Assembly (NCBI GenBank): GCA_947501005.1
Contig: CANMTU010000001.1
Span: 1,078,501-1,142,500, forward strand
Reading direction: 5' to 3'
Length of the DNA: 64,000 nucleotides
Source: an uncultured Erythrobacter sp.
GTDB taxonomy: Bacteria > Pseudomonadota > Alphaproteobacteria > Sphingomonadales > Sphingomonadaceae
The stretch's first letter is position 1; each line of letters begins with the position of its first letter. Shown here in pieces: positions 1 through 64,000 of the stretch. Under the pieces are notes generated by a model, which worked only from the letters and a program-made list of their open reading frames with translations, did not search any database and was not told the origin of the DNA. The position numbers were made by a program, and so were the translations under genes.

Positions 1-3000
1 CGGCATTGTGGGTGACGATCAGGTACCGCGTCCGCGTTTCAAGACTCATCTGGTCGAGGAGGTCGCAGAACCGGTCGATATTCGCATCGTCCAGCGGCGC
101 ATCGACCTCGTCCAGCACGCAGATCGGTGCGGGATTGGTGAGGAACAGGCCGAAAATCAGCGCCACCGCCGTCAACGCCTGTTCGCCGCCCGAAAGCAGG
201 GTGAGCGATTGCAGCCGTTTGCCCGGCGGCTGGGCGAAAATTTCCAGCCCGGCTTCCAGCGGATCGTCGCTGTCGATCAGGGCGAGGTGGGCTTGCCCCC
301 CTTCGAACAGGCGCGTGAACAGGCGGCGGAAATGGGCATCGACCTGTTCGAACGCCTCGCGCAACCGCTCGCGCCCCTCGCGGTTGAGGCGTCCGATCGA
401 ACCACGCAGCCGGCCCACCGCTTCGCGCAATTCCTCCTGTTCCGCCGCGTTGGAGCCGTGTTCCGCCTCGATGCGCTTGAGTTCTTCGGCGGCGACGAGG
501 TTGACCGGGCCGATGCGTTCGCGGCTGGCGGTCAGGCTGTCGCGCTCGCTGCTTTCTTTCTCGGCTGATCCGACATCGCTTTCGGCGAAAGCGAATCGAG
601 CCGGAAGGAGGGGCGGGGGTGCCTGAAAACGCTCGCCCGAAATACGGGCCATCTCGATCCGGCGCCCGTCCTCGTTCTCGGCCCGAGCGGCCAAGCCGGC
701 GCGGTTTTCCCGCGCGGCGGCGAGCGCCTCGTTCGCGGCGGACATGGCCGCGTCGGCATCCTGCTGGACGCTTTGCGCAGTGACCAGCGCCGCCTCGGCG
801 CGGTTGAGTTCGGCCGCGAGACGCATGCGCACCGCATCGCCCCGTTCGATCTCTCGGACCAAGCCGGCGGGCTTGGCCGCGATGACCGCGCGTTCCTCGG
901 CAACTTCGTCGAACCGGCGCGCCATGTCGGACAGGCGGCGGGCTGCCTCGCCGGACCGCGTCCGCCAGCTTGCCCGGTCGGAGCGTTGGGCCACGGTCCG
1001 CTCCCGCGCCACAGCCAGCGCCTGATCGTGGGCGGCGAGTTCGGCGATGCGCGCCTGCATCGTCGCCCGCGCCGCTTCGTTGTTCGAGCGCGCCGCGTCG
1101 AGGGCCATCCGCCCGGCCTCGGGGTCGGGCAAGGCCGCGCGCTGGTCTTCGGCAGCGGCGAGGTCGGCGAGGGCAATGCCGTGGCGCTCGGCCTGTTCGC
1201 GTTCGGCCTGGGCAAGTTCCGCCAGGCGTGCCTCGTTCCGTTCGCGCGCCGATTCGGCCCGGTCCAGCGTACGCAGGGCTTCTCGTTCCGTCTCGATGGC
1301 GGCTGACAGCTTGCGCTCCTGCCCGATCAATTCGCGCTGGAGATCGCTCAACTCCTGCGCGATCGCCGCCATGTGCGCGTCCGCCTGCCGTTCTTCGTCC
1401 TGTAGCGCGGGCAGCAGCGCGTTCAGTTCCTCGAAGCGGTTGTCCGCCTCCAGCTTCGCCGCCTCACTCGCCCCTTCGCCGCGCACGACGAGGCCGTCCC
1501 ACCGGCGCAAGGTGCCGTCGCGAGTGACGATGCCGTGCCCGGGTTCGAGGCGCCGCCCGTCATCCTGCTCGACCACTTGCACCAGCGCGAGCGCGGCGCG
1601 GAGTTCGTCGGGACATTCGATCAGATGCGCCAGAAGGCTGTCTTCGACCGGTTGCGCGGCGTCCGCCCCGGTCCAGTAGCGCCCGTCCCCTTCCGAAGCG
1701 CCGAGCAACGCCTTGCCGTCGCGGCCAAGCGCGGCGGCGACCGCGCGTTCATAGCCCCGCTCGGCACGGACGGCGTCGATCGCCGGGCGTCCGGCGGCCC
1801 GGTTGCGGGCCGCTTTCCGGCGAGCTTCACGGTCGCGTTGCAAGGCATCGTATTCGCGCTGCACCCCGACGCGTTCGGCGCGTGCGGTGGCCAGATCGCT
1901 CGCCGCCTTGTCCCGCGCGCTCTGCAAGGCGTCCTTGTTCGCCTGCATCGCGCGAAGCTGTTCGCGATGTGCTGTCGCCGCCTCCGCGCTTTTCCGGACC
2001 GCTTCTCGCGCCGTGTCGACGCCGTCGTCGAGATCGTGCCCGGCAAGCGCGTCGCGCTGCGTGGCGAGGCGCCGCGCCTCGGTTTCCGAGCGCGCGAGCC
2101 GCGTGCGCGCCTGGGCCAGTTCCGCCTCGATCACCCGCCATTCCGCCTCGACCCCGGCATTGTCCGCCGCCGCCTTCGCCAGAGCGAGTTCGGCGGTCCG
2201 GCTGGCCCGCTCCGCATCCTCGCTTTTCGTTACGAGTGCGGGGCGGCGGGCCTCGTCCTCGGCGAGGGCGCTTTCGCTGGCGGCGATGTCCTTCTCCAGC
2301 CGGGCCAGCGCATCGGCGGCATCGGTGGTGACCCGGTCCGCGTCGCTGCGATCCTTGTCCAGCCGCGCCTTCTGCCGGTCAAGGTCGGCGAGGCGTTGTT
2401 CGGCGGCTTCCAGTTGCGCGGTCAAACCCGCCATGCGGTGGCCGTGCGCGTTCGCATCGTCGCGCCGGTCGGCCAGATCCTCGCGCGCCTCGGTCAGCGT
2501 CTCGGACGCCTTGCGCTGCGCCGTCTGTGCTTCGTTCACCGCCGCTTGCGTGCGGGCGACTTCCTCTTCTGCGGTGCCGGCGGCCTGCTTCGCCGCATCC
2601 GCCGCCGCCGCCGCATCGCGCCACCGGGCATAGACGAGGCGCGCTTCGGCCGCCGTGATCCGGTCGGACAGCGCGGCATAACGTTCCGCCTGCTTCGCCT
2701 GCCGCCGCAGCGAGGCGATCTGGCTGTCGAGGTTCGCCATCAGGTCCTCGAGCCGCGAGAGGTTCGCCTCGGTCTGGCGCAGCTTGCTTTCGGCATCGCG
2801 GCGCCGGACGTGCAGGCCCGCGATCCCCGCCGCCTCTTCCAGCATCTGCCGGCGTTCGACCGGTTTGGCGGCGATGACCTGCGCGATCTTGCCCTGGCTG
2901 ACGAGGGCGGGGGAATGGGCGCCGGTCGCCGCGTCGGCAAAGGTGAGCGCGACGTCCTTCGCGCGCACGTCCTTCCCGTTGACCCGGTAGGCACTGCCCG

Positions 3001-3304
3001 CGCCGCGTTCGATCCGGCGCACGACTTCGAGCTCGTCGCCGTCGCTATCCTGCCCCGTCAGGACGACCTCGGCGAAATCGCGGGGCGGGCGGCTGGCGGT
3101 GCCCGCGAAGATCACATCGTCCATCCCGCCCGAGCGCATGGATTTGGGCGAATTCTCGCCCATGACCCAGCGGATCGCCTCGAGCAGGTTGGACTTGCCG
3201 CAGCCGTTCGGCCCGACCACGCCGGTCAGGCCGGGTTCGATCCGCAAGGTCGCAGGTTCGACGAAACTCTTGAAACCGCTCAGCCGGAGCTGCCGTAAGA
3301 GCAT
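1..3304 (-). CDS. smc: Chromosome segregation protein SMC (3' end cut by window edge)
   Basis: This is the ATPase of the SMC-ScpAB condensin, which compacts and segregates sister chromosomes. The start is the ATG at 3304; the frame stays open for about 1,101 codons to the left edge, so roughly the last 40 residues are missing compared with the usual ~1,140. The N-terminal head has the Walker A motif GPNGCGKSN near residue 30. A long arm region rich in Ala, Glu, Arg and Gln follows, with a hinge-like segment around the middle. The C-terminal head shows the ABC signature LLSGGEQALTA and Walker B VLDEVDAPLDD, then the H-loop segment IVTHNA at the edge. The frame is the same at both ends, so I see no frameshift. 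The two DsbA-like genes and the DUF721 gene upstream are on the same strand, so they may be cotranscribed. Confidence 0.96.
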   Translation of the reverse strand, partial: MLLRQLRLSGFKSFVEPATLRIEPGLTGVVGPNGCGKSNLLEAIRWVMGENSPKSMRSGGMDDVIFAGTASRPPRDFAEVVLTGQDSDGDELEVVRRIERGAGSAYRVNGKDVRAKDVALTFADAATGAHSPALVSQGKIAQVIAAKPVERRQMLEEAAGIAGLHVRRRDAESKLRQTEANLSRLEDLMANLDSQIASLRRQAKQAERYAALSDRITAAEARLVYARWRDAAAAADAAKQAAGTAEEEVARTQAAVNEAQTAQRKASETLTEAREDLADRRDDANAHGHRMAGLTAQLEAAEQRLADLDRQKARLDKDRSDADRVTTDAADALARLEKDIAASESALAEDEARRPALVTKSEDAERASRTAELALAKAAADNAGVEAEWRVIEAELAQARTRLARSETEARRLATQRDALAGHDLDDGVDTAREAVRKSAEAATAHREQLRAMQANKDALQSARDKAASDLATARAERVGVQREYDALQRDREARRKAARNRAAGRPAIDAVRAERGYERAVAAALGRDGKALLGASEGDGRYWTGADAAQPVEDSLLAHLIECPDELRAALALVQVVEQDDGRRLEPGHGIVTRDGTLRRWDGLVVRGEGASEAAKLEADNRFEELNALLPALQDEERQADAHMAAIAQELSDLQRELIGQERKLSAAIETEREALRTLDRAESARERNEARLAELAQAEREQAERHGIALADLAAAEDQRAALPDPEAGRMALDAARSNNEAARATMQARIAELAAHDQALAVARERTVAQRSDRASWRTRSGEAARRLSDMARRFDEVAEERAVIAAKPAGLVREIERGDAVRMRLAAELNRAEAALVTAQSVQQDADAAMSAANEALAAARENRAGLAARAENEDGRRIEMARISGERFQAPPPLLPARFAFAESDVGSAEKESSERDSLTASRERIGPVNLVAAEELKRIEAEHGSNAAEQEELREAVGRLRGSIGRLNREGRERLREAFEQVDAHFRRLFTRLFEGGQAHLALIDSDDPLEAGLEIFAQPPGKRLQSLTLLSGGEQALTAVALIFGLFLTNPAPICVLDEVDAPLDDANIDRFCDLLDQMSLETRTRYLIVTHNA

Positions 3305-3335
3305 CGGTCGCGGCCTGCGTTACGCGGGCGTTCGC

Positions 3336-4085
3336 TTATCTTGCGCCCGCGCGCTGCAGCACCGGTTCGATTGCGGCCCAGGTATTCTCCTCCAGCCGGC
3401 GGCCGTTGAGGAAGAAGGTCGGCGTTCCGGTGACCTCGTTGCTTTCCGCCGAACGCTGCGACTGGTCTGCGACCTGCTGGATCTTCGCGGTATCCGAGAG
3501 ACACTGGCGCGCCTGATCGGCGGACAGGCCACGCGCGGCGAAGAAATCGATAAGACCCGCGGACTGAGCAAGCTGGACGAACCGCTGTTCGGGTGCAGCC
3601 GTCATCGCGGCTTCGTAAGCCGCCGGGTTCGCCTGCAACGTACCGGCGATCTGTTCCAGCGCGCCCCAGGCCTGATCGGAGCGGGCGTGATAACTTTCGG
3701 GTGCGCCGCACTGGGCCAGCGTGTCGATCGTCACGTCGAGCGGATCGCGCAGCAACGGGCGGATTTCGTAGCTTACCCGGCCCGTGCCGATGTAGTTTTC
3801 CTGCAACGGAACCGAGGCGCTTTCGGAAAAATCGGCGCAGTGCCCGCAGGTATGGCTGGCATACTCCACCAGTTTCAAAGGCGCGTCGGGATTGCCGAGA
3901 ACGAAGCCGCCATCCGCGGTCTTGCTGGCCGTGTCGACCCAGCTCGTCCCCGCCGGGGCGGCGACCGCGGCCACCGGTTCGCCCTCGATCGCGGCCGCAC
4001 CTTCACTCGACGGTTCGTCGCTGTTTCCGCAGGCTGCCAGGGCGAGAGTGAGCGAGGCAAGAGTGGCGAGATGGACGGGGCGCAT
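3336..4085 (-). CDS. DsbA-like thioredoxin-fold lipoprotein (CGHC active site)
   Basis: This is a thiol-disulfide oxidoreductase of the DsbA/thioredoxin_4 type, acting outside the cytoplasmic membrane. The start MRPVHL at 4085 gives a lipoprotein signal peptide ending in the lipobox LAAC. An upstream in-frame Met at 4139 would bury this signal, so I reject it. The active site is CGHC in YASHTCGHC, and the cis-proline loop is TGTPTFF. Length is 249 residues, usual for the family. It lies 31 bases upstream of smc on the same strand and is followed, further upstream, by a second DsbA-like gene. Whether it oxidises, isomerises or works on specific clients cannot be read from the sequence. Confidence 0.88.
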   Translation of the reverse strand: MRPVHLATLASLTLALAACGNSDEPSSEGAAAIEGEPVAAVAAPAGTSWVDTASKTADGGFVLGNPDAPLKLVEYASHTCGHCADFSESASVPLQENYIGTGRVSYEIRPLLRDPLDVTIDTLAQCGAPESYHARSDQAWGALEQIAGTLQANPAAYEAAMTAAPEQRFVQLAQSAGLIDFFAARGLSADQARQCLSDTAKIQQVADQSQRSAESNEVTGTPTFFLNGRRLEENTWAAIEPVLQRAGAR

Positions 4086-4195
4086 GAATTTTCCTCTAGG
4101 CTGGTTGGCGGATCGTAGGCGGTCGGCGTGCGCGGTCATAGCTTCGCCGCCCCGCCGTCCACAAGGGTTTGCCGGACACGGGCGCCGGCCATTTG

Positions 4196-4909
4196 TCAGA
4201 ATTTGTCGAGCAGCGGCTGCAACGCGTCCCAGCTATGGACGCCTTGCAGCGTCTTGCCGCCGAGAACGAAGCTGGGCGTGCCGGCGAGGCCGTAGGTCTG
4301 GGTATCCTCGCTGCTCTGCTGAGCGATCTGGCGGGCTTTCGCCTCGTTCGTCAGGCACTTGTCGAGTTGCGGGCGCGAAAGGCCCCGGCGTTCCATGATC
4401 TCGTAGAAACCCAGATCGCTGGCGATGGCCTGGGCGCGGGCGCCGAAACTGCCGAACTTCCACCGTGCCATCTGCGCCTGGGTCATCGACTGCGCCTTCG
4501 CCATCCATTCGCCCTGCCGGCTTATCAGCGCCTCGTGATTGCCGAAGAACTTCGCCGTGCCGCCGCACTGCGCCGCGAGCGTGGCGGTCAGATCGACGGG
4601 GTCGCGCACCATGTGGCGAATTTCGTAGCTGACCTTGCCGCTGGGGACATAGAGCAACTTGATCGCGCTGTCGCCGGTGCGCGCGAAGGTCGCGCAATGG
4701 GAACAGGTGTAGCTCATGAATTCGATCAGCCTGGCGGGGGCTTCGGGGTTGCCCATCCGGTGGCCGCCGGTCTGCTCGGTCACCGCCGCGTTCCACGATC
4801 CCTTCGCCGCCTTCTGCGAGGGCGGCGCGGTCTGCGCCGAGACGCCGATCGCCATCACCGCCCCTGCGACGATCATGGTGGGTTTCCAAAACAACCGGTT
4901 CGTCTTCAC
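4196..4909 (-). CDS. DsbA-like thioredoxin-fold secreted protein (CSHC active site)
   Basis: This is a second periplasmic DsbA-like thiol-disulfide oxidoreductase of 237 residues. The start is GTG at 4909, which overlaps the stop of the upstream DUF721 gene as GTGA and points to translational coupling. The N-terminus has Arg/Lys followed by a hydrophobic stretch ending near VSAQ, a Sec signal peptide rather than a lipobox. The active site is CSHC in MSYTCSHC and the cis-Pro loop is AGTPSFVLGG. It is similar in layout to the neighbouring CGHC protein, so the pair looks like an old duplication. A later ATG (4876) is possible but would shorten the signal peptide. Confidence 0.88.
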   Translation of the reverse strand: MKTNRLFWKPTMIVAGAVMAIGVSAQTAPPSQKAAKGSWNAAVTEQTGGHRMGNPEAPARLIEFMSYTCSHCATFARTGDSAIKLLYVPSGKVSYEIRHMVRDPVDLTATLAAQCGGTAKFFGNHEALISRQGEWMAKAQSMTQAQMARWKFGSFGARAQAIASDLGFYEIMERRGLSRPQLDKCLTNEAKARQIAQQSSEDTQTYGLAGTPSFVLGGKTLQGVHSWDALQPLLDKF

Positions 4910-5466
4910 TTCACGGATCCCTTGATGTCCAGCCCCCGCGCAACCGATTCCAGCACGGCACGCAATTCCGGGTCGCCTATATCGCGCAGGCTCTCGCCCA
5001 ATTCCATCGGAATCGGCTTGAGCGATGGCGGCGCCTTCGCGGTCGTCCTGTCGGCGGGCGGCTTAACCGCGCCTTGCCGCAGCTTGATCCGCGCCACCGC
5101 GCGATAGCCGAAGAAGGTATTCACCCGCTCCGCGATCTCGGCCAGCACCTGCTGGATCAGCGGGGCATGGGCCGGCAGGACGACGAGTTCGAGGATGCCA
5201 TCCGATTTCTCGCCCGGGGGAAAGCGGATCATCTCTGGCGAACAGACCCGGGCGTGCACGCTGCCGACGATTTCGGGCCAGCGGCTCACGATGGAGGACT
5301 GGACGAAGCCGAAGCGGCGAAAGGCCGGGCGGCCGATCTGGGGCATGAGGTCGGAAATGGCCTTGGCCTGCCCGCCGCGCGGCCGTTCGTAGGGCTTTGC
5401 CGTCTTCCCCGGCCTGCCGCCGCCAATCTTGCTGCCGGCCTTACCGGTGGTCTTGTCGCTTCCCAT
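4906..5466 (-). CDS. DUF721 / DciA-like protein
   Basis: This belongs to the DUF721 family, whose studied members (DciA) help load the replicative helicase DnaB in bacteria without DnaC. I place the start at the ATG at 5466 (MGSDKTTGK); ATGs at 5481 and 5517 are possible, and the last overlaps mutY. The first ~40 residues are Lys/Gly-rich and low in complexity. The family core follows, with RFGFVQSSIVSRWPEIVG as the recognisable segment (about residues 50-70), and the C-terminal tail is Pro/Ala-rich. Its stop overlaps the GTG start of the DsbA-like gene. The DciA role here is an inference from the family, not proven. Confidence 0.8.
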   Translation of the reverse strand: MGSDKTTGKAGSKIGGGRPGKTAKPYERPRGGQAKAISDLMPQIGRPAFRRFGFVQSSIVSRWPEIVGSVHARVCSPEMIRFPPGEKSDGILELVVLPAHAPLIQQVLAEIAERVNTFFGYRAVARIKLRQGAVKPPADRTTAKAPPSLKPIPMELGESLRDIGDPELRAVLESVARGLDIKGSVK

Positions 5467-5507
5467 CGTGCCGCCGCCCATGCCATAGGCGCGGGCGAAG
5501 TTCCAGC

Positions 5508-6536
5508 ATGGCCGCATCCGTCTCCGATCTCCTTCTCGCGTGGTACGACAGGCATCGCCGCAGCCTTCCCTGGCGGGCCGAGCCGGGGGCGGGGCCGCCC
5601 GACCCCTATCGCGTGTGGCTGTCGGAAATCATGCTGCAGCAGACCACCGTGGCGGCGGTGAAGCCGTATTTCGCGGCGTTCACCGATCGCTGGCCCTCGG
5701 TCACCGACCTCGCGGCGGCGAGCGAGGACGACGTCATGGCGGCATGGGCGGGGCTGGGCTATTACTCGCGCGCCCGCAATCTGGTGAAGACGGCGCGGAT
5801 CGTGGCCGCGCGCGGCGGCTTTCCGGATAGCGAAGAGGAGCTGCGCGCCCTGCCTGGCCTCGGCGCCTATTCCGCCGCCGCCATCGCCGCCATCGCTTTC
5901 GGGCGGCGGGCCGTGGTCGTGGATGCCAATGTCGAGCGGGTTGTGGCACGCCTGTTCGCCGTGGAGGAAATGCTGCCCGGCGCACGCAAGGCGATCCGGG
6001 CGCATACGGACGAGATCACCCCGGTGTGCAGGGCGGGCGATTTCGCGCAAGCCATGATGGATCTGGGCTCGTCCATCTGCACGCCGCGCAATCCGGCCTG
6101 TCTGGCCTGTCCCCTGGCCCACCCATGCCGGGCGCGAGCAACCGGCGATCCTGCTCGCTATCCCGTAAAACCGGCGAAGAAGGCGAGGCCGGTGCGCCAC
6201 GGCACCGCGTTCTGGATCGAGCGGGCCGGCAAGGTCTGGCTGGTGAAGCGCCCGGCAAAGGGGGTGTTCGCCGCCATGCGCGCGCTGCCTTGCGACGGCT
6301 GGAGCGCCCGGGAGGACGGCGACGGATCCGCGCCGCTGGCCGGGACATGGCAGGATGCGGGCACGGTCCGCCATGGCTTCACCCATTTCCATCTCGAACT
6401 GACGGTCCGCCGCTACTCCGGCGATGCGGACCCGGAAGGAGAGGGCGAATGGTGGCCGATCGACCGGCTGGAAGAAGCCGGCCTGCCGACCCTGTTTTCG
6501 AACGCCGCAAGCCTGGCCGCCGGTCCGGCATCCTGA
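5508..6536 (+). CDS. mutY: A/G-specific adenine DNA glycosylase
   Basis: MutY removes adenine mispaired with 8-oxoguanine or guanine in base excision repair. The protein has 342 residues from the ATG at 5508. The catalytic Glu lies in SEIMLQQT (E40), and the helix-hairpin-helix LPGLGAYSAAA is followed by the catalytic Asp in VVVDANVERV (D139). The iron-sulfur ligands C191, C198, C201 and C207 have the typical C-x6-C-x2-C-x5-C spacing. The C-terminal third is the NUDIX-like domain that reads 8-oxoG, with a GTWQDAGTVRHGFTHFHL segment. The gene runs divergently from the DUF721 gene with only about 40 bases between them. Confidence 0.97.
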   Translation: MAASVSDLLLAWYDRHRRSLPWRAEPGAGPPDPYRVWLSEIMLQQTTVAAVKPYFAAFTDRWPSVTDLAAASEDDVMAAWAGLGYYSRARNLVKTARIVAARGGFPDSEEELRALPGLGAYSAAAIAAIAFGRRAVVVDANVERVVARLFAVEEMLPGARKAIRAHTDEITPVCRAGDFAQAMMDLGSSICTPRNPACLACPLAHPCRARATGDPARYPVKPAKKARPVRHGTAFWIERAGKVWLVKRPAKGVFAAMRALPCDGWSAREDGDGSAPLAGTWQDAGTVRHGFTHFHLELTVRRYSGDADPEGEGEWWPIDRLEEAGLPTLFSNAASLAAGPAS

Positions 6537-6617
6537 CAAGGCGGTTTCACCCGTCGCAATCGGCTGTTAATACGCCTGCGTCCACCACTGGCCCGACAGC
6601 AAATCCAGGGATGATAC

Positions 6618-7928
6618 ATGGCTTACCGCGAATTCGAATCCGCCGCTTTTTCCCGCCGCTCCCTGCTGCGCGGCGGTGCCATGCTGGGTGCGGGCGCGGC
6701 ATTGTCGGGCGGCCCGTTCCTGAGCGCGGCCTTAGCGCAAGGCGGCGCGGCGTGGACCCATGTGCGCGCCTTGCAGGACCGGTACGTCGCATCGGGCAAG
6801 CTGGCCAACATGGTCGCCGCGCTCGGCTGGGGGCAGCAGGCGCCGGAATATATCGCACAGGGCAACCTCGCCTTCGGGAGCGAGCGCGAGGCCGATGCCG
6901 ACAGCCTCTACCGCATCTATTCGATGACCAAGCCCATCACCGGCATGGCCGCAATGATGCTGGTGGACGAAGGCAAGATGGGCCTGGACCAGCCACTCCA
7001 CGAAATCCTGCCGGCCTACCGGAACATGCGGGTGCAGAAGACCTATGACGGGTCGCTGCAGGATCTGGTGCCCGCCGAACGGCCGATCACGATCCGGATG
7101 CTGCTGACCCATACGGCGGGGCTTGGCTACGGCATCATCCAGTCCGGCCCGATCCGCCGCTATTACGAGCAGGAAGGCCTGATCCCCGGACAGGTCACGC
7201 GCCTGCCGATCCCCGGCATGGGGCGGGGCACCGCGATCAAGGGGCTGGACAATTTCGCCGATGCCCTGGCCAAGGCGCCGCTGGTTCTGCAGCCGGGTAC
7301 ACGGTGGAGCTATTCGGTCGGGCTCGACCTCATGGGCCGGGTGATCGAAGTGGTCAGCGGGCAGCGTTTCGACGAATTCCTGCAACGCCGCATCTTCGAT
7401 CCGGCCGGGATGACGAGCACCTATTTCCGCGTCCCGCAAAGCGAAATCCCACGTCTGACGACGAATTACGGCCTCCTCGGGGGCACGTCGATCCCGATCG
7501 ATCCGGCGCGGGCGTCGATTTATCTCGACGCGCCGTCCTTCCCCTTCGGCGGGGCGGGCCTCGTCTCCAGTGCGCGCGATTACGACCGGTTCCTGCGGAT
7601 GCTGCTGGGTTATGGCGCCATCGACGGGACCCGCGTGATGAGCGAGGCGGCGGTGCGGCTCGGCACCTCCGACCTGTTGCCTGAAACCGCGACCACCAAA
7701 GGCACCATGGTCGATGGCGACGGGTTCGGCGCCGGTGGCCGGGTGAGCGACGGGTCCTATGGCTGGGGCGGGGCGGCCGGCACGGTCGGACTGGTCAATT
7801 TCCCCGCTGGCCTGCGCGCCACGATGATGACGCAATACATGCCGTCCGATGCCCTTCCGGTCCAGCAGGCGTTTCCCGAGGCGCTCCAGGCCGATCTTGC
7901 CGCGATGCAGCCGCGTCAGGCGGCCTGA
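6618..7928 (+). CDS. Serine hydrolase, class C beta-lactamase family, Tat-exported
   Basis: This is a penicillin-binding-protein-like serine hydrolase (beta-lactamase/esterase clan) of 436 residues. The N-terminus FSRRSLLRGGAML followed by a hydrophobic stretch and AALAQ is a twin-arginine signal peptide. The S-x-x-K nucleophile motif is SMTK (S102, K105), and the second motif is the Tyr of WSYSVGLDLMG, with FGAGGRVSDGSYGWGG near the C-terminus. The catalysis residues are intact, but family members range from esterases to peptidases and lactonases, so the substrate is unknown. It precedes nudC by only a few bases (stop 7928, nudC start 7934), suggesting cotranscription. Confidence 0.88.
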   Translation: MAYREFESAAFSRRSLLRGGAMLGAGAALSGGPFLSAALAQGGAAWTHVRALQDRYVASGKLANMVAALGWGQQAPEYIAQGNLAFGSEREADADSLYRIYSMTKPITGMAAMMLVDEGKMGLDQPLHEILPAYRNMRVQKTYDGSLQDLVPAERPITIRMLLTHTAGLGYGIIQSGPIRRYYEQEGLIPGQVTRLPIPGMGRGTAIKGLDNFADALAKAPLVLQPGTRWSYSVGLDLMGRVIEVVSGQRFDEFLQRRIFDPAGMTSTYFRVPQSEIPRLTTNYGLLGGTSIPIDPARASIYLDAPSFPFGGAGLVSSARDYDRFLRMLLGYGAIDGTRVMSEAAVRLGTSDLLPETATTKGTMVDGDGFGAGGRVSDGSYGWGGAAGTVGLVNFPAGLRATMMTQYMPSDALPVQQAFPEALQADLAAMQPRQAA

Positions 7929-7933
7929 TCCCG

Positions 7934-8797
7934 ATGCTCGCCTTCACCGGTTCGCCGCTCGACCGCGCCGACGATGTCCGCGCCGATCCGGCGGCGCTGG
8001 CGGGCCTCATGAACTGGAAGGCGCGGCTGCTGGCCCTCGACGGCCTGATGCCGGCGCTGGACGATGACGGGGCGCTCGGCTGGACGACGCTGGCCGACGC
8101 GCCGGAGGATGCGGAGCTGGTGTTTCTGGGTCTCGATCGAGGCCATGCCTGTTTCGCCGCCGTTCCCACCCGCGGCGATGCCGCGCCGCGCATGGCCAAT
8201 CCGCAATTGTGGGGCTTGATGGCGAACCTCTCGGCCGCCGATCTGGCGCTGTATGGGGGCGCGCGCAGCATTGTGGACTGGCACGCGCGCCACCGGTTCT
8301 GCGCCCAGTGCGGCGGGCCGACCCGGATCGCCAAGGGCGGCTGGCAGCGGGCTTGCCAATCCTGCGGCGCCGATCATTTCCCCCGAACCGACCCGGTGAC
8401 GATCATGCTCGTCGAGCATGACGGGCGGTTGTTGCTCGGCCGGGGCAAGGGCTGGGGGGAAGGGCGTTTCTCCGCGCTTGCCGGTTTCGTCGAACCCGGC
8501 GAGAGCCTGGAAGAGGGCGTGGCGCGCGAAGTCCTCGAGGAAAGCGGCATCGTCGTCCTGCCTGAGCGGGTGCGATACGTCGCGAGCCAGCCCTGGCCGT
8601 TTCCGAGCCAGCTGATGATCGGCTGCCATGCTTATGCCGAAACCGATGACATCACCCGCGACGAGACCGAGCTCGACGAGGTCAGATGGTTTTCGCGCGA
8701 CGAGGTCGGTGCTTCGCTGGCCGGGGACGGTCCTTTCATCGCGCCGCCGCAGCAGGCGATCGCGCATCATCTGCTGACCTGGTGGAGCGAGGCATGA
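7934..8797 (+). CDS. nudC: NAD(+)/NADH pyrophosphatase (RNA deNADding enzyme)
   Basis: NudC splits NADH to NMNH and AMP and removes NAD caps from RNA. The protein has 287 residues. A zinc ribbon uses two CxxC pairs, FCAQCGG and CQSCGAD, at about residues 118-141. The Nudix box reads GFVEPGESLEEGVAREVLEE, and the NudC-specific motif SQPWPFPSQL follows it. It starts 5 bases after the serine hydrolase and its end overlaps the next gene by ATGA, so the three genes probably form one transcript. Confidence 0.95.
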   Translation: MLAFTGSPLDRADDVRADPAALAGLMNWKARLLALDGLMPALDDDGALGWTTLADAPEDAELVFLGLDRGHACFAAVPTRGDAAPRMANPQLWGLMANLSAADLALYGGARSIVDWHARHRFCAQCGGPTRIAKGGWQRACQSCGADHFPRTDPVTIMLVEHDGRLLLGRGKGWGEGRFSALAGFVEPGESLEEGVAREVLEESGIVVLPERVRYVASQPWPFPSQLMIGCHAYAETDDITRDETELDEVRWFSRDEVGASLAGDGPFIAPPQQAIAHHLLTWWSEA

Positions 8798-9489
8798 GCG
8801 AACCGCGTACCCTGAAGATCGACATCTGGTCCGACGTCATGTGCCCGTGGTGCCTGGTCGGCTGGGGCAATCTGCGCCAGGCGCTGGACCAGCTGGACGG
8901 CAAGATTGCCGCGAGTGTCCGCTGGCATGTCTTCGAACTCAATCCCGACATGCCGGCCGGCGGGGAAGAGCGCACCGCCCATATCGCGCGCAAATACGGG
9001 CGCACGCTCGAACAGTCGCGCGGGGTACAGACCCGCATGCAGCGGGCGGCGGAGGAAGCCGGGGTCTCGCTCGAATATGAGGGGGTTGATCCTGCGCCGC
9101 CGGCGATGATGTGGAACACCTTCCTCGCGCACCAGCTGCTGCTGTGGGCGCGCGAGACGGGCGGCGGGGCGCGGCAGACCGATCTCAAGCTCGCCTTGTT
9201 CGCGGCGCATTTCAACCAGCGCAGGAATATCGGTGAGCGCGACGTCCTGCTCGACATCGCGGAGACGACGGGGTTCGACCGGGAGGCCGCCGCCGCCGCG
9301 CTGGACGGTCAGGAATTTGCCGAACGCGTGCGCGCCGAGGAGCGGGCCGCGTGGGACTTCAACATCACGGGCGTGCCGGCAATGATCGTGGACGACCGGT
9401 TCATGATACCGGGGGCACAGCCGGCCGAGACTTACGTCAACGTCCTGCGCAAGGTTGCGGGGCAGAGCGACCGGTCACAGCCGGAGTAG
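8794..9489 (+). CDS. DsbA family oxidoreductase, FrnE-like
   Basis: This is a cytoplasmic DsbA-fold protein of the FrnE/2-hydroxychromene-2-carboxylate isomerase type, 231 residues. The start ATG at 8794 overlaps the nudC stop by four bases. The active site is CPWC in SDVMCPWCLVGW; no signal peptide is present. The C-terminal part has FNITGVPAMIVDDRFMIPGA, containing the cis-proline loop and the typical family ending. FrnE-like proteins are linked to redox and metal stress responses, but the substrate cannot be told. The 3' end runs into a short tandem repeat that contains the stop codon. Confidence 0.88.
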   Translation: MSEPRTLKIDIWSDVMCPWCLVGWGNLRQALDQLDGKIAASVRWHVFELNPDMPAGGEERTAHIARKYGRTLEQSRGVQTRMQRAAEEAGVSLEYEGVDPAPPAMMWNTFLAHQLLLWARETGGGARQTDLKLALFAAHFNQRRNIGERDVLLDIAETTGFDREAAAAALDGQEFAERVRAEERAAWDFNITGVPAMIVDDRFMIPGAQPAETYVNVLRKVAGQSDRSQPE

Positions 9490-9510
9490 GTCACAGCTGG
9501 AGTAGGTCAG
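9473..9510. repeat. 16-bp tandem repeat spanning the stop codon
   Basis: Two copies of a 16-base unit, GGTCACAGCYGGAGTA, lie at 9473-9488 and 9489-9504, followed by the first bases of a third. The stop TAG of the FrnE-like gene bridges the unit boundary. This looks like replication slippage at the gene end. Confidence 0.85.
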
Positions 9511-9590
9511 CGCCGGTATAGCGGCCAAACCAGCCCGAAAGCCGACCTTTCTTCAGACCGGGGGTACGGTCGAAAGGTCGGAGACGATGG

Positions 9591-9662
9591 TGGGCGTAGG
9601 AAGGTTCGAACTTCCGACCCCTGCGATGTCAACACAGTGCTCTACCACTGAGCTATACGCCC
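9591..9662 (-). tRNA. tRNA-Val (anticodon GAC)
   Basis: The minus strand folds as a complete cloverleaf. The acceptor GGGCGTA pairs with TACGCCC, and the discriminator A is at 9591. The D stem is GCTC/GAGC. The anticodon stem CTGTG/CGCAG encloses the loop TTGACAT with anticodon GAC, and the T arm is GGAAG-TTCGAAC-CTTCC. CCA is not encoded. It sits alone between the FrnE-like gene and cpdR. Confidence 0.95.
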
Positions 9663-9746
9663 GATCCATCGATCCTGCCACTGCGGCAGGCGCGCCGTGT
9701 AACCGCGCCGCCGCAACGGCGCAAGAGGCAAACGTGCGAAAACCCG

Positions 9747-10136
9747 TCAGAGGCGCGCGCTGACCCGATCTTCCAGCACGCGTTCCACTTCCAGCACCAG
9801 ATCGCGCAAGTGGAACGGCTTGGACAGGACCTTGGCCTGCGGCTGTTCGCGGCTGGCCTTGAGCGTGACGGCGGCGAAGCCGGTGATGAACATCACCTTC
9901 GTGTGCGGGCTGAGATCGTTGCACCGCTGCGCCAGCTCGATGCCGTCCATCTCGGGCATGACGATATCCGACAGCAGCAGATCGTAGCTTCCGCTTTCGA
10001 GCAGGGGGACAGCCTCCGTCCCGCGATCGACCGAATCGACCGCATATCCGGCCTTGGTCAAGGCGCGATCGAGATAGGTCCGCATCGCCTCGTCATCTTC
10101 GGCGAGGAGGATTCGCTTTTGCATCTGCTCGTTCAT
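9747..10136 (-). CDS. cpdR: CpdR-type response regulator
   Basis: This is a stand-alone receiver domain of 129 residues. In Caulobacter-like bacteria CpdR is phosphorylated through the CckA-ChpT relay and, when unphosphorylated, primes ClpXP for cell-cycle proteolysis. The acidic pocket is LLAEDDE, the phospho-acceptor is the Asp in LLLSDIVMPEMDG (D57 of this start), and the conserved Lys is in LSKPF. There is no output domain. The start may be the ATG at 10136 or the second Met at 10124 (MQKRILLAEDD), which is closer to the family start. Confidence 0.92.
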   Translation of the reverse strand: MNEQMQKRILLAEDDEAMRTYLDRALTKAGYAVDSVDRGTEAVPLLESGSYDLLLSDIVMPEMDGIELAQRCNDLSPHTKVMFITGFAAVTLKASREQPQAKVLSKPFHLRDLVLEVERVLEDRVSARL

Positions 10137-10213
10137 GATGATGCCTTATAGAGCTGCCGACTTAACAAATCCTGCCTAACCTCACCACTGTCTCGCCGTG
10201 AACCAGCCTTTAC

Positions 10214-11194
10214 ATGGTTATCGTTTGGCGGCAGCATCTTAGGGTGAATGCGATTACAGACAAGGGGGACGAAGGCCGGGCGTCCGGCGGGGGATGCATT
10301 CCCGGCGGCGGGGGACCGGCCTTCCTGTTCCTCGAATCCGCGCGCAATTCTCTGCCGGTCCTGATCGGCGCGCCCCATGGCGGCCGCCGCTATCCCGCCG
10401 CCATGCGCGAGACCATGCGGGGCGGGGACGCGACGCGCCTGCGGCTGGAAGACCGGCATATCGACACTCTCGTGCGCGAACTCGCCGCCGCAACCGGCGC
10501 CGCCTGCCTGCTGGCCGAGGCCCCGCGCGCCATGATCGATCTCAACCGGGCGAGCGACGATATCGATTGGTCGATGATTTCCGGCAAGCCGCGCACGAGC
10601 CTGCCCCCTCATTCGCTCGCCAACCGGCGCGCGCGCAGCGGGCTCGGCCTCATACCCCGCCGCCTGTCCGGTCTTGGCGAGATCTGGAAACAGCCCCTGT
10701 CCCATGCCGATCTGGAACGGCGGATCGCTGGCATCCACCGGCCGTATCACCAGAAACTGTCGCAGGAATTGATGCGCCTGCGCGACGAATGGGGCGCGGT
10801 CCTGCTGCTCGATGTCCATTCGATGCCGCCGCTGCGCAAACGCTATCCGGGGGAGGAGCCGGCTGATATCGTCGTCGGCGACCGGTTCGGCGCCAGCTGC
10901 GAGGCGGAGCTGTCCGCGCAGGCGCTGAGCTATCTGACCGAACAGGGTCGGCGCGTGGCCCACAACCGGCCCTATTCGGGCGGCTTCATTCTCGATTCGC
11001 ATACGGCGCCCGGGCGGGGCGTGCACGGGATTCAGATCGAAATCTGCCGCTCCCTCTACCTCGACGCCCAGTTCGATCAGCCGACCGCGCGGATGGGCGC
11101 GGTCGTCAAACTTCTTGCGGGGCTAGTGCGCGCGCTGGCGCAGCGCGTCGCCGATCTGGGTTCGGGGCAGAATTTGCCTCTCGCCGCGGAATAG
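10214..11194 (+). CDS. N-formylglutamate amidohydrolase family protein
   Basis: This is a metal-dependent hydrolase of the N-formylglutamate deformylase family, which releases formate and glutamate at the end of histidine degradation; related members act on other N-acyl amino acids. The fragments PVLIGAPHGGRRYP, LLLDVHSMPP, GGFILDSHTAPGRGVHGIQIE and LAEAPRAMIDLNRA carry the family His/Glu/Asp pattern. Length is 326 residues from the ATG; a GTG at 10244 would also serve as start. No other hut genes are nearby, so its role in histidine breakdown is uncertain. Confidence 0.85.
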   Translation: MVIVWRQHLRVNAITDKGDEGRASGGGCIPGGGGPAFLFLESARNSLPVLIGAPHGGRRYPAAMRETMRGGDATRLRLEDRHIDTLVRELAAATGAACLLAEAPRAMIDLNRASDDIDWSMISGKPRTSLPPHSLANRRARSGLGLIPRRLSGLGEIWKQPLSHADLERRIAGIHRPYHQKLSQELMRLRDEWGAVLLLDVHSMPPLRKRYPGEEPADIVVGDRFGASCEAELSAQALSYLTEQGRRVAHNRPYSGGFILDSHTAPGRGVHGIQIEICRSLYLDAQFDQPTARMGAVVKLLAGLVRALAQRVADLGSGQNLPLAAE

Positions 11195-11205
11195 CGTCGG
11201 CCAAG

Positions 11206-11238
11206 AAAAAACCACCCCGTGCGCATTGCACGGAGTGG
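11206..11238 (-). terminator. Rho-independent terminator for sapC (minus strand)
   Basis: On the minus strand an 11-base stem with one mismatch (11238-11228 with 11222-11212) and a 5-base loop is followed by six T residues. It lies about 200 bases past the sapC stop and also separates the convergent amidohydrolase gene. Confidence 0.8.
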
Positions 11239-11438
11239 CCAAGGTTCAGGGAGGAGATGCACATCGGTGCATCAAATCGGCGGGCCATGAGGGGAGACGC
11301 CGCCGACACAGCCTTAATGGTTATGCCGGCATTCGGTTTCAAGCCCGAAGCGTCGGGCAACGCCACGTCGCCGCGCGGCAGGAACCATTCGTCGCGCCGA
11401 CCCCGTTCCGCTCGGCGGATGAAAGCCGGCGCCGACAG
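11239..11438. other. Intergenic stretch between terminator and sapC stop
   Basis: About 200 bases with no convincing gene. Short open frames here lack ribosome binding sites and codon bias. It is probably the long 3' untranslated region of sapC. Confidence 0.5.
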
Positions 11439-12230
11439 TCAATTGACGGTCTGGTTCTGCTGCGCCTGCGGTTGCGGGCCCTTGCCCTGGTGAACCTGAC
11501 GGGCAAACACCGTCCGCATGAGGTCGAGCGAGAAGAGGTGCGCGTGAATGAGCGGCAGCAGGCCGTTCTTGCTCCACTCTTCCAGCTTTTCCTTGCTGGT
11601 CGCGCGCAGCTTTTCCTGATCGACCATGCGGAAGCCGCGATAGATGAAGGGTTGCTCGTGCCCGTCCTGCTGGATCGACACTTCGCCGTCCATCAGCAGG
11701 TCGGCGTTCTTCAATTCCTCGAGAAAGGCCTGCGTGCGCTGCGCCGCCTGTTCGAAATGCTGGCAGAATTCGAGGATGCGCTTGGTCGCATCGGTCGTCT
11801 GGCCGCCGTCGTCGAACAGGGTTTCGCCTTCGGAAAATTCGCCGATCGCATCGCTGGTCGGATCGAAGCACAGCGACAGGTCGTCGCTATCGGGCCGCAG
11901 CCGCGCCAGCATGAAGGGATAGCGGCGGACATAGGCAGGCAGATAGACCGGATCGGTCATCTTGCCGTCCTCGCCGACGAAGGTGTTGACCCCCTCGTTC
12001 AGCCCCATCAGCACCAGCGGCAGCGGGTTCTCGCCGGCCGAGAAGATGATCGGGAAATCGCGCTGCGCCTGCACGAACTCGTCGACCGTGATCGGCAGGG
12101 CATGCGCCTTGGCGAGCCACGGAGCCTTGTCGACGCTGCGCGTACGGTAGGACCGGTGATCCTGGCTGTTGAGAGGCATCAGGTCGTTGTAGAACAGGGG
12201 GAGTTGGGGCTGCTGCGGCGCGCTCGCCAT
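11439..12230 (-). CDS. SapC family protein
   Basis: This is a 263-residue member of the SapC family, named after a Campylobacter surface-layer-associated protein and common in sphingomonads and Caulobacterales. It starts MASAPQQPQLPLFYNDLMPL and carries family segments HALPITVDEFVQAQRDFPI and LPAYVRRYPFMLAR. It has no signal peptide by eye and ends in a Gln-rich tail. Family function is unsettled; some neighbours elsewhere are TonB receptor and tryptophan halogenase genes, which are not seen here. A strong terminator follows about 200 bases downstream. Confidence 0.88.
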   Translation of the reverse strand: MASAPQQPQLPLFYNDLMPLNSQDHRSYRTRSVDKAPWLAKAHALPITVDEFVQAQRDFPIIFSAGENPLPLVLMGLNEGVNTFVGEDGKMTDPVYLPAYVRRYPFMLARLRPDSDDLSLCFDPTSDAIGEFSEGETLFDDGGQTTDATKRILEFCQHFEQAAQRTQAFLEELKNADLLMDGEVSIQQDGHEQPFIYRGFRMVDQEKLRATSKEKLEEWSKNGLLPLIHAHLFSLDLMRTVFARQVHQGKGPQPQAQQNQTVN

Positions 12231-12310
12231 GAGACTTCTCCGAAAAGGTCAGATGTTCGCTGTTGCAGGGCGGGCGATGCTGGCCGTCCTCCCCGAATGA
12301 CGCGCCGCGC

Positions 12311-13795
12311 TTAGGGCGTCGCGCCCGCTTGTGCAAGCGGCACCAGCTTGCCGGGATTGAGGATGCCGTCCGGATCGAGCGCCTGCTTCACCCGGCGCAT
12401 GAGTGCCAGCGACGCCGGATCGCCCAGCCGCCCCAGCTCCTCGCGCTTGCCCTGTCCGATGCCGTGTTCGGCGCTGATCGAGCCGCCCCATTCGGTGACG
12501 AGATCGTGTACGAACCGGCTCGCCGCCCCGCCTTGCCCGTCTTCCCATGCCGCGCGGTCCGTGCCGGGCGGGGCGAGGACGTGGAAATGGACGTTGCCAT
12601 CACCAAGATGGCCGAAGGCGACGGCGTGCGTGCCGGGAAAGCGTTCCTCGACCCCGGCGCCCGCGTGCTCGATGAAATCCGCCATCTTCGCCACCGGCAC
12701 GGAAATGTCGTGCTGCATCGCCGGGCCGATCGCGCGTTCGGCGGGCGAAATGCTGTCGCGCAGCAGCCAGAAATCCTCGGCCTGTGTTTCGTTCGCGGCG
12801 ATCACGGCATCGTCGAACAAGTCTTCGCCGATCGCCTGTTCGAGCAGATTTTCGACCGTCTCGCGCAGCCCGCCGGCCCCGTCCGCAGCGGCGACGAATT
12901 CGATCAGCGCATGCCATTCATGGTCGTCGGCCAGCGGTGCGCGGGCATCGGGCAGGTGATCCAGCACGGCGGCAAGGCTGTGGCGCGGCAGGATCTCGAA
13001 CCCTTCGAGCGCGTCGCCCGCCTGACGATCGCAGAACACCAGCAGCCGGCGGGCGGTCTGCACGCTGCGCAAACCAACCCATACGACGACCCGCTCCCCG
13101 ATCTCGGGCAGGAGGCGCAGGGTTGCCCCGGTCACGATGCCCAGCGTCCCTTCCGATCCGATCAGCAATTGCTTGAGGTCGAAACCGCGATTGTCCTTCC
13201 TGAGCGGGGTAAGGGTATCGATCACGCTGCCATCGGCCATCACCGCCTCCAACCCCAGCACCTGCGCGCGCATGGTGCCGTGGCGCAGCACCTGCGTGCC
13301 GCCGGCATTGGTCGAGATCAGCCCCCCGATCGTCGCGGAACCCTTGCCGCCCAGCGTCAGTGGGAAGCGCAGCCGCTCGTGCGCGGCGGCCTCGTGCAGC
13401 GTCTGGAGGATCACGCCCGCATCGCAGATCACCTGCCGCGCATCCCGGTCGAGGCTGCGGATCGTCGCCATCCTGCGCAGGGATAGCAGGAGCTGGCTCC
13501 CGCTCGCATCGGGGGTGGCCCCGCCCGACATGCCGCTGTTCCCGCCCTGCGGCACGATTGCCACGCCATGCGCAGCGCAGAGCGCGACCAGCGCCGCGAC
13601 CTCGCCGGTCGAGGCGGGAGAGGCGAGACCCAGTGCCTTGCCGGTATAGCGGCCGCGCCAGTCGGTGAGCCAGGGTTCGAGCAGCGCCTCATCCCGCGTG
13701 AACCCGCGCGGGCCGAGCAGGCGCGCAGCGTCCTCGAGGAAATCGGCGGCGCGATCCGGGGAATCGGGGCGAGGCGAATCGGTGTGCAGGGTCAT
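12311..13795 (-). CDS. FAD-binding oxidoreductase (D-lactate/2-hydroxyacid dehydrogenase type)
   Basis: This is a 494-residue flavoenzyme of the VAO family with an N-terminal FAD_binding_4 domain and a C-terminal FAD-oxidase_C domain, like D-lactate dehydrogenase (cytochrome), glycolate oxidase GlcD or D-2-hydroxyglutarate dehydrogenase. The FAD-binding segments are VPQGGNSGMSGGATP and GGLISTNAGGTQVLRHG. The C-terminal metal/substrate site has HLGDGNVHFHV and SAEHGIGQGK. I chose the ATG at 13795 (MTLHTDSP); the open frame extends upstream to 13921 without conserved content. The exact 2-hydroxyacid cannot be decided from the sequence. Confidence 0.9.
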   Translation of the reverse strand: MTLHTDSPRPDSPDRAADFLEDAARLLGPRGFTRDEALLEPWLTDWRGRYTGKALGLASPASTGEVAALVALCAAHGVAIVPQGGNSGMSGGATPDASGSQLLLSLRRMATIRSLDRDARQVICDAGVILQTLHEAAAHERLRFPLTLGGKGSATIGGLISTNAGGTQVLRHGTMRAQVLGLEAVMADGSVIDTLTPLRKDNRGFDLKQLLIGSEGTLGIVTGATLRLLPEIGERVVVWVGLRSVQTARRLLVFCDRQAGDALEGFEILPRHSLAAVLDHLPDARAPLADDHEWHALIEFVAAADGAGGLRETVENLLEQAIGEDLFDDAVIAANETQAEDFWLLRDSISPAERAIGPAMQHDISVPVAKMADFIEHAGAGVEERFPGTHAVAFGHLGDGNVHFHVLAPPGTDRAAWEDGQGGAASRFVHDLVTEWGGSISAEHGIGQGKREELGRLGDPASLALMRRVKQALDPDGILNPGKLVPLAQAGATP

Positions 13796-13956
13796 TCCGG
13801 CATGGATGCCATGCCTGCCCCCCCAAATGCCATTCCCGCCGCCATTTCGGCTGACGTGTTTGCAATTAACCCGGCATTCAATAGGCATCGACAATGACCG
13901 CCGCACGCGCCGCTTGCCCATAACGCAGGCGGCTGAAGGAGAACGCCCGACCCGTC

Positions 13957-14544
13957 ATGACCTATCTGCCTGCCTTGCTTGCGCCGCTGGCCCTGATGCT
14001 GCCTCTCGGCATCGTCCCAGCGACGGGCGATGCGCCCGAGGACAGGCAGGTCCGGCGGCAGGCGGAACCGGCGAAACCGCCTCTGGGCGCGCTGCCCTTG
14101 TCGGATCGCACCCCGGGGTGGAGCCCGCTGTTCGATGCCGGACAGCCGCCCACCGCCAATCAGGTGCGCATCGAACGCCGGGTCATCATTCGCATTTCCC
14201 CCGTTCCGGGCCAGATGCGCCGGTCGCTGACGGCGGAACCGTCACGGCGCGCGCCGGAAACCCGCCAGCTGATCGAGCGGGCCCATGGCGACTGTATCGA
14301 GAGCGCCGGGATTGCCGCCGTCTCGACCAGCGCATCGCGGCTGCTCATCTATATGCGCGACCGGGCGCTGATCACCGCGCAGCTCGAGAACGGGTGCAGT
14401 CCGCGCGATTTCTACCAGGGCTTCTATATGGAACGCAGCGGCGACGGGAAGCTGTGCGTGCGGCGCGACAAGCTGCTCAGCCGGTCCGGCGCGAAATGCG
14501 AGGTCGCCAGGCTGCGCAAGCTGGTCGAGGTCACCCCGCAATAG
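13957..14544 (+). CDS. Hypothetical secreted protein
   Basis: I do not recognise a family. The 195-residue product has an N-terminal hydrophobic stretch (about residues 3-22) that fits a Sec signal peptide. A charged, proline-rich part follows, then IERRVIIRISPVP and a C-terminal domain with four cysteines (in GDCIES, ENGCSPRDF, KLCVRR and AKCEVARL) that could form two disulfides. It has a purine-rich ribosome binding site (gaaggag) a few bases before the start region. It runs divergently from the FAD oxidoreductase. Confidence 0.72.
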   Translation: MTYLPALLAPLALMLPLGIVPATGDAPEDRQVRRQAEPAKPPLGALPLSDRTPGWSPLFDAGQPPTANQVRIERRVIIRISPVPGQMRRSLTAEPSRRAPETRQLIERAHGDCIESAGIAAVSTSASRLLIYMRDRALITAQLENGCSPRDFYQGFYMERSGDGKLCVRRDKLLSRSGAKCEVARLRKLVEVTPQ

Positions 14545-14657
14545 TGCGGGCCGCGGTTGACTTTTCTTCCGTTTGATCGCACAGGCGCGCGACGAATGCG
14601 CCGCGTTTCTATCAGGCGCATCCCCGACTTCTCGAACCAAAGGGCAACCCGCTCCGC

Positions 14658-16019
14658 ATGAATTTCGCCGATCTCGGCCTTTCCGAAAGCCTGCTCGCCG
14701 CCGTCGAAGAGGCTGGCTATACAGAGCCGACCCCGATCCAGTCTCAAGCCATCCCGCCCGTCCTGATGATGAAGGACATCATCGGCATCGCGCAGACCGG
14801 CACCGGCAAGACGGCCAGCTTCGTCTTGCCCATGATCGACGTGATGGCCGCCGGGCGCCGCCGCGCGCTGATGCCGCGCAGCCTGATCCTGGCGCCGACC
14901 CGTGAACTGGCGGCGCAGGTGGCCGAGAATTTCGAGAAATACGGCAAGAACCACGATCTCAAGCTCGCGCTGCTGATCGGCGGGGTGCAGATGGGCGACC
15001 AGATCAAGGCCCTGAACGACGGGGTCGACGTGCTGATCGCCACGCCGGGCCGGCTGATGGACCTGTTCGAGCGTGGCAAGATCCTGCTTAACGGGTGCGA
15101 ATTGCTGGTGATCGACGAGGCGGACCGGATGCTCGACATGGGTTTCATCCCCGATATCGAATTCATCTGTTCCAAGCTGCCCGAAACGCGCCAGACCATG
15201 CTGTTCAGCGCGACCATGCCGCCCCCGATCGAGAAGCTGGCGAAAAAATTCCTCAACAATCCCAAGCGGATCGAGGTCAGCCGCGCGGCCACGACCAACA
15301 AGGACATCACCGCCTTCAAGGTGCCGGTGAAACCGCGCCAGAAGCAGGAGACCCTGCGCTGGTTGCTCGATCACGACCAGGTCGAGACCGCGATCGTCTT
15401 CGCCAACCGCAAGACGACCGTGCGCGAACTCAACAAGAGCCTGCAGGGCTACGGTTTCCGCAGCAGCGAGATCCATGGCGACATGGACCAGTCGAGCCGG
15501 ATCAAGGAACTCGAACGGTTCAAGGCCGGCGAGGTCAACATCCTCGTCGCCTCCGACGTTGCCGCGCGCGGGCTTGACGTGAAGGGCGTGAGCCACGTCT
15601 TCAATTTCGACACGCCCTGGCATCCGGACGATTACGTCCACCGCATCGGTCGCACCGGGCGCGCAGGCGCCAAGGGCCGCGCCTTCACCCTCGTGACCGA
15701 CGACGATGCCGAGGCGATCGCCAATGTCGAGAAACTGACCGGGAACGGCATCGCGGTGTTCGGCAAGGGCGATGTCCGGGTCGAACTGGTCGAGAAACCC
15801 CGTCAACGCGACGAGGATGAGAAGCCCGCCCGCAAATCGCGCGAAAGGGTGCCGCGAGAGGATACCGAACACGGCTCTGAACACGGGGCCGAGCGCGAGA
15901 CCGCGCCGCCGAAACAGGCCCGCTCGCGGCGCCGCGACGAGCGCGACACGAACGAGCAGAGCGCGCCGGGCGAATGGAACGGTCCGATCCCCGGCTTCCT
16001 CGACGTCTCCGCCGTGTGA
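14658..16019 (+). CDS. DEAD-box ATP-dependent RNA helicase (RhlE-like)
   Basis: This is an RNA helicase of 453 residues that remodels RNA or ribonucleoprotein. All core motifs are present: the Q motif region EPTPIQSQAIP, motif I AQTGTGKT, Ia PTRELAAQ, II DEAD in VIDEADRM, III SAT, the C-terminal ASDVAARGLDVKGV, and VI HRIGRTGRAG. The C-terminal tail is Arg/Lys/Glu-rich, as in RhlE and DeaD types. The last codon and stop overlap the GTG of the next gene (GTGA), so the methyltransferase is coupled. Confidence 0.94.
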   Translation: MNFADLGLSESLLAAVEEAGYTEPTPIQSQAIPPVLMMKDIIGIAQTGTGKTASFVLPMIDVMAAGRRRALMPRSLILAPTRELAAQVAENFEKYGKNHDLKLALLIGGVQMGDQIKALNDGVDVLIATPGRLMDLFERGKILLNGCELLVIDEADRMLDMGFIPDIEFICSKLPETRQTMLFSATMPPPIEKLAKKFLNNPKRIEVSRAATTNKDITAFKVPVKPRQKQETLRWLLDHDQVETAIVFANRKTTVRELNKSLQGYGFRSSEIHGDMDQSSRIKELERFKAGEVNILVASDVAARGLDVKGVSHVFNFDTPWHPDDYVHRIGRTGRAGAKGRAFTLVTDDDAEAIANVEKLTGNGIAVFGKGDVRVELVEKPRQRDEDEKPARKSRERVPREDTEHGSEHGAERETAPPKQARSRRRDERDTNEQSAPGEWNGPIPGFLDVSAV

Positions 16020-16711
16020 GCGGGGGCGAGAGGGCCGGCCCCGGCCTGTTCGCTCGTATCGTCGCCGGGGATGCCAGCCGCAGGACGCGGTTGCACGATG
16101 AACGGGGCCGGAGGGCGCCGCTCGGCCGTATCCTCCGCAATCTGCCGCCGGCCTTTCTGAGCGGGACGGGGCGCCTGGCGTTCGGATCGCTCCCGCCAAG
16201 GCCGTGGATTAGTTACGACGCGCAGCGCGTGCTGGCCGCTTTCCTGAACGCGAAACCGCGCACGGTGCTGGAGTTCGGCTCGGGGCAATCGACCCGCTGG
16301 TATGCGGACCGCGCGAAATCGCTCGTCTCGATCGAGAACGACCGTGACTGGTTCGTGGCCGTCGAACGCCAGTTGGCGGGAATGCCGAACGTCGATTACC
16401 GGCTGGCGACCGACCGTGCTGCCTATGCGGCCCCCGACATAGCGTGGCCTTTCGACCTCGTCATGATCGATGGGGCGTGGCGCGAGGACTGCGCGCGTTT
16501 CGCGCTCGAACACATCACCTCGGGTGGGCTGATCTATCTCGACAATTCGGACAAGGGCGCCGCGCCCGAAACCGGCGACATTCCCGCCGCGCGCGCCAGC
16601 TTGATCGCGCAGGCCGAACGCCGGGGCTGGGCGTGGCAGGAGTTCACCGATTTCGCGCCCGCCCAATTCTTCGTGCAGCGCGGGTTGCTGATCCGCGCCG
16701 GTCAGGCCTGA
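16016..16711 (+). CDS. Class I SAM-dependent methyltransferase-like protein
   Basis: This is a 231-residue Rossmann-fold protein. Motif I is VLEFGSGQSTRWYAD, followed by the acidic motif II SIENDRDW and the motif IV-like FDLVMIDGAWRED, with LIYLDNSD after it. The family binds S-adenosylmethionine, but the substrate is unknown. I choose the GTG at 16016, which overlaps the helicase stop by four bases; the only upstream Met (15974) lies well inside the helicase. Its end overlaps the convergent uvrD by 10 bases. Confidence 0.8.
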   Translation: MSGGERAGPGLFARIVAGDASRRTRLHDERGRRAPLGRILRNLPPAFLSGTGRLAFGSLPPRPWISYDAQRVLAAFLNAKPRTVLEFGSGQSTRWYADRAKSLVSIENDRDWFVAVERQLAGMPNVDYRLATDRAAYAAPDIAWPFDLVMIDGAWREDCARFALEHITSGGLIYLDNSDKGAAPETGDIPAARASLIAQAERRGWAWQEFTDFAPAQFFVQRGLLIRAGQA

Positions 16712-19017
16712 TCGGCGAGCTTCACGAAACTGTCGAGCACGCGCTTTTCGCCGGACGTCTCGAAATTGATCGTCAGCTTGTTGCCTTCCTGATCGATCAC
16801 CGCGCCATAGCCGAACTTGTCGTGAAACACCTGCGCCCCGATGGCGATGTCGCTCCGCGGCTTGGCGGCGAAGCTGGCGGCCGACCGCGTGTTCTCGCGC
16901 ACACGCACCGGCGACGCGTCGTAGCCCAGCGCGAGCGCGCGCTGCCAGCCCGGGCCGCGCTTGTCCTGCCGGCCGGGCGCGTCGCGCGCGACATGGGCGA
17001 ACGGGTCCTCGTTCTCGCTCCAGTTCGCGCGCCATAGCGAAGCACCGCCGGTCATCGTGGTTTCGCTGGCGATATGTTCGTCGGGCAGTTCCTCGACGAA
17101 GCGGCTCGGGATGGAACTGGTCCACTGGCCGAAGATGCGGCGGTTGGCGGCATGCAGGATGGTGCACCGCCGCCGCGCCCGCGTGATCGCGACATAGGCG
17201 AGCCGGCGTTCTTCCTCGAGGCTGGCGAGCCCGCCTTCGTCGATCGCACGCTGGCTGGGGAACACCCCTTCTTCCCAGCCGGGCAGGAAGACATGGTCGA
17301 ACTCCAGCCCCTTGGCGGCGTGCATGGTCATGATAGTGACCTTCTCGCCGTCATTGGCGCGGTCGTTGTCCATCACGAGGCCGACATGTTCGAGGAAATC
17401 GCCGAGCGTGTCGTAATCTTCCATCGCGCGTGCAAGTTCGACAAGGTTTTCCGCCCGCCCGGCGCTTTCCGCGCTGCGATCCTTCGCGAGCATGTCGTCA
17501 TAGCCGCTTTCCGCCATCACGATGCGCAGCAATTCCGACGGGGTGACTTTCTCGGCCTGTTCGCGCCAATGCACGAACAGCCGCAGCAGGCCGACGAGCG
17601 TGTTGCCGGCGCGCTTGGGCAATTCGTCGCTGTCCGCCAGACCGAGGCTGGCGGCGGCCAGCGGTTGCTGCGTGCGGCGGGCATGGCGGCGCATGGCCTC
17701 CAGCGTCTTGGCGCCGAGGCCGCGCTTGGGCTGGTTGTAGATCCGCTCGAACGCAAGATCGTCCGCCGGTTGCGCGATGACGCGCAGATAGGCGAGCGCG
17801 TCGCGGATCTCGGCGCGCTCGTAGAAGCGAAAGCCGCCGACGATGCGGTAATTGAGGCCGATCTGAATGAAGCGGTCCTCGAACTCGCGCGTCTGGTATT
17901 GCGCGCGAACGAGAATGGCGACCTGATCGAGCGGGGCGCCTTCCGCTTCCAGCCGCTCGATCTCCTCACCCACGCGGCGCGCTTCTTCCGGCGCGTCCCA
18001 GATGCCGATCACGCGCACCTTCTCGCCATTGGGCAATTCGGTCCACAGCGTCTTGCCGAGGCGGTCGCGATTGGCGTCGATCAGCCCGGATGCCGCGGCG
18101 AGGATCTGCGGGGTGGAGCGGTAGTTCTGTTCCAGCCGGATCACCGCCGCGCCGGGAAAATCCTTCTCGAACTTGAGGATATTGGCGACTTCGGCACCGC
18201 GCCAGGAATAGATCGACTGATCGTCGTCCCCCACCACGCAGATGTTCTTGCGCGCCTGCGCGAGCAGCCGCAGCCACAGATACTGGACCTGGTTGGTATC
18301 CTGATACTCGTCCACCAAAATATATTTAAAACGCTTGTGATACTGTTCGAGGACGTCGCGGTGATCGCGGAAGATGTTGAGGATATGCAGCAGCAGGTCG
18401 CCGAAATCGCAGGCGTTCAGCGCCTTCAACCGTTCCTGATACAGCTTGTAGAATTGTTCGCCCCGGCCGTTGGCATAACTTTCGTTCTCGACCGCATCGA
18501 GATCGCCGGGATTGAGGCCGCGGTTCTTCCACCGGTCGATCAAACCGGCGAGCTGGCGCGCGGGCCAGCGTTTCTCGTCCAGCTCGTTTTCCTGAATGAG
18601 CTGCTTCAGCAGGCGCAATTGATCGTCGGTATCGAGGATGGTGTAATTGCTCTTCAACCCGACCAGTTCGGCATGGCGGCGCAGCATCTTCGCCGCGATC
18701 GAGTGGAAGGTGCCGAGCCACGGCATCCCTTCGACCGCCGGGCCGATATGCCGGCCGACGCGTTCGCGCATTTCGCGCGCGGCGCGGTTGGTGAAAGTGA
18801 CGCACAGAATTTCGCTCGGCCACGCGGACCGCGTTGCGATGAGGTGCGCCAGCCGTGCGGTGAGGGCCGCCGTCTTGCCGGTCCCGGCGCCGGCCAGCAT
18901 GAGGACCGGCCCCTCCGTCGTCAGTACGGCTTCGCGTTGCGGCGGGTTGAGCTGCTGCGCGTAGGCCGGGGCGGAATGCGCGTCGGCCGAGGGGGGGAGG
19001 GCGGGGTCACTGCTCAT
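16702..19017 (-). CDS. uvrD: UvrD/PcrA-type ATP-dependent DNA helicase
   Basis: This is a superfamily 1A 3'-5' helicase used in nucleotide excision and mismatch repair and in clearing RecA filaments. It has 771 residues from the ATG at 19017; an upstream in-frame extension to 19251 runs over the promoter region and is not real. Motifs are the Q region LNPPQREAVL, I AGAGTGKTAAL, Ia VTFTNRAAREM, II VDEYQDTN, III GDDDQSIYSWRGA, IV RLEQNYRST, V TMHAAKGLEFDHVF and VI VAITRARR. The C-terminal tail contains VFHDKFGYGAVI, typical of PcrA/UvrD ends. It is convergent with the methyltransferase gene. Confidence 0.95.
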   Translation of the reverse strand: MSSDPALPPSADAHSAPAYAQQLNPPQREAVLTTEGPVLMLAGAGTGKTAALTARLAHLIATRSAWPSEILCVTFTNRAAREMRERVGRHIGPAVEGMPWLGTFHSIAAKMLRRHAELVGLKSNYTILDTDDQLRLLKQLIQENELDEKRWPARQLAGLIDRWKNRGLNPGDLDAVENESYANGRGEQFYKLYQERLKALNACDFGDLLLHILNIFRDHRDVLEQYHKRFKYILVDEYQDTNQVQYLWLRLLAQARKNICVVGDDDQSIYSWRGAEVANILKFEKDFPGAAVIRLEQNYRSTPQILAAASGLIDANRDRLGKTLWTELPNGEKVRVIGIWDAPEEARRVGEEIERLEAEGAPLDQVAILVRAQYQTREFEDRFIQIGLNYRIVGGFRFYERAEIRDALAYLRVIAQPADDLAFERIYNQPKRGLGAKTLEAMRRHARRTQQPLAAASLGLADSDELPKRAGNTLVGLLRLFVHWREQAEKVTPSELLRIVMAESGYDDMLAKDRSAESAGRAENLVELARAMEDYDTLGDFLEHVGLVMDNDRANDGEKVTIMTMHAAKGLEFDHVFLPGWEEGVFPSQRAIDEGGLASLEEERRLAYVAITRARRRCTILHAANRRIFGQWTSSIPSRFVEELPDEHIASETTMTGGASLWRANWSENEDPFAHVARDAPGRQDKRGPGWQRALALGYDASPVRVRENTRSAASFAAKPRSDIAIGAQVFHDKFGYGAVIDQEGNKLTINFETSGEKRVLDSFVKLADQA

Positions 19018-19128
19018 GGATCGGTGAACAGGTAGGGAACGGCAGGGCGCGAGGCAAGCCGTGATGGAACCACCGACCCCTCTCTTGCGTAAGTTCACCA
19101 ATCCCCAAGGAAGAAGGAGTTCTCTCCA

Positions 19129-19953
19129 ATGCGTAATTTGATGCTTTCGGGCGCCGCCGCCATCGCCATGGTTGCCGCCCCCGCCTTTGCCCAGTCGACG
19201 GGCAATCCCTCCAACACCATGCCCCAGACGACACCGCAGACGACGCCGCAAACCACCGGCACCATGCAGAACCGGACGCAGCCGACCACGACGACGGCGA
19301 ATGACGGAGAAGCCTTTTCGATGTCGACCAGCCAGCAGGGCATGTACGATACATGGCCCGCCGATCGCCAGACCAGCTATGACAACTGGCCGATGGAAAC
19401 CCAGGAATATTACTGGACGCTCACGCCCGACCAGTCGCGCGCATGGTGGGTCCTGACCGACGAGCAGCGTGGCCGCATCTACGCGATGACGCCGCAGCAG
19501 CGCTCTGCCGCCTGGACGTCGATTGCCGCGCAGATGAACGGCACGACCGCGAACGCAGCCACCGGCACGCAGGGCATGGCGAACGGTTCGACCGCCGGCA
19601 TGGCCAACCGCTCGACCACGGGCACGGCCAACAGTGCGACGACCGGCACCATGAACCGCTCCACCACCGGTTCGACGAGCAGCAGCACGACCGGCATGGC
19701 CAACCGTTCCACGACCGGGGCAATGGCTTCTACCTCGGGGCAGATGGCCGGCGGCAGCATGGGCAATATCCGCTTCGTCACCAACGCCGTGATCCAGGAC
19801 ACGCCGAACGATCAGGGCCCGCCCGTGGGTGACGTTCCGATCTGTTCGGAAGGCGAGGAAGACAATTGCATCAACGCCTGGGAAGCCGGCAAGCGCGGAC
19901 CCAATGTCACCCGCCCGCTGCAGTATTTCCCTGAAAAGCGGATGCCCGACTGA
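19129..19953 (+). CDS. Secreted low-complexity Thr/Ser/Asn-rich protein
   Basis: I do not recognise a named family. The 274-residue protein has a clear Sec signal peptide ending AFAQ near residue 22. A Thr/Gln-rich spacer (QTTPQTTPQTTG) follows, then a compact Tyr/Trp-rich middle (about residues 70-125, including DTWPADRQTSY and SRAWWVLTDEQRG). Next comes a run of imperfect MANRSTTG-like repeats (about residues 145-205). The C-terminus has two cysteines in VPICSEGEEDNC and ends KRMPD. A good ribosome binding site (aagaaggag) precedes the ATG and a strong terminator follows, so the gene appears to be monocistronic. Confidence 0.75.
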   Translation: MRNLMLSGAAAIAMVAAPAFAQSTGNPSNTMPQTTPQTTPQTTGTMQNRTQPTTTTANDGEAFSMSTSQQGMYDTWPADRQTSYDNWPMETQEYYWTLTPDQSRAWWVLTDEQRGRIYAMTPQQRSAAWTSIAAQMNGTTANAATGTQGMANGSTAGMANRSTTGTANSATTGTMNRSTTGSTSSSTTGMANRSTTGAMASTSGQMAGGSMGNIRFVTNAVIQDTPNDQGPPVGDVPICSEGEEDNCINAWEAGKRGPNVTRPLQYFPEKRMPD

Positions 19954-19981
19954 ACCAGGTCGGAAGAATTTTCGTAATCGG

Positions 19982-20013
19982 AAAGGCGGGGCCGTTCGGC
20001 TCCGCCTTTTTCA
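19982..20013 (+). terminator. Rho-independent terminator
   Basis: AAAGGCGGGGCC pairs with GGCTCCGCCTTT across the loop GTTC with one mismatch, followed by T residues. It ends the secreted-protein gene and abuts the stop of rsmD, which is convergent. Confidence 0.85.
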
Positions 20014-20562
20014 TGGGAGGGGCGCGAGGCGCAGCAGGTTGATCCGTGCCTTGCCGACCTTGCGTTCCGCCGCCACCTCGAAGGATTTGGCGGCCACCGG
20101 CTCGCTTTTCCAGGTTTCCAGCGCGATCCACGTCGCCGGGCCGATCCAGCCGAGGCGCAGCAGCCGATCGAGCGCGACATTGCCCGCTCCGGTTTCGTAA
20201 GGCGGGTCGAGCAGGATGAGGTCGTGGGGCACCTTCGCCGGGCCGAGGCTCATCACCGATCCCGCCTGAACCGTCGCGCGGCGCCGTGCATCGAACGCGT
20301 CGACGTTCTTGCGGATGGTCTTCACCGCCTCGGCATCCTGTTCCACGAAAAGGCAATGCGCCGCCCCGCGCGACAGGGCTTCCAGCCCCAGCGCGCCCGA
20401 CCCGGCGAACAGGTCCGCGACACTGAGGTCGGCGAAGCTGCCGAGCCGGCTGGCGAGCATGTTGAACATCGTCTCGCGCGTGCGGTCTGCCGTGGGCCGC
20501 GTCGTCTCGCCGCGCGGCGCCTCGACCTTGCGCCCGCGCCAATCGCCCGCGATGATCCTCAT
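20011..20562 (-). CDS. rsmD: 16S rRNA (guanine966-N2)-methyltransferase
   Basis: RsmD methylates G966 of 16S rRNA in the assembled small subunit. The 183-residue protein starts MRIIAGDWRGRKVEAP. It has the family segment RPTADRTRETMFN, the SAM motif VADLFAGSGALGLEAL, the acidic FVEQDAEAV and the catalytic DPPY in LILLDPPYETG. The start overlaps the stop of the pseudouridine synthase gene by four bases, a common pairing. Confidence 0.94.
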   Translation of the reverse strand: MRIIAGDWRGRKVEAPRGETTRPTADRTRETMFNMLASRLGSFADLSVADLFAGSGALGLEALSRGAAHCLFVEQDAEAVKTIRKNVDAFDARRRATVQAGSVMSLGPAKVPHDLILLDPPYETGAGNVALDRLLRLGWIGPATWIALETWKSEPVAAKSFEVAAERKVGKARINLLRLAPLP

Positions 20563-21323
20563 GCCGCGCTCCGCATCAGGTCCTTGCGATACCGTTCGAC
20601 ATCCACCTGGCGGATCTCGGTGGCCTGACCTCGGGGCAGGTCCGCCAGTTCGAACGGGCCGTAGGCGGTGCGCATCAGCCGGTTGACCTGCAACCCCAGA
20701 TGTTCGAGCACGCGCCGCACCTCGCGGTTCTTGCCTTCGGTCAGCTTCATCTCGATCCAGCGATTCTTGCCCGATCCGCGTTCGAGATCGGCCTCGATAC
20801 GGCCATAGCGGATGCCGTCGATCTCGATCCCCTCGATCAATTCGTCGAGCTGGGCCTGGCTGACATCGCCGAAGGCGCGCGCGCGGTAGGTGCGCGGCAC
20901 GCCGGTCGAGGGTAGTTCCATCGCCCGCTTCATCTCGCCGTCATTGGTGAGGAGCAGCAGCCCTTCGGTCGTGAAGTCGAGCCGCCCGATCGGCATCACC
21001 CGGCCCGCGCCGCGAGGCAGGGCGTTGCGCAGGGCCGTATAGATCGTCGGCCGGCCCTGAGGGTCGCGCTCCGCCGTGATTAGGCCCGAGGGCTTGTGAA
21101 AGGCGAACAGGCGCGGGGCCTCCGCGGCACCGACCGCTTTGCCGTCGACAGTGACGCCGCTGAGATTGTCGAGCTTGACCGCGGGCGTATCGAGAACCTT
21201 GCCGTTCAGCGCTACGCGTCCCTCGGCGATCATCCGCTCGACCTCGCGCCGGCTGGCGACGCCGGCACGGGCGAGCAGCTTGGCGATCCGGTCGCCCGCT
21301 TCGGGTAGTCTGTTATCGGCCAT
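20559..21323 (-). CDS. rluB: Ribosomal large-subunit pseudouridine synthase B (RsuA/RluB family)
   Basis: This enzyme isomerises a uridine in rRNA, U2605 of 23S for RluB itself. The 254-residue protein begins with an S4 RNA-binding domain (RIAKLLARAGVASRREVE). The RsuA-type catalytic domain follows, with the active-site Asp in IGRLDFTTEGLLLLTNDG and the KNREVRRVLEHLG motif near the end. RsuA, RluB and RluE share these motifs; length and context favour RluB. It is translationally coupled to rsmD downstream. Confidence 0.88.
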   Translation of the reverse strand: MADNRLPEAGDRIAKLLARAGVASRREVERMIAEGRVALNGKVLDTPAVKLDNLSGVTVDGKAVGAAEAPRLFAFHKPSGLITAERDPQGRPTIYTALRNALPRGAGRVMPIGRLDFTTEGLLLLTNDGEMKRAMELPSTGVPRTYRARAFGDVSQAQLDELIEGIEIDGIRYGRIEADLERGSGKNRWIEMKLTEGKNREVRRVLEHLGLQVNRLMRTAYGPFELADLPRGQATEIRQVDVERYRKDLMRSAA

Positions 21324-21341
21324 CCCCGCGCAGCTACGCGG

Positions 21342-22505
21342 TCAGTTCGCGCGACGCAACGCCTCTTCGACCGTTTCGTGATAGCGCCGCACGCCCGCCT
21401 CCAGCGTGCCGAGCGTGAGTTCGGGCACCGCCCCGCTTTCCAGCCCCTGCTGCCCCAGTTCCGCAGCCCGGAAATCCTCGCCCGCGAACACCCCGCCATC
21501 GAGCAGGCCCCAGCTTTTCTCCCAATGGGCGCGCGCCTTGTCGGTGGCCGGCGCTTCCGGGATGAGCATGAAATCCTCTACCAGCGTACGGTCGTGCGCC
21601 TGCGGCATCAGCACCATCACGTTGATGTAGTCGGGACTGGGGATGATCAAGGCGCCAGGCAGCAGCTGATAGGCAAAGGTCACCACGCGGCGCAGCTGTG
21701 CCATGTCGTTGAGGTCGTTGGCTTTCATGTCCTCCAGCCGGCCCACGGCGCTGCGCGAATGGGGGCCGATCATGTCGCCGCTGGTGATGCCGTCCTTGAA
21801 GAACGGGCCGATCGTCTTCGCGTGCAGCCGGGTGACGTGATAGCTTTCGAGGAAGGCATCCATGACGAGCTTCCAGTTGCCCGCGACCGCGTGCGTCTTG
21901 CGGCGGAACAGCACATGCTCCCCCATGCCGAGGGCATCGAAATCCTCGCCGAGCTTCTCGACATCGGCGAAATCCGCCCCGTTACGGTCGGGCGAGAACC
22001 AGATCAGCCCGCCGCTTTCGCGCGAGGGCAGTTCGACCAGCCCCATCGCATCCTTGTCGAGCGTGGGAAAGGTATCGGGCCGGGGCAGGGCGAGCAGCCG
22101 CCCGTCCACTGAATAGGTCCATGCGTGATAGGGGCAGACGAGCCTTTTGGCGCATTGCACCTCGTTGCCCTCGACAAGGCGCGTGCCGCGATGGCGGCAG
22201 ACATTGAGGAACACATGCGCCTTGCCCCCCGCGTCTCGCGTGATCAGCAGCGGGCGCCCCGTCGCATCGTGCGGCACCGCCATGCCGGGATCGGGCAAGA
22301 GCGCGCCGGGGCACAGGATCTGCGGCATCCGGTCGAAGATCGCCGCCTTCTCGCGCTGCCAGTATGCGGGATCGGTATAGACATGGGCCGGCACCGTGGC
22401 CTGCTCCAGCCCTTCGCGCGGGCGATTGTCCGCAATGTCCCGCGCCAGCGCCAGCATTCCGCTCGTCGGGGAGCGGCCGGCATGTTTCGACAAGGCTTCG
22501 TTCAT
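21342..22505 (-). CDS. Rieske non-heme iron oxygenase, alpha subunit
   Basis: This is an aromatic ring-hydroxylating-type oxygenase subunit of 387 residues. The Rieske [2Fe-2S] ligands are seen as CRHRG and, 17 residues on, CPYHAW. The mononuclear iron site is in FLESYHVTRLHAKTIG. I took the ATG at 22505 (MNEALSKHAG); the frame is open further upstream, but there it runs over the start of the permease gene. No reductase or ferredoxin gene is adjacent, so the electron partner and substrate are unknown. It is divergent from the AmpG-like permease with 72 bases between. Confidence 0.88.
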   Translation of the reverse strand: MNEALSKHAGRSPTSGMLALARDIADNRPREGLEQATVPAHVYTDPAYWQREKAAIFDRMPQILCPGALLPDPGMAVPHDATGRPLLITRDAGGKAHVFLNVCRHRGTRLVEGNEVQCAKRLVCPYHAWTYSVDGRLLALPRPDTFPTLDKDAMGLVELPSRESGGLIWFSPDRNGADFADVEKLGEDFDALGMGEHVLFRRKTHAVAGNWKLVMDAFLESYHVTRLHAKTIGPFFKDGITSGDMIGPHSRSAVGRLEDMKANDLNDMAQLRRVVTFAYQLLPGALIIPSPDYINVMVLMPQAHDRTLVEDFMLIPEAPATDKARAHWEKSWGLLDGGVFAGEDFRAAELGQQGLESGAVPELTLGTLEAGVRRYHETVEEALRRAN

Positions 22506-22577
22506 CGTGCCTGTTCCTTCCTCTTGCCCGGCGCTAGTGTCGCAAAGATACCGGCATAAAGGAAGGACACAGATTGC

Positions 22578-24320
22578 ATGGCGGAGGCGGCGGCAGGGGA
22601 AACGCACAAGTCGAAATGGCGGGTGCTCGCGCTGGCGCTGCGCAACCGGAAGACCGGCTTCATGCTGCTGTTCGGCTTTGCCAGCGGCCTGCCCTTCGCG
22701 CTGTTCCTCGGCACGCTGTTCGCCTGGCTGACCGAGGCCGAGGTTGATCTGGAGACGATGGGCATCTTCTCCCTGATCGGGCTGGCCTATGCCTTCCAGT
22801 TCCTGTGGTCGCCGCTGATCGACAAGGTCGAGATCCCGCTCCTGCGCAAGCTCGGCAAGCGCAAGCAGTGGATCGTGCCGATGCAATTGCTGCTGGGCGC
22901 GATCCTGGTGACGCTGGCTTTGCTCGAACCACGCACGCAGCTCGGCTGGTTCTCGCTGCTGGCGGGGATCGGCGCCTTTGCCTCGGCGACGCAGGACATC
23001 GCCATCAACGCCTGGCGGATCGACGTGGCGGATGAGGAGGCGACGATCGATATCCTCTCGACCGTCTACCAGATGGGCTATCGCCTCTCGTCATTGGTGG
23101 GCGGCGCGCTGGGCCTGATCATCGCAGCGCGGATTGGCTGGCCGCAAACCTATATGCTGATGGGCGCGATCCTGCTGGCGGTCGGTTTCGTCGGCCTGTT
23201 CGCCCCCAATGCCGAGGGGGATGCGGGCCTCGCCGATACCGAGGGCGATGCACAGGTGCGCGCGTTGCGCCATGCGGGCGAGCTGACCCCGGCGATCCGC
23301 AACCGCGCGCTGGCGCTGGTCGGCCTGCTGTGGGCCGGCGCGATCGGCGTGGTGCTGACCTTCATGGTGATGTCGATGACCTATGCGCCGGAGGATCGCC
23401 CGAACCCGACCGATTTCACCTTGAACGTCGGCCCGTGGATCATCGTCGCCACCATCGTGCTGCCCGCACTGATTGCGGGCTGGCTGGCCGGGCAGAAGCG
23501 CAAGGGGCGGCATGTGTTGGCAGAGGATGCGCCGCCGGCGCGGGGCAGCGGCTATGCGGCGGATCACCTCTATCGCGCGCTGGTGCTGCCGCTGGTAGAG
23601 TTCGTCGGGCGGATGGGGTGGAGCCTCGTCCTCATCCTCGCCGTCGTGCTGACCTATCGCATCTGCGACGCGATCTGGGGAACCTTCGCCTATCCGTTCT
23701 ACCTCGGCGAACTCGAATATACGAACGACCAGGTGGCGTTCGCCTCCAAGTTCTTCGGGGTTGGCGCGATCATCGCCGGGCTGGCGCTGGGCGGCTGGAT
23801 GCTGACGGTGATCGGGCGGATGTTCACGCTGGCGATCGGCGGCCTGCTCGCAGCGCTGACGAACCTGCTCTATGCCGACCTCGCCGCCGGTGGGCGCTAC
23901 ATGCAGGCGGGCAGCGACGCGATCGGGTTCACCTGGCTGATCGACACCTTGGCCGGCATCTCTTTCATCGAGCCACAGGGGCTGGCCAGACTGACCTTCA
24001 CCATCATGTTCGAGAACCTTGCCGTCGGAATTGCCGGGGCGGCCTATGTCGCGTGGTTGTCGTCCATCGTGGCGAAGAAGTTCAGCGCGGTGCAATATGC
24101 CTTGCTGAGTTCAATCACCCTGCTGGTCGGCACGCTGGGGCGCGGGGCGCTGGGCGAGATGATCGAGAACCAGGGCTATTACGACGTCTTCGTCCTCACC
24201 ACCTTCATCGGCTTCGGCGCGGTGGTGCTGGTGTGCATCGAATGGTGGCGCGAAAGCCGCTCGAAAGCGGCGGCAGGCGTGGTGGCGCCCGAAGCGGGCG
24301 AGGCGGTGGCGGCCGAATAA
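22578..24320 (+). CDS. AmpG-like MFS permease
   Basis: This is a major facilitator superfamily transporter of 580 residues with about 12-14 membrane segments. The signature GFASGLPFALFLGTLFAWL and LWSPLIDKVEIPLLRKLGKR match AmpG permeases, which import anhydromuropeptides for cell-wall recycling. The segment ASATQDIAINAWRIDV is also AmpG-like. A long cytoplasmic loop follows helix 6. Length is at the long end for the family. Regulation is not evident; no ampC/ampR neighbours are present. Confidence 0.87.
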   Translation: MAEAAAGETHKSKWRVLALALRNRKTGFMLLFGFASGLPFALFLGTLFAWLTEAEVDLETMGIFSLIGLAYAFQFLWSPLIDKVEIPLLRKLGKRKQWIVPMQLLLGAILVTLALLEPRTQLGWFSLLAGIGAFASATQDIAINAWRIDVADEEATIDILSTVYQMGYRLSSLVGGALGLIIAARIGWPQTYMLMGAILLAVGFVGLFAPNAEGDAGLADTEGDAQVRALRHAGELTPAIRNRALALVGLLWAGAIGVVLTFMVMSMTYAPEDRPNPTDFTLNVGPWIIVATIVLPALIAGWLAGQKRKGRHVLAEDAPPARGSGYAADHLYRALVLPLVEFVGRMGWSLVLILAVVLTYRICDAIWGTFAYPFYLGELEYTNDQVAFASKFFGVGAIIAGLALGGWMLTVIGRMFTLAIGGLLAALTNLLYADLAAGGRYMQAGSDAIGFTWLIDTLAGISFIEPQGLARLTFTIMFENLAVGIAGAAYVAWLSSIVAKKFSAVQYALLSSITLLVGTLGRGALGEMIENQGYYDVFVLTTFIGFGAVVLVCIEWWRESRSKAAAGVVAPEAGEAVAAE

Positions 24321-24365
24321 CCCGTCCGGTTTCGAGCGGTTCGCACCAGAACTCTTCCGCCTCAC

Positions 24366-24393
24366 CCCGTTCGCTTTGAGCCTGCCGAAGGGC
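24366..24393. repeat. REP-like intergenic element
   Basis: The stretch ccgttcgctttgagcctg and what follows resemble the short extragenic repeat CGTTCGxxxTGAGCCTGxCGAAGGGC, scattered in many sphingomonad genomes. It lies between the convergent permease and folC. Identification is by recall; only one copy is visible here. Confidence 0.55.
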
Positions 24394-24439
24394 AGTTCGC
24401 GACCGCAAACGCCTAGTTAGAAGCCTAAGGACAAACGGC

Positions 24440-25735
24440 TTATTCCGGTCTCTCTTCATTCAGCCGGAGCACCTCGCCGGCAAGGTAGAGGGAACCGGCG
24501 ATCAGCACCGGCAGGCCATCGTCCGGCACCATCGCCAGCGCCGATGGCAAGTCTCCGGCCTGTCGCACGTTGGGGCCGAACACATCCGCCTGATGCCATT
24601 CGTGCCCCGGGACCGGCACGGCGGTAATACTGCGAGCCGACGCTGCCAGAGGCCCGACCAAGGCCGCCGGATCCTTCGCGCCCAGCATCCCGATCACAAG
24701 GTGCAGGGGCCGCCCGGCGAAATGCGCGGCCAGCATCGCCCCCGCGCTCGCATTGTGCCCGCCGTCCAGCCAGATTTCCCGCGAACCCGCGAGCGGCCCT
24801 TTACGCAGAAGTTGCAGGCGGGCGGGCCATGACGCTTCGGCAACGCCTCTCGCATAAGCTCCGAGATCGACCGATACCCGATCCTGATGCCGCAGCATTG
24901 CGACTGCAAGCCCGGCGTTCTGAGCTTGGTGCGCCCCGGGCAGGCGTGGGGCGGGTAGTTCGAGGCGGCCGTGCCGGTCTGCATAATGCAGCCCAGCCAC
25001 ATCGAGGCTCGCATGCCAGTCGCGCCCACGCAGTGAAAGCGGCGCGCCGTTCGTCATCGCCGCCCGCTCGATCTCGAGCAAGGGGGCGGGAGGATAGGAC
25101 AGGGCGACCAGCGGCAAGCCCGGCTTCGCGATGCCCGCCTTCTCGAACGCGATCCGCGCCAGCGGTTCGGCCGGAACGCCCGCTTCCGGTGCGAGCAAAA
25201 ATTGCTCGTGATCGATCCCCAGTGCGGCGAGCCCGCAAGCCGCCAGCACCTCGGGCGCGAGCACATTGGTCGCATCGAACCGCCCGCCAAGACCGACCTC
25301 GATCACGCAGGCATCCGCCGGCACGCGCGCGAATTCGAGGAACGCCGCCGCCACCGTGACCTCGAAGAAGCTCGGGCCGAGGTCTTCCCCGGCATCCAGC
25401 ACCTCGCCCAGCACCGCCGCCAGCCGCGCGTCGGAGATCAGTTCGCCCGCAACCCGGATGCGCTCGTTATAGCGGACGAGATGCGGGCTGGTGGTGACGT
25501 GGACCCGCTTGCCGTCCGCTTCCAGCACGGCGCGCAGGAACGCGCAGGTCGAGCCTTTGCCGTTCGTGCCGGCAACGTGGAACACCGGCGGCAATCGCCG
25601 CTCCGGATGGCCGAGGCGGGCGAGCAGGGCGCGGATCGTCTCCAGCCCCAACCGCCCCTGCGGCACCGACAGGGCGCCGAGCCGGTCGAGCTGGGCCTGG
25701 ACCGCCGGATCGTCCGACCGCGCGAAATCGCGCAT
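24440..25735 (-). CDS. folC: Bifunctional folylpolyglutamate synthase / dihydrofolate synthase
   Basis: FolC adds glutamate to dihydropteroate and to folates. The 431-residue protein has the Mur-ligase-type P-loop HVAGTNGKGSTCAFLRAV, the next motif TSPHLVRYNERIRV, ACVIEVGLGGRFDATN and the C-terminal DGGHNASAGAML. The start lies 6 bases after the accD stop on the same strand, so it is probably cotranscribed with trpA-accD. Confidence 0.95.
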   Translation of the reverse strand: MRDFARSDDPAVQAQLDRLGALSVPQGRLGLETIRALLARLGHPERRLPPVFHVAGTNGKGSTCAFLRAVLEADGKRVHVTTSPHLVRYNERIRVAGELISDARLAAVLGEVLDAGEDLGPSFFEVTVAAAFLEFARVPADACVIEVGLGGRFDATNVLAPEVLAACGLAALGIDHEQFLLAPEAGVPAEPLARIAFEKAGIAKPGLPLVALSYPPAPLLEIERAAMTNGAPLSLRGRDWHASLDVAGLHYADRHGRLELPAPRLPGAHQAQNAGLAVAMLRHQDRVSVDLGAYARGVAEASWPARLQLLRKGPLAGSREIWLDGGHNASAGAMLAAHFAGRPLHLVIGMLGAKDPAALVGPLAASARSITAVPVPGHEWHQADVFGPNVRQAGDLPSALAMVPDDGLPVLIAGSLYLAGEVLRLNEERPE

Positions 25736-25741
25736 GGCGCC

Positions 25742-26590
25742 TCAGGAGGCCGCTTGCGGTTCGAGATAGCCGAGCAGGTCGGCCAGCGTATCGCGCAGGT
25801 TGTGACGGTGCACCACCATGTCGACCATGCCGTGCTTGTAGAGATATTCGGCGCGCTGGAACCCGTCGGGCAATTGCTCGCGAATGGTATCCTGGATTAC
25901 GCGCTGGCCGGCAAAGCCGATCAGCGCATCGGGTTCGGCGAGATGTATGTCGCCCAGCATGGCATAGCTGGCGGTGACCCCGCCGGTCGTCGGGTCGGTC
26001 AGGACGACGATATAGGGCAGGCCGGCTTCCTTCAGCCGCCGGGTCATCACCGTTGCGCGGGGCATCTGCATCAGGCTGAGGATGCCCTCCTGCATCCGCG
26101 CGCCTCCGGCCGCCGTCACCACGACATAGGCGCAGCGGCGGGACAGCGCCCGGTCCGCGCCTTCGCAGAACGCCTTGCCCACCGCCATGCCCATGCTGCC
26201 GCCCATGAAGCCGAAATCCTGCACCCCGACCACGGCCGGCCGCCCCTTGACCGCGCCCGAGCCGACGAGAAACGCATCGCGGTGCGGGCTTTTCGCGCGG
26301 GCCTGCTTCAGCCGGTCGGTATAGCGCTTGGAATCGCGGAACTTGAGCGGATCTTCCTGCACCTCGGGAATGGGCAGGACCTCGTAACCTTCATCGAGCA
26401 ACATGGCGAGCCGCCGATCGGCCCCGATCCGGCCATGATGGTCGCAGCGCGGGCACACGTCGCTGTTCTCGTGATATTCCTGCGCGAACACCATCTGCTG
26501 GCAGCTCGGGCATTTGACCCACAAATTCTCGTCGGTCGTGCGCTTGGGCAGGAACGGCAGGTTGTTGCGGACGCGATTGAACCAGTTCAT
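25742..26590 (-). CDS. accD: Acetyl-CoA carboxylase carboxyltransferase subunit beta
   Basis: AccD pairs with AccA to transfer the carboxyl group from biotin to acetyl-CoA, giving malonyl-CoA for fatty-acid synthesis. The 282-residue protein begins [18 protein letters not shown] zinc ribbon uses VKCPSCQQM and [10 protein letters not shown] (about residues 27-49). The crotonase-fold core carries [20 protein letters not shown] and [18 protein letters not shown]. The trpA-accD-folC order is a common arrangement in alphaproteobacteria. Confidence 0.96.
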
Positions 26591-26630
26591 GCGCGCGGCC
26601 TATAATGGAATTGTCACGAAGCTCAAACGG

Positions 26631-27419
26631 TCAGCGCGCGCCGTGAACCGCCGCGGCGAGCGCAGCGGTGAGCGCGCGGATCGCGGCTGGCGCATCGGCC
26701 CCGTGACTGGCGCAAAGCTCGACCAGGGCCGAGCCGACGACGACGCCGTCCGCAACCTTTGCCACCTCGCCCGCCTGTTCGGGGGTGCGGATGCCGAAGC
26801 CGACGGCGACCGGCAAATCCGTTGCCGCCTTGAGCCGCGCCACCGCCTCGGCGATCGAGGTCTGCGCCGCCTGCTGCTGGCCGGTGATGCCCGCGACCGA
26901 TACGTAGTAAAGAAACCCCTCGCTGCCCGCGATCACGGCGGGGAGGCGCCTGGCATCGGTGGTCGGCGTGGCGAGACGGATCGGCGCCACCCCGGCGGCG
27001 CGCAGGGCGGGGCCGAGCGCCTCGTCCTCCTCGGGCGGGATATCGACGCAGATCACTCCGTCGACCCCGGCGGCCCGGCACTGATCGGCGAACCATTCCG
27101 GCCCGCGCCGCACCATCGGATTGGCATAGCCCATCAATACCAGCGGCACCTCCGGATGGCGCGCGCGAAAGGCGGCGGCGATGGCGAACACCTGCGCCGT
27201 CGTGGTGCCATTGCCGAGCGCGCGGATATTGGCGTTCTGGATCGCCGCCCCGTCGGCCATGGGATCGGTGAAGGGCATGCCCAGCTCGATCACGTCCGCA
27301 CCGCCATCGACGAGCGCGTCGAGATTGGCCGCGGTGTCACCATCGCCCGCGGTCAGGAAGCAGACGAGGGCGGGGTGAGGCTTCGCAAAGGCGTTGGAGA
27401 GGCGGCCGGATACGCTCAT
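26631..27419 (-). CDS. trpA: Tryptophan synthase alpha chain
   Basis: TrpA cleaves indole-3-glycerol phosphate and passes indole to TrpB. The 262-residue protein from the ATG at 27419 (MSVSGRLSNAF) shows the catalytic Glu in DVIELGMPFTDPMADG, the Asp in GVICVDIPPEE, YYVSVAGITG, and the phosphate loop VAVGFGIRTPEQ. The upstream extension to 27488 lacks conservation. It is unusual that about 500 bases, not an overlap, separate it from trpB. Confidence 0.95.
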   Translation of the reverse strand: MSVSGRLSNAFAKPHPALVCFLTAGDGDTAANLDALVDGGADVIELGMPFTDPMADGAAIQNANIRALGNGTTTAQVFAIAAAFRARHPEVPLVLMGYANPMVRRGPEWFADQCRAAGVDGVICVDIPPEEDEALGPALRAAGVAPIRLATPTTDARRLPAVIAGSEGFLYYVSVAGITGQQQAAQTSIAEAVARLKAATDLPVAVGFGIRTPEQAGEVAKVADGVVVGSALVELCASHGADAPAAIRALTAALAAAVHGAR

Positions 27420-27922
27420 TTCAAAAAGCTGAGTCCTACTGGATGGAACACATGGAACAGGGTTCAGGGCTGAAAGTTCGAGATGCACAAACGGGGCCGA
27501 TCTTCGGGGATCGAGCAGGGTTCAGGGTGGCCATCAAACCGCTTAGACACATCGCGCTGCCTGTAGGAAAAGTGCATTCGCACGGCCCTCACACCGCTCC
27601 ACAAGTCGGGGCCAAGTGCCGTTCACAGGCGCCGCAAGATTCTGGACCCCGGACCAGGTCCGGGGTGACGAAAGAGAGCAGACTGGTCATCGAAGTAGTC
27701 CGTTATCGTTCCCAGCAATGCAAAAGCGAGGGAAACCAACACGACCCGAGCTGCGTCTGCTTTTGCACTTGCCCCCGTCGGATGAGAGCAAACGGGAGAC
27801 GCCCGGTATCGACACGGAGAACAGTAGCGCGAGAACACCCCTTCTTGGACCAAACGCCAAGCGATCTTGTTTGCCGAAAAGAACGTTTTGCCAACCGGGT
27901 ACTTTGTTCGGGTTCGCCTCCG
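27420..27922. other. Intergenic gap inside the trpB-trpA unit
   Basis: This 503-base gap holds no gene I can support. Short frames on both strands lack a ribosome binding site. It contains a 19-base palindrome (27647-27665) and two copies of the 12-base direct repeat CAGGGTTCAGGG, near 27463 and 27517. trpA may therefore need its own promoter here; I cannot identify one with confidence. Confidence 0.6.
27647..27665. repeat. REP-like palindrome (CCCCGGACC / GGTCCGGGG)
   Basis: There are perfect 9-base arms around a single A, with the flank ttctgga before and gtgacgaa after. The pattern GGACCCCGGACCAGGTCCGG-type repeat is frequent between genes in alphaproteobacteria. It probably reflects insertion of a small non-autonomous repeat into the trp unit. 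Confidence 0.7.
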
Positions 27923-29137
27923 TCACATCTCCACCCCAAGCCTTTCGGCTACGGTGAAGATGTCCTTGTCCCCGCGTCCACACAGATTGGCGAGGATGAT
28001 GCTGTCCCTCGGCATCTCCTTCGCCCGCTTCGCCACGGCCGCGATCGCGTGACTGGGCTCGAGCGCCGGGATGATGCCCTCGGTCCGGCACAGGAGCTGG
28101 AAGGCCTCCAAAGCTTCCTCGTCGGTCACGGCGGTGTATTCGACGCGCCCGGTGTCTTTCAGCCAGGCGTGTTCGGGGCCGATGCCGGGATAGTCGAGGC
28201 CGGCGCTGATCGAGTGGCCTTCCGTGATCTGGCCGTCCTCGTCCTGAAGCAGATAGGTCTTGTTGCCGTGCAGCACGCCGGGGAAGCCACCGAGCAGGCT
28301 GGCGGCGTGTTCCTCGCCATGCAGGCCCAATCCCGCCGCCTCGACGCCGAGCATCTTGACATCGGGATCGTCGAGGAAGGGGTGGAACAGGCCCAGCGCG
28401 TTCGAGCCGCCGCCGATCGCCGCCACCAGCAGGTCGGGCAGGCGGCCGATGCGGTCCTGCATCTGGACGCGGGCTTCCTTGCCGATCACGCTCTGGAAAT
28501 CGCGCACCAGTTCGGGATAGGGATGCGGCCCGGCGGCGGTGCCGATGATGTAGAAGGTGTCGTGGACGTTGGCGACCCAGTCGCGCAGCCCCTCGTTCAT
28601 CGCATCCTTCAGCGTGCCGCGCCCGCTGGTGACCGGCACGACCTCGGCGCCGAGCAGCTTCATGCGGAACACGTTGGGCGATTGGCGCCGCACGTCCTCC
28701 GCGCCCATGTAGATCACGCAGGGCAGGCCGAAGCGCGCGCAGACCGTGGCCGTAGCGACGCCATGCTGGCCCGCGCCGGTTTCCGCGATGATGCGCGTCT
28801 TGCCCATGCGGATCGCCAGCAGGATTTGCCCGATGCAATTGTTGATCTTGTGCGCGCCGGTGTGGTTGAGCTCGTCGCGCTTGAACCACACCTGCGCCCC
28901 GCCGAGGGCATCGGTCAGCCGCTCCGCGAAATAGAGTGGGGAGGGGCGGCCCACGTAATGTTCCAGCAGATCGTCGAACTGCGCCTTGAACGCCGGATCG
29001 GCCTGCGCCTTGCGGTATTCGCGCTCCAGTTCGAGGACCAGCGGCATCAGCGTTTCGGCGACGTAGCGGCCGCCGTAATCGCCAAAATGGCCGCGTTCGT
29101 CGGGTTGGTTGCGGAAGGTGTTGGGTTGGCTCGCCAT
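27923..29137 (-). CDS. trpB: Tryptophan synthase beta chain
   Basis: TrpB condenses indole with serine using PLP. The 404-residue protein from the ATG at 29137 ([16 protein letters not shown]) shows the PLP-lysine segment [29 protein letters not shown], the glycine-rich phosphate cup [16 protein letters not shown] and [19 protein letters not shown]. It is divergent from the chorismate mutase gene 92 bases away. trpF, usually next to trpB, is not in the window. Confidence 0.96.
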
Positions 29138-29229
29138 GGCTGCCTCTTTGACCGGAGGCGGGCGCCGTGTCGAGAGACGGATTGCTTTGCCCTCGACAAG
29201 CGGGAGTGGCTTGGGCAAGCGCCGCCGGC

Positions 29230-29541
29230 ATGAACGATGATCACAAGCTGCCCGAGGATTGCGGCGACATGGCCGATGTGCGCCGCGGCGTGGATGCGAC
29301 CGACCGCGAATTGATCGCCCTGCTCGACCGGCGCTTCGGCTACATGCGCGCCGCCGCCCGCATCAAGACCGATCGCGGCGTGGTCCGCGACGAGGCGCGC
29401 AAGGCCGAGGTCATCCGCAACGCCGCCGAGGATGCCGCCGCGCGCGGCCTGCCCCGTGAAAGAATCGAGGCGCTGTGGGAGCTTCTGGTGGAAAGCTCGA
29501 TCGCATACGAACTTACCGAGTGGGATCGGATCCGGGCGTGA
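29230..29541 (+). CDS. Chorismate mutase (AroQ class)
   Basis: This is a small all-helical chorismate mutase of 103 residues that turns chorismate into prephenate for Phe and Tyr synthesis. Typical features are [19 protein letters not shown], the Arg/Lys in [10 protein letters not shown], and [20 protein letters not shown] near the C-terminus. I start at the ATG at 29230; an upstream Met at 29167 overlaps the trpB leader. The last 29 bases overlap the end of trmJ on the other strand. Confidence 0.9.
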
Positions 29542-30247
29542 TCTGCCGCTGCAGGGTCGACAGCACCCCGCGCAGCGTCCGCACCTCCAGATGGTTCCAG
29601 CCCGGCTTGGTCAGCAGCCCGCGCAGGGTACGCCGGGTGGTTTCGTGCCGGCCCTGTGGCAGGAAATAGCCGCGCGGTTCCAGCATGGTCTCGAAATGCG
29701 CGATGAGGCCTTCCAGCTCCTCCTGCGGGGCGGGGGGCAGTTGTTCTTCCTGCGTCGGCTGGACCAGCGCGGCTTGCGTCTTCGACCATTCGTAGGCGCA
29801 CAGGATCACCGCCTGCGCGAGGTTGAGCGAGCCGAATTCGGGATTGATCGGCACCGTGATGATCGCGCGAGATAACGCCACGTCCTCGGTCTCCAGACCG
29901 GAGCGTTCGGGGCCGAACAGGATGGCGCAGCGCCCCTGTGCCGCCGCCATCTCGCGGGTCGCCTGTTCGGGGGTGTGGACCGGCTTGGTGACGCCGCGCT
30001 TGCGCACGGTGGTGGCATAGACATGCGCGCAATCGGCGACCGCTTCGGCGGTGCTGGCATAGACGCGCGCCTTGTCCAGCACCACGTCGGCGCCCGCGGC
30101 GGCGGGGCCGGCGGCGGGATTGGGCCACCCGTCGCGCGGTTCGACGAGACGCAGATCGGTCAGCCCGAAATTGAGCATGGCGCGGGCGGCCTTGCCGATG
30201 TTCTCGCCGAGCTGCGGGCGAATGAGGACGATGGCGGGGCCGGTCAC
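29513..30247 (-). CDS. trmJ: tRNA/rRNA 2'-O-methyltransferase, TrmJ type
   Basis: This is a SPOUT-class methyltransferase of 244 residues; TrmJ modifies position 32 of some tRNAs. Segments supporting this are IVLIRPQLGENIGKAARAM at the N-terminus, the knot motifs AILFGPERSGLETEDVALS and INPEFGSLNLAQAVILCAYEW, and the C-terminal extension HFETMLEPRGYFLPQG found in TrmJ. It follows nrdR by one base and its end overlaps chorismate mutase. Confidence 0.9.
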   Translation of the reverse strand: MTGPAIVLIRPQLGENIGKAARAMLNFGLTDLRLVEPRDGWPNPAAGPAAAGADVVLDKARVYASTAEAVADCAHVYATTVRKRGVTKPVHTPEQATREMAAAQGRCAILFGPERSGLETEDVALSRAIITVPINPEFGSLNLAQAVILCAYEWSKTQAALVQPTQEEQLPPAPQEELEGLIAHFETMLEPRGYFLPQGRHETTRRTLRGLLTKPGWNHLEVRTLRGVLSTLQRQITPGSDPTR

Positions 30248-30248
30248 G

Positions 30249-30719
30249 TTATGCCTTCCCGCCGCTGGCGGCTTCCTGCACGGTGCTGGCGAATTCCTCG
30301 AAATCGCGGGCCTCGCTGAAGTCGCGATAGACGGATGCGAAGCGGATATAGGCGACCGTATCGAGCTGGCGCAGGCCGTCCATCACCAGTTCGCCGATGC
30401 GGCTTGAGGCGATCTCGCTGTCGCCCGCCGTTTCCACCTGGCGTTGAATGCCGCTGACCAGCTGGTCGATCCGCTCCTGCGGGATGTCGCGCTTGCGGCA
30501 GGCGAGCGCGATGGATTGCTCGAGCTTGTCCCGGTCGAACGGCTGGCGCCGCTCGCCGCTCTTGACCACGGTGACCTCGCGCAACTGCACCCGCTCGAAC
30601 GTGGTGAAACGCGCGCCGCAGCGCGAACATTGGCGGCGGCGGCGGATCGAGGCGTTGTCTTCCGCCGGGCGACTGTCCTTTACCTGGCTATCGTCATGCG
30701 CGCAGAACGGGCAGCGCAT
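30249..30719 (-). CDS. nrdR: Transcriptional repressor NrdR
   Basis: NrdR represses ribonucleotide reductase genes according to the ATP/dATP level. The 156-residue protein has an N-terminal zinc finger, [17 protein letters not shown] with [13 protein letters not shown], then an ATP-cone domain with [20 protein letters not shown]. The length is standard. It sits in the rpiB-glyA-small gene-nrdR-trmJ series with near-zero spacing. Confidence 0.96.
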
Positions 30720-30953
30720 TTACGGGCGCAGGCGCTTGTACAGCATGTAGCCCGCACCCGCCGCCAGGCCGAGCGGCCAGGTCACGACCGGGAGCAGGCC
30801 GCCGACAATGGCGCCCACGGCCGCCCCGGTCAGCACCGGCTTGGTCGAGGGGTGGTCCATGCCGCCCTTCATCATGCCCTGAACTTCCTTCTTGGCGTCG
30901 GGCAGCAGGTCGTGGTCCTGATGGCGGGGTTTGCGCGGATCGCGTTCGTCCAT
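30720..30953 (-). CDS. Small hypothetical membrane protein
   Basis: This is an unknown 77-residue product. A hydrophilic, His/Asp-rich first half is followed by a glycine-rich hydrophobic hairpin (about residues 40-72, TGAAVGAIVGGLLPVVTW) and a basic end YKRLRP. It resembles the small glycine-zipper membrane proteins often found near stress genes, but I cannot name a family. Its stop abuts the nrdR start with no spacing, and it starts 12 bases after glyA. Confidence 0.65.
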   Translation of the reverse strand: MDERDPRKPRHQDHDLLPDAKKEVQGMMKGGMDHPSTKPVLTGAAVGAIVGGLLPVVTWPLGLAAGAGYMLYKRLRP

Positions 30954-30965
30954 CTGTCGTCTCCT

Positions 30966-32279
30966 CTAGCGGCCGGGATATACCGGGAATCGGGCGCACA
31001 GCTCGCTCACGCGGCCGCGCACACTGTCCTCGACCGCGGCGTCGCCTTCGGCGCCCTTGCGCGAGAGGCCATCGACCACTTCGCAGATCAGCGCGCCAAT
31101 GGTCTCGAACTCGTCCGGGCCGAAGCCGCGCGTGGTGCCAGCCGGCGTGCCGAGGCGGATGCCGCTGGTCACGAAGGGGCTGCGCGTGTCGTAGGGGATG
31201 CCGTTCTTGTTGCAGGTGAGCCATGCCCGGTCGAGCCCGGCTTCGGCAGCCTTGCCGGTCACGTCCTTGGCCGTAAGATCGACCAGCATCGAATGATTGT
31301 CCGTCCCGCCCGAAACCACGCGCAGGCCATTCGCCTCGATCCCCCGGGCCAGCGCGCGGGCATTCTCGACCACGCGGTGCGCGTATTCCTTGAAATCGGG
31401 TCGCAGAGCCTCACCGAAGGCCACGGCCTTTGCGGCGACGACATGCATCAGCGGGCCGCCCTGCATCCCGGGGAAGACCGCCATGTTGATCGGCTTGGTG
31501 TATTTCTCGTCGTTCCACAGGATGATGCCGGACCGTGGGCCGCGCAGGCTCTTGTGGGTCGTGGTGGTGACGACATCGGCATGGGGAACGGGCGAGGGAT
31601 GCGCGCCGCCGGCGACGAGGCCGGAGATATGGCTCATGTCGACCATCAGGATCGCGCCGACCTCATCCGCCACCCGGCGGAAGGCTTCCCAGTCCCACGC
31701 CCGGGAATAGGCGGTGCCGCCGGCGATGATCAGCTTGGGCCGGTGTTCCTTCGCGGTTGCCATCACCGCGTCCATGTCGATCAGCTCGTCCTCGCGGCGC
31801 ACGCCGTAGCTGACCGGGTTGAACCACTTGCCGCTCATATTGACGGGGCTGCCATGGGTGAGGTGGCCGCCCGAATTGAGATCGAGCCCCATGAAGGTGT
31901 CGCCCGGCTCGAGCAGGGCGAGGAACACGGCCTGGTTCATCTGGCTGCCGCTGTTGGGCTGCACGTTGGCGAATTCGCAGCCGAACAATTCCTTCGCCCG
32001 GTCGATCGCCAGCGTTTCGACGACATCGGCATAATCGCACCCGCCGTAATAGCGCTTGCCCGGATAGCCTTCGGCATATTTGTTGGTGAAGACCGAGCCG
32101 CAGGCTTCCAGCACGGCGGAAGAGGCGATGTTCTCGCTCGCGATCAGCTCGATCTTGTCCTGCTGGCGGGCGAGTTCGTTGCGAATGGCGGCGTGGATCT
32201 GCGGGTCCGCCTGCTCCAGCGTATCGTGCCAGAACCGGTCCATCGGATCGCGCGGGGTTTCGGCGGCTTGCGTGGCCAT
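30966..32279 (-). CDS. glyA: Serine hydroxymethyltransferase
   Basis: GlyA converts serine and tetrahydrofolate to glycine and methylene-THF using PLP. The 437-residue protein from the ATG at 32279 contains [52 protein letters not shown], the PLP-lysine motif [16 protein letters not shown] and [14 protein letters not shown]. The start codon lies 4 bases after the rpiB stop, so the two are coupled. Confidence 0.96.
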
Positions 32280-32283
32280 GATC

Positions 32284-32721
32284 TTAAAGCTCCGGGTTGG
32301 AGAGTTTGTCGACGCGGCGCTGGTGGCGGCCGCCGGCGAATTCGGTTTCAAGAAAAGCGGTGACGCAGGCCTTCGCCATGTCCGCCCCGATCAGACGGGC
32401 GCCCATGGCGATGCAGTTCGCATCGTTGTGTTCGCGCGCGAGGCGGGCGGAAAGCGGCTCCGACACGAGCGCACAGCGAACGGCCGGGTTGCGGTTGACG
32501 CTCATTGAGATGCCGATGCCGCTGCCGCACAGGGCGATGCCGCGTTCGGCCGTGCCGTCCGCGATCACCCCGGCGATCTTGTAGCCGAAATCGGGGTAGT
32601 CGACGCTGTCCCCGCTATCCGGCCCGAGATCGGCAACCTCGTGCCCCTGTTCGATGAGCCATTCGCGCAACTCGCCCTTGAGGGTCAGCGCGGCGTGGTC
32701 GGAAGCTATTGCGATACGCAT
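32284..32721 (-). CDS. rpiB: Ribose-5-phosphate isomerase B
   Basis: RpiB interconverts ribose-5-phosphate and ribulose-5-phosphate. The 145-residue protein starts [15 protein letters not shown]. It carries the family active-site parts [27 protein letters not shown] (catalytic Cys) and [17 protein letters not shown]. The upstream open frame to 33123 overlaps the rhodopsin gene and is a shadow. rpiB-glyA is a common alphaproteobacterial pair. Confidence 0.95.
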
Positions 32722-32792
32722 GCAGCGCACATACGCAAACGGCCCGCCGATTGCCAGCGGGCCGTTCGCCTGTTTGTACAGCTGGTGGATGA

Positions 32793-33506
32793 TCAGCCGC
32801 GGGGCAGTTCCTGTCGTTCGGCATCGGCCAGGCTGAGCTTCTTGAATCGCGCGGTCGCGACGAAGCCGTAGATCACCTTCGCGGTCACATCGAGGACGAG
32901 GATCGCCCAGGCATCGCCCGCCGCATCGAAGGCGCCGATCCCCTGCGGGCCGAGCGCCCACTCGATCGGGTAGATCAGCCAGACGACAAGCAGGAAGACG
33001 AGGTTCGCCTTGTACACCTTCGCCATCGCGCCGCCGAGCTGGTTGGTCGCCTTCATGACCGGACCGACGAGGAGATAGATCACGCCGAGGAACGCGGCGC
33101 ACGACCATGCGAACCAGACCCATTTCGCCGCCTCGTTGGTGGAGACGGCCGCCATCAGGCCGGTGATGATCATCAGCGCGTCGAGGACGATGGCCGGCAG
33201 GACGTAGGTCGAGTGGCGGGGGTGTTCGTGCAGGCCCGCCACGATCAGGCCGGTGAGCAGGATCGGCGTGGTGACGACCCAGTCGGCATAGCGTGCGAGG
33301 AAGAGGGTTTCGCCTCCGCTCATTTCGAGACGGCCGATGCCCAGGGCCATCGCGAGATAGGCGGTCGCGGCGATGAACGGCACGACGGAGTGGAATTGCG
33401 TGTGGTGCAAGAACTCGTTGCGCTTGTCACCATGTGCATAAATCGCAAGCGATCCGAGCGACATGATGACGAAGCCCAGCACGAGTGGCAGTGTGACAGC
33501 GTCCAT
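32793..33506 (-). CDS. Microbial rhodopsin, probable outward proton pump with D-T-G motif
   Basis: This is a seven-helix retinal protein of 237 residues. Helix C reads ARYADWVVTTPILLTG: R72, counter-ion D75, T79 and, at the usual proton-donor position, G86. Leu at 83 fits a green-absorbing pigment. Helix G has VLDVTAKVIYGF with D206 and the Schiff-base lysine K210. In helix B, H39 aligns with bacteriorhodopsin T46, next to where the missing carboxylate donor would be. D-T-G pumps with such a histidine have been described from Pseudomonas and Sphingomonas (recalled, not checked). I use the ATG at 33506, since AAAGGACC sits just before it; a Met five codons upstream would put this site inside the gene. 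No retinal-synthesis gene is nearby. Confidence 0.93.
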   Translation of the reverse strand: MDAVTLPLVLGFVIMSLGSLAIYAHGDKRNEFLHHTQFHSVVPFIAATAYLAMALGIGRLEMSGGETLFLARYADWVVTTPILLTGLIVAGLHEHPRHSTYVLPAIVLDALMIITGLMAAVSTNEAAKWVWFAWSCAAFLGVIYLLVGPVMKATNQLGGAMAKVYKANLVFLLVVWLIYPIEWALGPQGIGAFDAAGDAWAILVLDVTAKVIYGFVATARFKKLSLADAERQELPRG

Positions 33507-33549
33507 TTCAGGTCCTTTCATTAAAGATATATTAGTAATGGGACCTGAA
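33507..33549 (-). promoter_or_regulatory. Inverted repeat covering the rhodopsin ribosome binding site
   Basis: TTCAGGTCC and GGACCTGAA form perfect 9-base arms at 33549-33541 and 33515-33507 on the gene strand. The 25-base AT-rich centre is free of G-C runs. The downstream arm overlaps the Shine-Dalgarno AAAGGACC and ends next to the ATG. In RNA this could hide the binding site; in DNA it could be an operator. Confidence 0.6.
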
Positions 33550-33572
33550 AAATTGCGTTCCTTGCAAAGACA

Positions 33573-33607
33573 GACAGCCCGATTGCGCCATACGCAACCG
33601 GGCTGTC
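33573..33607 (-). terminator. Terminator after rpoD
   Basis: GACAGCCCGGTTGCG pairs with CGCAATCGGGCTGTC around the loop TATGG (one G-T pair), 22 bases past the rpoD stop. The U-tract after it is short (TGTCTTTG). It isolates the rpoD unit from the rhodopsin gene on the same strand. Confidence 0.75.
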
Positions 33608-33628
33608 CGCTCGTTTTATAACAATGGT

Positions 33629-35668
33629 TTATTGATCGAGGAAGCTGCGCATTTTCCGGCTGCGGCTCGGATGCTTGAGCTTGCGCAAGGCTTTCGCCTC
33701 GATCTGACGGATGCGTTCGCGGGTTACGCTGAACTGCTGGCCAACCTCTTCCAGCGTGTGATCGGTGTTCATACCGATGCCGAAGCGCATGCGCAGCACG
33801 CGTTCCTCACGCGGAGTAAGCGAGGCAAGGACGCGGGTGACCGTTTCCTTGAGGTTCGCCTGGATCGCCGCATCCACCGGGATGATCGCGTTCTTGTCCT
33901 CGATGAAATCGCCCAGATGGCTGTCCTCCTCGTCGCCGATCGGCGTTTCGAGGCTGATCGGCTCCTTGGCGATCTTCATCACCTTGCGCACCTTTTCGAG
34001 CGGCATGGAGAGCTTCTCCGCCATCTCTTCAGGGGTCGGCTCGCGCCCCTGATCGTGCAGGAACTGGCGGCTGCAGCGGACCAGCTTGTTGATCGTCTCG
34101 ATCATGTGGACCGGGATGCGGATCGTGCGCGCCTGGTCCGCAATTGAACGAGTGATCGCCTGCCGGATCCACCACGTGGCATAGGTGCTGAACTTGTAAC
34201 CGCGGCGGTACTCGAACTTGTCGACCGCCTTCATCAGGCCGATATTGCCTTCCTGGATGAGGTCGAGGAATTGCAGGCCGCGATTGGTGTATTTCTTGGC
34301 GATCGAGATCACCAGACGCAGATTCGCCTCGACCATTTCCTTCTTGGCGATCCGCGCCTCGCGCTCGCCCTTCTGGACCATGTTCACGATCCGGCGGAAC
34401 TCGGGCAGGGCCATGCCGGTGGCGGTGGCGATGTCGCTGATCTCGGTCCGGATGCGGTCGATCGCGTCGGCTTCCTTCTCGACGAAGGCGGCCCACTTCT
34501 TGTCCTTCTTTGGCTTGTCGCCCATCCAGTTATCGTCGAGCTCGTTGCCGATATAGGCTTCGAGGAAGTCGATCCGCTTGACCTTGTGCCGTTCGGCAAG
34601 GCGCAGCATCTGGCCGCCCAGCGCGGTTAGCCGGCGGTTGAAGGCATAGAGGTTGTCGACCAGGAATTCGATCTTGGTCGCGTGGAACTGCACGCTCTCG
34701 ACCTCGGCGGTGAGCTGTTCGCTCAGCGCCTCGTATTTCTTTTCCTTGGCGGCGGGAAATGCGTCGCCCCGGCCGAGAATATCCATCCGCTCGTTCTGCA
34801 GTTTCTCGAACTTGCCGAACAGGTCCTTGATCCGGGCGAAGCGTTCGATGGCGTCGGGCTTGAGCGCGGCTTCCATCTGGGCGAGGGACATGGTGTTGTC
34901 CTCGTCCTCGTCCTCGTCGCTGGACTTGGAGGAACCTTCCTCGCCATCCTCGTCGTCGGAGGATGCGTCGTTCTCGTCCTCGTCCTCGTCATCGTCGCGA
35001 ATGGTCGGGCCGGCGGTCTCTTCCGAGATTTCGCCGTCGTCGTCATCCTCTTCCGCATCGTCCGACATCTTGTCGGGCGGCGGTTCCTTGGACAGCATGG
35101 CGTCGAGATCGAGGATCTCGCGCAGTTGCATTTCCTCGGAATTGAGCGCTTCCGACCAATGGATGATGGCGTGGAAGGTGATCGGGCTCTGGCACAGGCC
35201 CATGATCATCATGTCACGCCCGGCCTCGATCCGCTTGGCGATGGCGATCTCGCCCTCGCGGCTGAGCAGTTCGACCGCGCCCATTTCGCGCAGATACATG
35301 CGGACGGGATCGTCCGTCCGCTCGCCCACGGCGAGTTTCTTGGCCGTGGCGGCAGGCTTCTTGGCGTCTTTCTTCCCGGCGGAGTCGGACGGGGCGATTT
35401 CCTCGACTTCGGCTTCAGCCTCGTCCTCCTGTTCCTGCTCGGCATCCTCGTCGGTCTCGACGATCTGGACGCCCATTTCGGACAGGGCGGACTGGATGTC
35501 CTCGATCTGGTCGGAACTCATCTCGCCCTGGGGCAGGGCCTCGTTGAGTTCGTCATAGGTGACGTAGCCCTTCTTCTTCGCCTTCGCGATCAGCTTCTTG
35601 ATCGAAGCCTCGTTCAGGTCGATGAGGGGGGCATCGTCGTTGTCACTCGACTTGGTCTTCGTCGCCAT
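33629..35668 (-). CDS. rpoD: RNA polymerase primary sigma factor (sigma-70)
   Basis: This is the housekeeping sigma factor, 679 residues from the ATG at 35668 ([10 protein letters not shown]). Region 1.1 is at the N-terminus, region 1.2 around [17 protein letters not shown] (residues 119-135). A long non-conserved region with a very acidic insert follows (residues 203-258, almost all Asp/Glu/Ser). Region 2 is [20 protein letters not shown] with the -10 recognition part [18 protein letters not shown], region 3 is near [13 protein letters not shown], and region 4 is [20 protein letters not shown]. It lies 8 bases after dnaG on the same strand, the usual dnaG-rpoD order. Confidence 0.97.
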
Positions 35669-35676
35669 AAACCCAA

Positions 35677-37569
35677 TCAATCCATTTCCGAGCCAACGTC
35701 CGGTCCATCCCCCGGCGCGGCACCATTCTGTCTGGCCTTCAATGCGGCCCTGCGGCTTGCCATCTGGCCTAATCGCGATTCGAATTCGAGTTTCTTCCTG
35801 AGCAAACGCTGCTGTTCGGCAAACGCTCCCTCGGGATCGGTCTCGAACCGCGCGGTCGCCTGGGCGAGCGCGGCTTCGAGTGCCGGCCTTTCAACCAGCA
35901 GCGATACGGCTTCGGCCAATTCCTCACGCGCAACATCCGGGTCGGTGCCTTCGTCGAGAAAGGCGAAATACGAGGTTTCCGGCAGGGCAGGCAGGCCTTC
36001 ACCCAGCGATATGGGCAAATCGGACCGCGAATCAAGCGTTTCGGCTGCAACCAGTAGAGAATCTATCGCCGGCCCGGCCTTGGGATCGCGTGCGGCGAAG
36101 GCGGCCAGCGCCGATTCCTGCGCGGCGATCTGGTCGGGAAAGCGCAGGAAACCGGCGATCACGGCGGCCAGCAGGCCATCGCGTGCGCCCCCGGCCATGG
36201 CACTTTCGAGGCGGCTGCGCGTATGCGGATCGACCGTGCGGGGTGCCACGTCGTGGCGCCCCGCCGGGCCACGCGGCGCTTTCCGGAATTCCCGCGGCGG
36301 CCGGGGGGGAAAGGCGAAGGCGGAAAACCGCTCCAGCAATTCGCGCTTGTAGAGCGAACGGATGTCGGGATGCTGCACCGCCTCCACATGCTCGAGCAGG
36401 CGGGCCTTCAGACCCGCCTTGGCTTCGGGCGAATCGAGCGGGGCGGCACTCTTCTCGAACGCCCACAGCGCGTCGAGCAGGCTTTGCGGCTTTTCCAGCA
36501 GTGCCTCCAGCGCGCCGACGCCCTCGCGCTTGACCAGATCGTCGGGGTCCATACCCGCCGGCAGGCGCACGATGGCGAGCGAATGCGCAGGGCGCAGCAG
36601 CGGCAGGGCGCGCGCAATCGCGCGCATGGCGGCGCGCTGTCCGGCATTGTCGCCATCGAAGCACAGGATCGGGCGTTCGACCTGGCGCCACAGCAATTCG
36701 ATCTGCGCCTCGGTGAACGCCGTGCCCAGCGGGGCGACCACCTCGGATATGCCGGCATCGGCAAGGGCGATCGCGTCCATATACCCCTCGACCACGATGA
36801 TCCGGCCCGCCTGCCGCGCCGCCGGGGCCGCGCGGTGCAGATTGTAGAGCGTGCGGCCTTTGTCGAACAACGGCGTGTCGGGCGAGTTGAGATATTTCGC
36901 CGCGCCCTGCCGCTCGGCAAGGATGCGGCCGCCAAACGCGATTACCCGGCCGCGCTGATCGTGAATGGGCAGCATCAGCCGGTCGCGGAACCGGTCGTAG
37001 CGGCTGCCGTCCTCCGTCTTGATCCGCATCCCGCTTTCCACCAGCATGCCCTCATCGAAGCGCGACAGGCCCTGCGCCAGCGCCTGCTTCGCGTCGGGCG
37101 CGTAGCCGAAGCCGAATTCGCGAACCGTCGCCTCGGAAAAGCCGCGTCCGGCAAGGTATTCGCGCGCGCGCGCCCCGTCGGCGCCGCGCAACTGGCCGAC
37201 GAACCATTCCTGCGCGGCGGCGGTGACGTCATGCAGGCTGGCGCGTTTTTCCGCCTGCCGTGCGGCGCGCGGATCGGGGGCGGGGACCTCCATGCTGGCC
37301 TCGGCGGCGAGTTCCTTCACCGCGTCCATGAACGGCATGCCGCGCTGATCGGTCAGCCAGCGGATCGCATCGCCATGCGCCTCGCAGCCGAAGCAGTGAT
37401 AGAAGCCCTTCTCGTCATTGACGTAGAAGCTGGGCGTGTTTTCCTGGTGGAAGGGGCAACACGCCTTGAACTCGCGCCCGGCCTTGGTCAGCCGCACCGT
37501 GCGCCCGATCACGGCGGACAGCGTCGTACGCATCCGCAGTTCGTCGAGCCATTGGGGGGTGAGAGCCAT
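35677..37569 (-). CDS. dnaG: DNA primase
   Basis: DnaG makes RNA primers at the replication fork. The 630-residue protein has a CHC2 zinc finger (C38, H41, C59, C62 in [10 protein letters not shown] and [12 protein letters not shown]). The TOPRIM core follows, with [14 protein letters not shown] and [15 protein letters not shown], and the C-terminal domain that contacts DnaB is poorly conserved, as expected. The start ATG at 37569 and length agree with the family. It is the first gene of the dnaG-rpoD unit. Confidence 0.96.
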
Positions 37570-37601
37570 GACCGCCCCTTATCCCCCGCGGCGTCCCGGC
37601 G

Positions 37602-38291
37602 CTAGGTCGCGAGGCGTTGGGCCGGGTCGTTTTCCTGCGGCGGGAAGGGGCCGGTTGCGCTCACCTGGTTGCCGTCCATCTCGAACAGATAGGCTTCGGC
37701 CGGCCCCTGCGGCGGCAGGGTGGAGCGCCACCAGAAGGTGATCGTTTCCCCGGGCTTCCACACGCCCTGGGTCACGCGCCAGGTCAGCCGCCCGCCCTCG
37801 ACCCCGACCGAGATCGCATCGCGCGCGCCCAGCGCGGCTTCGGCCTGCGCCCGGAGATAGCCGATCGCCCCGTCGAAGCCGCTGACCGGCTCGGTCGTGC
37901 GGAACAGGGTCGGCGGGGCCTCCACCGCGGCGGGGCCGCTGGTCGGCTGCACCGGCAACGCGTCCGCTTCCTCGGTCAGGGTGATGCGGTGGACATAGGT
38001 GTAGAGCGTGTCGTCCGGCATGGCCGCCGGATTGCATTCGGCCACGCCCTGCGGGCAGGCGACATAGCTCGTCATCGTGCCGAGCAGGCCGTTGGCGTTT
38101 GCGAGCTGGGTCTCCACTTCCGGCCCCTGCGGCCCGACGATCTTCGCGCCGAGCGTCGACAGGTCGAGATCGGCGGCCACCAGCGTGCGCGGCTGCGCCA
38201 CCGTGGGGGCGGGCGTCGGCACGGGTTCGGGTTCGGACTGCCCGCATGCCGCCAGTGCGATCGCCACGGGCAGGGCGACGAAACGCCTCAC
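37602..38291 (-). CDS. Hypothetical lipoprotein
   Basis: This is a 229-residue product with a lipoprotein signal peptide (MRRFVALPVAIALAAC, lipobox LAAC, then GQSEPEPVPTP). The rest has a Pro/Ala-rich stretch, two further cysteines in YVACPQGVAECNP and a C-terminal domain with GVWKPGETITFWWRST. I do not recognise a family. Its ATG overlaps the stop of yqeY by four bases, and it precedes dnaG by 32 bases on the same strand. Confidence 0.75.
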   Translation of the reverse strand: MRRFVALPVAIALAACGQSEPEPVPTPAPTVAQPRTLVAADLDLSTLGAKIVGPQGPEVETQLANANGLLGTMTSYVACPQGVAECNPAAMPDDTLYTYVHRITLTEEADALPVQPTSGPAAVEAPPTLFRTTEPVSGFDGAIGYLRAQAEAALGARDAISVGVEGGRLTWRVTQGVWKPGETITFWWRSTLPPQGPAEAYLFEMDGNQVSATGPFPPQENDPAQRLAT

Positions 38292-38740
38292 GAAAGCGCG
38301 TCCTTCACCAGGCCGCTCGCCCGGCTCATGTCGAGGCTGGCGCCGTGGCGGCTTTTGAGTTCGGCCATCACCCGGCCCATGTCCTTCGGACCTTCCGCGC
38401 CGAGATCTGTCTTGATTTGCGCAATGGCGGCGCGGGTTTCGTCCTCACTCATCTGCTTGGGCAGATAGTCCTCGATCACCGCCAGCTCGGCCTTTTCCTT
38501 GTCGGCCAGTTCCTGCCTTCCGCCATCCTCATACATCTGGATCGATTCGCGGCGCTGCTTGGCCATCTTGAGCAGGACGTCCTGCACCAGCGCCTCGTCG
38601 TCGGGCTGCTTGTCGGCGGTGCGCAGTTCGATGTCGCGATCCTTGATCTTGGCGCCGATCAGGCGCAGCGCGGCGGTGCGTTCCTTGTCGCCCGCCTTCA
38701 TCGCGGCGATGGTATCCTGCTTGATTGTGTCCCGGAGCAT
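38288..38740 (-). CDS. GatB/YqeY domain protein
   Basis: This is a 150-residue YqeY-type protein, related to the tail domain of GatB, which binds tRNA. Family segments are MLRDTIKQDTIAAMKAGDK, ALRLIGAKIKDRDIE, VIEDYLPKQMSEDE and GPKDMGRVMAELKSR. Its function as a stand-alone protein is not settled. The gene is divergent from carA, a frequent arrangement in alphaproteobacteria. Confidence 0.92.
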   Translation of the reverse strand: MLRDTIKQDTIAAMKAGDKERTAALRLIGAKIKDRDIELRTADKQPDDEALVQDVLLKMAKQRRESIQMYEDGGRQELADKEKAELAVIEDYLPKQMSEDETRAAIAQIKTDLGAEGPKDMGRVMAELKSRHGASLDMSRASGLVKDALS

Positions 38741-38895
38741 GGGGCCTCTAACTTTTTATGTGTGGATGACTGGGCACCCCAGATAGGCAAGCGCGCCGAT
38801 ATGCCAAGCGTTCCGGTTGACGGGAGGCGCCCGCATCTCTAGCCGCCGTGTCTTAGCACACATTGCCGGTAACCCTTTTCCAACGGAGCGCCCCC

Positions 38896-40074
38896 ATGGC
38901 CCTGTCCGCATCTTCGCACGCGCAACCTTCAGGGGCCACCGGCGTCATCGTCTTCGCCGATGGCGGCGTGGTGTGGGGCAAGGGCTTCGGCACGGTCGGC
39001 AGTGCGGTGGGCGAGGTGTGCTTCAACACCGCGATGACCGGCTATCAGGAAGTGCTGACCGATCCCAGCTACGACAGCCAGATCGTCACCTTCACCTTTC
39101 CCCATATCGGCAATGTCGGCGCGAACGAGGAGGATCACGAAAGCCGCGGCCTCGGCGCGCTGGGGTGCATCGTGCGGCAGGAGGTGACCCCGCATTCCAG
39201 TTTCCGCGCGCAGCAGGAATTCGTCGACTGGTGCGCATCGAACGGCAAGATCGGCCTGTCAGGCGTGGATACGCGCGCGCTCACCCGCCGCATCCGCAAG
39301 GGCGGGGCGCCCAACGCGGTGATCGCGCACAGTCCGCGCGGGCAGTTCGATCTGGACGAGCTCGCGCGGCAGGCGGCCGAATGGAGCGGGCTTGAAGGAC
39401 TCGACCTCGTGCCGCGCGTGACGCGCGGCGTGCTGGAAGACTGGCGCGGCGGGCACTGGCAGCTTGGCCACGGCTATGGCGAGCATCGCAACGAGAAACC
39501 GCATGTGGTCGCGCTCGATTTCGGGGCGAAGGACAACATCTTCCGCAACCTTGCCCGCGCCGGCGCAAGGGTGACGGTGGTGCCGGCGCGCAGTTCGCTG
39601 GACGAAATCATGCGGTTGGAGCCCGACGGCGTGTTCCTCTCCAACGGCCCCGGCGACCCGGCGGCGACGGGCGAATACGCGGTGCCGGTCATCAAGGGGC
39701 TGCTGGAGCGCGACGTGCCGCTGTTCGGCATCTGCCTCGGCCACCAGCTGCTCGGCCTGGCTGTGGGCGCGAAGACCGCCAAGATGTTCCAAGGCCACCG
39801 CGGCGCCAACCATCCGGTGCAGCGCGTCGGCGGCGGCTGGGGGGAAAGCGAGGGGCTGGTGGAGATTACCTCGATGAACCACGGCTTCGCGGTGGACGGC
39901 GAGACCTTGCCGGATGGCGTGGAGCAGACCCACGTCTCGCTGTTCGACGGGACGAATTGCGGGATTTCGGTGACGGGCAAGCGGGCGTTCGGGGTGCAGT
40001 ATCACCCGGAAGCGAGCCCGGGGCCGCAGGACAGTTTTTACCTGTTCGAGAAATTCGTGGGAATGTTGGGGTGA
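38896..40074 (+). CDS. carA: Carbamoyl-phosphate synthase small subunit
   Basis: CarA hydrolyses glutamine and feeds ammonia to CarB for arginine and pyrimidine synthesis. The 392-residue protein from the ATG at 38896 has FNTAMTGYQEVLTDPSY and the class I glutaminase triad: Cys in PLFGICLGHQLLGLA, with His and Glu in YHPEASPGPQDS. The upstream in-frame Met at 38863 lacks conserved sequence. Its stop overlaps the GTG of an unrelated gene, which separates it from carB. Confidence 0.96.
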   Translation: MALSASSHAQPSGATGVIVFADGGVVWGKGFGTVGSAVGEVCFNTAMTGYQEVLTDPSYDSQIVTFTFPHIGNVGANEEDHESRGLGALGCIVRQEVTPHSSFRAQQEFVDWCASNGKIGLSGVDTRALTRRIRKGGAPNAVIAHSPRGQFDLDELARQAAEWSGLEGLDLVPRVTRGVLEDWRGGHWQLGHGYGEHRNEKPHVVALDFGAKDNIFRNLARAGARVTVVPARSSLDEIMRLEPDGVFLSNGPGDPAATGEYAVPVIKGLLERDVPLFGICLGHQLLGLAVGAKTAKMFQGHRGANHPVQRVGGGWGESEGLVEITSMNHGFAVDGETLPDGVEQTHVSLFDGTNCGISVTGKRAFGVQYHPEASPGPQDSFYLFEKFVGMLG

Positions 40075-40703
40075 CGAAGAAAAATCCCCGACGCGAGCCG
40101 CATATACAATACCGCTTATTGCTATCAAACATTAGGGCCCGATACGAAGTCATCAACGAACTGAACCCGGGTGAATCTTCGGATTTTACTACGTTCGAAA
40201 CCACTGCATTTCACATGCGGAAGTCGATCGAGGGCATTGCATTCGGCTGCCTCGTTGCTCACGAAAATGGCCTAAAAGTCATCCCTCAAGACGCTAGAGG
40301 ACAATGGAACGCTGACCGCATATTTACACGGCTCACCAAGCAAGATGTGTTGGTTTTCCCAGAATCATTCAGGCGCGAGGATCCGCCTGAAGGAAGCGAT
40401 CCTAGGGTCTCCCACCACATTGTCAAAAACCCAGATGCAAATTTGACTGTCGACGACGTTCGCAAGATTTATCGCCGATCGCACAAGTGGTTACATGAGT
40501 GGAATCCTTACGTTGAAAGCTTCGGTAGAGACTATGAGAAGTATCGAAGTGAGCTCTTGGAAGATGTCCCTAGAATTTGGAATTGGCTCCTTTCTCATAT
40601 GATTGGAATAGGAGGTCATATTTTTCTCGGCCTTCTAAAAGATGGTGACGACATGGCAGTTCGAGTCGTGTCGGCAGAAACCGCTCAGATGGATGCAGAT
40701 TAA
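40071..40703 (+). CDS. Hypothetical protein inserted between carA and carB
   Basis: I do not recognise this 210-residue protein. I place the start at the GTG at 40071, which overlaps the carA stop as GTGA; the open frame continues upstream inside carA, but that part is carA read in another frame. Its stop TAA shares its last A with the carB ATG (TAATG). The DNA is visibly AT-richer, with codons such as TTA, ATA and AGA, unlike carA and carB. The protein is mostly charged and helical, with [20 protein letters not shown] and [18 protein letters not shown] as the most characterful parts. A HEPN-like helical fold is a weak guess only. There is no signal peptide. Confidence 0.8.
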
Positions 40704-43700
40704 TGCCCAAACGCACTGATATTTCCTCCATCCTCGTCATCGGCGCCGGTCCCATCATCATTGGGCAGGCGTGCGAGTTCGACTATTCCGGCACGCAGGC
40801 GATCAAGGCGTTGAAGGAGGAGGGCTACCGGGTCGTCCTCGTCAATTCCAACCCCGCCACGATCATGACCGATCCGGAAATGGCGGACGCGACCTATATC
40901 GAGCCGATCACGCCCGAAATCGTCGCCAAGATCATCGAGAAGGAGACGGCACTTTTTCCGGGTGGTTGGGCCGTCCTCCCCACGATGGGCGGGCAGACGG
41001 CGCTCAATTGCGCGCTGGCGCTGTTCAACGACGGCACGCTGGAGAAATTCGGCGTGCAGATGATCGGCGCCGATGCCGACGCGATCGACAAGGCGGAGAA
41101 CCGCCAGCGCTTCCGCGAGGCGATGGATCGGATCGGGCTGGAAAGCGCGCGCAGCGGCGTCGCCACGACGGTGGACGAAGCCTATGCCGTCCTCGAGCGG
41201 ACGGGCCTGCCCTCGATCATCCGGCCCAGCTTCACGCTCGGCGGGACGGGCGGCGGCATCGCCTACAATCGCGCCGAGTTCGAACGGATCGTGCGCGAGG
41301 GGCTGGACGCTTCGCCCACCACCGAAGTCCTGATCGAGGAATCGCTCCTCGGCTGGAAGGAATTCGAGATGGAGGTGGTGCGCGATCGGAAGGACAATTG
41401 CATCATCGTCTGCGCGATCGAGAATGTCGATCCGATGGGCGTGCATACCGGCGACAGCATCACCGTCGCCCCGGCGTTGACGCTGACCGACAAGGAATAC
41501 CAGATCATGCGCAGCGCGAGCATCGCGGTGCTGCGCGAAATCGGTGTGGAAACAGGCGGTTCCAACGTCCAGTTCGCAGTCGATCCGAAGACCGGACGGC
41601 TGATCGTGATCGAGATGAATCCCCGCGTCTCGCGCTCCTCAGCGCTGGCCTCCAAGGCGACCGGCTTTCCCATCGCGCGCGTCGCGGCGAAGCTCGCGGT
41701 CGGCTACACGCTCGACGAGATCCGCAACGAGATTACCGGCGCGACTCCGGCGGCGTTCGAGCCGACGATCGACTATGTCGTCACCAAGATCCCGCGCTTC
41801 GCGTTCGAGAAGTTCAAGGGCGCCAAGAACGAGCTGTCGACCGCGATGAAGTCGGTCGGCGAGGTGATGGCGATCGGGCGCTGTTTCGCGGAATCGATGC
41901 AGAAGGCCTTGCGGGGGCTGGAAACCGGGCTCGACGGGTTCAACCGCGTGGTCGAGCTCGAAGGTTGCTCGCGCGACAAGATCACCGCCTCGCTCAGCCA
42001 GCGTACGCCGGACCGCATCCTCAAGGTCGCCCAGGCGTTCCGTGAAGAGATGAGCGTGGAAGAAGTGGGTGCGATCACCGGCTACGATCCGTGGTTCCTG
42101 CGTCAGATCGAGGCGATCATCCACGAAGAGACGAAGATCGGTCAGGACGGCCTGCCCAACACCGCCGAAGAGATGCGCCGGCTGAAGGCGATGGGCTTTT
42201 CCGACAGGCGCCTGGCGACGCTCGCCGTGCGCTCGGTCGGCGTGGCGGGCGGGCTGGCCGAAACGCAGGCGCGGCGCTCGGGCCTGCTGCACGATGCCCT
42301 GCGCGCCATGGCCGGCGCTACCAGCGAGGAGGAAGTGCGCAAGCTGCGCCGCAAGCTGGGCGTCGAACCGGTGTTCAAGCGGATCGACAGCTGCGCCGCC
42401 GAATTCGAGGCGATCACGCCCTATATGTACTCCACCTACGAAGCGCCCAGCTTCGGCGTGGCGGAGGACGAGGCGGAGCCGACCGATGCGAAGAAGATCG
42501 TCATCCTCGGCGGCGGGCCGAACCGCATCGGGCAGGGCATCGAGTTCGACTATTGCTGCGTCCACGCCTGCTTCGCGCTGAGCGAGGCCGGGTTCGAGAC
42601 GATCATGGTCAATTGCAACCCCGAAACCGTCTCGACTGATTACGACACCTCCGACCGGCTCTATTTCGAGCCTTTGACCGAGGAGGACGTGCTGGAGATC
42701 CTGCGGGTCGAAATGTCGCGCGGCGAGGTGGTCGGCGTGATCGTGCAGTTCGGCGGGCAGACCCCGCTGAAACTCGCCACGGCGCTGGAGCGGGAGGGGA
42801 TCCCTATCCTCGGCACCAGTCCCGACGCGATCGACCTCGCCGAAGACCGCGAACGCTTCGCCAAGCTGGTCGACAAGCTCAAGCTCAAGCAACCCCTGAA
42901 CGGGATCGCAAAAAGCCGCGACGAGGCGGCGGCGGTCGCCGCGCGGATCGGTTATCCGGTGCTGCTGCGCCCGAGCTATGTCCTCGGCGGGCGGGCGATG
43001 GAGATCGTGGACAGCGAAGCCCAGCTTGACGATTACATCGCCACCGCCGTCAATGTCAGCGGCGACAGCCCGGTGCTGGTCGATCAGTATCTGCGCGACG
43101 CGGTCGAATGCGATGTCGACGTGGTGAGCGACGGGTTCGAGGTCCGCATTGCCGGCGTGATGCAGCATATCGAGGAAGCCGGCGTCCATTCGGGCGACAG
43201 CGCCTGCACCCTGCCGCCCTACAGCCTTTCCGCCGAGATCATCGCTGAGATGGAACGGCAGGCCGAAGCGCTGGCGAAGGCGCTGGAGGTGCGCGGATTG
43301 ATGAACGTGCAGTTCGCGGTGCAGGGCGGGGAGGTCTATCTCATCGAGGTGAACCCCCGGGCCAGCCGCACGGTGCCGTTCGTTGCCAAGGCCATCGGCC
43401 GCCCGATCGCCAAGATCGCCGCGCGGGTGATGGCGGGCGACGGTCTGCACCAGTTCGAACCGTTCGACATAAGGCCCGCCCACATGGCGGTGAAGGAAGC
43501 GGTGTTTCCTTTCGCCCGCTTCCCCGGCTCCGATCCGATCCTCTCACCCGAGATGAAGAGCACCGGCGAAGTCATGGGAATCGATCGGGATTTTCCCGCC
43601 GCCTTCCTGAAATCGCAGCTCGGGGCGGGGATGATTTTGCCGCGCGAGGGCACCCTGTTCGTTTCGGTGAAGGACGGGGACAAGGAGGGAATTCTCCCGG

Positions 43701-44041
43701 CTATCGAGACCATGCTGGCCAGGGGCTTCCGCGTCATCGCGACGGGCGGGACGCAGGAATTCCTGCGCGCGCGTGGGCTGGAGGTCGAGCGGGTGAACAA
43801 GGTCGCGGAAGGGCGGCCGCACATCGTGGATGCGATCATCGACGCCGAGATCGCGCTGATCTTCAACACGACCGAAGGCTGGCAATCCCTGCTGGATTCC
43901 CAATCGATCCGGGCAAGCGCGCTGGAGAAGAAGGTACCTTACTATACCACCGCCGCCGCCTCTCTGGCCGCCGCGCGGGCGATTGCCGAGGTCGCGCCGC
44001 AGCGGCTTGAAGTGCGCTCGCTTCAGGACTATTATAGCTGA
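40703..44041 (+). CDS. carB: Carbamoyl-phosphate synthase large subunit
   Basis: CarB uses ammonia, bicarbonate and two ATP to make carbamoyl phosphate. The 1,112-residue protein has the duplicated ATP-grasp halves: the first begins [20 protein letters not shown], with [13 protein letters not shown] and [18 protein letters not shown]; the second begins [20 protein letters not shown], with [16 protein letters not shown]. The C-terminal MGS-like allosteric domain has [14 protein letters not shown]. The ATG overlaps the stop of the inserted gene by one base, so its translation is probably coupled to that gene. Confidence 0.97.
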
Positions 44042-44087
44042 CAAGAAGAGATACGAACTTACCTTCCGGACAATTCGGCTCGAAGCA

Positions 44088-44102
44088 CCCCGCCAGGCGG
44101 GG
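44088..44102 (+). promoter_or_regulatory. GC hairpin between carB and greA
   Basis: CCCCGC and GCGGGG form a short stem with the loop CAG, without a following U-run. It may slow transcription or protect the mRNA; it does not look like a full terminator. Confidence 0.35.
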
Positions 44103-44148
44103 CAAGAGCGGATTGCCTGCCGGAACGAGGACAGAAGGATAAAGGCCC

Positions 44149-44616
44149 ATGGACAAGGTGCCGATGCTGGCCGAAGGCTACGAGAAGCTGACGGCCGATC
44201 TCAAGGTGCTGCGCGCCGAACGCCCCCGGATCGTGGACGCGATCGAAGAGGCGCGCGCGCATGGCGACCTGTCGGAGAATGCCGAATATCACGCGGCCAA
44301 GGAACGCCAGGGCCAGGTCGAGGCACAGATCGCCGATCTGGAAGACAAGGTCAGCCGCGCCCAGATCATCGATCCCGCCACGCTGTCGGGCGACAAGGTG
44401 GTGTTCGGCGCCACGGTCACCCTGCTGGACGAGGACGACAAGCCGGTACGGTACCAGATCGTCGGCCAGACGGAGGCCGATGCGGCGAAGGGCCGTATCT
44501 CCTACAATTCGCCCATCGCCCGCGCCCTGATCGGCAAGCAGAAGGACGACGAGATCGAAGTGACCGTCCCTTCCGGCGACAAGTTCTACCTCGTCGACAA
44601 GATCGAATTCGTTTGA
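44149..44616 (+). CDS. greA: Transcription elongation factor GreA
   Basis: GreA rescues backtracked RNA polymerase by stimulating transcript cleavage. The 155-residue protein has the N-terminal coiled coil with the tip acidic residues in [19 protein letters not shown], then the FKBP-like C-terminal domain with [12 protein letters not shown] and [14 protein letters not shown]. The ATG at 44149 is preceded by agaaggataaa, a suitable ribosome binding site. Confidence 0.96.
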
Positions 44617-44626
44617 AGTCTTGAGT

Positions 44627-44658
44627 AACCGCGCCGGGAGGTGTCTTCCTCGCGCGGT
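44627..44658 (+). terminator. Probable terminator after greA
   Basis: AACCGCGC pairs with GCGCGGTT around a loop that can itself pair (GGAGG with TTCCT), followed by a short T-run. It lies about 10 bases past the greA stop. Confidence 0.5.
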
Positions 44659-44707
44659 TTCCTGCCGCCCGGCCCGCCGAACAGCGGGGCCGGGCGCGTT
44701 GCCTGGT

Positions 44708-44938
44708 TCAGGCTTCGGGTTCCAGCAGGTCGTGCAGAGGCACGATGACGTATTTCATCTCCGCATCGTCGACCGTGCGCTGTGCGTTTCCACGCCAGGA
44801 ATTGACCGCATTCTCGTAAGCGTCGAACACGCCGGCGACGTGGATGCTTTCCGGATCGGCGAAGATGACCTTGCGCGGATCGGTGACGCGGCCGCCCATC
44901 ACGAGATAGAGCGACTGTTTTTCTTCATTGTCCTTCAT
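44708..44938 (-). CDS. DUF4170 domain protein
   Basis: This is a small soluble protein of 75 residues from the ATG at 44938 (MKDNEEKQSL). It has LYLVMGGRVTDPRKVIFADP and the Trp-containing AVNSWRGNAQRTVDDAEMKY typical of DUF4170, a family confined mainly to alphaproteobacteria. The function is unknown. An in-frame Met at 45001 would add 21 residues of unconserved sequence. Confidence 0.85.
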   Translation of the reverse strand: MKDNEEKQSLYLVMGGRVTDPRKVIFADPESIHVAGVFDAYENAVNSWRGNAQRTVDDAEMKYVIVPLHDLLEPEA

Positions 44939-45040
44939 GAACCGGGTTCCTGCACTGGGGAGAGTGACGTCGCGCCTTAACGAAAGCGGCGCGGCAGGCA
45001 ACCCTGCCGCGCCGTTTGTGCGACCGTATTCCGGCGGCGA

Positions 45041-45688
45041 TCAGTAACCGATGCTGCGGCGCAGATCGCGTGCGGCCCGCAGGCTCTTGCGGTTGGCCTT
45101 GCGACCCGAGGCACGCAGACTGTCGCCCACCACGTCGAGCCGGTAGCCCGCGTCGCGGCGCGCGCGCGTGGCCGAACTGCCCGCGGCGTCGCCCAGATCT
45201 TCCAGCTTGTCGCCCGCGGTGCGCGCGAGATCGCCCGCATTGTCGAACAGCGAGAGAGCGTAGGCTGCGATCGTATCGGTCGCGACGTGTGCCATCCTGC
45301 CGCCGCGGCGACCCAGACGCCTGCCGGGGCGGGTCATCGCGCCGATGACGAGGCCGAGGACGACGCCGCCGGCGATCGTGGCGACCGGGTGGCTCTTGGC
45401 GAATTCGACGGCGCTGTCGGCCGCGTCCTTCGCCTGGTCGGCGAAGGAGCGTTCCTCGTGCCGACGATTGCCCGCTTCGATGCGCGCGCGAAGTTCGGCG
45501 CGCTTTTCCTCGTCGGTCAGCTGGCTGCCGGTATCGATCGGCGTCGTGTTCATGGTCGGCGTCGCATTGGTCTGCGAGGTTCCGGCGGCGGAGGCTGTGC
45601 CGCCGGTCGTGCCGGACGTGCGGGCCGAATCGGCCGTCTTGCCGGTTTCGGTCTTGTCGTTTTCGGATGTGTTCGTGGTATCGGCCAT
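45041..45688 (-). CDS. Hypothetical protein, DUF3618-like, single membrane segment
   Basis: The 215-residue product starts MADTTNTSENDKTETG with a Thr/Ser-rich disordered part. TDEEKRAELRARIEAGNRR and a membrane segment PVATIAGGVVLGLVIGAMT (about residues 98-116) follow, and then an Arg-rich C-terminal half. It looks like the DUF3618/YqjD type of membrane-anchored protein, but I am not certain. It is the last gene of a four-gene set running 47304 to 45041 on the minus strand. Confidence 0.65.
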   Translation of the reverse strand: MADTTNTSENDKTETGKTADSARTSGTTGGTASAAGTSQTNATPTMNTTPIDTGSQLTDEEKRAELRARIEAGNRRHEERSFADQAKDAADSAVEFAKSHPVATIAGGVVLGLVIGAMTRPGRRLGRRGGRMAHVATDTIAAYALSLFDNAGDLARTAGDKLEDLGDAAGSSATRARRDAGYRLDVVGDSLRASGRKANRKSLRAARDLRRSIGY

Positions 45689-45701
45689 TGCAGGCTCCTG
45701 A

Positions 45702-46061
45702 TTATTTGCGTTCGTTCCAAAGACGCCCGAAGAAACTGCGCCGTTCCCTGGGTTCGTCGTAATGATCGTCCTCGTCATCGGGTTCGTCGGAAAATCCGAG
45801 CGACGAGAGAATGGGATTGCGGGCGAACCAGATGAGGATCGCCGAAACCAGCGCCGCGAGGACGCCCTTGTTGTTGCCGGCGACCTCGACCGCTTCATCG
45901 TAGACGTCGGCCGCGCCGCCTTTCACGCGGTCCATCGCCCGCTCGCCAATGCCCTTGGCGGCAAGCTCGCTTTTGAGGTGCGCGATATCGGCCTTGACCA
46001 GAGCCTTCGCGGAATCGCGCAGGTGCCGGTCTTCGGTCATGCGTTGTCTGAGATCGGTCAT
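45702..46061 (-). CDS. Hypothetical single-pass membrane protein
   Basis: The 119-residue product starts with a charged helical region, MTDLRQRMTEDRHLRDSAKA. A hydrophobic helix GVLAALVSAILIWFARNPIL (about residues 66-85) follows, then an acidic and basic C-terminus. No family was recognised with confidence. It overlaps the YqjE-like gene by four bases, so the two are coupled. Confidence 0.7.
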   Translation of the reverse strand: MTDLRQRMTEDRHLRDSAKALVKADIAHLKSELAAKGIGERAMDRVKGGAADVYDEAVEVAGNNKGVLAALVSAILIWFARNPILSSLGFSDEPDDEDDHYDEPRERRSFFGRLWNERK

Positions 46062-46504
46062 GCCTTCCCCTCCGACAGGGCGTCCCGGATCCGGCCGATC
46101 TTCCCCTTCAATTTCATGCCGAGTATGGCCGCGGCGATGAGGTAGAGGACGACCACGATCAACGTGGAAAGCCAGAAACCCAGCAGCTCACCCAGCGCCA
46201 GAACGAGGCCCACGGTCAGCGCGATCAGCGCCAGATGCACCGCACCCAGGGCGCCGACGCCGAGGACCAGGGCACTCTTGGCCTCGCCGCCGACGAACCG
46301 CGCGCGCGTCTTCTGGTAGGAAAGCTCCGCTTGCGCGTAGGTCTTTCCATCCTCGAACGCGGCGGACACGTCATCGAACAGGGATGATGTGTCCGCCTCG
46401 TGCGCGTAGTCCGCAGGCTCGAACGCCGGTTCGGGGATGGTACGCGCATTATCGTCTGTTTTCACGTTATCCATCGTATCGACCCCGGACCCTGTGTTGC
46501 TCAA
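46058..46504 (-). CDS. YqjE-like / phage-holin-superfamily III membrane protein
   Basis: The 148-residue product has an acidic N-terminal part, then a soluble helix SYQKTRARFVGGEAKSALV and two hydrophobic helices (about residues 80-130) of the YqjE type. In enterobacteria yqjE sits beside yqjD, a ribosome-associated inner membrane protein of stationary phase. The neighbours here have the same overall layout. Both ends overlap the adjacent genes by four bases. Confidence 0.72.
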   Translation of the reverse strand: MSNTGSGVDTMDNVKTDDNARTIPEPAFEPADYAHEADTSSLFDDVSAAFEDGKTYAQAELSYQKTRARFVGGEAKSALVLGVGALGAVHLALIALTVGLVLALGELLGFWLSTLIVVVLYLIAAAILGMKLKGKIGRIRDALSEGKA

Positions 46505-47304
46505 CGACGGAACAGGCTGGAAACCATGTAGCCGGCGGCGGCGGCGAGACCGATGGCGAGGCCAGGGCTCTTGCGAACGAATTCGCGGGCGTCCTCGGTC
46601 AGCTCCTCGATGCTGCGCTCGTCCAGCTGGTCGGCATAGCCGGCGAGGGACGACGATGCGCTGCGGGCGTAGTCGCCGTATTTCGCACCCAGGGTCTCAT
46701 CGACGCGATAGGCATTTTCGTTGACCTTCTGGCCGAGGACGCGAAGCCCCTTGCTGGCCTGGCCCTTGCCTTCGTCGGCCAGTTCGCGGCCCTTCACCCG
46801 GGCATCGTCGCCCTTCAGGCGGGCCTGGCCCCGGAAATCCTCACCCTTGCCCTTGGCTTGCGTGCGATAGGCCGAGGCCCGCTCGCCCGCTTCCGCCTTC
46901 AAGGCGGCGGCACCGGCCTTCGCCTCGTCGAGAGCGGCGGAGAAGCGGCTCTTGGCTTCCTCGCGGTGCGGGCTGGTGCCGGACGTATCCGTGGAGCCGG
47001 TCGTGCCGGTAGAACCCATCGAGTTGGTCGAACCCATCGAGCTGGTCGACGACATCGAGCTAGTCGAACCCATGGAGCTGGTCGAGCCGGTCGAACCCAT
47101 GGAGCCGGTCGAACCCATCGAGCCGGTCGAACCCGTCGAGGGGGTCGTTACCGGGTCGGCCGAGGGGGTGGGGTTTGCTGTGTCGGTCATTGGTGCAGTC
47201 TCCTTCGCCATGCTGGTCTGCGCGACCGTCGTCGTCGGCGACTTGGTCGTTGCGGCGCTGTCGTTCGTTGTGCTGGACGTGCCGGACGTGTCGGTATCTG
47301 CCAT
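46501..47304 (-). CDS. Low-complexity protein with C-terminal YqjD/ElaB-like membrane anchor
   Basis: The 267-residue product from the ATG at 47304 starts with a Thr/Ser-rich disordered part and a run of GSTGSM/GSTSSM repeats (about residues 55-105). A long charged helix of the DUF883/apolipoprotein type follows (about residues 115-215). It ends with SPGLAIGLAAAAGYMVSSLF, a glycine-zipper anchor like that of YqjD/ElaB, and Arg-Arg. An apparent longer frame continues over eno and is a shadow. It is first in the four-gene set and divergent from eno. Confidence 0.68.
   Translation of the reverse strand: MADTDTSGTSSTTNDSAATTKSPTTTVAQTSMAKETAPMTDTANPTPSADPVTTPSTGSTGSMGSTGSMGSTGSTSSMGSTSSMSSTSSMGSTNSMGSTGTTGSTDTSGTSPHREEAKSRFSAALDEAKAGAAALKAEAGERASAYRTQAKGKGEDFRGQARLKGDDARVKGRELADEGKGQASKGLRVLGQKVNENAYRVDETLGAKYGDYARSASSSLAGYADQLDERSIEELTEDAREFVRKSPGLAIGLAAAAGYMVSSLFRR
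46990..47145 (-). repeat. In-frame GST(G/S)(M/S) coding repeat
   Basis: About a dozen imperfect 9-15 base units, such as ggttcgaccggctccatg on the gene strand, encode GSTGSM-like repeats. Such runs are prone to slippage, and length is likely to vary between strains. Confidence 0.8.
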
Positions 47305-47364
47305 TGCGTGTTCCCTTAAACCTTCAATTGACCATACCGGTTCACCCGGCGCTGGTTTCCTTAA

Positions 47365-48735
<1,371 letters not shown>

Positions 48736-48744
48736 AGCGGTCGC

Positions 48745-49167
48745 TTAGCGGGCGAATTTCTGTCGCAGTTCCAGGAGCGCGAGTGCGGCCGTAGCCGCCT
48801 CGCCGCCCTTGTTCTTGCGTGAGGCATCGGCGCGGGCGAGCGCCTGCTCCTCGTTCTCAACCGTGATGATGCCGTTGCCGATTGCCAGCCCGTCGATCGT
48901 CAGCGCCATGATTCCCCGCGCGCTTTCGCCGGCGACTATCTCGAAGTGATACGTCTCGCCCCGGATCACGACGCCGATCGCCACGAAGGCGTCGTATCGC
49001 CCGCTTTCCGAGGCAAGGGCGATGGCGGCCGGAATTTCGAGGGCACCCGGCACGGTCGACACTTCGACTGAATGGCCTTCGTCCTCGAGCGCGGACCGTG
49101 CGCCGGCGATCAGCATATCGTTGAGATGATCGTAGAAGCGCGCTTCTACGATGAGGATATTGGCCAT
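48745..49167 (-). CDS. ribH: 6,7-dimethyl-8-ribityllumazine synthase
   Basis: RibH makes the lumazine precursor of riboflavin. The 140-residue protein starts at the ATG at 49167, whose first base is the last of the ribBA stop (TGATG); the upstream TTG would add one Met. It has [17 protein letters not shown], the ligand loop [14 protein letters not shown] and [21 protein letters not shown] with the catalytic His. It is coupled to ribBA. Confidence 0.95.
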
Positions 49168-50426
49168 CAAACGGTCTCCGGAATAGGCTCTTCGCCGACG
49201 ATGTTGAGGCCATAGCCTTCGATGGCGACGATGGTGCGATGCGCATTGGTCAGCAGGATCATGTCGTCGATCCCGAGATCGGCGAGAATTTGCGCGCCGA
49301 TGCCGTAGGCGCGGAAATCGCCGGCTTCGGGCGGTTCGGTCTCGCTGGGCACGGTCGCGCGCGGATTGATCAGCAGGACGATCACGCCCGCGCCGCGTTC
49401 GCCGATAGCGGTCATCGCGCGTTGCAGGGTGCGCTTGCGCGGGCCGGACTGGCCAAGGATGTCGTCGAGGAGCGAAATGGTATGCACCCGGGTGAGGGTG
49501 GGACTGCCCGGTTCCACGCTGCCCTTCTGCAGGACGAAGCTTTCACTCTGGTCGACTGTGTTGCGATAGATCAGCAGCTTCCACTCGCCGCCATAGTCGG
49601 AGGTAAAGCGCCGCTCCCCGATCCGTTCGACCAGATGATCGTGCCGCATCCGGTAGGCGATGAGATCGCGAATGGTGCCGATCTTCATGTCGTGCCGGCG
49701 GGCAAAGCCCATCAGATCGTCGAGCCGGGCCATCGTCCCATCCTCGTTCATGATCTCGCAAATCACGCCGGAGGGGTTCAGGCCCGCGAGGCGGGAAATG
49801 TCGACCGCAGCCTCGGTATGGCCGGCGCGGACCAGCACCCCGCCATCGCGCGCCGCCAGCGGAAATACGTGGCCGGGGGTGACGATATCTTCCGGCCCCT
49901 TGGTCGCGTCGATCGCCACCGAGACGGTGCGCGCGCGATCGGCGGCGCTGATGCCGGTCGTGACCCCGTCTTTGGCCTCGATCGAGGTGGTGAAGGCGGT
50001 CTGCATGCTTTCGCGATTGTCGCGGCTCATCGGCTGAAGCCCGAGGGCCTCGATACGCTTGCGATCGAGCGAGAGGCAGATGAGGCCGCGCCCATGGGTG
50101 GCCATGAAGTTCACCGCCGTGGGCGTCGCCATCTGGGCCGGGATGACGAGATCGCCTTCATTCTCGCGGTCCTCGTCGTCGACCAGGATGAACATGCGCC
50201 CGTTGCGCGCCTCGTCGATGATCTCGGCGGCGCCGACCAGGACGGAGGTGTCGTCATTCGCCTCCAGAAAGCGTTCCAGTTTGGCCAGTGTATCGGCCGT
50301 GGGGTTCCAGTCCTCGCCCGCGCAATCGCGCAGGGTGTTGGCATGGAGGCCGGCGGCCCTTGCCAAACCGCTCCGTGTCATGAGACCCTGCGAAATCAGC
50401 GCGCGGACTTTTTCGATTGTGTTCAT
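49167..50426 (-). CDS. ribBA: HTH - DHBP synthase (RibB) - degenerate GTP cyclohydrolase II fusion
   Basis: This 419-residue protein makes the four-carbon precursor of riboflavin. Residues 1-55 look like a Cro/C1-type HTH ([20 protein letters not shown]). Residues 60-262 are RibB, with the acidic motif [11 protein letters not shown] (83-93), the TPGHVFPL loop and [10 protein letters not shown]. The C-terminal part follows RibA, but [14 protein letters not shown] replaces the RibA stretch that carries its zinc cysteines, and no cysteine is left there, so GTP cyclohydrolase II activity should be lost. A separate ribA is expected elsewhere. Palindromic sites lie just upstream of its start. Confidence 0.92.
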
Positions 50427-50438
50427 GCACGCTAAGTA

Positions 50439-50454
50439 TCACATTTCAATGTGA
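50439..50454. promoter_or_regulatory. Palindrome upstream of ribBA, candidate operator 1
   Basis: TCACATT-TC-AATGTGA has perfect 7-base arms and lies 13 bases before the ribBA ATG. A second related site starts 30 bases further on, about three helical turns. Confidence 0.6.
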
Positions 50455-50468
50455 AGGCAAACGTAAAA

Positions 50469-50492
50469 TCACATTAGGATGTTTTGCTGTGA
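50469..50492. promoter_or_regulatory. Half-palindrome upstream of ribBA, candidate operator 2
   Basis: The same TCACATT half-site recurs, with TGTGA 12 bases on (TCACA...TGTGA). It lies between ribBA and the divergent beta-helix gene. Confidence 0.45.
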
Positions 50493-50585
50493 GCGCTAAT
50501 TCGATGTTCAACAAGCGCCGAATAGGCAAGGGTGGCGCAAGCAGGAAACTTGCCCCGTCAGATGTCAGGATCGCGAAGGAAAACC

Positions 50586-51476
50586 ATGGATATACAGCCG
50601 ATACTCGATAAATGCCGGGGCGGCGAGACCGTCGATCTCAGCGGCAAGACCATCGATCCGTTCTATGTCCGCAACTACAAGTTCCCCCGCAAGGTGACCC
50701 TGCGCGGCGGCCGCTACGCATCCGAGCCGAATTCCGATCGAACTTTCCGGCTGGATTCGTGCGCCAATCTCTCGTTCGAGGATGCCGAGGTGACCGGTGT
50801 CGACCGAACGGCCACGGGGTTCTTCGTCGTCGGCGGCAAGGATATCGCGCTGCGCCGGCTCGACATGCACAGCCTCAAGCAGGGCGTGGCAGTGAACAAG
50901 TGCGACGGCTTCACTCTGGAGGGATGCACCTTTCGCGATCTGCGCGTCGATGCTTTCAAGAGCGGCGGATCGCGCAGGGTTCGGATCCTGTCGAACTATG
51001 CGACGGATTTTCACCCGATCAACACCGGCGGCAAGGGCGACCATCCGGATTTCATCCAGTTCTGGCCGCTTTACGGATCGGACAACAGCGAGATCGAGAT
51101 CATCGGCAACCGGTTCGAGCGGGGCGACGGCCTCCCGGTCCAGGGTATTTTCGTGCGCGGCGTCTACCGCGACAAGAAGACCGGGAAGGAAAACCGCCCC
51201 CAGTTCGGACGCGTCGTCGTCTGCAGCAACGTGATCGACGGCGGGCTGTATAACGGCATATCGGTGTCGGGCGTGAAGAGCGGGCAGATCACCGACAACG
51301 TCATCATCGGCCGCAAGGGCGAGAAGAAGAAAACCTGGCTGAGAGTCAGCGAGGTGAACATGGACATAAGCGGCAATGTGGCGGAGGAATTCCTCGGCGA
51401 CATCGACACCTCGAAGAACCGGAAATGGCGTCCGGGCATGCCCGTGCCCGAGGTTCTGCCTTCGACCTGCTCGTAA
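50586..51476 (+). CDS. Right-handed beta-helix protein
   Basis: This is a 296-residue protein with repeated coils of the pectate-lyase/parallel beta-helix type: IDPFYVRNYKFPRKVTLRGG, CANLSFEDAEVTGVD, KCDGFTLEGCTFRDLRVDA, SNYATDFHP, NSEIEIIGNRFERG, SNVIDGGLYNGISV and SGQITDNVIIG. There is no signal peptide by eye. The family includes polysaccharide lyases, epimerases and structural proteins; no catalytic set is clear. The start ATG at 50586 is preceded by gcgaaggaaaacc. It ends the conserved chromosome before the island. Confidence 0.78.
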   Translation: MDIQPILDKCRGGETVDLSGKTIDPFYVRNYKFPRKVTLRGGRYASEPNSDRTFRLDSCANLSFEDAEVTGVDRTATGFFVVGGKDIALRRLDMHSLKQGVAVNKCDGFTLEGCTFRDLRVDAFKSGGSRRVRILSNYATDFHPINTGGKGDHPDFIQFWPLYGSDNSEIEIIGNRFERGDGLPVQGIFVRGVYRDKKTGKENRPQFGRVVVCSNVIDGGLYNGISVSGVKSGQITDNVIIGRKGEKKKTWLRVSEVNMDISGNVAEEFLGDIDTSKNRKWRPGMPVPEVLPSTCS

Positions 51477-51852
51477 TCGTTTGGGTTGGTTGCGGTTGGA
51501 GCGTCGCTTGCGGGTGAGTTTGGGGCTGTCTGAAAACGAAGTTTGGCCCAACAGCGGCCTCGGCGAGACGCGTTCGTCCGGTTCGCAGAGGCTGGTTTGT
51601 TCGAATGGGCGGGGCCTTCTCGATCTGGCGAAGTCATTTCTTGGGAAAGACGATTAGGCCGTTCTCAACGCTATGAACGACGGTTCGTATCGCAAGCCGA
51701 CACGCCCTTCATCACCAACCGATCAAACCGGAAGGAGATCGTTTGACGCCGCCCACCGGCAATGCGGGGCCGCGAACGACTTTCACTCAGCAACCTATGC
51801 GCCGACCCGAACAATCGGGTATGGCAAAAGTCGCCGGCAATTCATCGGAAAA
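51477..51852. other. Gene-free stretch left of the island boundary
   Basis: There is no supported gene in about 375 bases. Two short + frames (67 and 93 codons) lack ribosome binding sites and have mixed composition. A small hairpin ACCCGA-ACAA-TCGGGT is present at about 51802-51820. It may be old chromosomal 3' flank or the remains of an earlier insertion at the tRNA site. Confidence 0.5.
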
Positions 51853-51897
51853 TGGTGGACGCACTAGGGCTCGAACCTAGGACCCGCTGATTAAGAG
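51853..51897 (-). other. 3' half of tRNA-Lys(CTT): island attachment-site copy
   Basis: The minus strand holds the anticodon loop CTCTTAA (CTT at the anticodon), the 3' anticodon strand, the T arm CTAGG-TTCGAGC-CCTAG, the acceptor 3' strand TGCGTCC and an encoded ACCA end. The 5' half (D arm and 5' acceptor GGACGCA) is absent from the adjacent DNA. This is the usual form of a duplicated attachment core left by a tyrosine integrase. A 10-base palindrome ACCTTAAGGT follows at 51901-51910. Confidence 0.88.
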
Positions 51898-52211
51898 CGT
51901 ACCTTAAGGTCAGTCCATACTGCGTTGAATCTACTCATATTAATCCAAAGTCATTATGTCAACGTATCTTCGGGCGAAGCACTCTAAAGCAGGCTGCGTC
52001 AGGTCCGAGCAAGCAAGTTCAGGCGCCCGATACCCCTTTGATACCCACACGGAAGACCGGTGAATTTCTGGGTACCAGATTGTCGGGTGGATTTCCTCGG
52101 TAGGGTGCAGGCGAGGACAAGGGCATTCATAACATCATAAGGCGGTGCTGTCAGGTTCAAGCTCGTCGAAATCGGCTGCAGGGCGTTCATAAGTCTCGGC
52201 CATTGCATCGA

Positions 52212-52931
52212 ATGGTCGCAGATGAGAAATTCACGCACGAGCTGCGGCGGGAGGGGCGAGTGCTGATCGCTTATGACGAGCCAGGTACTGAAACCATTCG
52301 TGCGCCGGTACTGAAGGTATTCGACGGCGACGGCTTCAAAACGATGCTCTGGAACACGCAGCTAAAGAAGGCATGTGAAGTCGTTGTTCGTCTTGGATTT
52401 ACCGATGCACCGGAACTTGAGCAGCCCGGCGGGAAAGAGTCGAAGGCCTTTCTGGCCTCGTTGATCGCTGACCAATGGGTCGAGCTGGTCGTGCTTCTTA
52501 AAATGGACACCGGGGGATCGTTTGACAGGCATGGGCGCATCGTTTGCGTTCCTTACCTTGCTTGCGAAGAGCGAGCTGGCGCGATGAGGAACATCGAGCT
52601 TGAGATGATCCTCAACGGCTGGACTTGGGTTTTGGACAGATATGAACCTGATCCAAGCTACTTCGAAGCGCTCGATGACGCCCAAAGGAACAGGCGCGGT
52701 ATCTGGGCCTTCGATGACAACGTTCATCCTCGGGAATTCAAACGTCAGCAGTACCAGAAAAAGCGTGCACGAAGCCCGCGACCACAGCCGAACCTGTTCG
52801 ATCAGTCATCGCATCTGCGAGCGTGCCCGCAAACTGGTTGCACGGGTCACTTGGTCAAGCGGAACGGACAGTTCGGTGAGTTTCTGGGTTGTTCCACGTT
52901 TCCGAAGTGCCGCTATTCCTGCTCGATCTAG
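52212..52931 (+). CDS. SNase-like nuclease with C-terminal topoisomerase-type zinc ribbon
   Basis: The 239-residue product has a thermonuclease-like OB fold: VLKVFDGDGFKTMLW with the DGD motif, VVVRLGFTDAPELEQPGGKES (calcium/arginine region), DRHGRIVCVPYL and GWTWVLDRYEPDPSYFEALDDAQ, ending in RRGIWAF. The C-terminal 35 residues form a zinc ribbon, CPQTGCTG ... LGCSTFPKC, as in topoisomerase IA tails. I start at the ATG at 52212; a TTG nine bases upstream is also open. It is the first gene inside the island, close to the attachment site. Confidence 0.83.
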   Translation: MVADEKFTHELRREGRVLIAYDEPGTETIRAPVLKVFDGDGFKTMLWNTQLKKACEVVVRLGFTDAPELEQPGGKESKAFLASLIADQWVELVVLLKMDTGGSFDRHGRIVCVPYLACEERAGAMRNIELEMILNGWTWVLDRYEPDPSYFEALDDAQRNRRGIWAFDDNVHPREFKRQQYQKKRARSPRPQPNLFDQSSHLRACPQTGCTGHLVKRNGQFGEFLGCSTFPKCRYSCSI

Positions 52932-53154
52932 CGTCACCGGTAGGCGCGGAGCGAGTTTTCACGAAATCGAATGCGTCTCCAAAATCCAGAATCAGTGTCG
53001 CGCTGTCTGGTCCGACTGCGGACGCGAGATTTCGGTCTGAACGACCCCCGGTCATGGTGGCCTGATCAGATTACGTCACGCTACACTTTCCCGATGCAGA
53101 CCCTTCGCGACATGGGAATTTCTTTGAGATTGGCTTGTTTCCGTGATTATTAAA
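52932..53154. other. Gene-free stretch before the integrase
   Basis: About 220 bases with mixed composition and no gene I can support. The integrase promoter and integrase-binding sites are likely here, but I cannot place them. Confidence 0.5.
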
Positions 53155-53175
53155 GTGTCATCGAAAGGATGACAC
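53155..53175 (+). promoter_or_regulatory. Hairpin carrying the integrase ribosome binding site in its loop
   Basis: GTGTCATC and GATGACAC form a perfect 8-base stem with the loop GAAAG, ending one base before the GTG start. The Shine-Dalgarno-like GAAAGGA spans the loop and the first stem bases, so folding would limit integrase translation. Confidence 0.65.
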
Positions 53176-54330
53176 GTGCAAAAGGCCCTTACCGCAAAGA
53201 CACTTGAAGCCCTGAAACCGCAGGCGAAACGTTATGAGGTGCATGACGTCTACTGCCCAGGAATGAGCGTCCGGGTATCAGCGCAGGGACAAAAGGTCTT
53301 CACCGTCAAATTTCGGTACGGCCTCGCACAGAAGCGAATGAAGCTTGGTGTCTATCCCCGCATCTCGCTGGCGACCGCCCGCAAGAAGGCAATCGACGTC
53401 CTGCGGCAGGTCGACGAGGGCATTGATCCCACCAAACGCAGGCGCACCGCCAACATGAAGGTTGAAAGCATCTGCCGAGAGTTCATCCGCCTTCATGCTC
53501 AACCGCGCAACAAAAGTTGGCGTGAAGCCGAGCGCATCTTGGAGCGGGAATTCATCTCCACATTCGGGCAGCGCGATATCCGTGAGATCAAGAGATTTGA
53601 CGTGCTCGAAATGATGGATGCCGCTCTCGCTCGCGGATCGAGCTATCAGGCGAATCGTATCCTTTCTCACATCCGAAAGCTGTTCAACTGGTGCGTCGAG
53701 CGTGGCGTGGTCGAGGCGAGCCCTATTGTCGGGCTGAAGCCGCCGACCAAGGAAATTTCTCGTGAGCGTACCTTGGAGGATGACGAGGTTGTCCGCTTGC
53801 TGCGGGCATGTCGGAACGATGTCTATCCGTTTCGTCAGTTCGCGCCGTTGCTTCTGGCGACCGCCCAACGCCGTGGAGAATTGGCGGAAATGCGCTGGAG
53901 TGAAATCGACTTCGAGGCAAAAACGTGGGTGATCCCATCGGAGCGATCGAAGAACGGCAAGGCGCATGTCGTGCCGTTGAGTGCCTTCGCACTTGAAATG
54001 CTGGCTGAGGTGCCGCGCTTCCTCGATTGCGACTATGTGTTCACGACCACTCGCAAATCGCCCGTAAGCGGCTTTTCGAAGGCGTTGCGCCGCCTGTCCG
54101 AAGGATCGCAGACGACGGATTGGCGCTGGCATGATCTACGCCGCACTGCCGCGTCGGGGATGGCGAGACTGAGCGTGGCGCCCCACGTCGTCGAGAAAGT
54201 GCTGAACCATGTTAGCGGGATCATCTCGGGCGTTGCGGCGGTCTATAACCGTCATGGCTATGATCACGAGAAGCGGGACGCTTTGAAGCAGTGGGGCAGC
54301 ACTTTCGCTGCACTGAACCGCCTCACATAG
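53176..54330 (+). CDS. Tyrosine site-specific integrase (P4-like)
   Basis: The 384-residue product has an N-terminal DUF4102-type arm-binding domain (KTLEALKPQAKRYEV, RYGLAQKRMKLGVYP), a central core-binding domain and a catalytic domain. The active-site residues are Arg in LATAQRRGELAEMRW, Lys in RSKNGKAHVVPLS, the HxxR box WHDLRRTAAS, the second His in VLNHVSG and the nucleophile Tyr in AVYNRHGY. It starts with GTG. P4-type integrases usually insert into the 3' end of tRNA genes, matching the tRNA-Lys fragment 1.3 kb away. Confidence 0.95.
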   Translation: MQKALTAKTLEALKPQAKRYEVHDVYCPGMSVRVSAQGQKVFTVKFRYGLAQKRMKLGVYPRISLATARKKAIDVLRQVDEGIDPTKRRRTANMKVESICREFIRLHAQPRNKSWREAERILEREFISTFGQRDIREIKRFDVLEMMDAALARGSSYQANRILSHIRKLFNWCVERGVVEASPIVGLKPPTKEISRERTLEDDEVVRLLRACRNDVYPFRQFAPLLLATAQRRGELAEMRWSEIDFEAKTWVIPSERSKNGKAHVVPLSAFALEMLAEVPRFLDCDYVFTTTRKSPVSGFSKALRRLSEGSQTTDWRWHDLRRTAASGMARLSVAPHVVEKVLNHVSGIISGVAAVYNRHGYDHEKRDALKQWGSTFAALNRLT

Positions 54331-54385
54331 GTTTGTATTGCAAAATGCGCTACGCGGCGTATATTTTGCTGCTAGGAGAAGACAC

Positions 54386-54679
54386 ATGCCTCGTGCTGCC
54401 CAACGCAAGGATCATCCGCTTTCGATGCGTCTGCCAGACGCCGATCTAGCGATCATCGATCGTGCTGCCCAACTTCGTGGGCGTTCGCGCACGGAGTTTA
54501 TGCGCGATGCCGCCGTGCGTGCGGCTGAGGAGGCAATCATGGACACCAATCTGCTACGTGTAAGTCCTGAGGCTTTCGATGCCTTCGTTGCAATGCTCGA
54601 TGCGCCAGCCAAGCCTGTTCCTGCTTTGACCGAATTGCTTCGGCGTCCCGCGCCTTGGGAAGCGGCCGTTGAGCAGTAG
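54386..54679 (+). CDS. DUF1778 antitoxin (TacA-like)
   Basis: The 97-residue product is a ribbon-helix-helix antitoxin: RKDHPLSMRLPDADLAIIDR (strand and helix) and QLRGRSRTEFMRDAAVRAAEE, then a C-terminal toxin-neutralising tail. I use the ATG at 54386, preceded by taggagaag; an upstream Met at 54338 is less likely. It is followed 11 bases later by an acetyltransferase gene, the usual TacA-TacT order, and should repress its own promoter. Confidence 0.9.
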   Translation: MPRAAQRKDHPLSMRLPDADLAIIDRAAQLRGRSRTEFMRDAAVRAAEEAIMDTNLLRVSPEAFDAFVAMLDAPAKPVPALTELLRRPAPWEAAVEQ

Positions 54680-54690
54680 GGCAGCTAGCA

Positions 54691-55203
54691 TTGGCAATTT
54701 CCGCTCCCGAGCCGTTGGATGACGGCCATGACCTATCGCAGTTCACATGCGGCAAGCCGTCACTCGACAACTGGTTGAAGAATAGGGCGCTTTCCAACCA
54801 TAAACGGGGCTTTACGGCTGTCATGGTCGTCCACGAAGATGGGCGTGTGATCGGCTATTATGGGCTTGCGCCTACTGCCGTTGTGCCGACTGCGCTGCCG
54901 CGTGCAATCCGTACCGGTCAGCCGCCCGATCCCATACCTTGTTTGCTGTTGGGGCAGTTGGCCACGGATAACGATTGGGCCGGGCGGGGGATTGGATCGG
55001 GACTGCTGAAGCATGCTCTGGAGCGGTGCATTGAGGCCGCAAGGCTCGTCGGTGGACGTGCACTTATCGTCAACGCGGTAGATGAAGAGGCCTCGCGATT
55101 TTGGCAACGTAAAGGATTCTTGCCGTCAAGGGATGATCGTATGGTTCTATTCCGCTCGATCGCTGACATCGCGGCTTCCCTCGCGGTGGCAGAGTCTCAA
55201 TAG
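54691..55203 (+). CDS. GNAT-family toxin (TacT-like)
   Basis: The 170-residue product is a GCN5-type acetyltransferase. TacT-type toxins acetylate the amino group of charged tRNAs and stop translation. The CoA-binding motif is DNDWAGRGIGSGLLKHAL. HDLSQFTCGKPSLDNWL at the N-terminus and EASRFWQRKGFLPS near the end are typical of this toxin group. The start is probably the TTG at 54691. It is paired with the upstream antitoxin. Confidence 0.9.
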   Translation: MAISAPEPLDDGHDLSQFTCGKPSLDNWLKNRALSNHKRGFTAVMVVHEDGRVIGYYGLAPTAVVPTALPRAIRTGQPPDPIPCLLLGQLATDNDWAGRGIGSGLLKHALERCIEAARLVGGRALIVNAVDEEASRFWQRKGFLPSRDDRMVLFRSIADIAASLAVAESQ

Positions 55204-55221
55204 GGCACGGAGGGGGGGACA

Positions 55222-55974
55222 TTGGCGGAATGGGGCGATTATTTGGGCTTTCGGATTGCGGATGGGGATGAACCGTTCGGGCAAGAGGTCTTGCAAGAGA
55301 TCGCCAGAATAGCGGGTGTTACCGATGACATCGATGCGATCGATCGATTGCAGGCGGCATTGGTGCCGATTGGAAAAGAGTATCGTCGTGTCCTAGCTAT
55401 GGTGCCCTCGGAGTTAGAAAGCGCGCCCGGCCATGACAGCCATTCCGAACGGCTGGAATGGATAGATACGCAGATACTCAATCCACTGAAACGGCTCCTC
55501 CCGGCGTTGGCCGAAGATCGTCGCTATATGTTTTCGATGTGGCCCCAAGAACTCCGCCCACCGAACATGCCTGACTGGAACTTGCTAAAGAACAACCTCG
55601 AGTTCCTGCAGGATCTGGCGCGGAACGTCACGTTGACCATTGTCTTCTGTCGTCACCATGATTTGGCTCTCGGTTCGTTACTCCGCTTCCAAATTGTTTC
55701 CTCTGCATTCACTGCGCTGGCGCAAGCGCTGCCAGATTTGAAACCCAGTCGCGGAACCTACGATAAGGGCACAAAGGGGTTCAATGGCGTCTTCCCGGAC
55801 CTGATCAGGGCCATTTACAAGGAAATCACCGGCGAAACGGAGCAACTCGATCGGCAGATTAAGGAGCTGATCGACGAACGGCGCAACCCGCAGAATACCA
55901 AGTCCGATCAACCTTTCCTCCTTGGTGATTATCTGACCGCAGCCGCGAAACAGGCGGGGCAGGACGAAATCTGA
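55222..55974 (+). CDS. Hypothetical protein downstream of the toxin
   Basis: I do not recognise this 250-residue protein. It starts with TTG at 55222, just after a strong ribosome binding site (ggaggggggg). The sequence is soluble and mainly helical, with a Pro-rich centre MFSMWPQELRPPNMPDWNLL and a charged tail ERRNPQNTKSDQPF. It follows the toxin gene by 18 bases and so may belong to the same transcript. Confidence 0.75.
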   Translation: MAEWGDYLGFRIADGDEPFGQEVLQEIARIAGVTDDIDAIDRLQAALVPIGKEYRRVLAMVPSELESAPGHDSHSERLEWIDTQILNPLKRLLPALAEDRRYMFSMWPQELRPPNMPDWNLLKNNLEFLQDLARNVTLTIVFCRHHDLALGSLLRFQIVSSAFTALAQALPDLKPSRGTYDKGTKGFNGVFPDLIRAIYKEITGETEQLDRQIKELIDERRNPQNTKSDQPFLLGDYLTAAAKQAGQDEI

Positions 55975-56002
55975 TCCCATGCGGACATTCTCGATCCGGC
56001 AG

Positions 56003-56037
56003 TGAACACCACACACAGAAACACCATACGGTGTTCA
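56003..56037. promoter_or_regulatory. Inverted repeat TGAACACC / GGTGTTCA
   Basis: 8-base arms are separated by 19 bases, and a closer inner pair AACACC-ATAC-GGTGTT ends the same arm. It lies 100 bases upstream of alpA in a gene-free stretch of about 160 bases and could be a regulator binding site. Confidence 0.5.
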
Positions 56038-56096
56038 TTTCGCTTCGTAGCGCGGATGCGCATATCGAGGCAGATACGCTCACGACGTCGTTGACC

Positions 56097-56128
56097 GAAG
56101 GTGCGCACCTTCATTCACTGAATGAAGG
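56097..56128. promoter_or_regulatory. Two overlapping palindromes over the alpA ribosome binding site
   Basis: GAAGGTGCGCACCTTC (56097-56112) is a perfect 16-base palindrome. It shares CCTTC with a second one whose 10-base arms CCTTCATTCA and TGAATGAAGG surround a single C (56108-56128). The second arm contains the AAGGA of the ribosome binding site of alpA. Confidence 0.75.
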
Positions 56129-56136
56129 ATCTGGAC

Positions 56137-56361
56137 ATGAAAAATCAGTCTGAACAGGCGGTCGGTGGCCGCCTACTTTACAGTCGCGGGCATCTGCCCC
56201 GTCTGGGCATCAATCTATCCAACTCCACTATGTTGCGGCTCGAGGCCGCTGGGCAGTTCCCCAAGCGGGTCCGCATCGGCGCTCACTCAGTTGCGTGGCT
56301 AGCGTCGGAAATTCACGAGCATATCGCCAAGCTCGCGGCTGAGCGGGAGCAGGGGCAGTGA
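56137..56361 (+). CDS. AlpA-like regulator / excisionase
   Basis: This is a 74-residue winged-helix protein of the AlpA/MerR-like type. Such proteins act as excisionase or as activator of integrase genes in P4-like elements. Characteristic parts are RLLYSRGHLPRLGINLSNST, LRLEAAGQFPKRVRIGAHSVAWLASEIHEHI. I use the ATG at 56137, with GAAGGA eight bases before it; an ATG at 56122 lies inside the palindrome. Its stop overlaps the start of the primase gene (TGATG). Confidence 0.87.
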   Translation: MKNQSEQAVGGRLLYSRGHLPRLGINLSNSTMLRLEAAGQFPKRVRIGAHSVAWLASEIHEHIAKLAAEREQGQ

Positions 56362-57275
56362 TGCCGCCACGCTACCGGTCGCTGACGACCGGCAAAACGA
56401 GCCGCACCGCCATGAAGGCGGCGATCCGGTTCCTTGTGGACCTGTGGGATTATGAACCGAGTGCTTTCACCTTTATCGGCACGCGCCTTGGGGATCAGTG
56501 GCGCGATCACCCGATCAGAGGAAACAGGGCGCCGAAAGTTGCTGCCGTTCTTGAAGCGCAGCCGGCGGACCATTTCGATATCTACTTTTGTCCGAATGCT
56601 TTTGCCGAACCATATCGACGCGCGGCGCACGCGGTTCCCAGCCGTTGCGCTTGGTGCGATATCGATGATGCCGATCCCGACGCCTACGATCCTCAGCCCA
56701 ATATTCTTTGGGAGACGTCGCCGGGCCGGTTTCAGGGGCTTTGGCTCTGGCGTGATCCTGCACCTGGAGAAATTGCGGAACAGGTCTCGCGGAACATTTG
56801 GGCGAAGGACGGAGGCGATAAGGGCGGCTGGTCAATTACCAAGATGCTTCGGCTTCCGGGGACCATCAACCACAAACCGCGGTATCGAAAGCCGGTAGTC
56901 ACACTTCAGGTCTGCGACCTTCGCCCGCAAAAGCTTCCCCGTTCCATTTTGTCGTCTGAAAGTTCAAGCGCGGTAGTGGAGACCGGGAGCCTAAGGATTG
57001 ATGGTCTTGATGCCCGCGAGATTATGCGCCGTTATCGGCGCAAGACCGGGCTTCAGGCGGGCACGTTGATGACTGCCACTCGCATTACAAGGACTGACCG
57101 CTCGGGGGCTGTCTATCTGATCGTGATGGGTTTGCTTCAAGCAGGTGCGCAGGATGCGGAGATCGCGGCTGTGCTGATGGTGAACCCGTATTTTACGGAC
57201 AAATGGGGCACCAATCTCGCAAAAGCCGAGGATCAAATCCTCCGCATCCGCGCGCGATGGGAGGCGGGCCAATGA
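56361..57275 (+). CDS. RepB-type primase (archaeo-eukaryotic primase fold)
   Basis: The 304-residue product starts at the ATG overlapping the alpA stop. It has the primase acidic pair DID (D100, D102 in RCAWCDIDDADPD), then ETSPGRFQGLWLW and the motif MLRLPGTINHKPRYRKP common to primases of plasmids and phage satellites. The C-terminal part DAEIAAVLMVNPYFTDKWGT resembles a PriCT-like helical domain. It is coupled to a RepA-like ATPase by ATGA. Confidence 0.83.
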   Translation: MPPRYRSLTTGKTSRTAMKAAIRFLVDLWDYEPSAFTFIGTRLGDQWRDHPIRGNRAPKVAAVLEAQPADHFDIYFCPNAFAEPYRRAAHAVPSRCAWCDIDDADPDAYDPQPNILWETSPGRFQGLWLWRDPAPGEIAEQVSRNIWAKDGGDKGGWSITKMLRLPGTINHKPRYRKPVVTLQVCDLRPQKLPRSILSSESSSAVVETGSLRIDGLDAREIMRRYRRKTGLQAGTLMTATRITRTDRSGAVYLIVMGLLQAGAQDAEIAAVLMVNPYFTDKWGTNLAKAEDQILRIRARWEAGQ

Positions 57276-58450
57276 GCACGAAAAAGGACAAGCGCCGGCT
57301 TCGGGTCAAGGGTGCTGGTCGCCTGCGCGAGCTTGCCGCATCAATCACGGCATGGGGTGCGCGCGGCATGTCGAAAGATCAGGCCTTCGCGATGGCCGAG
57401 GCGCAGGACGAACAAATCAATGATCCGCCGCTTGCACAGGACGATTTCAGCGAAACCTTCAAGGAAGCGTGGGCAATCGTTCGAGCCGAGGCAAAGGAGG
57501 AGTATTTTCAAGACTTGCACGAGGTTGAGGCCCGCAAGCCGGAGTTCCTCGTCAATCCTCTAATCCCTCGGGGTGCCCTAACCATGCTCGACGGCCATCC
57601 GGGACAAGGGAAATCGATGATTACGACGCACCTTGCGGCTGCTGTCACGACTGGAGGCCGCTTTGCCGAACGCTATACGGTGCCGAAAGGCAGGGTGTTG
57701 TTTATGGCCCCTGAAGACGATGCAGATCGGGTTCTCAGGCCCCGGTTGGAGTCGCAAGGCGCGAACCTAAAGAAAATACGTTTCATGGTTCATCCGCGTA
57801 AGTTGGACGAACAAGGGCGGTCGTTGCTGCGCAAGGAGTTGATTGACCACAGGCCGGAGCTGGTTGTCATCGATCCGCTTCCGCCGTTCATGGCAGACGA
57901 CACAAACACGTATCGTGCGACTGAGGTCCGTGGATTCATGCAGCCGCTAGCGCTGTTAGCGCGTGAAATGGACATCGCTATCCTGTTGGTGAGACACCTG
58001 CGCAAAGGCGGGTCGGCATTCGCGATCGAGGCGGGACAAGGCTCGATGGATTTCATCGCCGCTGTTCGTTCGGGCTTGATTGTATTCCCGCACCGTCTTG
58101 ATCCAGACACTAAGGTGCTTGCACATCCAAAGGCGAACTGGTCAGCACCGGGCAAATCGTTGACATTCGAGGTGCGAGCGCGGCCCGGCCAAGCAATGCC
58201 CACGATCAAATGGCTGGCTGAACTGGACCAGACCGCTGATCAACTTCTGCAAGCCGAGGAAAAGCAGAAGGCGGAGGACATCTGCGCCGAGGCGATCGCG
58301 GTGCTGCTCGCCAGTGGGCCAATGAAGGCGGCTGACGCGATGGATCGCCTTTTGCGGGATGGCTTCAGCGAACGCACGATTGATCGTGCGAAGGTGATCG
58401 CAGGTGTGAAATCGGGGCGAGGGCCGGGCGCCCAGTGGACCCTGTCATGA
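57272..58450 (+). CDS. RepA-like AAA ATPase
   Basis: The 392-residue product is a RecA-fold ATPase of the RepA/AAA_25 type, probably a replicative helicase. Walker A is DGHPGQGKSMITTHLA (residues 107-122), Walker B ELVVIDPLPPFMADD, and a sensor region ILLVRHLRKGGSAFAIEAGQ. The C-terminal part DAMDRLLRDGFSERTIDRAKV looks like a winged helix. It follows the primase, so the pair forms a small replication module. A strong terminator ends it. Confidence 0.88.
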   Translation: MSTKKDKRRLRVKGAGRLRELAASITAWGARGMSKDQAFAMAEAQDEQINDPPLAQDDFSETFKEAWAIVRAEAKEEYFQDLHEVEARKPEFLVNPLIPRGALTMLDGHPGQGKSMITTHLAAAVTTGGRFAERYTVPKGRVLFMAPEDDADRVLRPRLESQGANLKKIRFMVHPRKLDEQGRSLLRKELIDHRPELVVIDPLPPFMADDTNTYRATEVRGFMQPLALLAREMDIAILLVRHLRKGGSAFAIEAGQGSMDFIAAVRSGLIVFPHRLDPDTKVLAHPKANWSAPGKSLTFEVRARPGQAMPTIKWLAELDQTADQLLQAEEKQKAEDICAEAIAVLLASGPMKAADAMDRLLRDGFSERTIDRAKVIAGVKSGRGPGAQWTLS

Positions 58451-58453
58451 TGC

Positions 58454-58495
58454 AAAGAGCGCCAAACATATACATGTGTGTGCTTGGCGCTCTTT
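58454..58495. terminator. Bidirectional terminator
   Basis: AAAGAGCGCCAA and TTGGCGCTCTTT are perfect 12-base arms around an 18-base loop. The structure separates the RepA-like gene from the convergent small gene and has U-runs in both directions. Confidence 0.88.
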
Positions 58496-58505
58496 CATCT
58501 GCCCA

Positions 58506-58820
58506 TCAGGACGCGGCAGATGTGAGCGCCTTGCGCGCCTCATCCAATGCCTTGGAGCCCGGCGTCCATGACCACGGCTGCCTCGCGACGTGATCCTTGC
58601 CCAACGTTGGGTAAAGCTTGGTCTGCTTCGCAGCGAGCCGCAGCAGCATCCGGGCATCGCGCGGGGACATCTTCATTTCGCGGGCGAGCTGATCGAGAGT
58701 GACCGCCTCGATCTTGGGATTGCCCGACGCCTTGTTGCCCGGCGCAGGTTTGGCCGTAGCATCGGCTTTAGTCGTTGCGTTCAGCGCGGTCGTCAGCTTT
58801 GCGGTTTCGATCGTGGTCAT
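58506..58820 (-). CDS. Small hypothetical protein with HTH-like C-terminal half
   Basis: The 104-residue product has a Thr/Ala/Lys-rich N-terminal half and a C-terminal half EAVTLDQLAREMKMSPRDARMLLR that resembles a helix-turn-helix, then YPTLGKDHVARQPWSWTPGS. The ribosome binding site aaaggagctgacc is good. Similar small proteins are often seen in plasmids and islands. I cannot name a family. Confidence 0.68.
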   Translation of the reverse strand: MTTIETAKLTTALNATTKADATAKPAPGNKASGNPKIEAVTLDQLAREMKMSPRDARMLLRLAAKQTKLYPTLGKDHVARQPWSWTPGSKALDEARKALTSAAS

Positions 58821-58892
58821 GTCGGTCAGCTCCTTTGGTTTGGGACCGACATTTCCATTAAGACGGGTGTGGAAGGCGTGTCAGGAGAAATC

Positions 58893-59120
58893 CTAGAAAT
58901 CCCTGTCGCTTTCCAAAAGCGGGATGGCGAAGGCACGTTTTCCGTCGGTGAATAGATATTCGTCGTCATCGCTGCCGATCTCGAAGGTGTATCGGTGCCC
59001 GTCCACATCGATGTGGATGATTTCGTCGGGCGTATGGGTCACGTCGATTACCGAGCCGGGGAATAACGCCTGCGCATGGGATAACAGGTAAGATCGGTCG
59101 AGCGGTTCGTTGTCGGACAT
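58893..59120 (-). CDS. Small hypothetical acidic protein
   Basis: This is a 75-residue soluble product, acidic, with beta-rich IHIDVDGHRYTFEIGSDDDE. The ribosome binding site gaaaggaggcc is strong. It is divergent from nothing nearby and follows the MGGIGSG gene by about 190 bases. Function unknown. Confidence 0.62.
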   Translation of the reverse strand: MSDNEPLDRSYLLSHAQALFPGSVIDVTHTPDEIIHIDVDGHRYTFEIGSDDDEYLFTDGKRAFAIPLLESDRDF

Positions 59121-59292
59121 GATGGCCTCCTTTCGTTGACCATCTTCCCAATAAGATCATGGGTGCGCCGAAGTCAGGAAAAATCCCGCGCGAGATCTAC
59201 TGATTTCCATATCGCTCCCGGTGCGCGGGATCGCGCAATTCGGGCAGGACCCGCTGATATACAATCAGGTCGTCGGTATGTTTGAAAGCGCG

Positions 59293-59313
59293 AAAACCCG
59301 AACCTCGGGCGGG
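59293..59313 (-). terminator. Short terminator after the 59314 gene
   Basis: On the minus strand CCCGA-GGT-TCGGG is followed by TTTTC, only a few bases past the TAA stop. Confidence 0.6.
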
Positions 59314-59934
59314 TTACGGCCAATCGCCGGGCATCCACCGGGAACCAGACCGATCAGCAAGGGCACGGAGCCGATCAAGGTATAGCGTCTTCGCTTCAAA
59401 TTCCGCTTCGCGAAGTCGCCTCACGGTTTCGATCCGGTTGCGTCCTCGCGGGCGTGGCTGACCACCCGACCCGCACAGGCGGTTACGCAGCTTGGCGGTC
59501 TTGCGGCGGGCACGAGAAACATCATTCATGCTCTGCACTGCATAGCTGAGGTTTTGCGCCTCGCGCGAGCCGAACCGGCCTCCGGCGTAGTAGATCACTT
59601 CGCATCGCTGGCCCCTGACCGGACAGATGAAATAGCAACGATGCCCCCCGAACGGTGATGGCACCATTTCGACGGCAACATTCTGTTTGATGGCACCATC
59701 GGGCATTTCACCGGTGATCGCCACGATGCCGCCGCGTTCAATGTCGCTGAGATCGACACGCAGGCGCGTGCTGGCGGTGCTTAGGCCACCGATTGACCAG
59801 TGCAACGTGTCGATGATGCATTCGCCCGGTGCGACGATGCCCAGCCGCCGCAATGTGCGAATGTCGAGTGCCACCATTTCCTCGATGTTGCCGATATGCG
59901 CTGAGCGTCGCGCGCCCGATCCGATACCGCCCAT
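59314..59934 (-). CDS. Hypothetical protein of the MGGIGSG island type
   Basis: This is an unknown 206-residue protein. It starts MGGIGSGARRSAHIGNIEEM, a leader I associate with small proteins of mobile elements. Two cysteines pairs lie in CYFICPVRGQRCEVIYY, possibly a zinc site, and the Arg-rich end has LYLDRLRALADRSGSRW. The ATG at 59934 follows aggaggctttc, a strong binding site. It is divergent from the lipoprotein genes across the structured region. Confidence 0.72.
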   Translation of the reverse strand: MGGIGSGARRSAHIGNIEEMVALDIRTLRRLGIVAPGECIIDTLHWSIGGLSTASTRLRVDLSDIERGGIVAITGEMPDGAIKQNVAVEMVPSPFGGHRCYFICPVRGQRCEVIYYAGGRFGSREAQNLSYAVQSMNDVSRARRKTAKLRNRLCGSGGQPRPRGRNRIETVRRLREAEFEAKTLYLDRLRALADRSGSRWMPGDWP

Positions 59935-59968
59935 GAAAGCCTCCTGCGTTTCGGACGGCATCATACAT

Positions 59969-60009
59969 CCGGAGACGCCACATCTCAGGCCCGACCTCTG
60001 GGTCTCCGG
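59969..60009. promoter_or_regulatory. Hairpin CCGGAGAC / GTCTCCGG upstream of the 59934 start
   Basis: Perfect 8-base arms are separated by 25 bases, 35 bases before the ATG of the MGGIGSG gene. They could form an mRNA leader hairpin or a binding site. Confidence 0.5.
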
Positions 60010-60118
60010 ACGCCGGCTCTGCGTCTCTAAAGCTGGCAATTCAACGAAATACTGTGGTTTGGGGCAGGTCCATCAGCTTTCTGTTGAGTGAAAACGTCCA
60101 CTGTCCCATACAGCTATC

Positions 60119-60344
60119 GGAGCCGCCACGCACGGCTCTGGGGCGTAGTAACCCCGAAACACAGCGGTTGGGCTGCCCGACGTAGCCCGACACATCCTTG
60201 ACCCTATGGTCGGGGAGCCTGCGACGTATGTCCAGGGCTCCTCGAGCCTAAAGGTCGTAGGGACCGGCTGTGTTCGGTTTACTAACTCCCCGATCGCCAG
60301 GGCATGGTGTGAAGTCGAAGCGGGGGCGCACCGCGATCGACTTC
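60119..60344 (+). ncRNA. Candidate structured RNA with a pseudoknot
   Basis: The 423-base stretch between two divergent genes folds densely on the + strand. Local hairpins: 60119-60139, 60140-60155 (GGGG/CCCC), 60167-60191, 60218-60236 and 60311-60344 (GAAGTCGA/TCGACTTC). Two long-range helices cross: AACACAGC (60158-60165) with GCTGTGTT (60267-60274), and TCGGGGAG (60210-60217) with CTCCCCGA (60286-60293), extended by three pairs. Every wobble pair I found is G-U only on the + strand. It ends just before the ribosome binding site of the TTG-start lipoprotein gene, so it may be a leader or a separate RNA. Confidence 0.55.
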
Positions 60345-60357
60345 AGGGGGGCAGCTT

Positions 60358-60837
60358 TTGCTGAAGCAATCTTTATCGTTGGTGCTTGCGCTCGCCTGCT
60401 GCTCTTGCAACTCGCTGACCCACTCGTCGCAGTTTGCCGTTCGATGCTCCGGTAGCCAGACGCTCAAGATCAATGCGTTGGACGCACCGTCTCTCAGCAA
60501 GCAAGAGGGGCGAACCTATGTGATCGATGAAGGTCGTAAGACGCTCTATCGCGCCGATCCCTACATGGTCGCCAATCTCTGCGCGCTGAACGGCCGATGC
60601 GACGTTGATGTGACGCCCGGCAGAGCGACCGCGATCATGACGAATAGCTTCGGCACGGGCAGCAATCGCCAACAGCTCGAAACGCGCTTTGTCCTCGATC
60701 GGGCCAAGGGTGAGCTTCGCATCACCGAGGTTCGGACAATGTATCTCGACGACGATCCGAGCGATCCCATCACCACGGAGGGCTCTTTCACCTGCGCGTC
60801 CGTTCCAGTGCCCGATTTCAAAGTTCCAGAAGCCTGA
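60358..60837 (+). CDS. Hypothetical lipoprotein, TTG start
   Basis: The 159-residue product starts with TTG at 60358, seven bases after aggggggcag. The N-terminus MLKQSLSLVLALACCSC is a signal peptide with a lipobox-like ACCSC. Further cysteines are in AVRCSGSQ, NLCALNGRCDVDV and SFTCASV, so disulfides are likely. No family recognised. It is followed by a BamE-like lipoprotein gene 13 bases later. Confidence 0.7.
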   Translation: MLKQSLSLVLALACCSCNSLTHSSQFAVRCSGSQTLKINALDAPSLSKQEGRTYVIDEGRKTLYRADPYMVANLCALNGRCDVDVTPGRATAIMTNSFGTGSNRQQLETRFVLDRAKGELRITEVRTMYLDDDPSDPITTEGSFTCASVPVPDFKVPEA

Positions 60838-60850
60838 CAGGGGAATGACG

Positions 60851-61129
60851 ATGAAGCGCATACTTCCGATCGCGATCGCCGCGCTACTCGCCGGCTGCGT
60901 ATCGACTGGTACGAACTATGATCCTGCTGCCGTAGATCGGCTGCAAGTCGGCATGACCAAGGCTGAGGTCATCCGAATGCTTGGACAGCCCAATCAGGTC
61001 ATCGCATTGGCCGGCGGCGGCAAGAAGCTGATCTGGGTGCATTCGACCGGCTCGATGTTCGGCGCGAATGCCCGGTCGGTTGGATTGCCGTTTGATCGTG
61101 ATGGAAAGCTCAGCGACGTGCCTAACTAG
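60851..61129 (+). CDS. Small BamE/SmpA-like lipoprotein
   Basis: The 92-residue product starts at the ATG at 60851, seven bases after agggg. It has the lipobox LLAGC and the SmpA/OmlA-type repeat segment LQVGMTKAEVIRMLGQPNQV. The C-terminus is short and Ser/Gly-rich. Proteins of this fold are common in mobile elements as well as in outer-membrane assembly. It lies behind the 60358 lipoprotein gene. Confidence 0.8.
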   Translation: MKRILPIAIAALLAGCVSTGTNYDPAAVDRLQVGMTKAEVIRMLGQPNQVIALAGGGKKLIWVHSTGSMFGANARSVGLPFDRDGKLSDVPN

Positions 61130-61287
61130 GGACATGCTTCACCGGATGAATAAGGTACGGGTTCCCTGCATGTCCAATACGCAATGGATCGGCGGTCAGG
61201 CCGTCACTCCGCCCACATGATTCGATCCATTCGCGCTCAGTTTAACTCGCTTGTCCGAGTGCTCTTTTTGCCAGTAAGCATCGTCAG
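61130..61287. other. Gene-free gap before the restriction-modification gene
   Basis: About 160 bases with no supported gene. A 69-codon frame at 61184 is a shadow that overlaps the next gene. The region is probably the promoter. Confidence 0.5.
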
Positions 61288-64000
61288 ATGCTTCATCGTG
61301 CACCCGCCTTTATCACCCGTTCCTTCCTGCGTTCGATATGGGCGTTGGAATTCGCTGCCTATGTCGCCAGCGGTGAGGACGCTGCCTGCCTAGACACGCT
61401 GCGGAACTGGTCCAGCCGGGTTGCAAGGGGGGAGGTTGCGGACGGCGGCGCGTTGATCGCAACCCTGTTCGCTAATCTCTGGGGCTATCAGGATGCCGGG
61501 GCCCAGGCTGATGGCGTCCACTCGGTTTATCCGCAATTCCCGGTTCCGGGTGCAGGTCCGCGAGGACGGGGCGGCGCTGCCGATGCGGCATTAGGTTGGT
61601 TTGGCGTGGATGGCGTTCCGGCTGCAATGCAGGTCGCCTGCGAATTCAAGCCGCTAGATACGGATTTGGACGCGCCTCAGCGTGGCAGGCGCGATAACCG
61701 CACCCCGGTAGAGCAAGCGTTGAACTATCTGACGTGCGCTCGGCGGGGCATGGTCGGCAATGAGGACGTGAAGCCCACATGGGCCATCGTCACCGACATG
61801 AACGTCTTTCGGCTCTACTGGTATGACCGCGCCCCGGGGCAATACCTCAGCTTCAATATTGAACAACGCAGCCTCTATCATGACGCGGGGTTGCTGGGCG
61901 ATGACGAGGACAGCCGCTTCGAGCGGTATCTGTTTAAGCGCCTGTTCCATGCCGACACGCTGCTGACACGGGCTGGAAAGCCCCTACTCGAACAGCTGAT
62001 CGGACGAGCATGGATACGCGCCCGAGACCTCGAAAAGACGTTCTACACAGAATATCGGGACTATCGGCAACACCTCTACACCGCGTTGCTGGAGGCTAAC
62101 CCCAACTTCCCCGGCACAAGGGGACGGCTTGTCCGGCTGGCGCAAAAGCTGCTGGATCGCAGCATCTTCATTTTCTACTGCGAGGATATGGGCCGGGCCA
62201 TCGGCTATCCCCCGCAACTGCTGCGCGACTTCCTGATCAATCGGAGCCGCGATCAATATCTCAGCCAGGACGGCAACGAGATTTGGTCAACGCTGTGCGG
62301 CCTTTTCCGGGCGATGAATGACGGCACCGCGTTTGGCGACCATCGCCTCAACCAATTCAATGGTGGCCTTTTTGCACATGATGCTGAGTTGGAAGGGCTG
62401 AATGTCCCCAATCGCCTTTTCTGCATCCGCGGACAGGGGCACAACGAGGCGAGCCTGTATCAAAACAAGCTGACGCTGCTTTATCTCTCTGCATCTTACA
62501 ATTATGCCGCCGATCTGGCTCAGGGCTCGGGCGCGACCCGTCCCGATGCAGCGGAGCCGGGATCTGCCGAAGCTGCGGCGAATGCTCGAAAGGCTGATCC
62601 TGAGACGGCATTGGGTCTCTACACGCTGGGACACATTTTCGAGCAATCGATCACCGAACTGGAAATTCTCGAAGCTGAGGCGGACGGGCGAGTCTCGGTC
62701 AACAAGGAAAGCGGGCGCAAGACCAACGGCGTCTACTACACCCCGGAATGGGTCGTGGAACGCATTGTCCGCGAAGCCCTTGGCGGGCGGCTAACCGAGA
62801 TAAAGCAGGAATGCGGGTGGACGCTCGATGATTTCGGCGTCGCCACTACCGGCGATGTCGCAGCAATCGACGCTTATCGGGAGCGGCTGCAAGGCGTTCG
62901 GGTGCTTGATCCGGCTTGCGGGTCTGGCGCATTCCTGATCACGGCGCTGAAATATCTGCTTACCGAATGGCGTTCCATCCTCGACTTGCGCCGCCGTGTG
63001 TCGGGCGATGCAATGGCACGGGACGAGGACGAGCTGATAAGGGACGTTCTGCGGACCAATCTCTACGGCGTGGACATCAACCCTTCCTCGGTCGAGATTA
63101 CCCAATTGGCGCTGTGGCTGCATACGGCTCGCGGGGACCGTCCGCTCTCGTCGCTCGACGCCCATATACAAGACGGCAACAGTCTGATCGACGGCCATTT
63201 CTGGCTTGGGCAACAGAACCTCGATCTGGACGAAGAGGGCCGGGAGCGCATCAACACATTCGATTGGGCGGAAGCCTTTCCCGAAGCAATGGCGGATGGC
63301 GGGTTCGATGTCGTGTTGGGCAACCCACCCTATGTGAAGCTGCAAAACTTCCGCAGAGCGCACCCGGATATGGCCGACTATCTGCGCAACGGGAGGGCCG
63401 GAACCGCCTTCACCGGCTATCGCAGCGCCCAATCGGGCAATTTCGACCTCTATCTCCCGTTCATCGAAAAGGGCATCGCCCTTCTGAGACCGGGCGGGCG
63501 GCTGGGCTACATCGCGCCAAGCGTTTGGGTGATGAACGAATATGGCGAGAACCTGCGGACCCTGATTGCCGGGCAGCGTTCGCTTTCCCGTTGGCTGGAT
63601 TTTCGGTCGCACCAGATTTTCGAAGAAGCGACGGTTTACACCGCCCTGCAATTCTTCCGTCGCCCCGATCAAGGCGAGCAACCGGAGTTTGTCGAAGTTG
63701 CAGCCGCTCCCGATGGGATCGTTGCCGATGATCCTTGGCAGGGGGATGACGCGCGGCTCCCTTATGGCAACCTGGGCTATGGCGACCGTTGGCTGATGCT
63801 GAGCGGTGCAGAGCGTGAGCTAATTGATCGACTAGATGCATCATGTGATCGCTTAGTGAGCGGCCACCTTACATCCGCAGTTTTTCAAGGTCTAATTACC
63901 AGCGCCGATCCTGTCTATCATCTCCGCCGGATTGCACCGGGACGATATATCAGCCGGGCATCGGATGGGAGCGAAGTCCGGATTGAAGATGCCCTGATGC
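61288..64000 (+). CDS. Eco57I/type IIG-like restriction-modification protein (3' end cut by window edge)
   Basis: The frame is open from the ATG at 61288 to the right edge (904 codons). The first ~400 residues look like a nuclease/helical part; E119 and K121 in ACEFKPLD may belong to a PD-(D/E)xK nuclease. The N6-adenine methyltransferase domain has motif I VLDPACGSGAFL (residues 539-550), TNLYGVDINPSS, and the catalytic motif NPPY (679-682 in VVLGNPPYVKL). It continues with GYIAPSVWVMNEYGENLR, and a target-recognition domain is expected after the edge. A BREX PglX-type or other Eco57I-class methylase is possible too; upstream neighbours do not show BREX genes. Confidence 0.86.
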   Translation, partial: MLHRAPAFITRSFLRSIWALEFAAYVASGEDAACLDTLRNWSSRVARGEVADGGALIATLFANLWGYQDAGAQADGVHSVYPQFPVPGAGPRGRGGAADAALGWFGVDGVPAAMQVACEFKPLDTDLDAPQRGRRDNRTPVEQALNYLTCARRGMVGNEDVKPTWAIVTDMNVFRLYWYDRAPGQYLSFNIEQRSLYHDAGLLGDDEDSRFERYLFKRLFHADTLLTRAGKPLLEQLIGRAWIRARDLEKTFYTEYRDYRQHLYTALLEANPNFPGTRGRLVRLAQKLLDRSIFIFYCEDMGRAIGYPPQLLRDFLINRSRDQYLSQDGNEIWSTLCGLFRAMNDGTAFGDHRLNQFNGGLFAHDAELEGLNVPNRLFCIRGQGHNEASLYQNKLTLLYLSASYNYAADLAQGSGATRPDAAEPGSAEAAANARKADPETALGLYTLGHIFEQSITELEILEAEADGRVSVNKESGRKTNGVYYTPEWVVERIVREALGGRLTEIKQECGWTLDDFGVATTGDVAAIDAYRERLQGVRVLDPACGSGAFLITALKYLLTEWRSILDLRRRVSGDAMARDEDELIRDVLRTNLYGVDINPSSVEITQLALWLHTARGDRPLSSLDAHIQDGNSLIDGHFWLGQQNLDLDEEGRERINTFDWAEAFPEAMADGGFDVVLGNPPYVKLQNFRRAHPDMADYLRNGRAGTAFTGYRSAQSGNFDLYLPFIEKGIALLRPGGRLGYIAPSVWVMNEYGENLRTLIAGQRSLSRWLDFRSHQIFEEATVYTALQFFRRPDQGEQPEFVEVAAAPDGIVADDPWQGDDARLPYGNLGYGDRWLMLSGAERELIDRLDASCDRLVSGHLTSAVFQGLITSADPVYHLRRIAPGRYISRASDGSEVRIEDALM

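Follow-up and report, generated by a model that had tools for sequence, protein, structure and literature searches.

A conserved, covarying pseudoknotted RNA upstream of mobile-element genes, likely an alphaproteobacterial branch of C4/sRNA-Xcc1-type leader RNAs

Introduction

The closest described systems are the C4 antisense RNAs (RF01695, with the a1/b1 sites in RF03163) and sRNA-Xcc1 (RF02221). C4 is trimmed by RNase P to an RNA of ~77 nt. The phage P1 record is annotated in the order a1, b1, C4 RNA, a2, b2, icd-ant, and the antisense segments of C4 have complete matches in a1, a2 and b2 and a partial one in b1. How RNase P processes C4 and the C4-like RNAs of Acinetobacter has been described (PMC5320573). 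According to the passages of that paper considered here, the Group 1 C4-like sRNAs of Acinetobacter baumannii resemble the RNA of this study in being multi-copy and of C4 type, and reportedly arise from longer transcripts by processing, in most cases at a GGW motif; they differ in being defined by a match to the phage C4 motif and in belonging to one gammaproteobacterial genus, and the same passages contain no leader of conjugation regulators.

Cloning and mapping showed sRNA-Xcc1 to be an RNA of 88 nt (PMC2996969). In integron cassettes of Xanthomonas, its place is upstream of symE (PMC12444791, 2025).

Here we analyze a candidate RNA in DNA from an uncultured Erythrobacter sp. (GCA_947501005.1, contig CANMTU010000001.1, positions 1,078,501 to 1,142,500); "the window" refers to this whole stretch of 64,000 nt. 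A preliminary description of this single sequence had proposed that a pseudoknotted + strand transcript, of no family that its author recognized, is encoded between two divergent genes. We find that a pseudoknotted RNA structure, conserved and supported by covariation, is present on the + strand of 60119-60344, and that its relatives immediately precede a variety of genes on plasmids, phages and genomic islands. Among leader-encoded antisense RNAs of the C4/sRNA-Xcc1 type, it likely represents an alphaproteobacterial branch, with a predicted role in controlling how the following gene is translated.

Results

The proposed local hairpins, two crossing helices and pseudoknot topology are all present in the sequence (Table 1). 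The upstream strand AACACAGC is the exact reverse complement of GCTGTGTT in the P8 loop, giving 8 pairs, and TGGTCGGGGAG pairs with CTCCCCGATCG to form P5, with 11 pairs including G-U at 60207/60296 and 60209/60294. As the 5′ strand of P5 lies inside the first crossing helix and its 3′ strand outside, the topology is that of a pseudoknot. P6 bears a conserved internal loop, ATGTCCAGG..CTAAAGG, which together with the AAC before P5 is among the strongly conserved unpaired motifs in the alignments of relatives.

Table 1. Coordinates of the + strand leader and its downstream genes in the window
Feature	Position	Strand	Basis
Promoter-like pair: TTGAGT 60084-60089, 17 nt, CATACA 60107-60112	60084..60112	+	sequence reading; putative
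Hairpin P1: 60119-60125 with 60133-60139	60119..60139	+	sequence; pairs not counted
Hairpin P2: 60140-60143 with 60152-60155	60140..60155	+	sequence
Upstream strand AACACAGC, pairs with P8 loop 60267-60274 (first crossing helix)	60158..60165	+	comparison
Hairpin P4: 60168-60174 with 60184-60190	60168..60190	+	column pairing counts
Alternative hairpin HA: 60195-60203 with 60208-60216; excludes P5	60195..60216	+	own-versus-cross test
P5: 60207-60217 with 60286-60296 (second crossing helix); closes the antisense-like core	60207..60296	+	column counts
P6: 60218-60225 with 60254-60261 (CCTGCGAC/GTCGTAGG)	60218..60261	+	column counts
P7: 60236-60239 with 60245-60248	60236..60248	+	column counts
P8: 60263-60266 with 60275-60278; loop GCTGTGTT is the antisense-like loop	60263..60278	+	column counts
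3′ hairpin: 60311-60318 with 60337-60344, with GCGGGGGCGCACCGC at 60320-60334	60311..60344	+	sequence pattern
Ribosome-binding-site-like AGGGGGG, complementary to CCCC of the P5 3′ strand	60345..60351	+	sequence
First downstream gene, lipoprotein-like, start TTG	60358..60837	+	reading frame
Second downstream gene, BamE-domain lipoprotein	60854..61129	+	Pfam

From the promoter-like pair, transcription would start near 60119; a stricter consensus scan reported no + strand promoter at 60084-60112. A TAT triplet stands about 12 nt before the first hairpin, at one of two neighboring positions, in 20 of 48 relatives, and the transcript may therefore begin with P1. The P1 loop contains an ACGC that is conserved in the alignments. 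The loop and 3′ side of P2 (AGTAACC, 60147-60153) are complementary to 60276-60283 (GGTTTACT) save for one extra T. No terminator-like site was found in the window between 59940 and 60400. We also considered an upstream reading frame in the window (ATGTCC.., with a stop after seven codons) and dropped it, as relatives with ATACAACAGG lack that ATG.

At the 3′ end, the hairpin pattern GCGGnGGCGnACCGC was found in 13 of 22 loci, or 12 distinct places with L001 and L002 counting as one; L008 and L016 carry the RNA and lack the pattern, and L059 and L061 carry variants of it. Hairpins with GCGGGGGCGnACCGC, whose flanking stem varies, separate the antisense-like core from the ribosome-binding site; they are frequent in the window's group of relatives and adjoin the RNA in L001-L007 and L017-L022. 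A relative of the second downstream gene lies directly 3′ of the RNA in L035 and, by DNA reading, in L004.

The wide distribution of this RNA did not feature in the preliminary description. A DNA search of 99 genomes gave matches in 13, including the window's own, six of the others at E<1e-5. Plasmid records with a match numbered 183 at E≤1e-5 and 334 at E≤1e-3. Agrobacterium (177) and Rhizobium (68) supplied most of the 334, of which 234 were typed as conjugative; one phage-labelled record matched. A covariance model built from 17 sequences (R1) occurred once in the window's own genome, in 43/149 genomes of the family, in 50/387 of the class, a single genome holding as many as 7 copies, and in 23/299 of the phylum, including 9 from other classes (own genome counted in each case). 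An exact-motif scan yielded at least 120 loci in named genomes and 38 viral contigs. By genus, we take the loci in named genomes to include Sphingomonadales, Hyphomicrobiales, Rhodobacterales, Caulobacterales and Rickettsiales. Also represented are Acidobacteria and, as two weak cases, one Desulfovibrio bin (33.9 bits) and one Pseudomonas putida contig (46.8 bits). Members outside Proteobacteria come from contigs titled Acidobacteria, Granulicella or Terriglobus (L095, L105, L106, L109, L111, L142, L155-L157 and L174). Since the 120 genome and 38 viral contigs were picked by an exact motif, they are biased with respect to the P6 loop and the strand before P5, and unbiased with respect to the pairing between the upstream strand and the P8 loop.

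R1 matched the collected loci 246 times (65, 104 and 77), with 234 distinct matches. The 214 matches of at least 115 nt were thinned at about 80% identity to 135 in 132 loci, of which 95 were used as alignment input, mainly lower-scoring ones being omitted, to give 97 sequences. Some contigs carry close copies of the RNA in pairs (L073:1501-1638 and 1914-2057; L162:421-563 and 706-846; L225:7493-7634 and 10410-10552). In L049, L052, L099, L137 and L213 the match is confined to the P5-P8 part of the model (positions 62-146, or less), and the 5′ part may be different or lost there; L049 and L052 precede sigma-factor-like ORFs.

Taken alone, the window sequence gives modest significance for the fold. 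The folding z-score was −5.07 on the + strand and −4.66 on the − strand, and crossing helices of at least 8 and at least 10 pairs arose in 64 of 400 dinucleotide-preserving shuffles of this GC-rich stretch.

Comparison over the 97 sequences is far more informative. Across 41 pairs (P4-P8 and the crossing helix), 92.3% of cells were paired compared to 67.6% after shuffling, the covariation measure was 0.590 compared to 0.187, and 35 pairs were changed on both sides compared to 31.0 (0/500 shuffles for each). Sliding the partners by 1-3 columns reduced pairing to 37-48%. We note that the alignment was fitted to P4-P8, so that the counts for these helices lean towards structure. The helix between the upstream strand and the P8 loop was not part of the search model, and its pairing in 79.6% of cells, with all four Watson-Crick types, is consequently not a fitting artefact. 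Both crossing helices are supported over the 97 relatives, which answers the covariation check proposed in the preliminary description.

Among the individual helices, P8 was paired in 98.7% of cells (4/4 pairs changed on both sides), P6 in 97.4% (8/8) and P7 in 93.5% (4/4). The main 10 pairs of P5 reached 97.5%, with 5 changed on both sides and 58.1% for the outermost pair, and the inner six of P4 reached 93.9%, with 6/6 changed and 64.0% for the outermost. P6, which is among the best-supported helices, had been overlooked in the preliminary description. Column-wise support for HA is weak (77.5% paired compared to 74.6% shuffled; 350/500 for changes on both sides).

A bias of G-U wobbles had earlier been taken to indicate a + strand transcript. 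All of the listed wobbles exist, although those at 60119/60139 and 60139/60156 are not simultaneously formable, because 60139 would be used in both the hairpin 60119-60125/60133-60139 and the hairpin 60139-60143/60152-60156. The strand argument is weak on one sequence and holds across relatives: 341 G-U cells compared to 77 A-C cells, in an alignment leaning towards structure, favor the + strand.

Pairing specific to each locus was assessed by permutation in three score groups (35, 41 and 19 of the 97 rows, with two rows dropped for short flanks), the window's group comprising scores of about 100 bits and above and the others being middle and low. The P8 loop paired better with its own upstream strand than with those of other loci in the window's group (own 17.27, cross 10.35) and in the other two (17.35/10.60 and 15.68/10.84), with 0/3000 permutations in each. 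This test depends little on the alignment and agrees with the column counts. The P8 3′ arm with its junction likewise preferred its own upstream segment, and HA was specific to its own locus (0/3000 in each of the three groups for both). Along with the covariation and the G-U bias, all of them comparative, these tests bear out the proposal of a real pseudoknotted structure on the + strand.

Towards the downstream sequence, the window's group gave no specific match for the P8 loop (1683/3000), the whole P8 region (1830/3000) or the P6 apical region (1088/3000). The P8 loop did match downstream in the middle (6/3000) and low (21/3000) groups. For the P5 3′ strand, the values were 161/3000 in the window's group, 0/3000 in the middle group and 27/3000 in the low group; the middle group shows a clear downstream fit of this C-rich strand, and the window's group a weak indication of one slightly above chance.

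In all 18 plasmid records that we read, the next annotated CDS lies downstream on the same strand as the RNA, with its start at most 130 nt from the match in 16 (172 nt in L018 and 565 nt in L328). The next gene is annotated traM in 8 of the 18 (L019, L021, L024 (pTiC58), L027, L326, L329, L330 and L331); these records are not independent, as several represent traM loci of related plasmids. On conjugative plasmids, the RNA stands directly before traM in L024:4001-4500 (pTiC58), L019:8001-8509 and L027:4001-4482. In L026 the next gene encodes a DUF2285 protein opposite a helix-turn-helix gene, which is the arrangement of qseM/qseC. Among the matches listed, a gene was annotated under the match itself in 2 of 40 plasmid records.

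We also scanned downstream ORFs with Pfam, taking for each locus the longest ORF of at least 50 aa starting within 220 nt, a rule that admits some spurious frames; 214 of 221 were scanned, 7 duplicates or doubtful cases being omitted. The matches included TraM (16), PF10074 (RovC_DNA-bd, which we take to be the former DUF2285; 12), sigma-70 region 4 (9), DUF5818 (5), GGDEF (5), ORF6N (4) and phage Rha (3). In all, 33 and 45 families were found among 105 and 109 ORFs, TraM being the commonest in each (11 and 5). Raw ORFs within 200 nt were present downstream in 176/214 loci compared to 125/214 at the upstream mirror position; this control is uninformative because GC-rich DNA is full of ORFs, and the leader position therefore rests on the annotated records.

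The preliminary description had offered as options a leader of the TTG lipoprotein gene, an element-encoded small RNA, a ribozyme and a replication-control RNA. The leader is the best of these, because relatives lie just upstream of same-strand genes, and the ribozyme and replication-control readings were dropped, no supporting feature having been seen. As the window's group has no downstream match of the P8 loop, we infer control of the next (lipoprotein) gene as a prediction.

No Rfam family matched the RNA at its gathering score, in agreement with the earlier failure to recognize a known family; the window as a whole gives only a tRNA. The sole Rfam signal on the RNA is sRNA-Xcc1 (RF02221; 22.4 bits, E 0.2), below the gathering score of 53 bits, and the preliminary description made no link to it or to C4. 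The RF02221 model matched 8 of 20 relatives at E≤1 (0.0054-0.18, up to 37.6 bits), on the RNA and its strand, and missed the other 12; of four further loci it matched L026 on the RNA at 35.1 bits and, in a larger search, missed L002, L020 and L024. Reciprocally, R1 matched 6 of 20 RF02221 loci at E<1e-3 (7 hits), all at the RF02221 position and strand, as were 14 of its 15 hits at E≤10. RF02221 itself was found in 43/299 genomes of the phylum, above the cut-off in 31, and in 0/14 control genomes.

The RF02221 model spans the P5-P8 half only, and this P5-P6-P7-P8 core is common to both RNAs. Upstream of this core, RF02221 loci also have a P2-like hairpin followed by a strand able to pair with the P8 region, and the RNA likewise lies before a gene. 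In 58 RF02221 loci (of 60 hits fetched, unthinned and with several copies from single genomes), the P8 region matched its own upstream sequence (own 20.86, cross 17.61) and its own downstream sequence within 75 nt (18.14/15.78), often at the ribosome-binding site (0/5000 for each). In L282, for example, CTTATCAG stands upstream and CTTATCAGGAG before the start codon. These P8 complements at RF02221 loci (L263-L322) lie outside the Rfam model, and they give the loci the same layout as C4 RNA has in phage P1. Of ten downstream proteins hand-chosen from the 20 first loci, 9 matched Pfam: 2 SymE and 7 of phage antirepressor type (Bro-N, KilA-N, P22_AR_N, Rha), with one of the four Bro-N matches below the cut-off. 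Antirepressor-type genes, the target class of C4, are found downstream of both the R1 relatives and the RF02221 loci.

Several features set the window RNA apart from sRNA-Xcc1. It has hairpin P1, its group usually has the 3′ hairpin and has no detectable match of the P8 loop downstream, and its relatives, mainly in Alphaproteobacteria and Acidobacteria, head traM, DUF2285-type, ECF sigma and lipoprotein genes. Terminator-like T-runs occur in 39/60 RF02221 loci (up to 150 nt upstream of the core) compared to 5/97 here (model start to P5), the spans compared being different.

The likeness to C4 lies in the layout: a promoter, an upstream target copy, a stem-closed RNA with two inner hairpins, and a gene. 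The upstream strand of the window resembles the upstream target site of the phage P1 C4 RNA, and, as C4 antisense segments are complementary to the upstream copy, here the P8 loop is specific to its own upstream strand (0/3000). UAU/GG stands at the start of the closing stem in both P1 and the window; TAT precedes P5 in 20/97 relatives here and in 10/60 RF02221 loci. Antirepressor types among the downstream genes are a further likeness. In contrast, downstream sites of the a2/b2 type, which in C4 systems overlap the first gene's ribosome-binding site, were not detected in the window's group, and the covariance models gave no match in either direction with C4 of phages P1/P7: RF01695 did not match the window, and R1 did not detect C4 in the phage P1 stretches.

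Sequence comparison thus establishes how the RNA folds, which strand is favored, that the P8 loop pairs over a long range with the upstream strand, that the RNA stands before genes, and that its layout is common to sRNA-Xcc1 loci. We do not claim membership in RF02221 or RF01695.

Discussion

This widespread leader RNA of mobile elements is real, and it is best read as being of the C4/sRNA-Xcc1 kind; that it works like them is likely from the likenesses given above. We propose that transcription of the leader would begin at a promoter immediately 5′ of P1. The P5-P6-P7-P8 core would be the antisense unit and, like C4, might be released by RNase P, here at the UAU/GGU that precedes P5. By mimicking a target, the upstream strand would hold on to the P8 loop; ribosome access to the first gene would change when this loop is freed or when P5 gives way to HA. 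The P8 region of sRNA-Xcc1 loci often matches the ribosome-binding region directly; for the window's branch, the likeliest contact may be that of the C-rich P5 3′ strand with the G-rich ribosome-binding site, at which the permutation values faintly hint.

Among the alternatives, we consider an orphan riboswitch unlikely. In such an RNA, the P6 internal loop and the junctions would form a small-molecule pocket, and the choice between P5 and HA would decide whether the ribosome-binding site is free. The strongly conserved unpaired motifs (ATGTCCAGG..CTAAAGG and the AAC before P5) would suit it, as would the mutual exclusion of P5 and a locus-specific HA, the specific match that the P5 3′ strand finds downstream in loci of the middle group (0/3000), and the GGDEF, ECF sigma and chemotaxis genes found downstream. 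However, we saw no pathway common to the downstream genes (TraM, DUF2285-type, lipoproteins, antirepressors, restriction-like nucleases), which would be unusual if the RNA sensed a metabolite; a loop that varies and is specific to its locus is typical of antisense pairing, and RF02221 loci show P8-region matches to the downstream sequence.

Less probable again is a trans-acting small RNA, with the core cut out, its loop pairing with distant mRNAs and its proximity to genes due to joint transport on mobile DNA. The same-strand next CDS in 18/18 records (16 within 130 nt), the lack of a terminator-like site at 59940-60400 in the window and the upstream complementary strand kept in all three groups tested weigh against it, although sRNA-Xcc1 was mapped as an 88-nt RNA, has reportedly been termed trans-acting in one paper's title, and the window's group shows no downstream match of the loop.

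We give almost no credence to an element that works through hairpins in the DNA itself, be it a transfer origin, a recombination site or a single-stranded promoter: its plasmid carriers are mostly conjugative (234/334 records), yet G-U cells outnumber A-C cells (341 to 77, in the structure-leaning alignment) and, in the annotated records, a CDS follows at once on one strand. Chance folding of GC-rich intergenic DNA, for which the 64/400 shuffles with crossing helices this large and the nearly equal stability of the − strand would speak, is refuted by the covariation, and the own-versus-cross tests also stand against it.

On the preferred reading, as a C4/sRNA-Xcc1-type leader, the RNA suggests that a longer leader contains sRNA-Xcc1, which is known as a small RNA, and gives one explanation for RNAs found before antirepressors, symE, traM and sigma factors. 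TraM is a brake on the conjugation of Ti-type plasmids. The DUF2285 protein QseM is such a brake for symbiosis islands (PMC10359603). A conserved RNA of about 200 nt before traM (pTiC58) and before a DUF2285 gene would add a layer of conjugation control. We found no description of a traM leader RNA or riboswitch of this kind in the portion of the open-access literature searched, nor of such a leader in the passages considered of PMC6341043, PMC10359603, PMC11109978, PMC8632094 and PMC3927594.

More speculatively, P1 C4 RNA, integron sRNA-Xcc1 and the window RNA might form one ancient class of self-targeting leader RNAs, a common arming switch of mobile elements in Proteobacteria and Acidobacteria. 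On Ti plasmids and symbiosis-type conjugative elements, this would amount to an unnoticed RNA layer of quorum-sensing control that sets the dose of the anti-activators TraM and QseM, with the window's branch acting as a two-state cis switch (P5 versus HA) and not by pairing of the loop with the ribosome-binding site. We offer this wider scheme tentatively, and regard it as somewhat more doubtful than not.

The window element also encodes a tyrosine integrase, AlpA, RepB-primase and AAA proteins. The divergent neighbor (59317-59934, − strand) encodes 206 aa with a CPVRGQRC stretch and has no Pfam match. Near one RF02221 locus, two TwoAYGGAY RNA matches above the gathering score were observed (L276:2372-2494 and 2791-2857).
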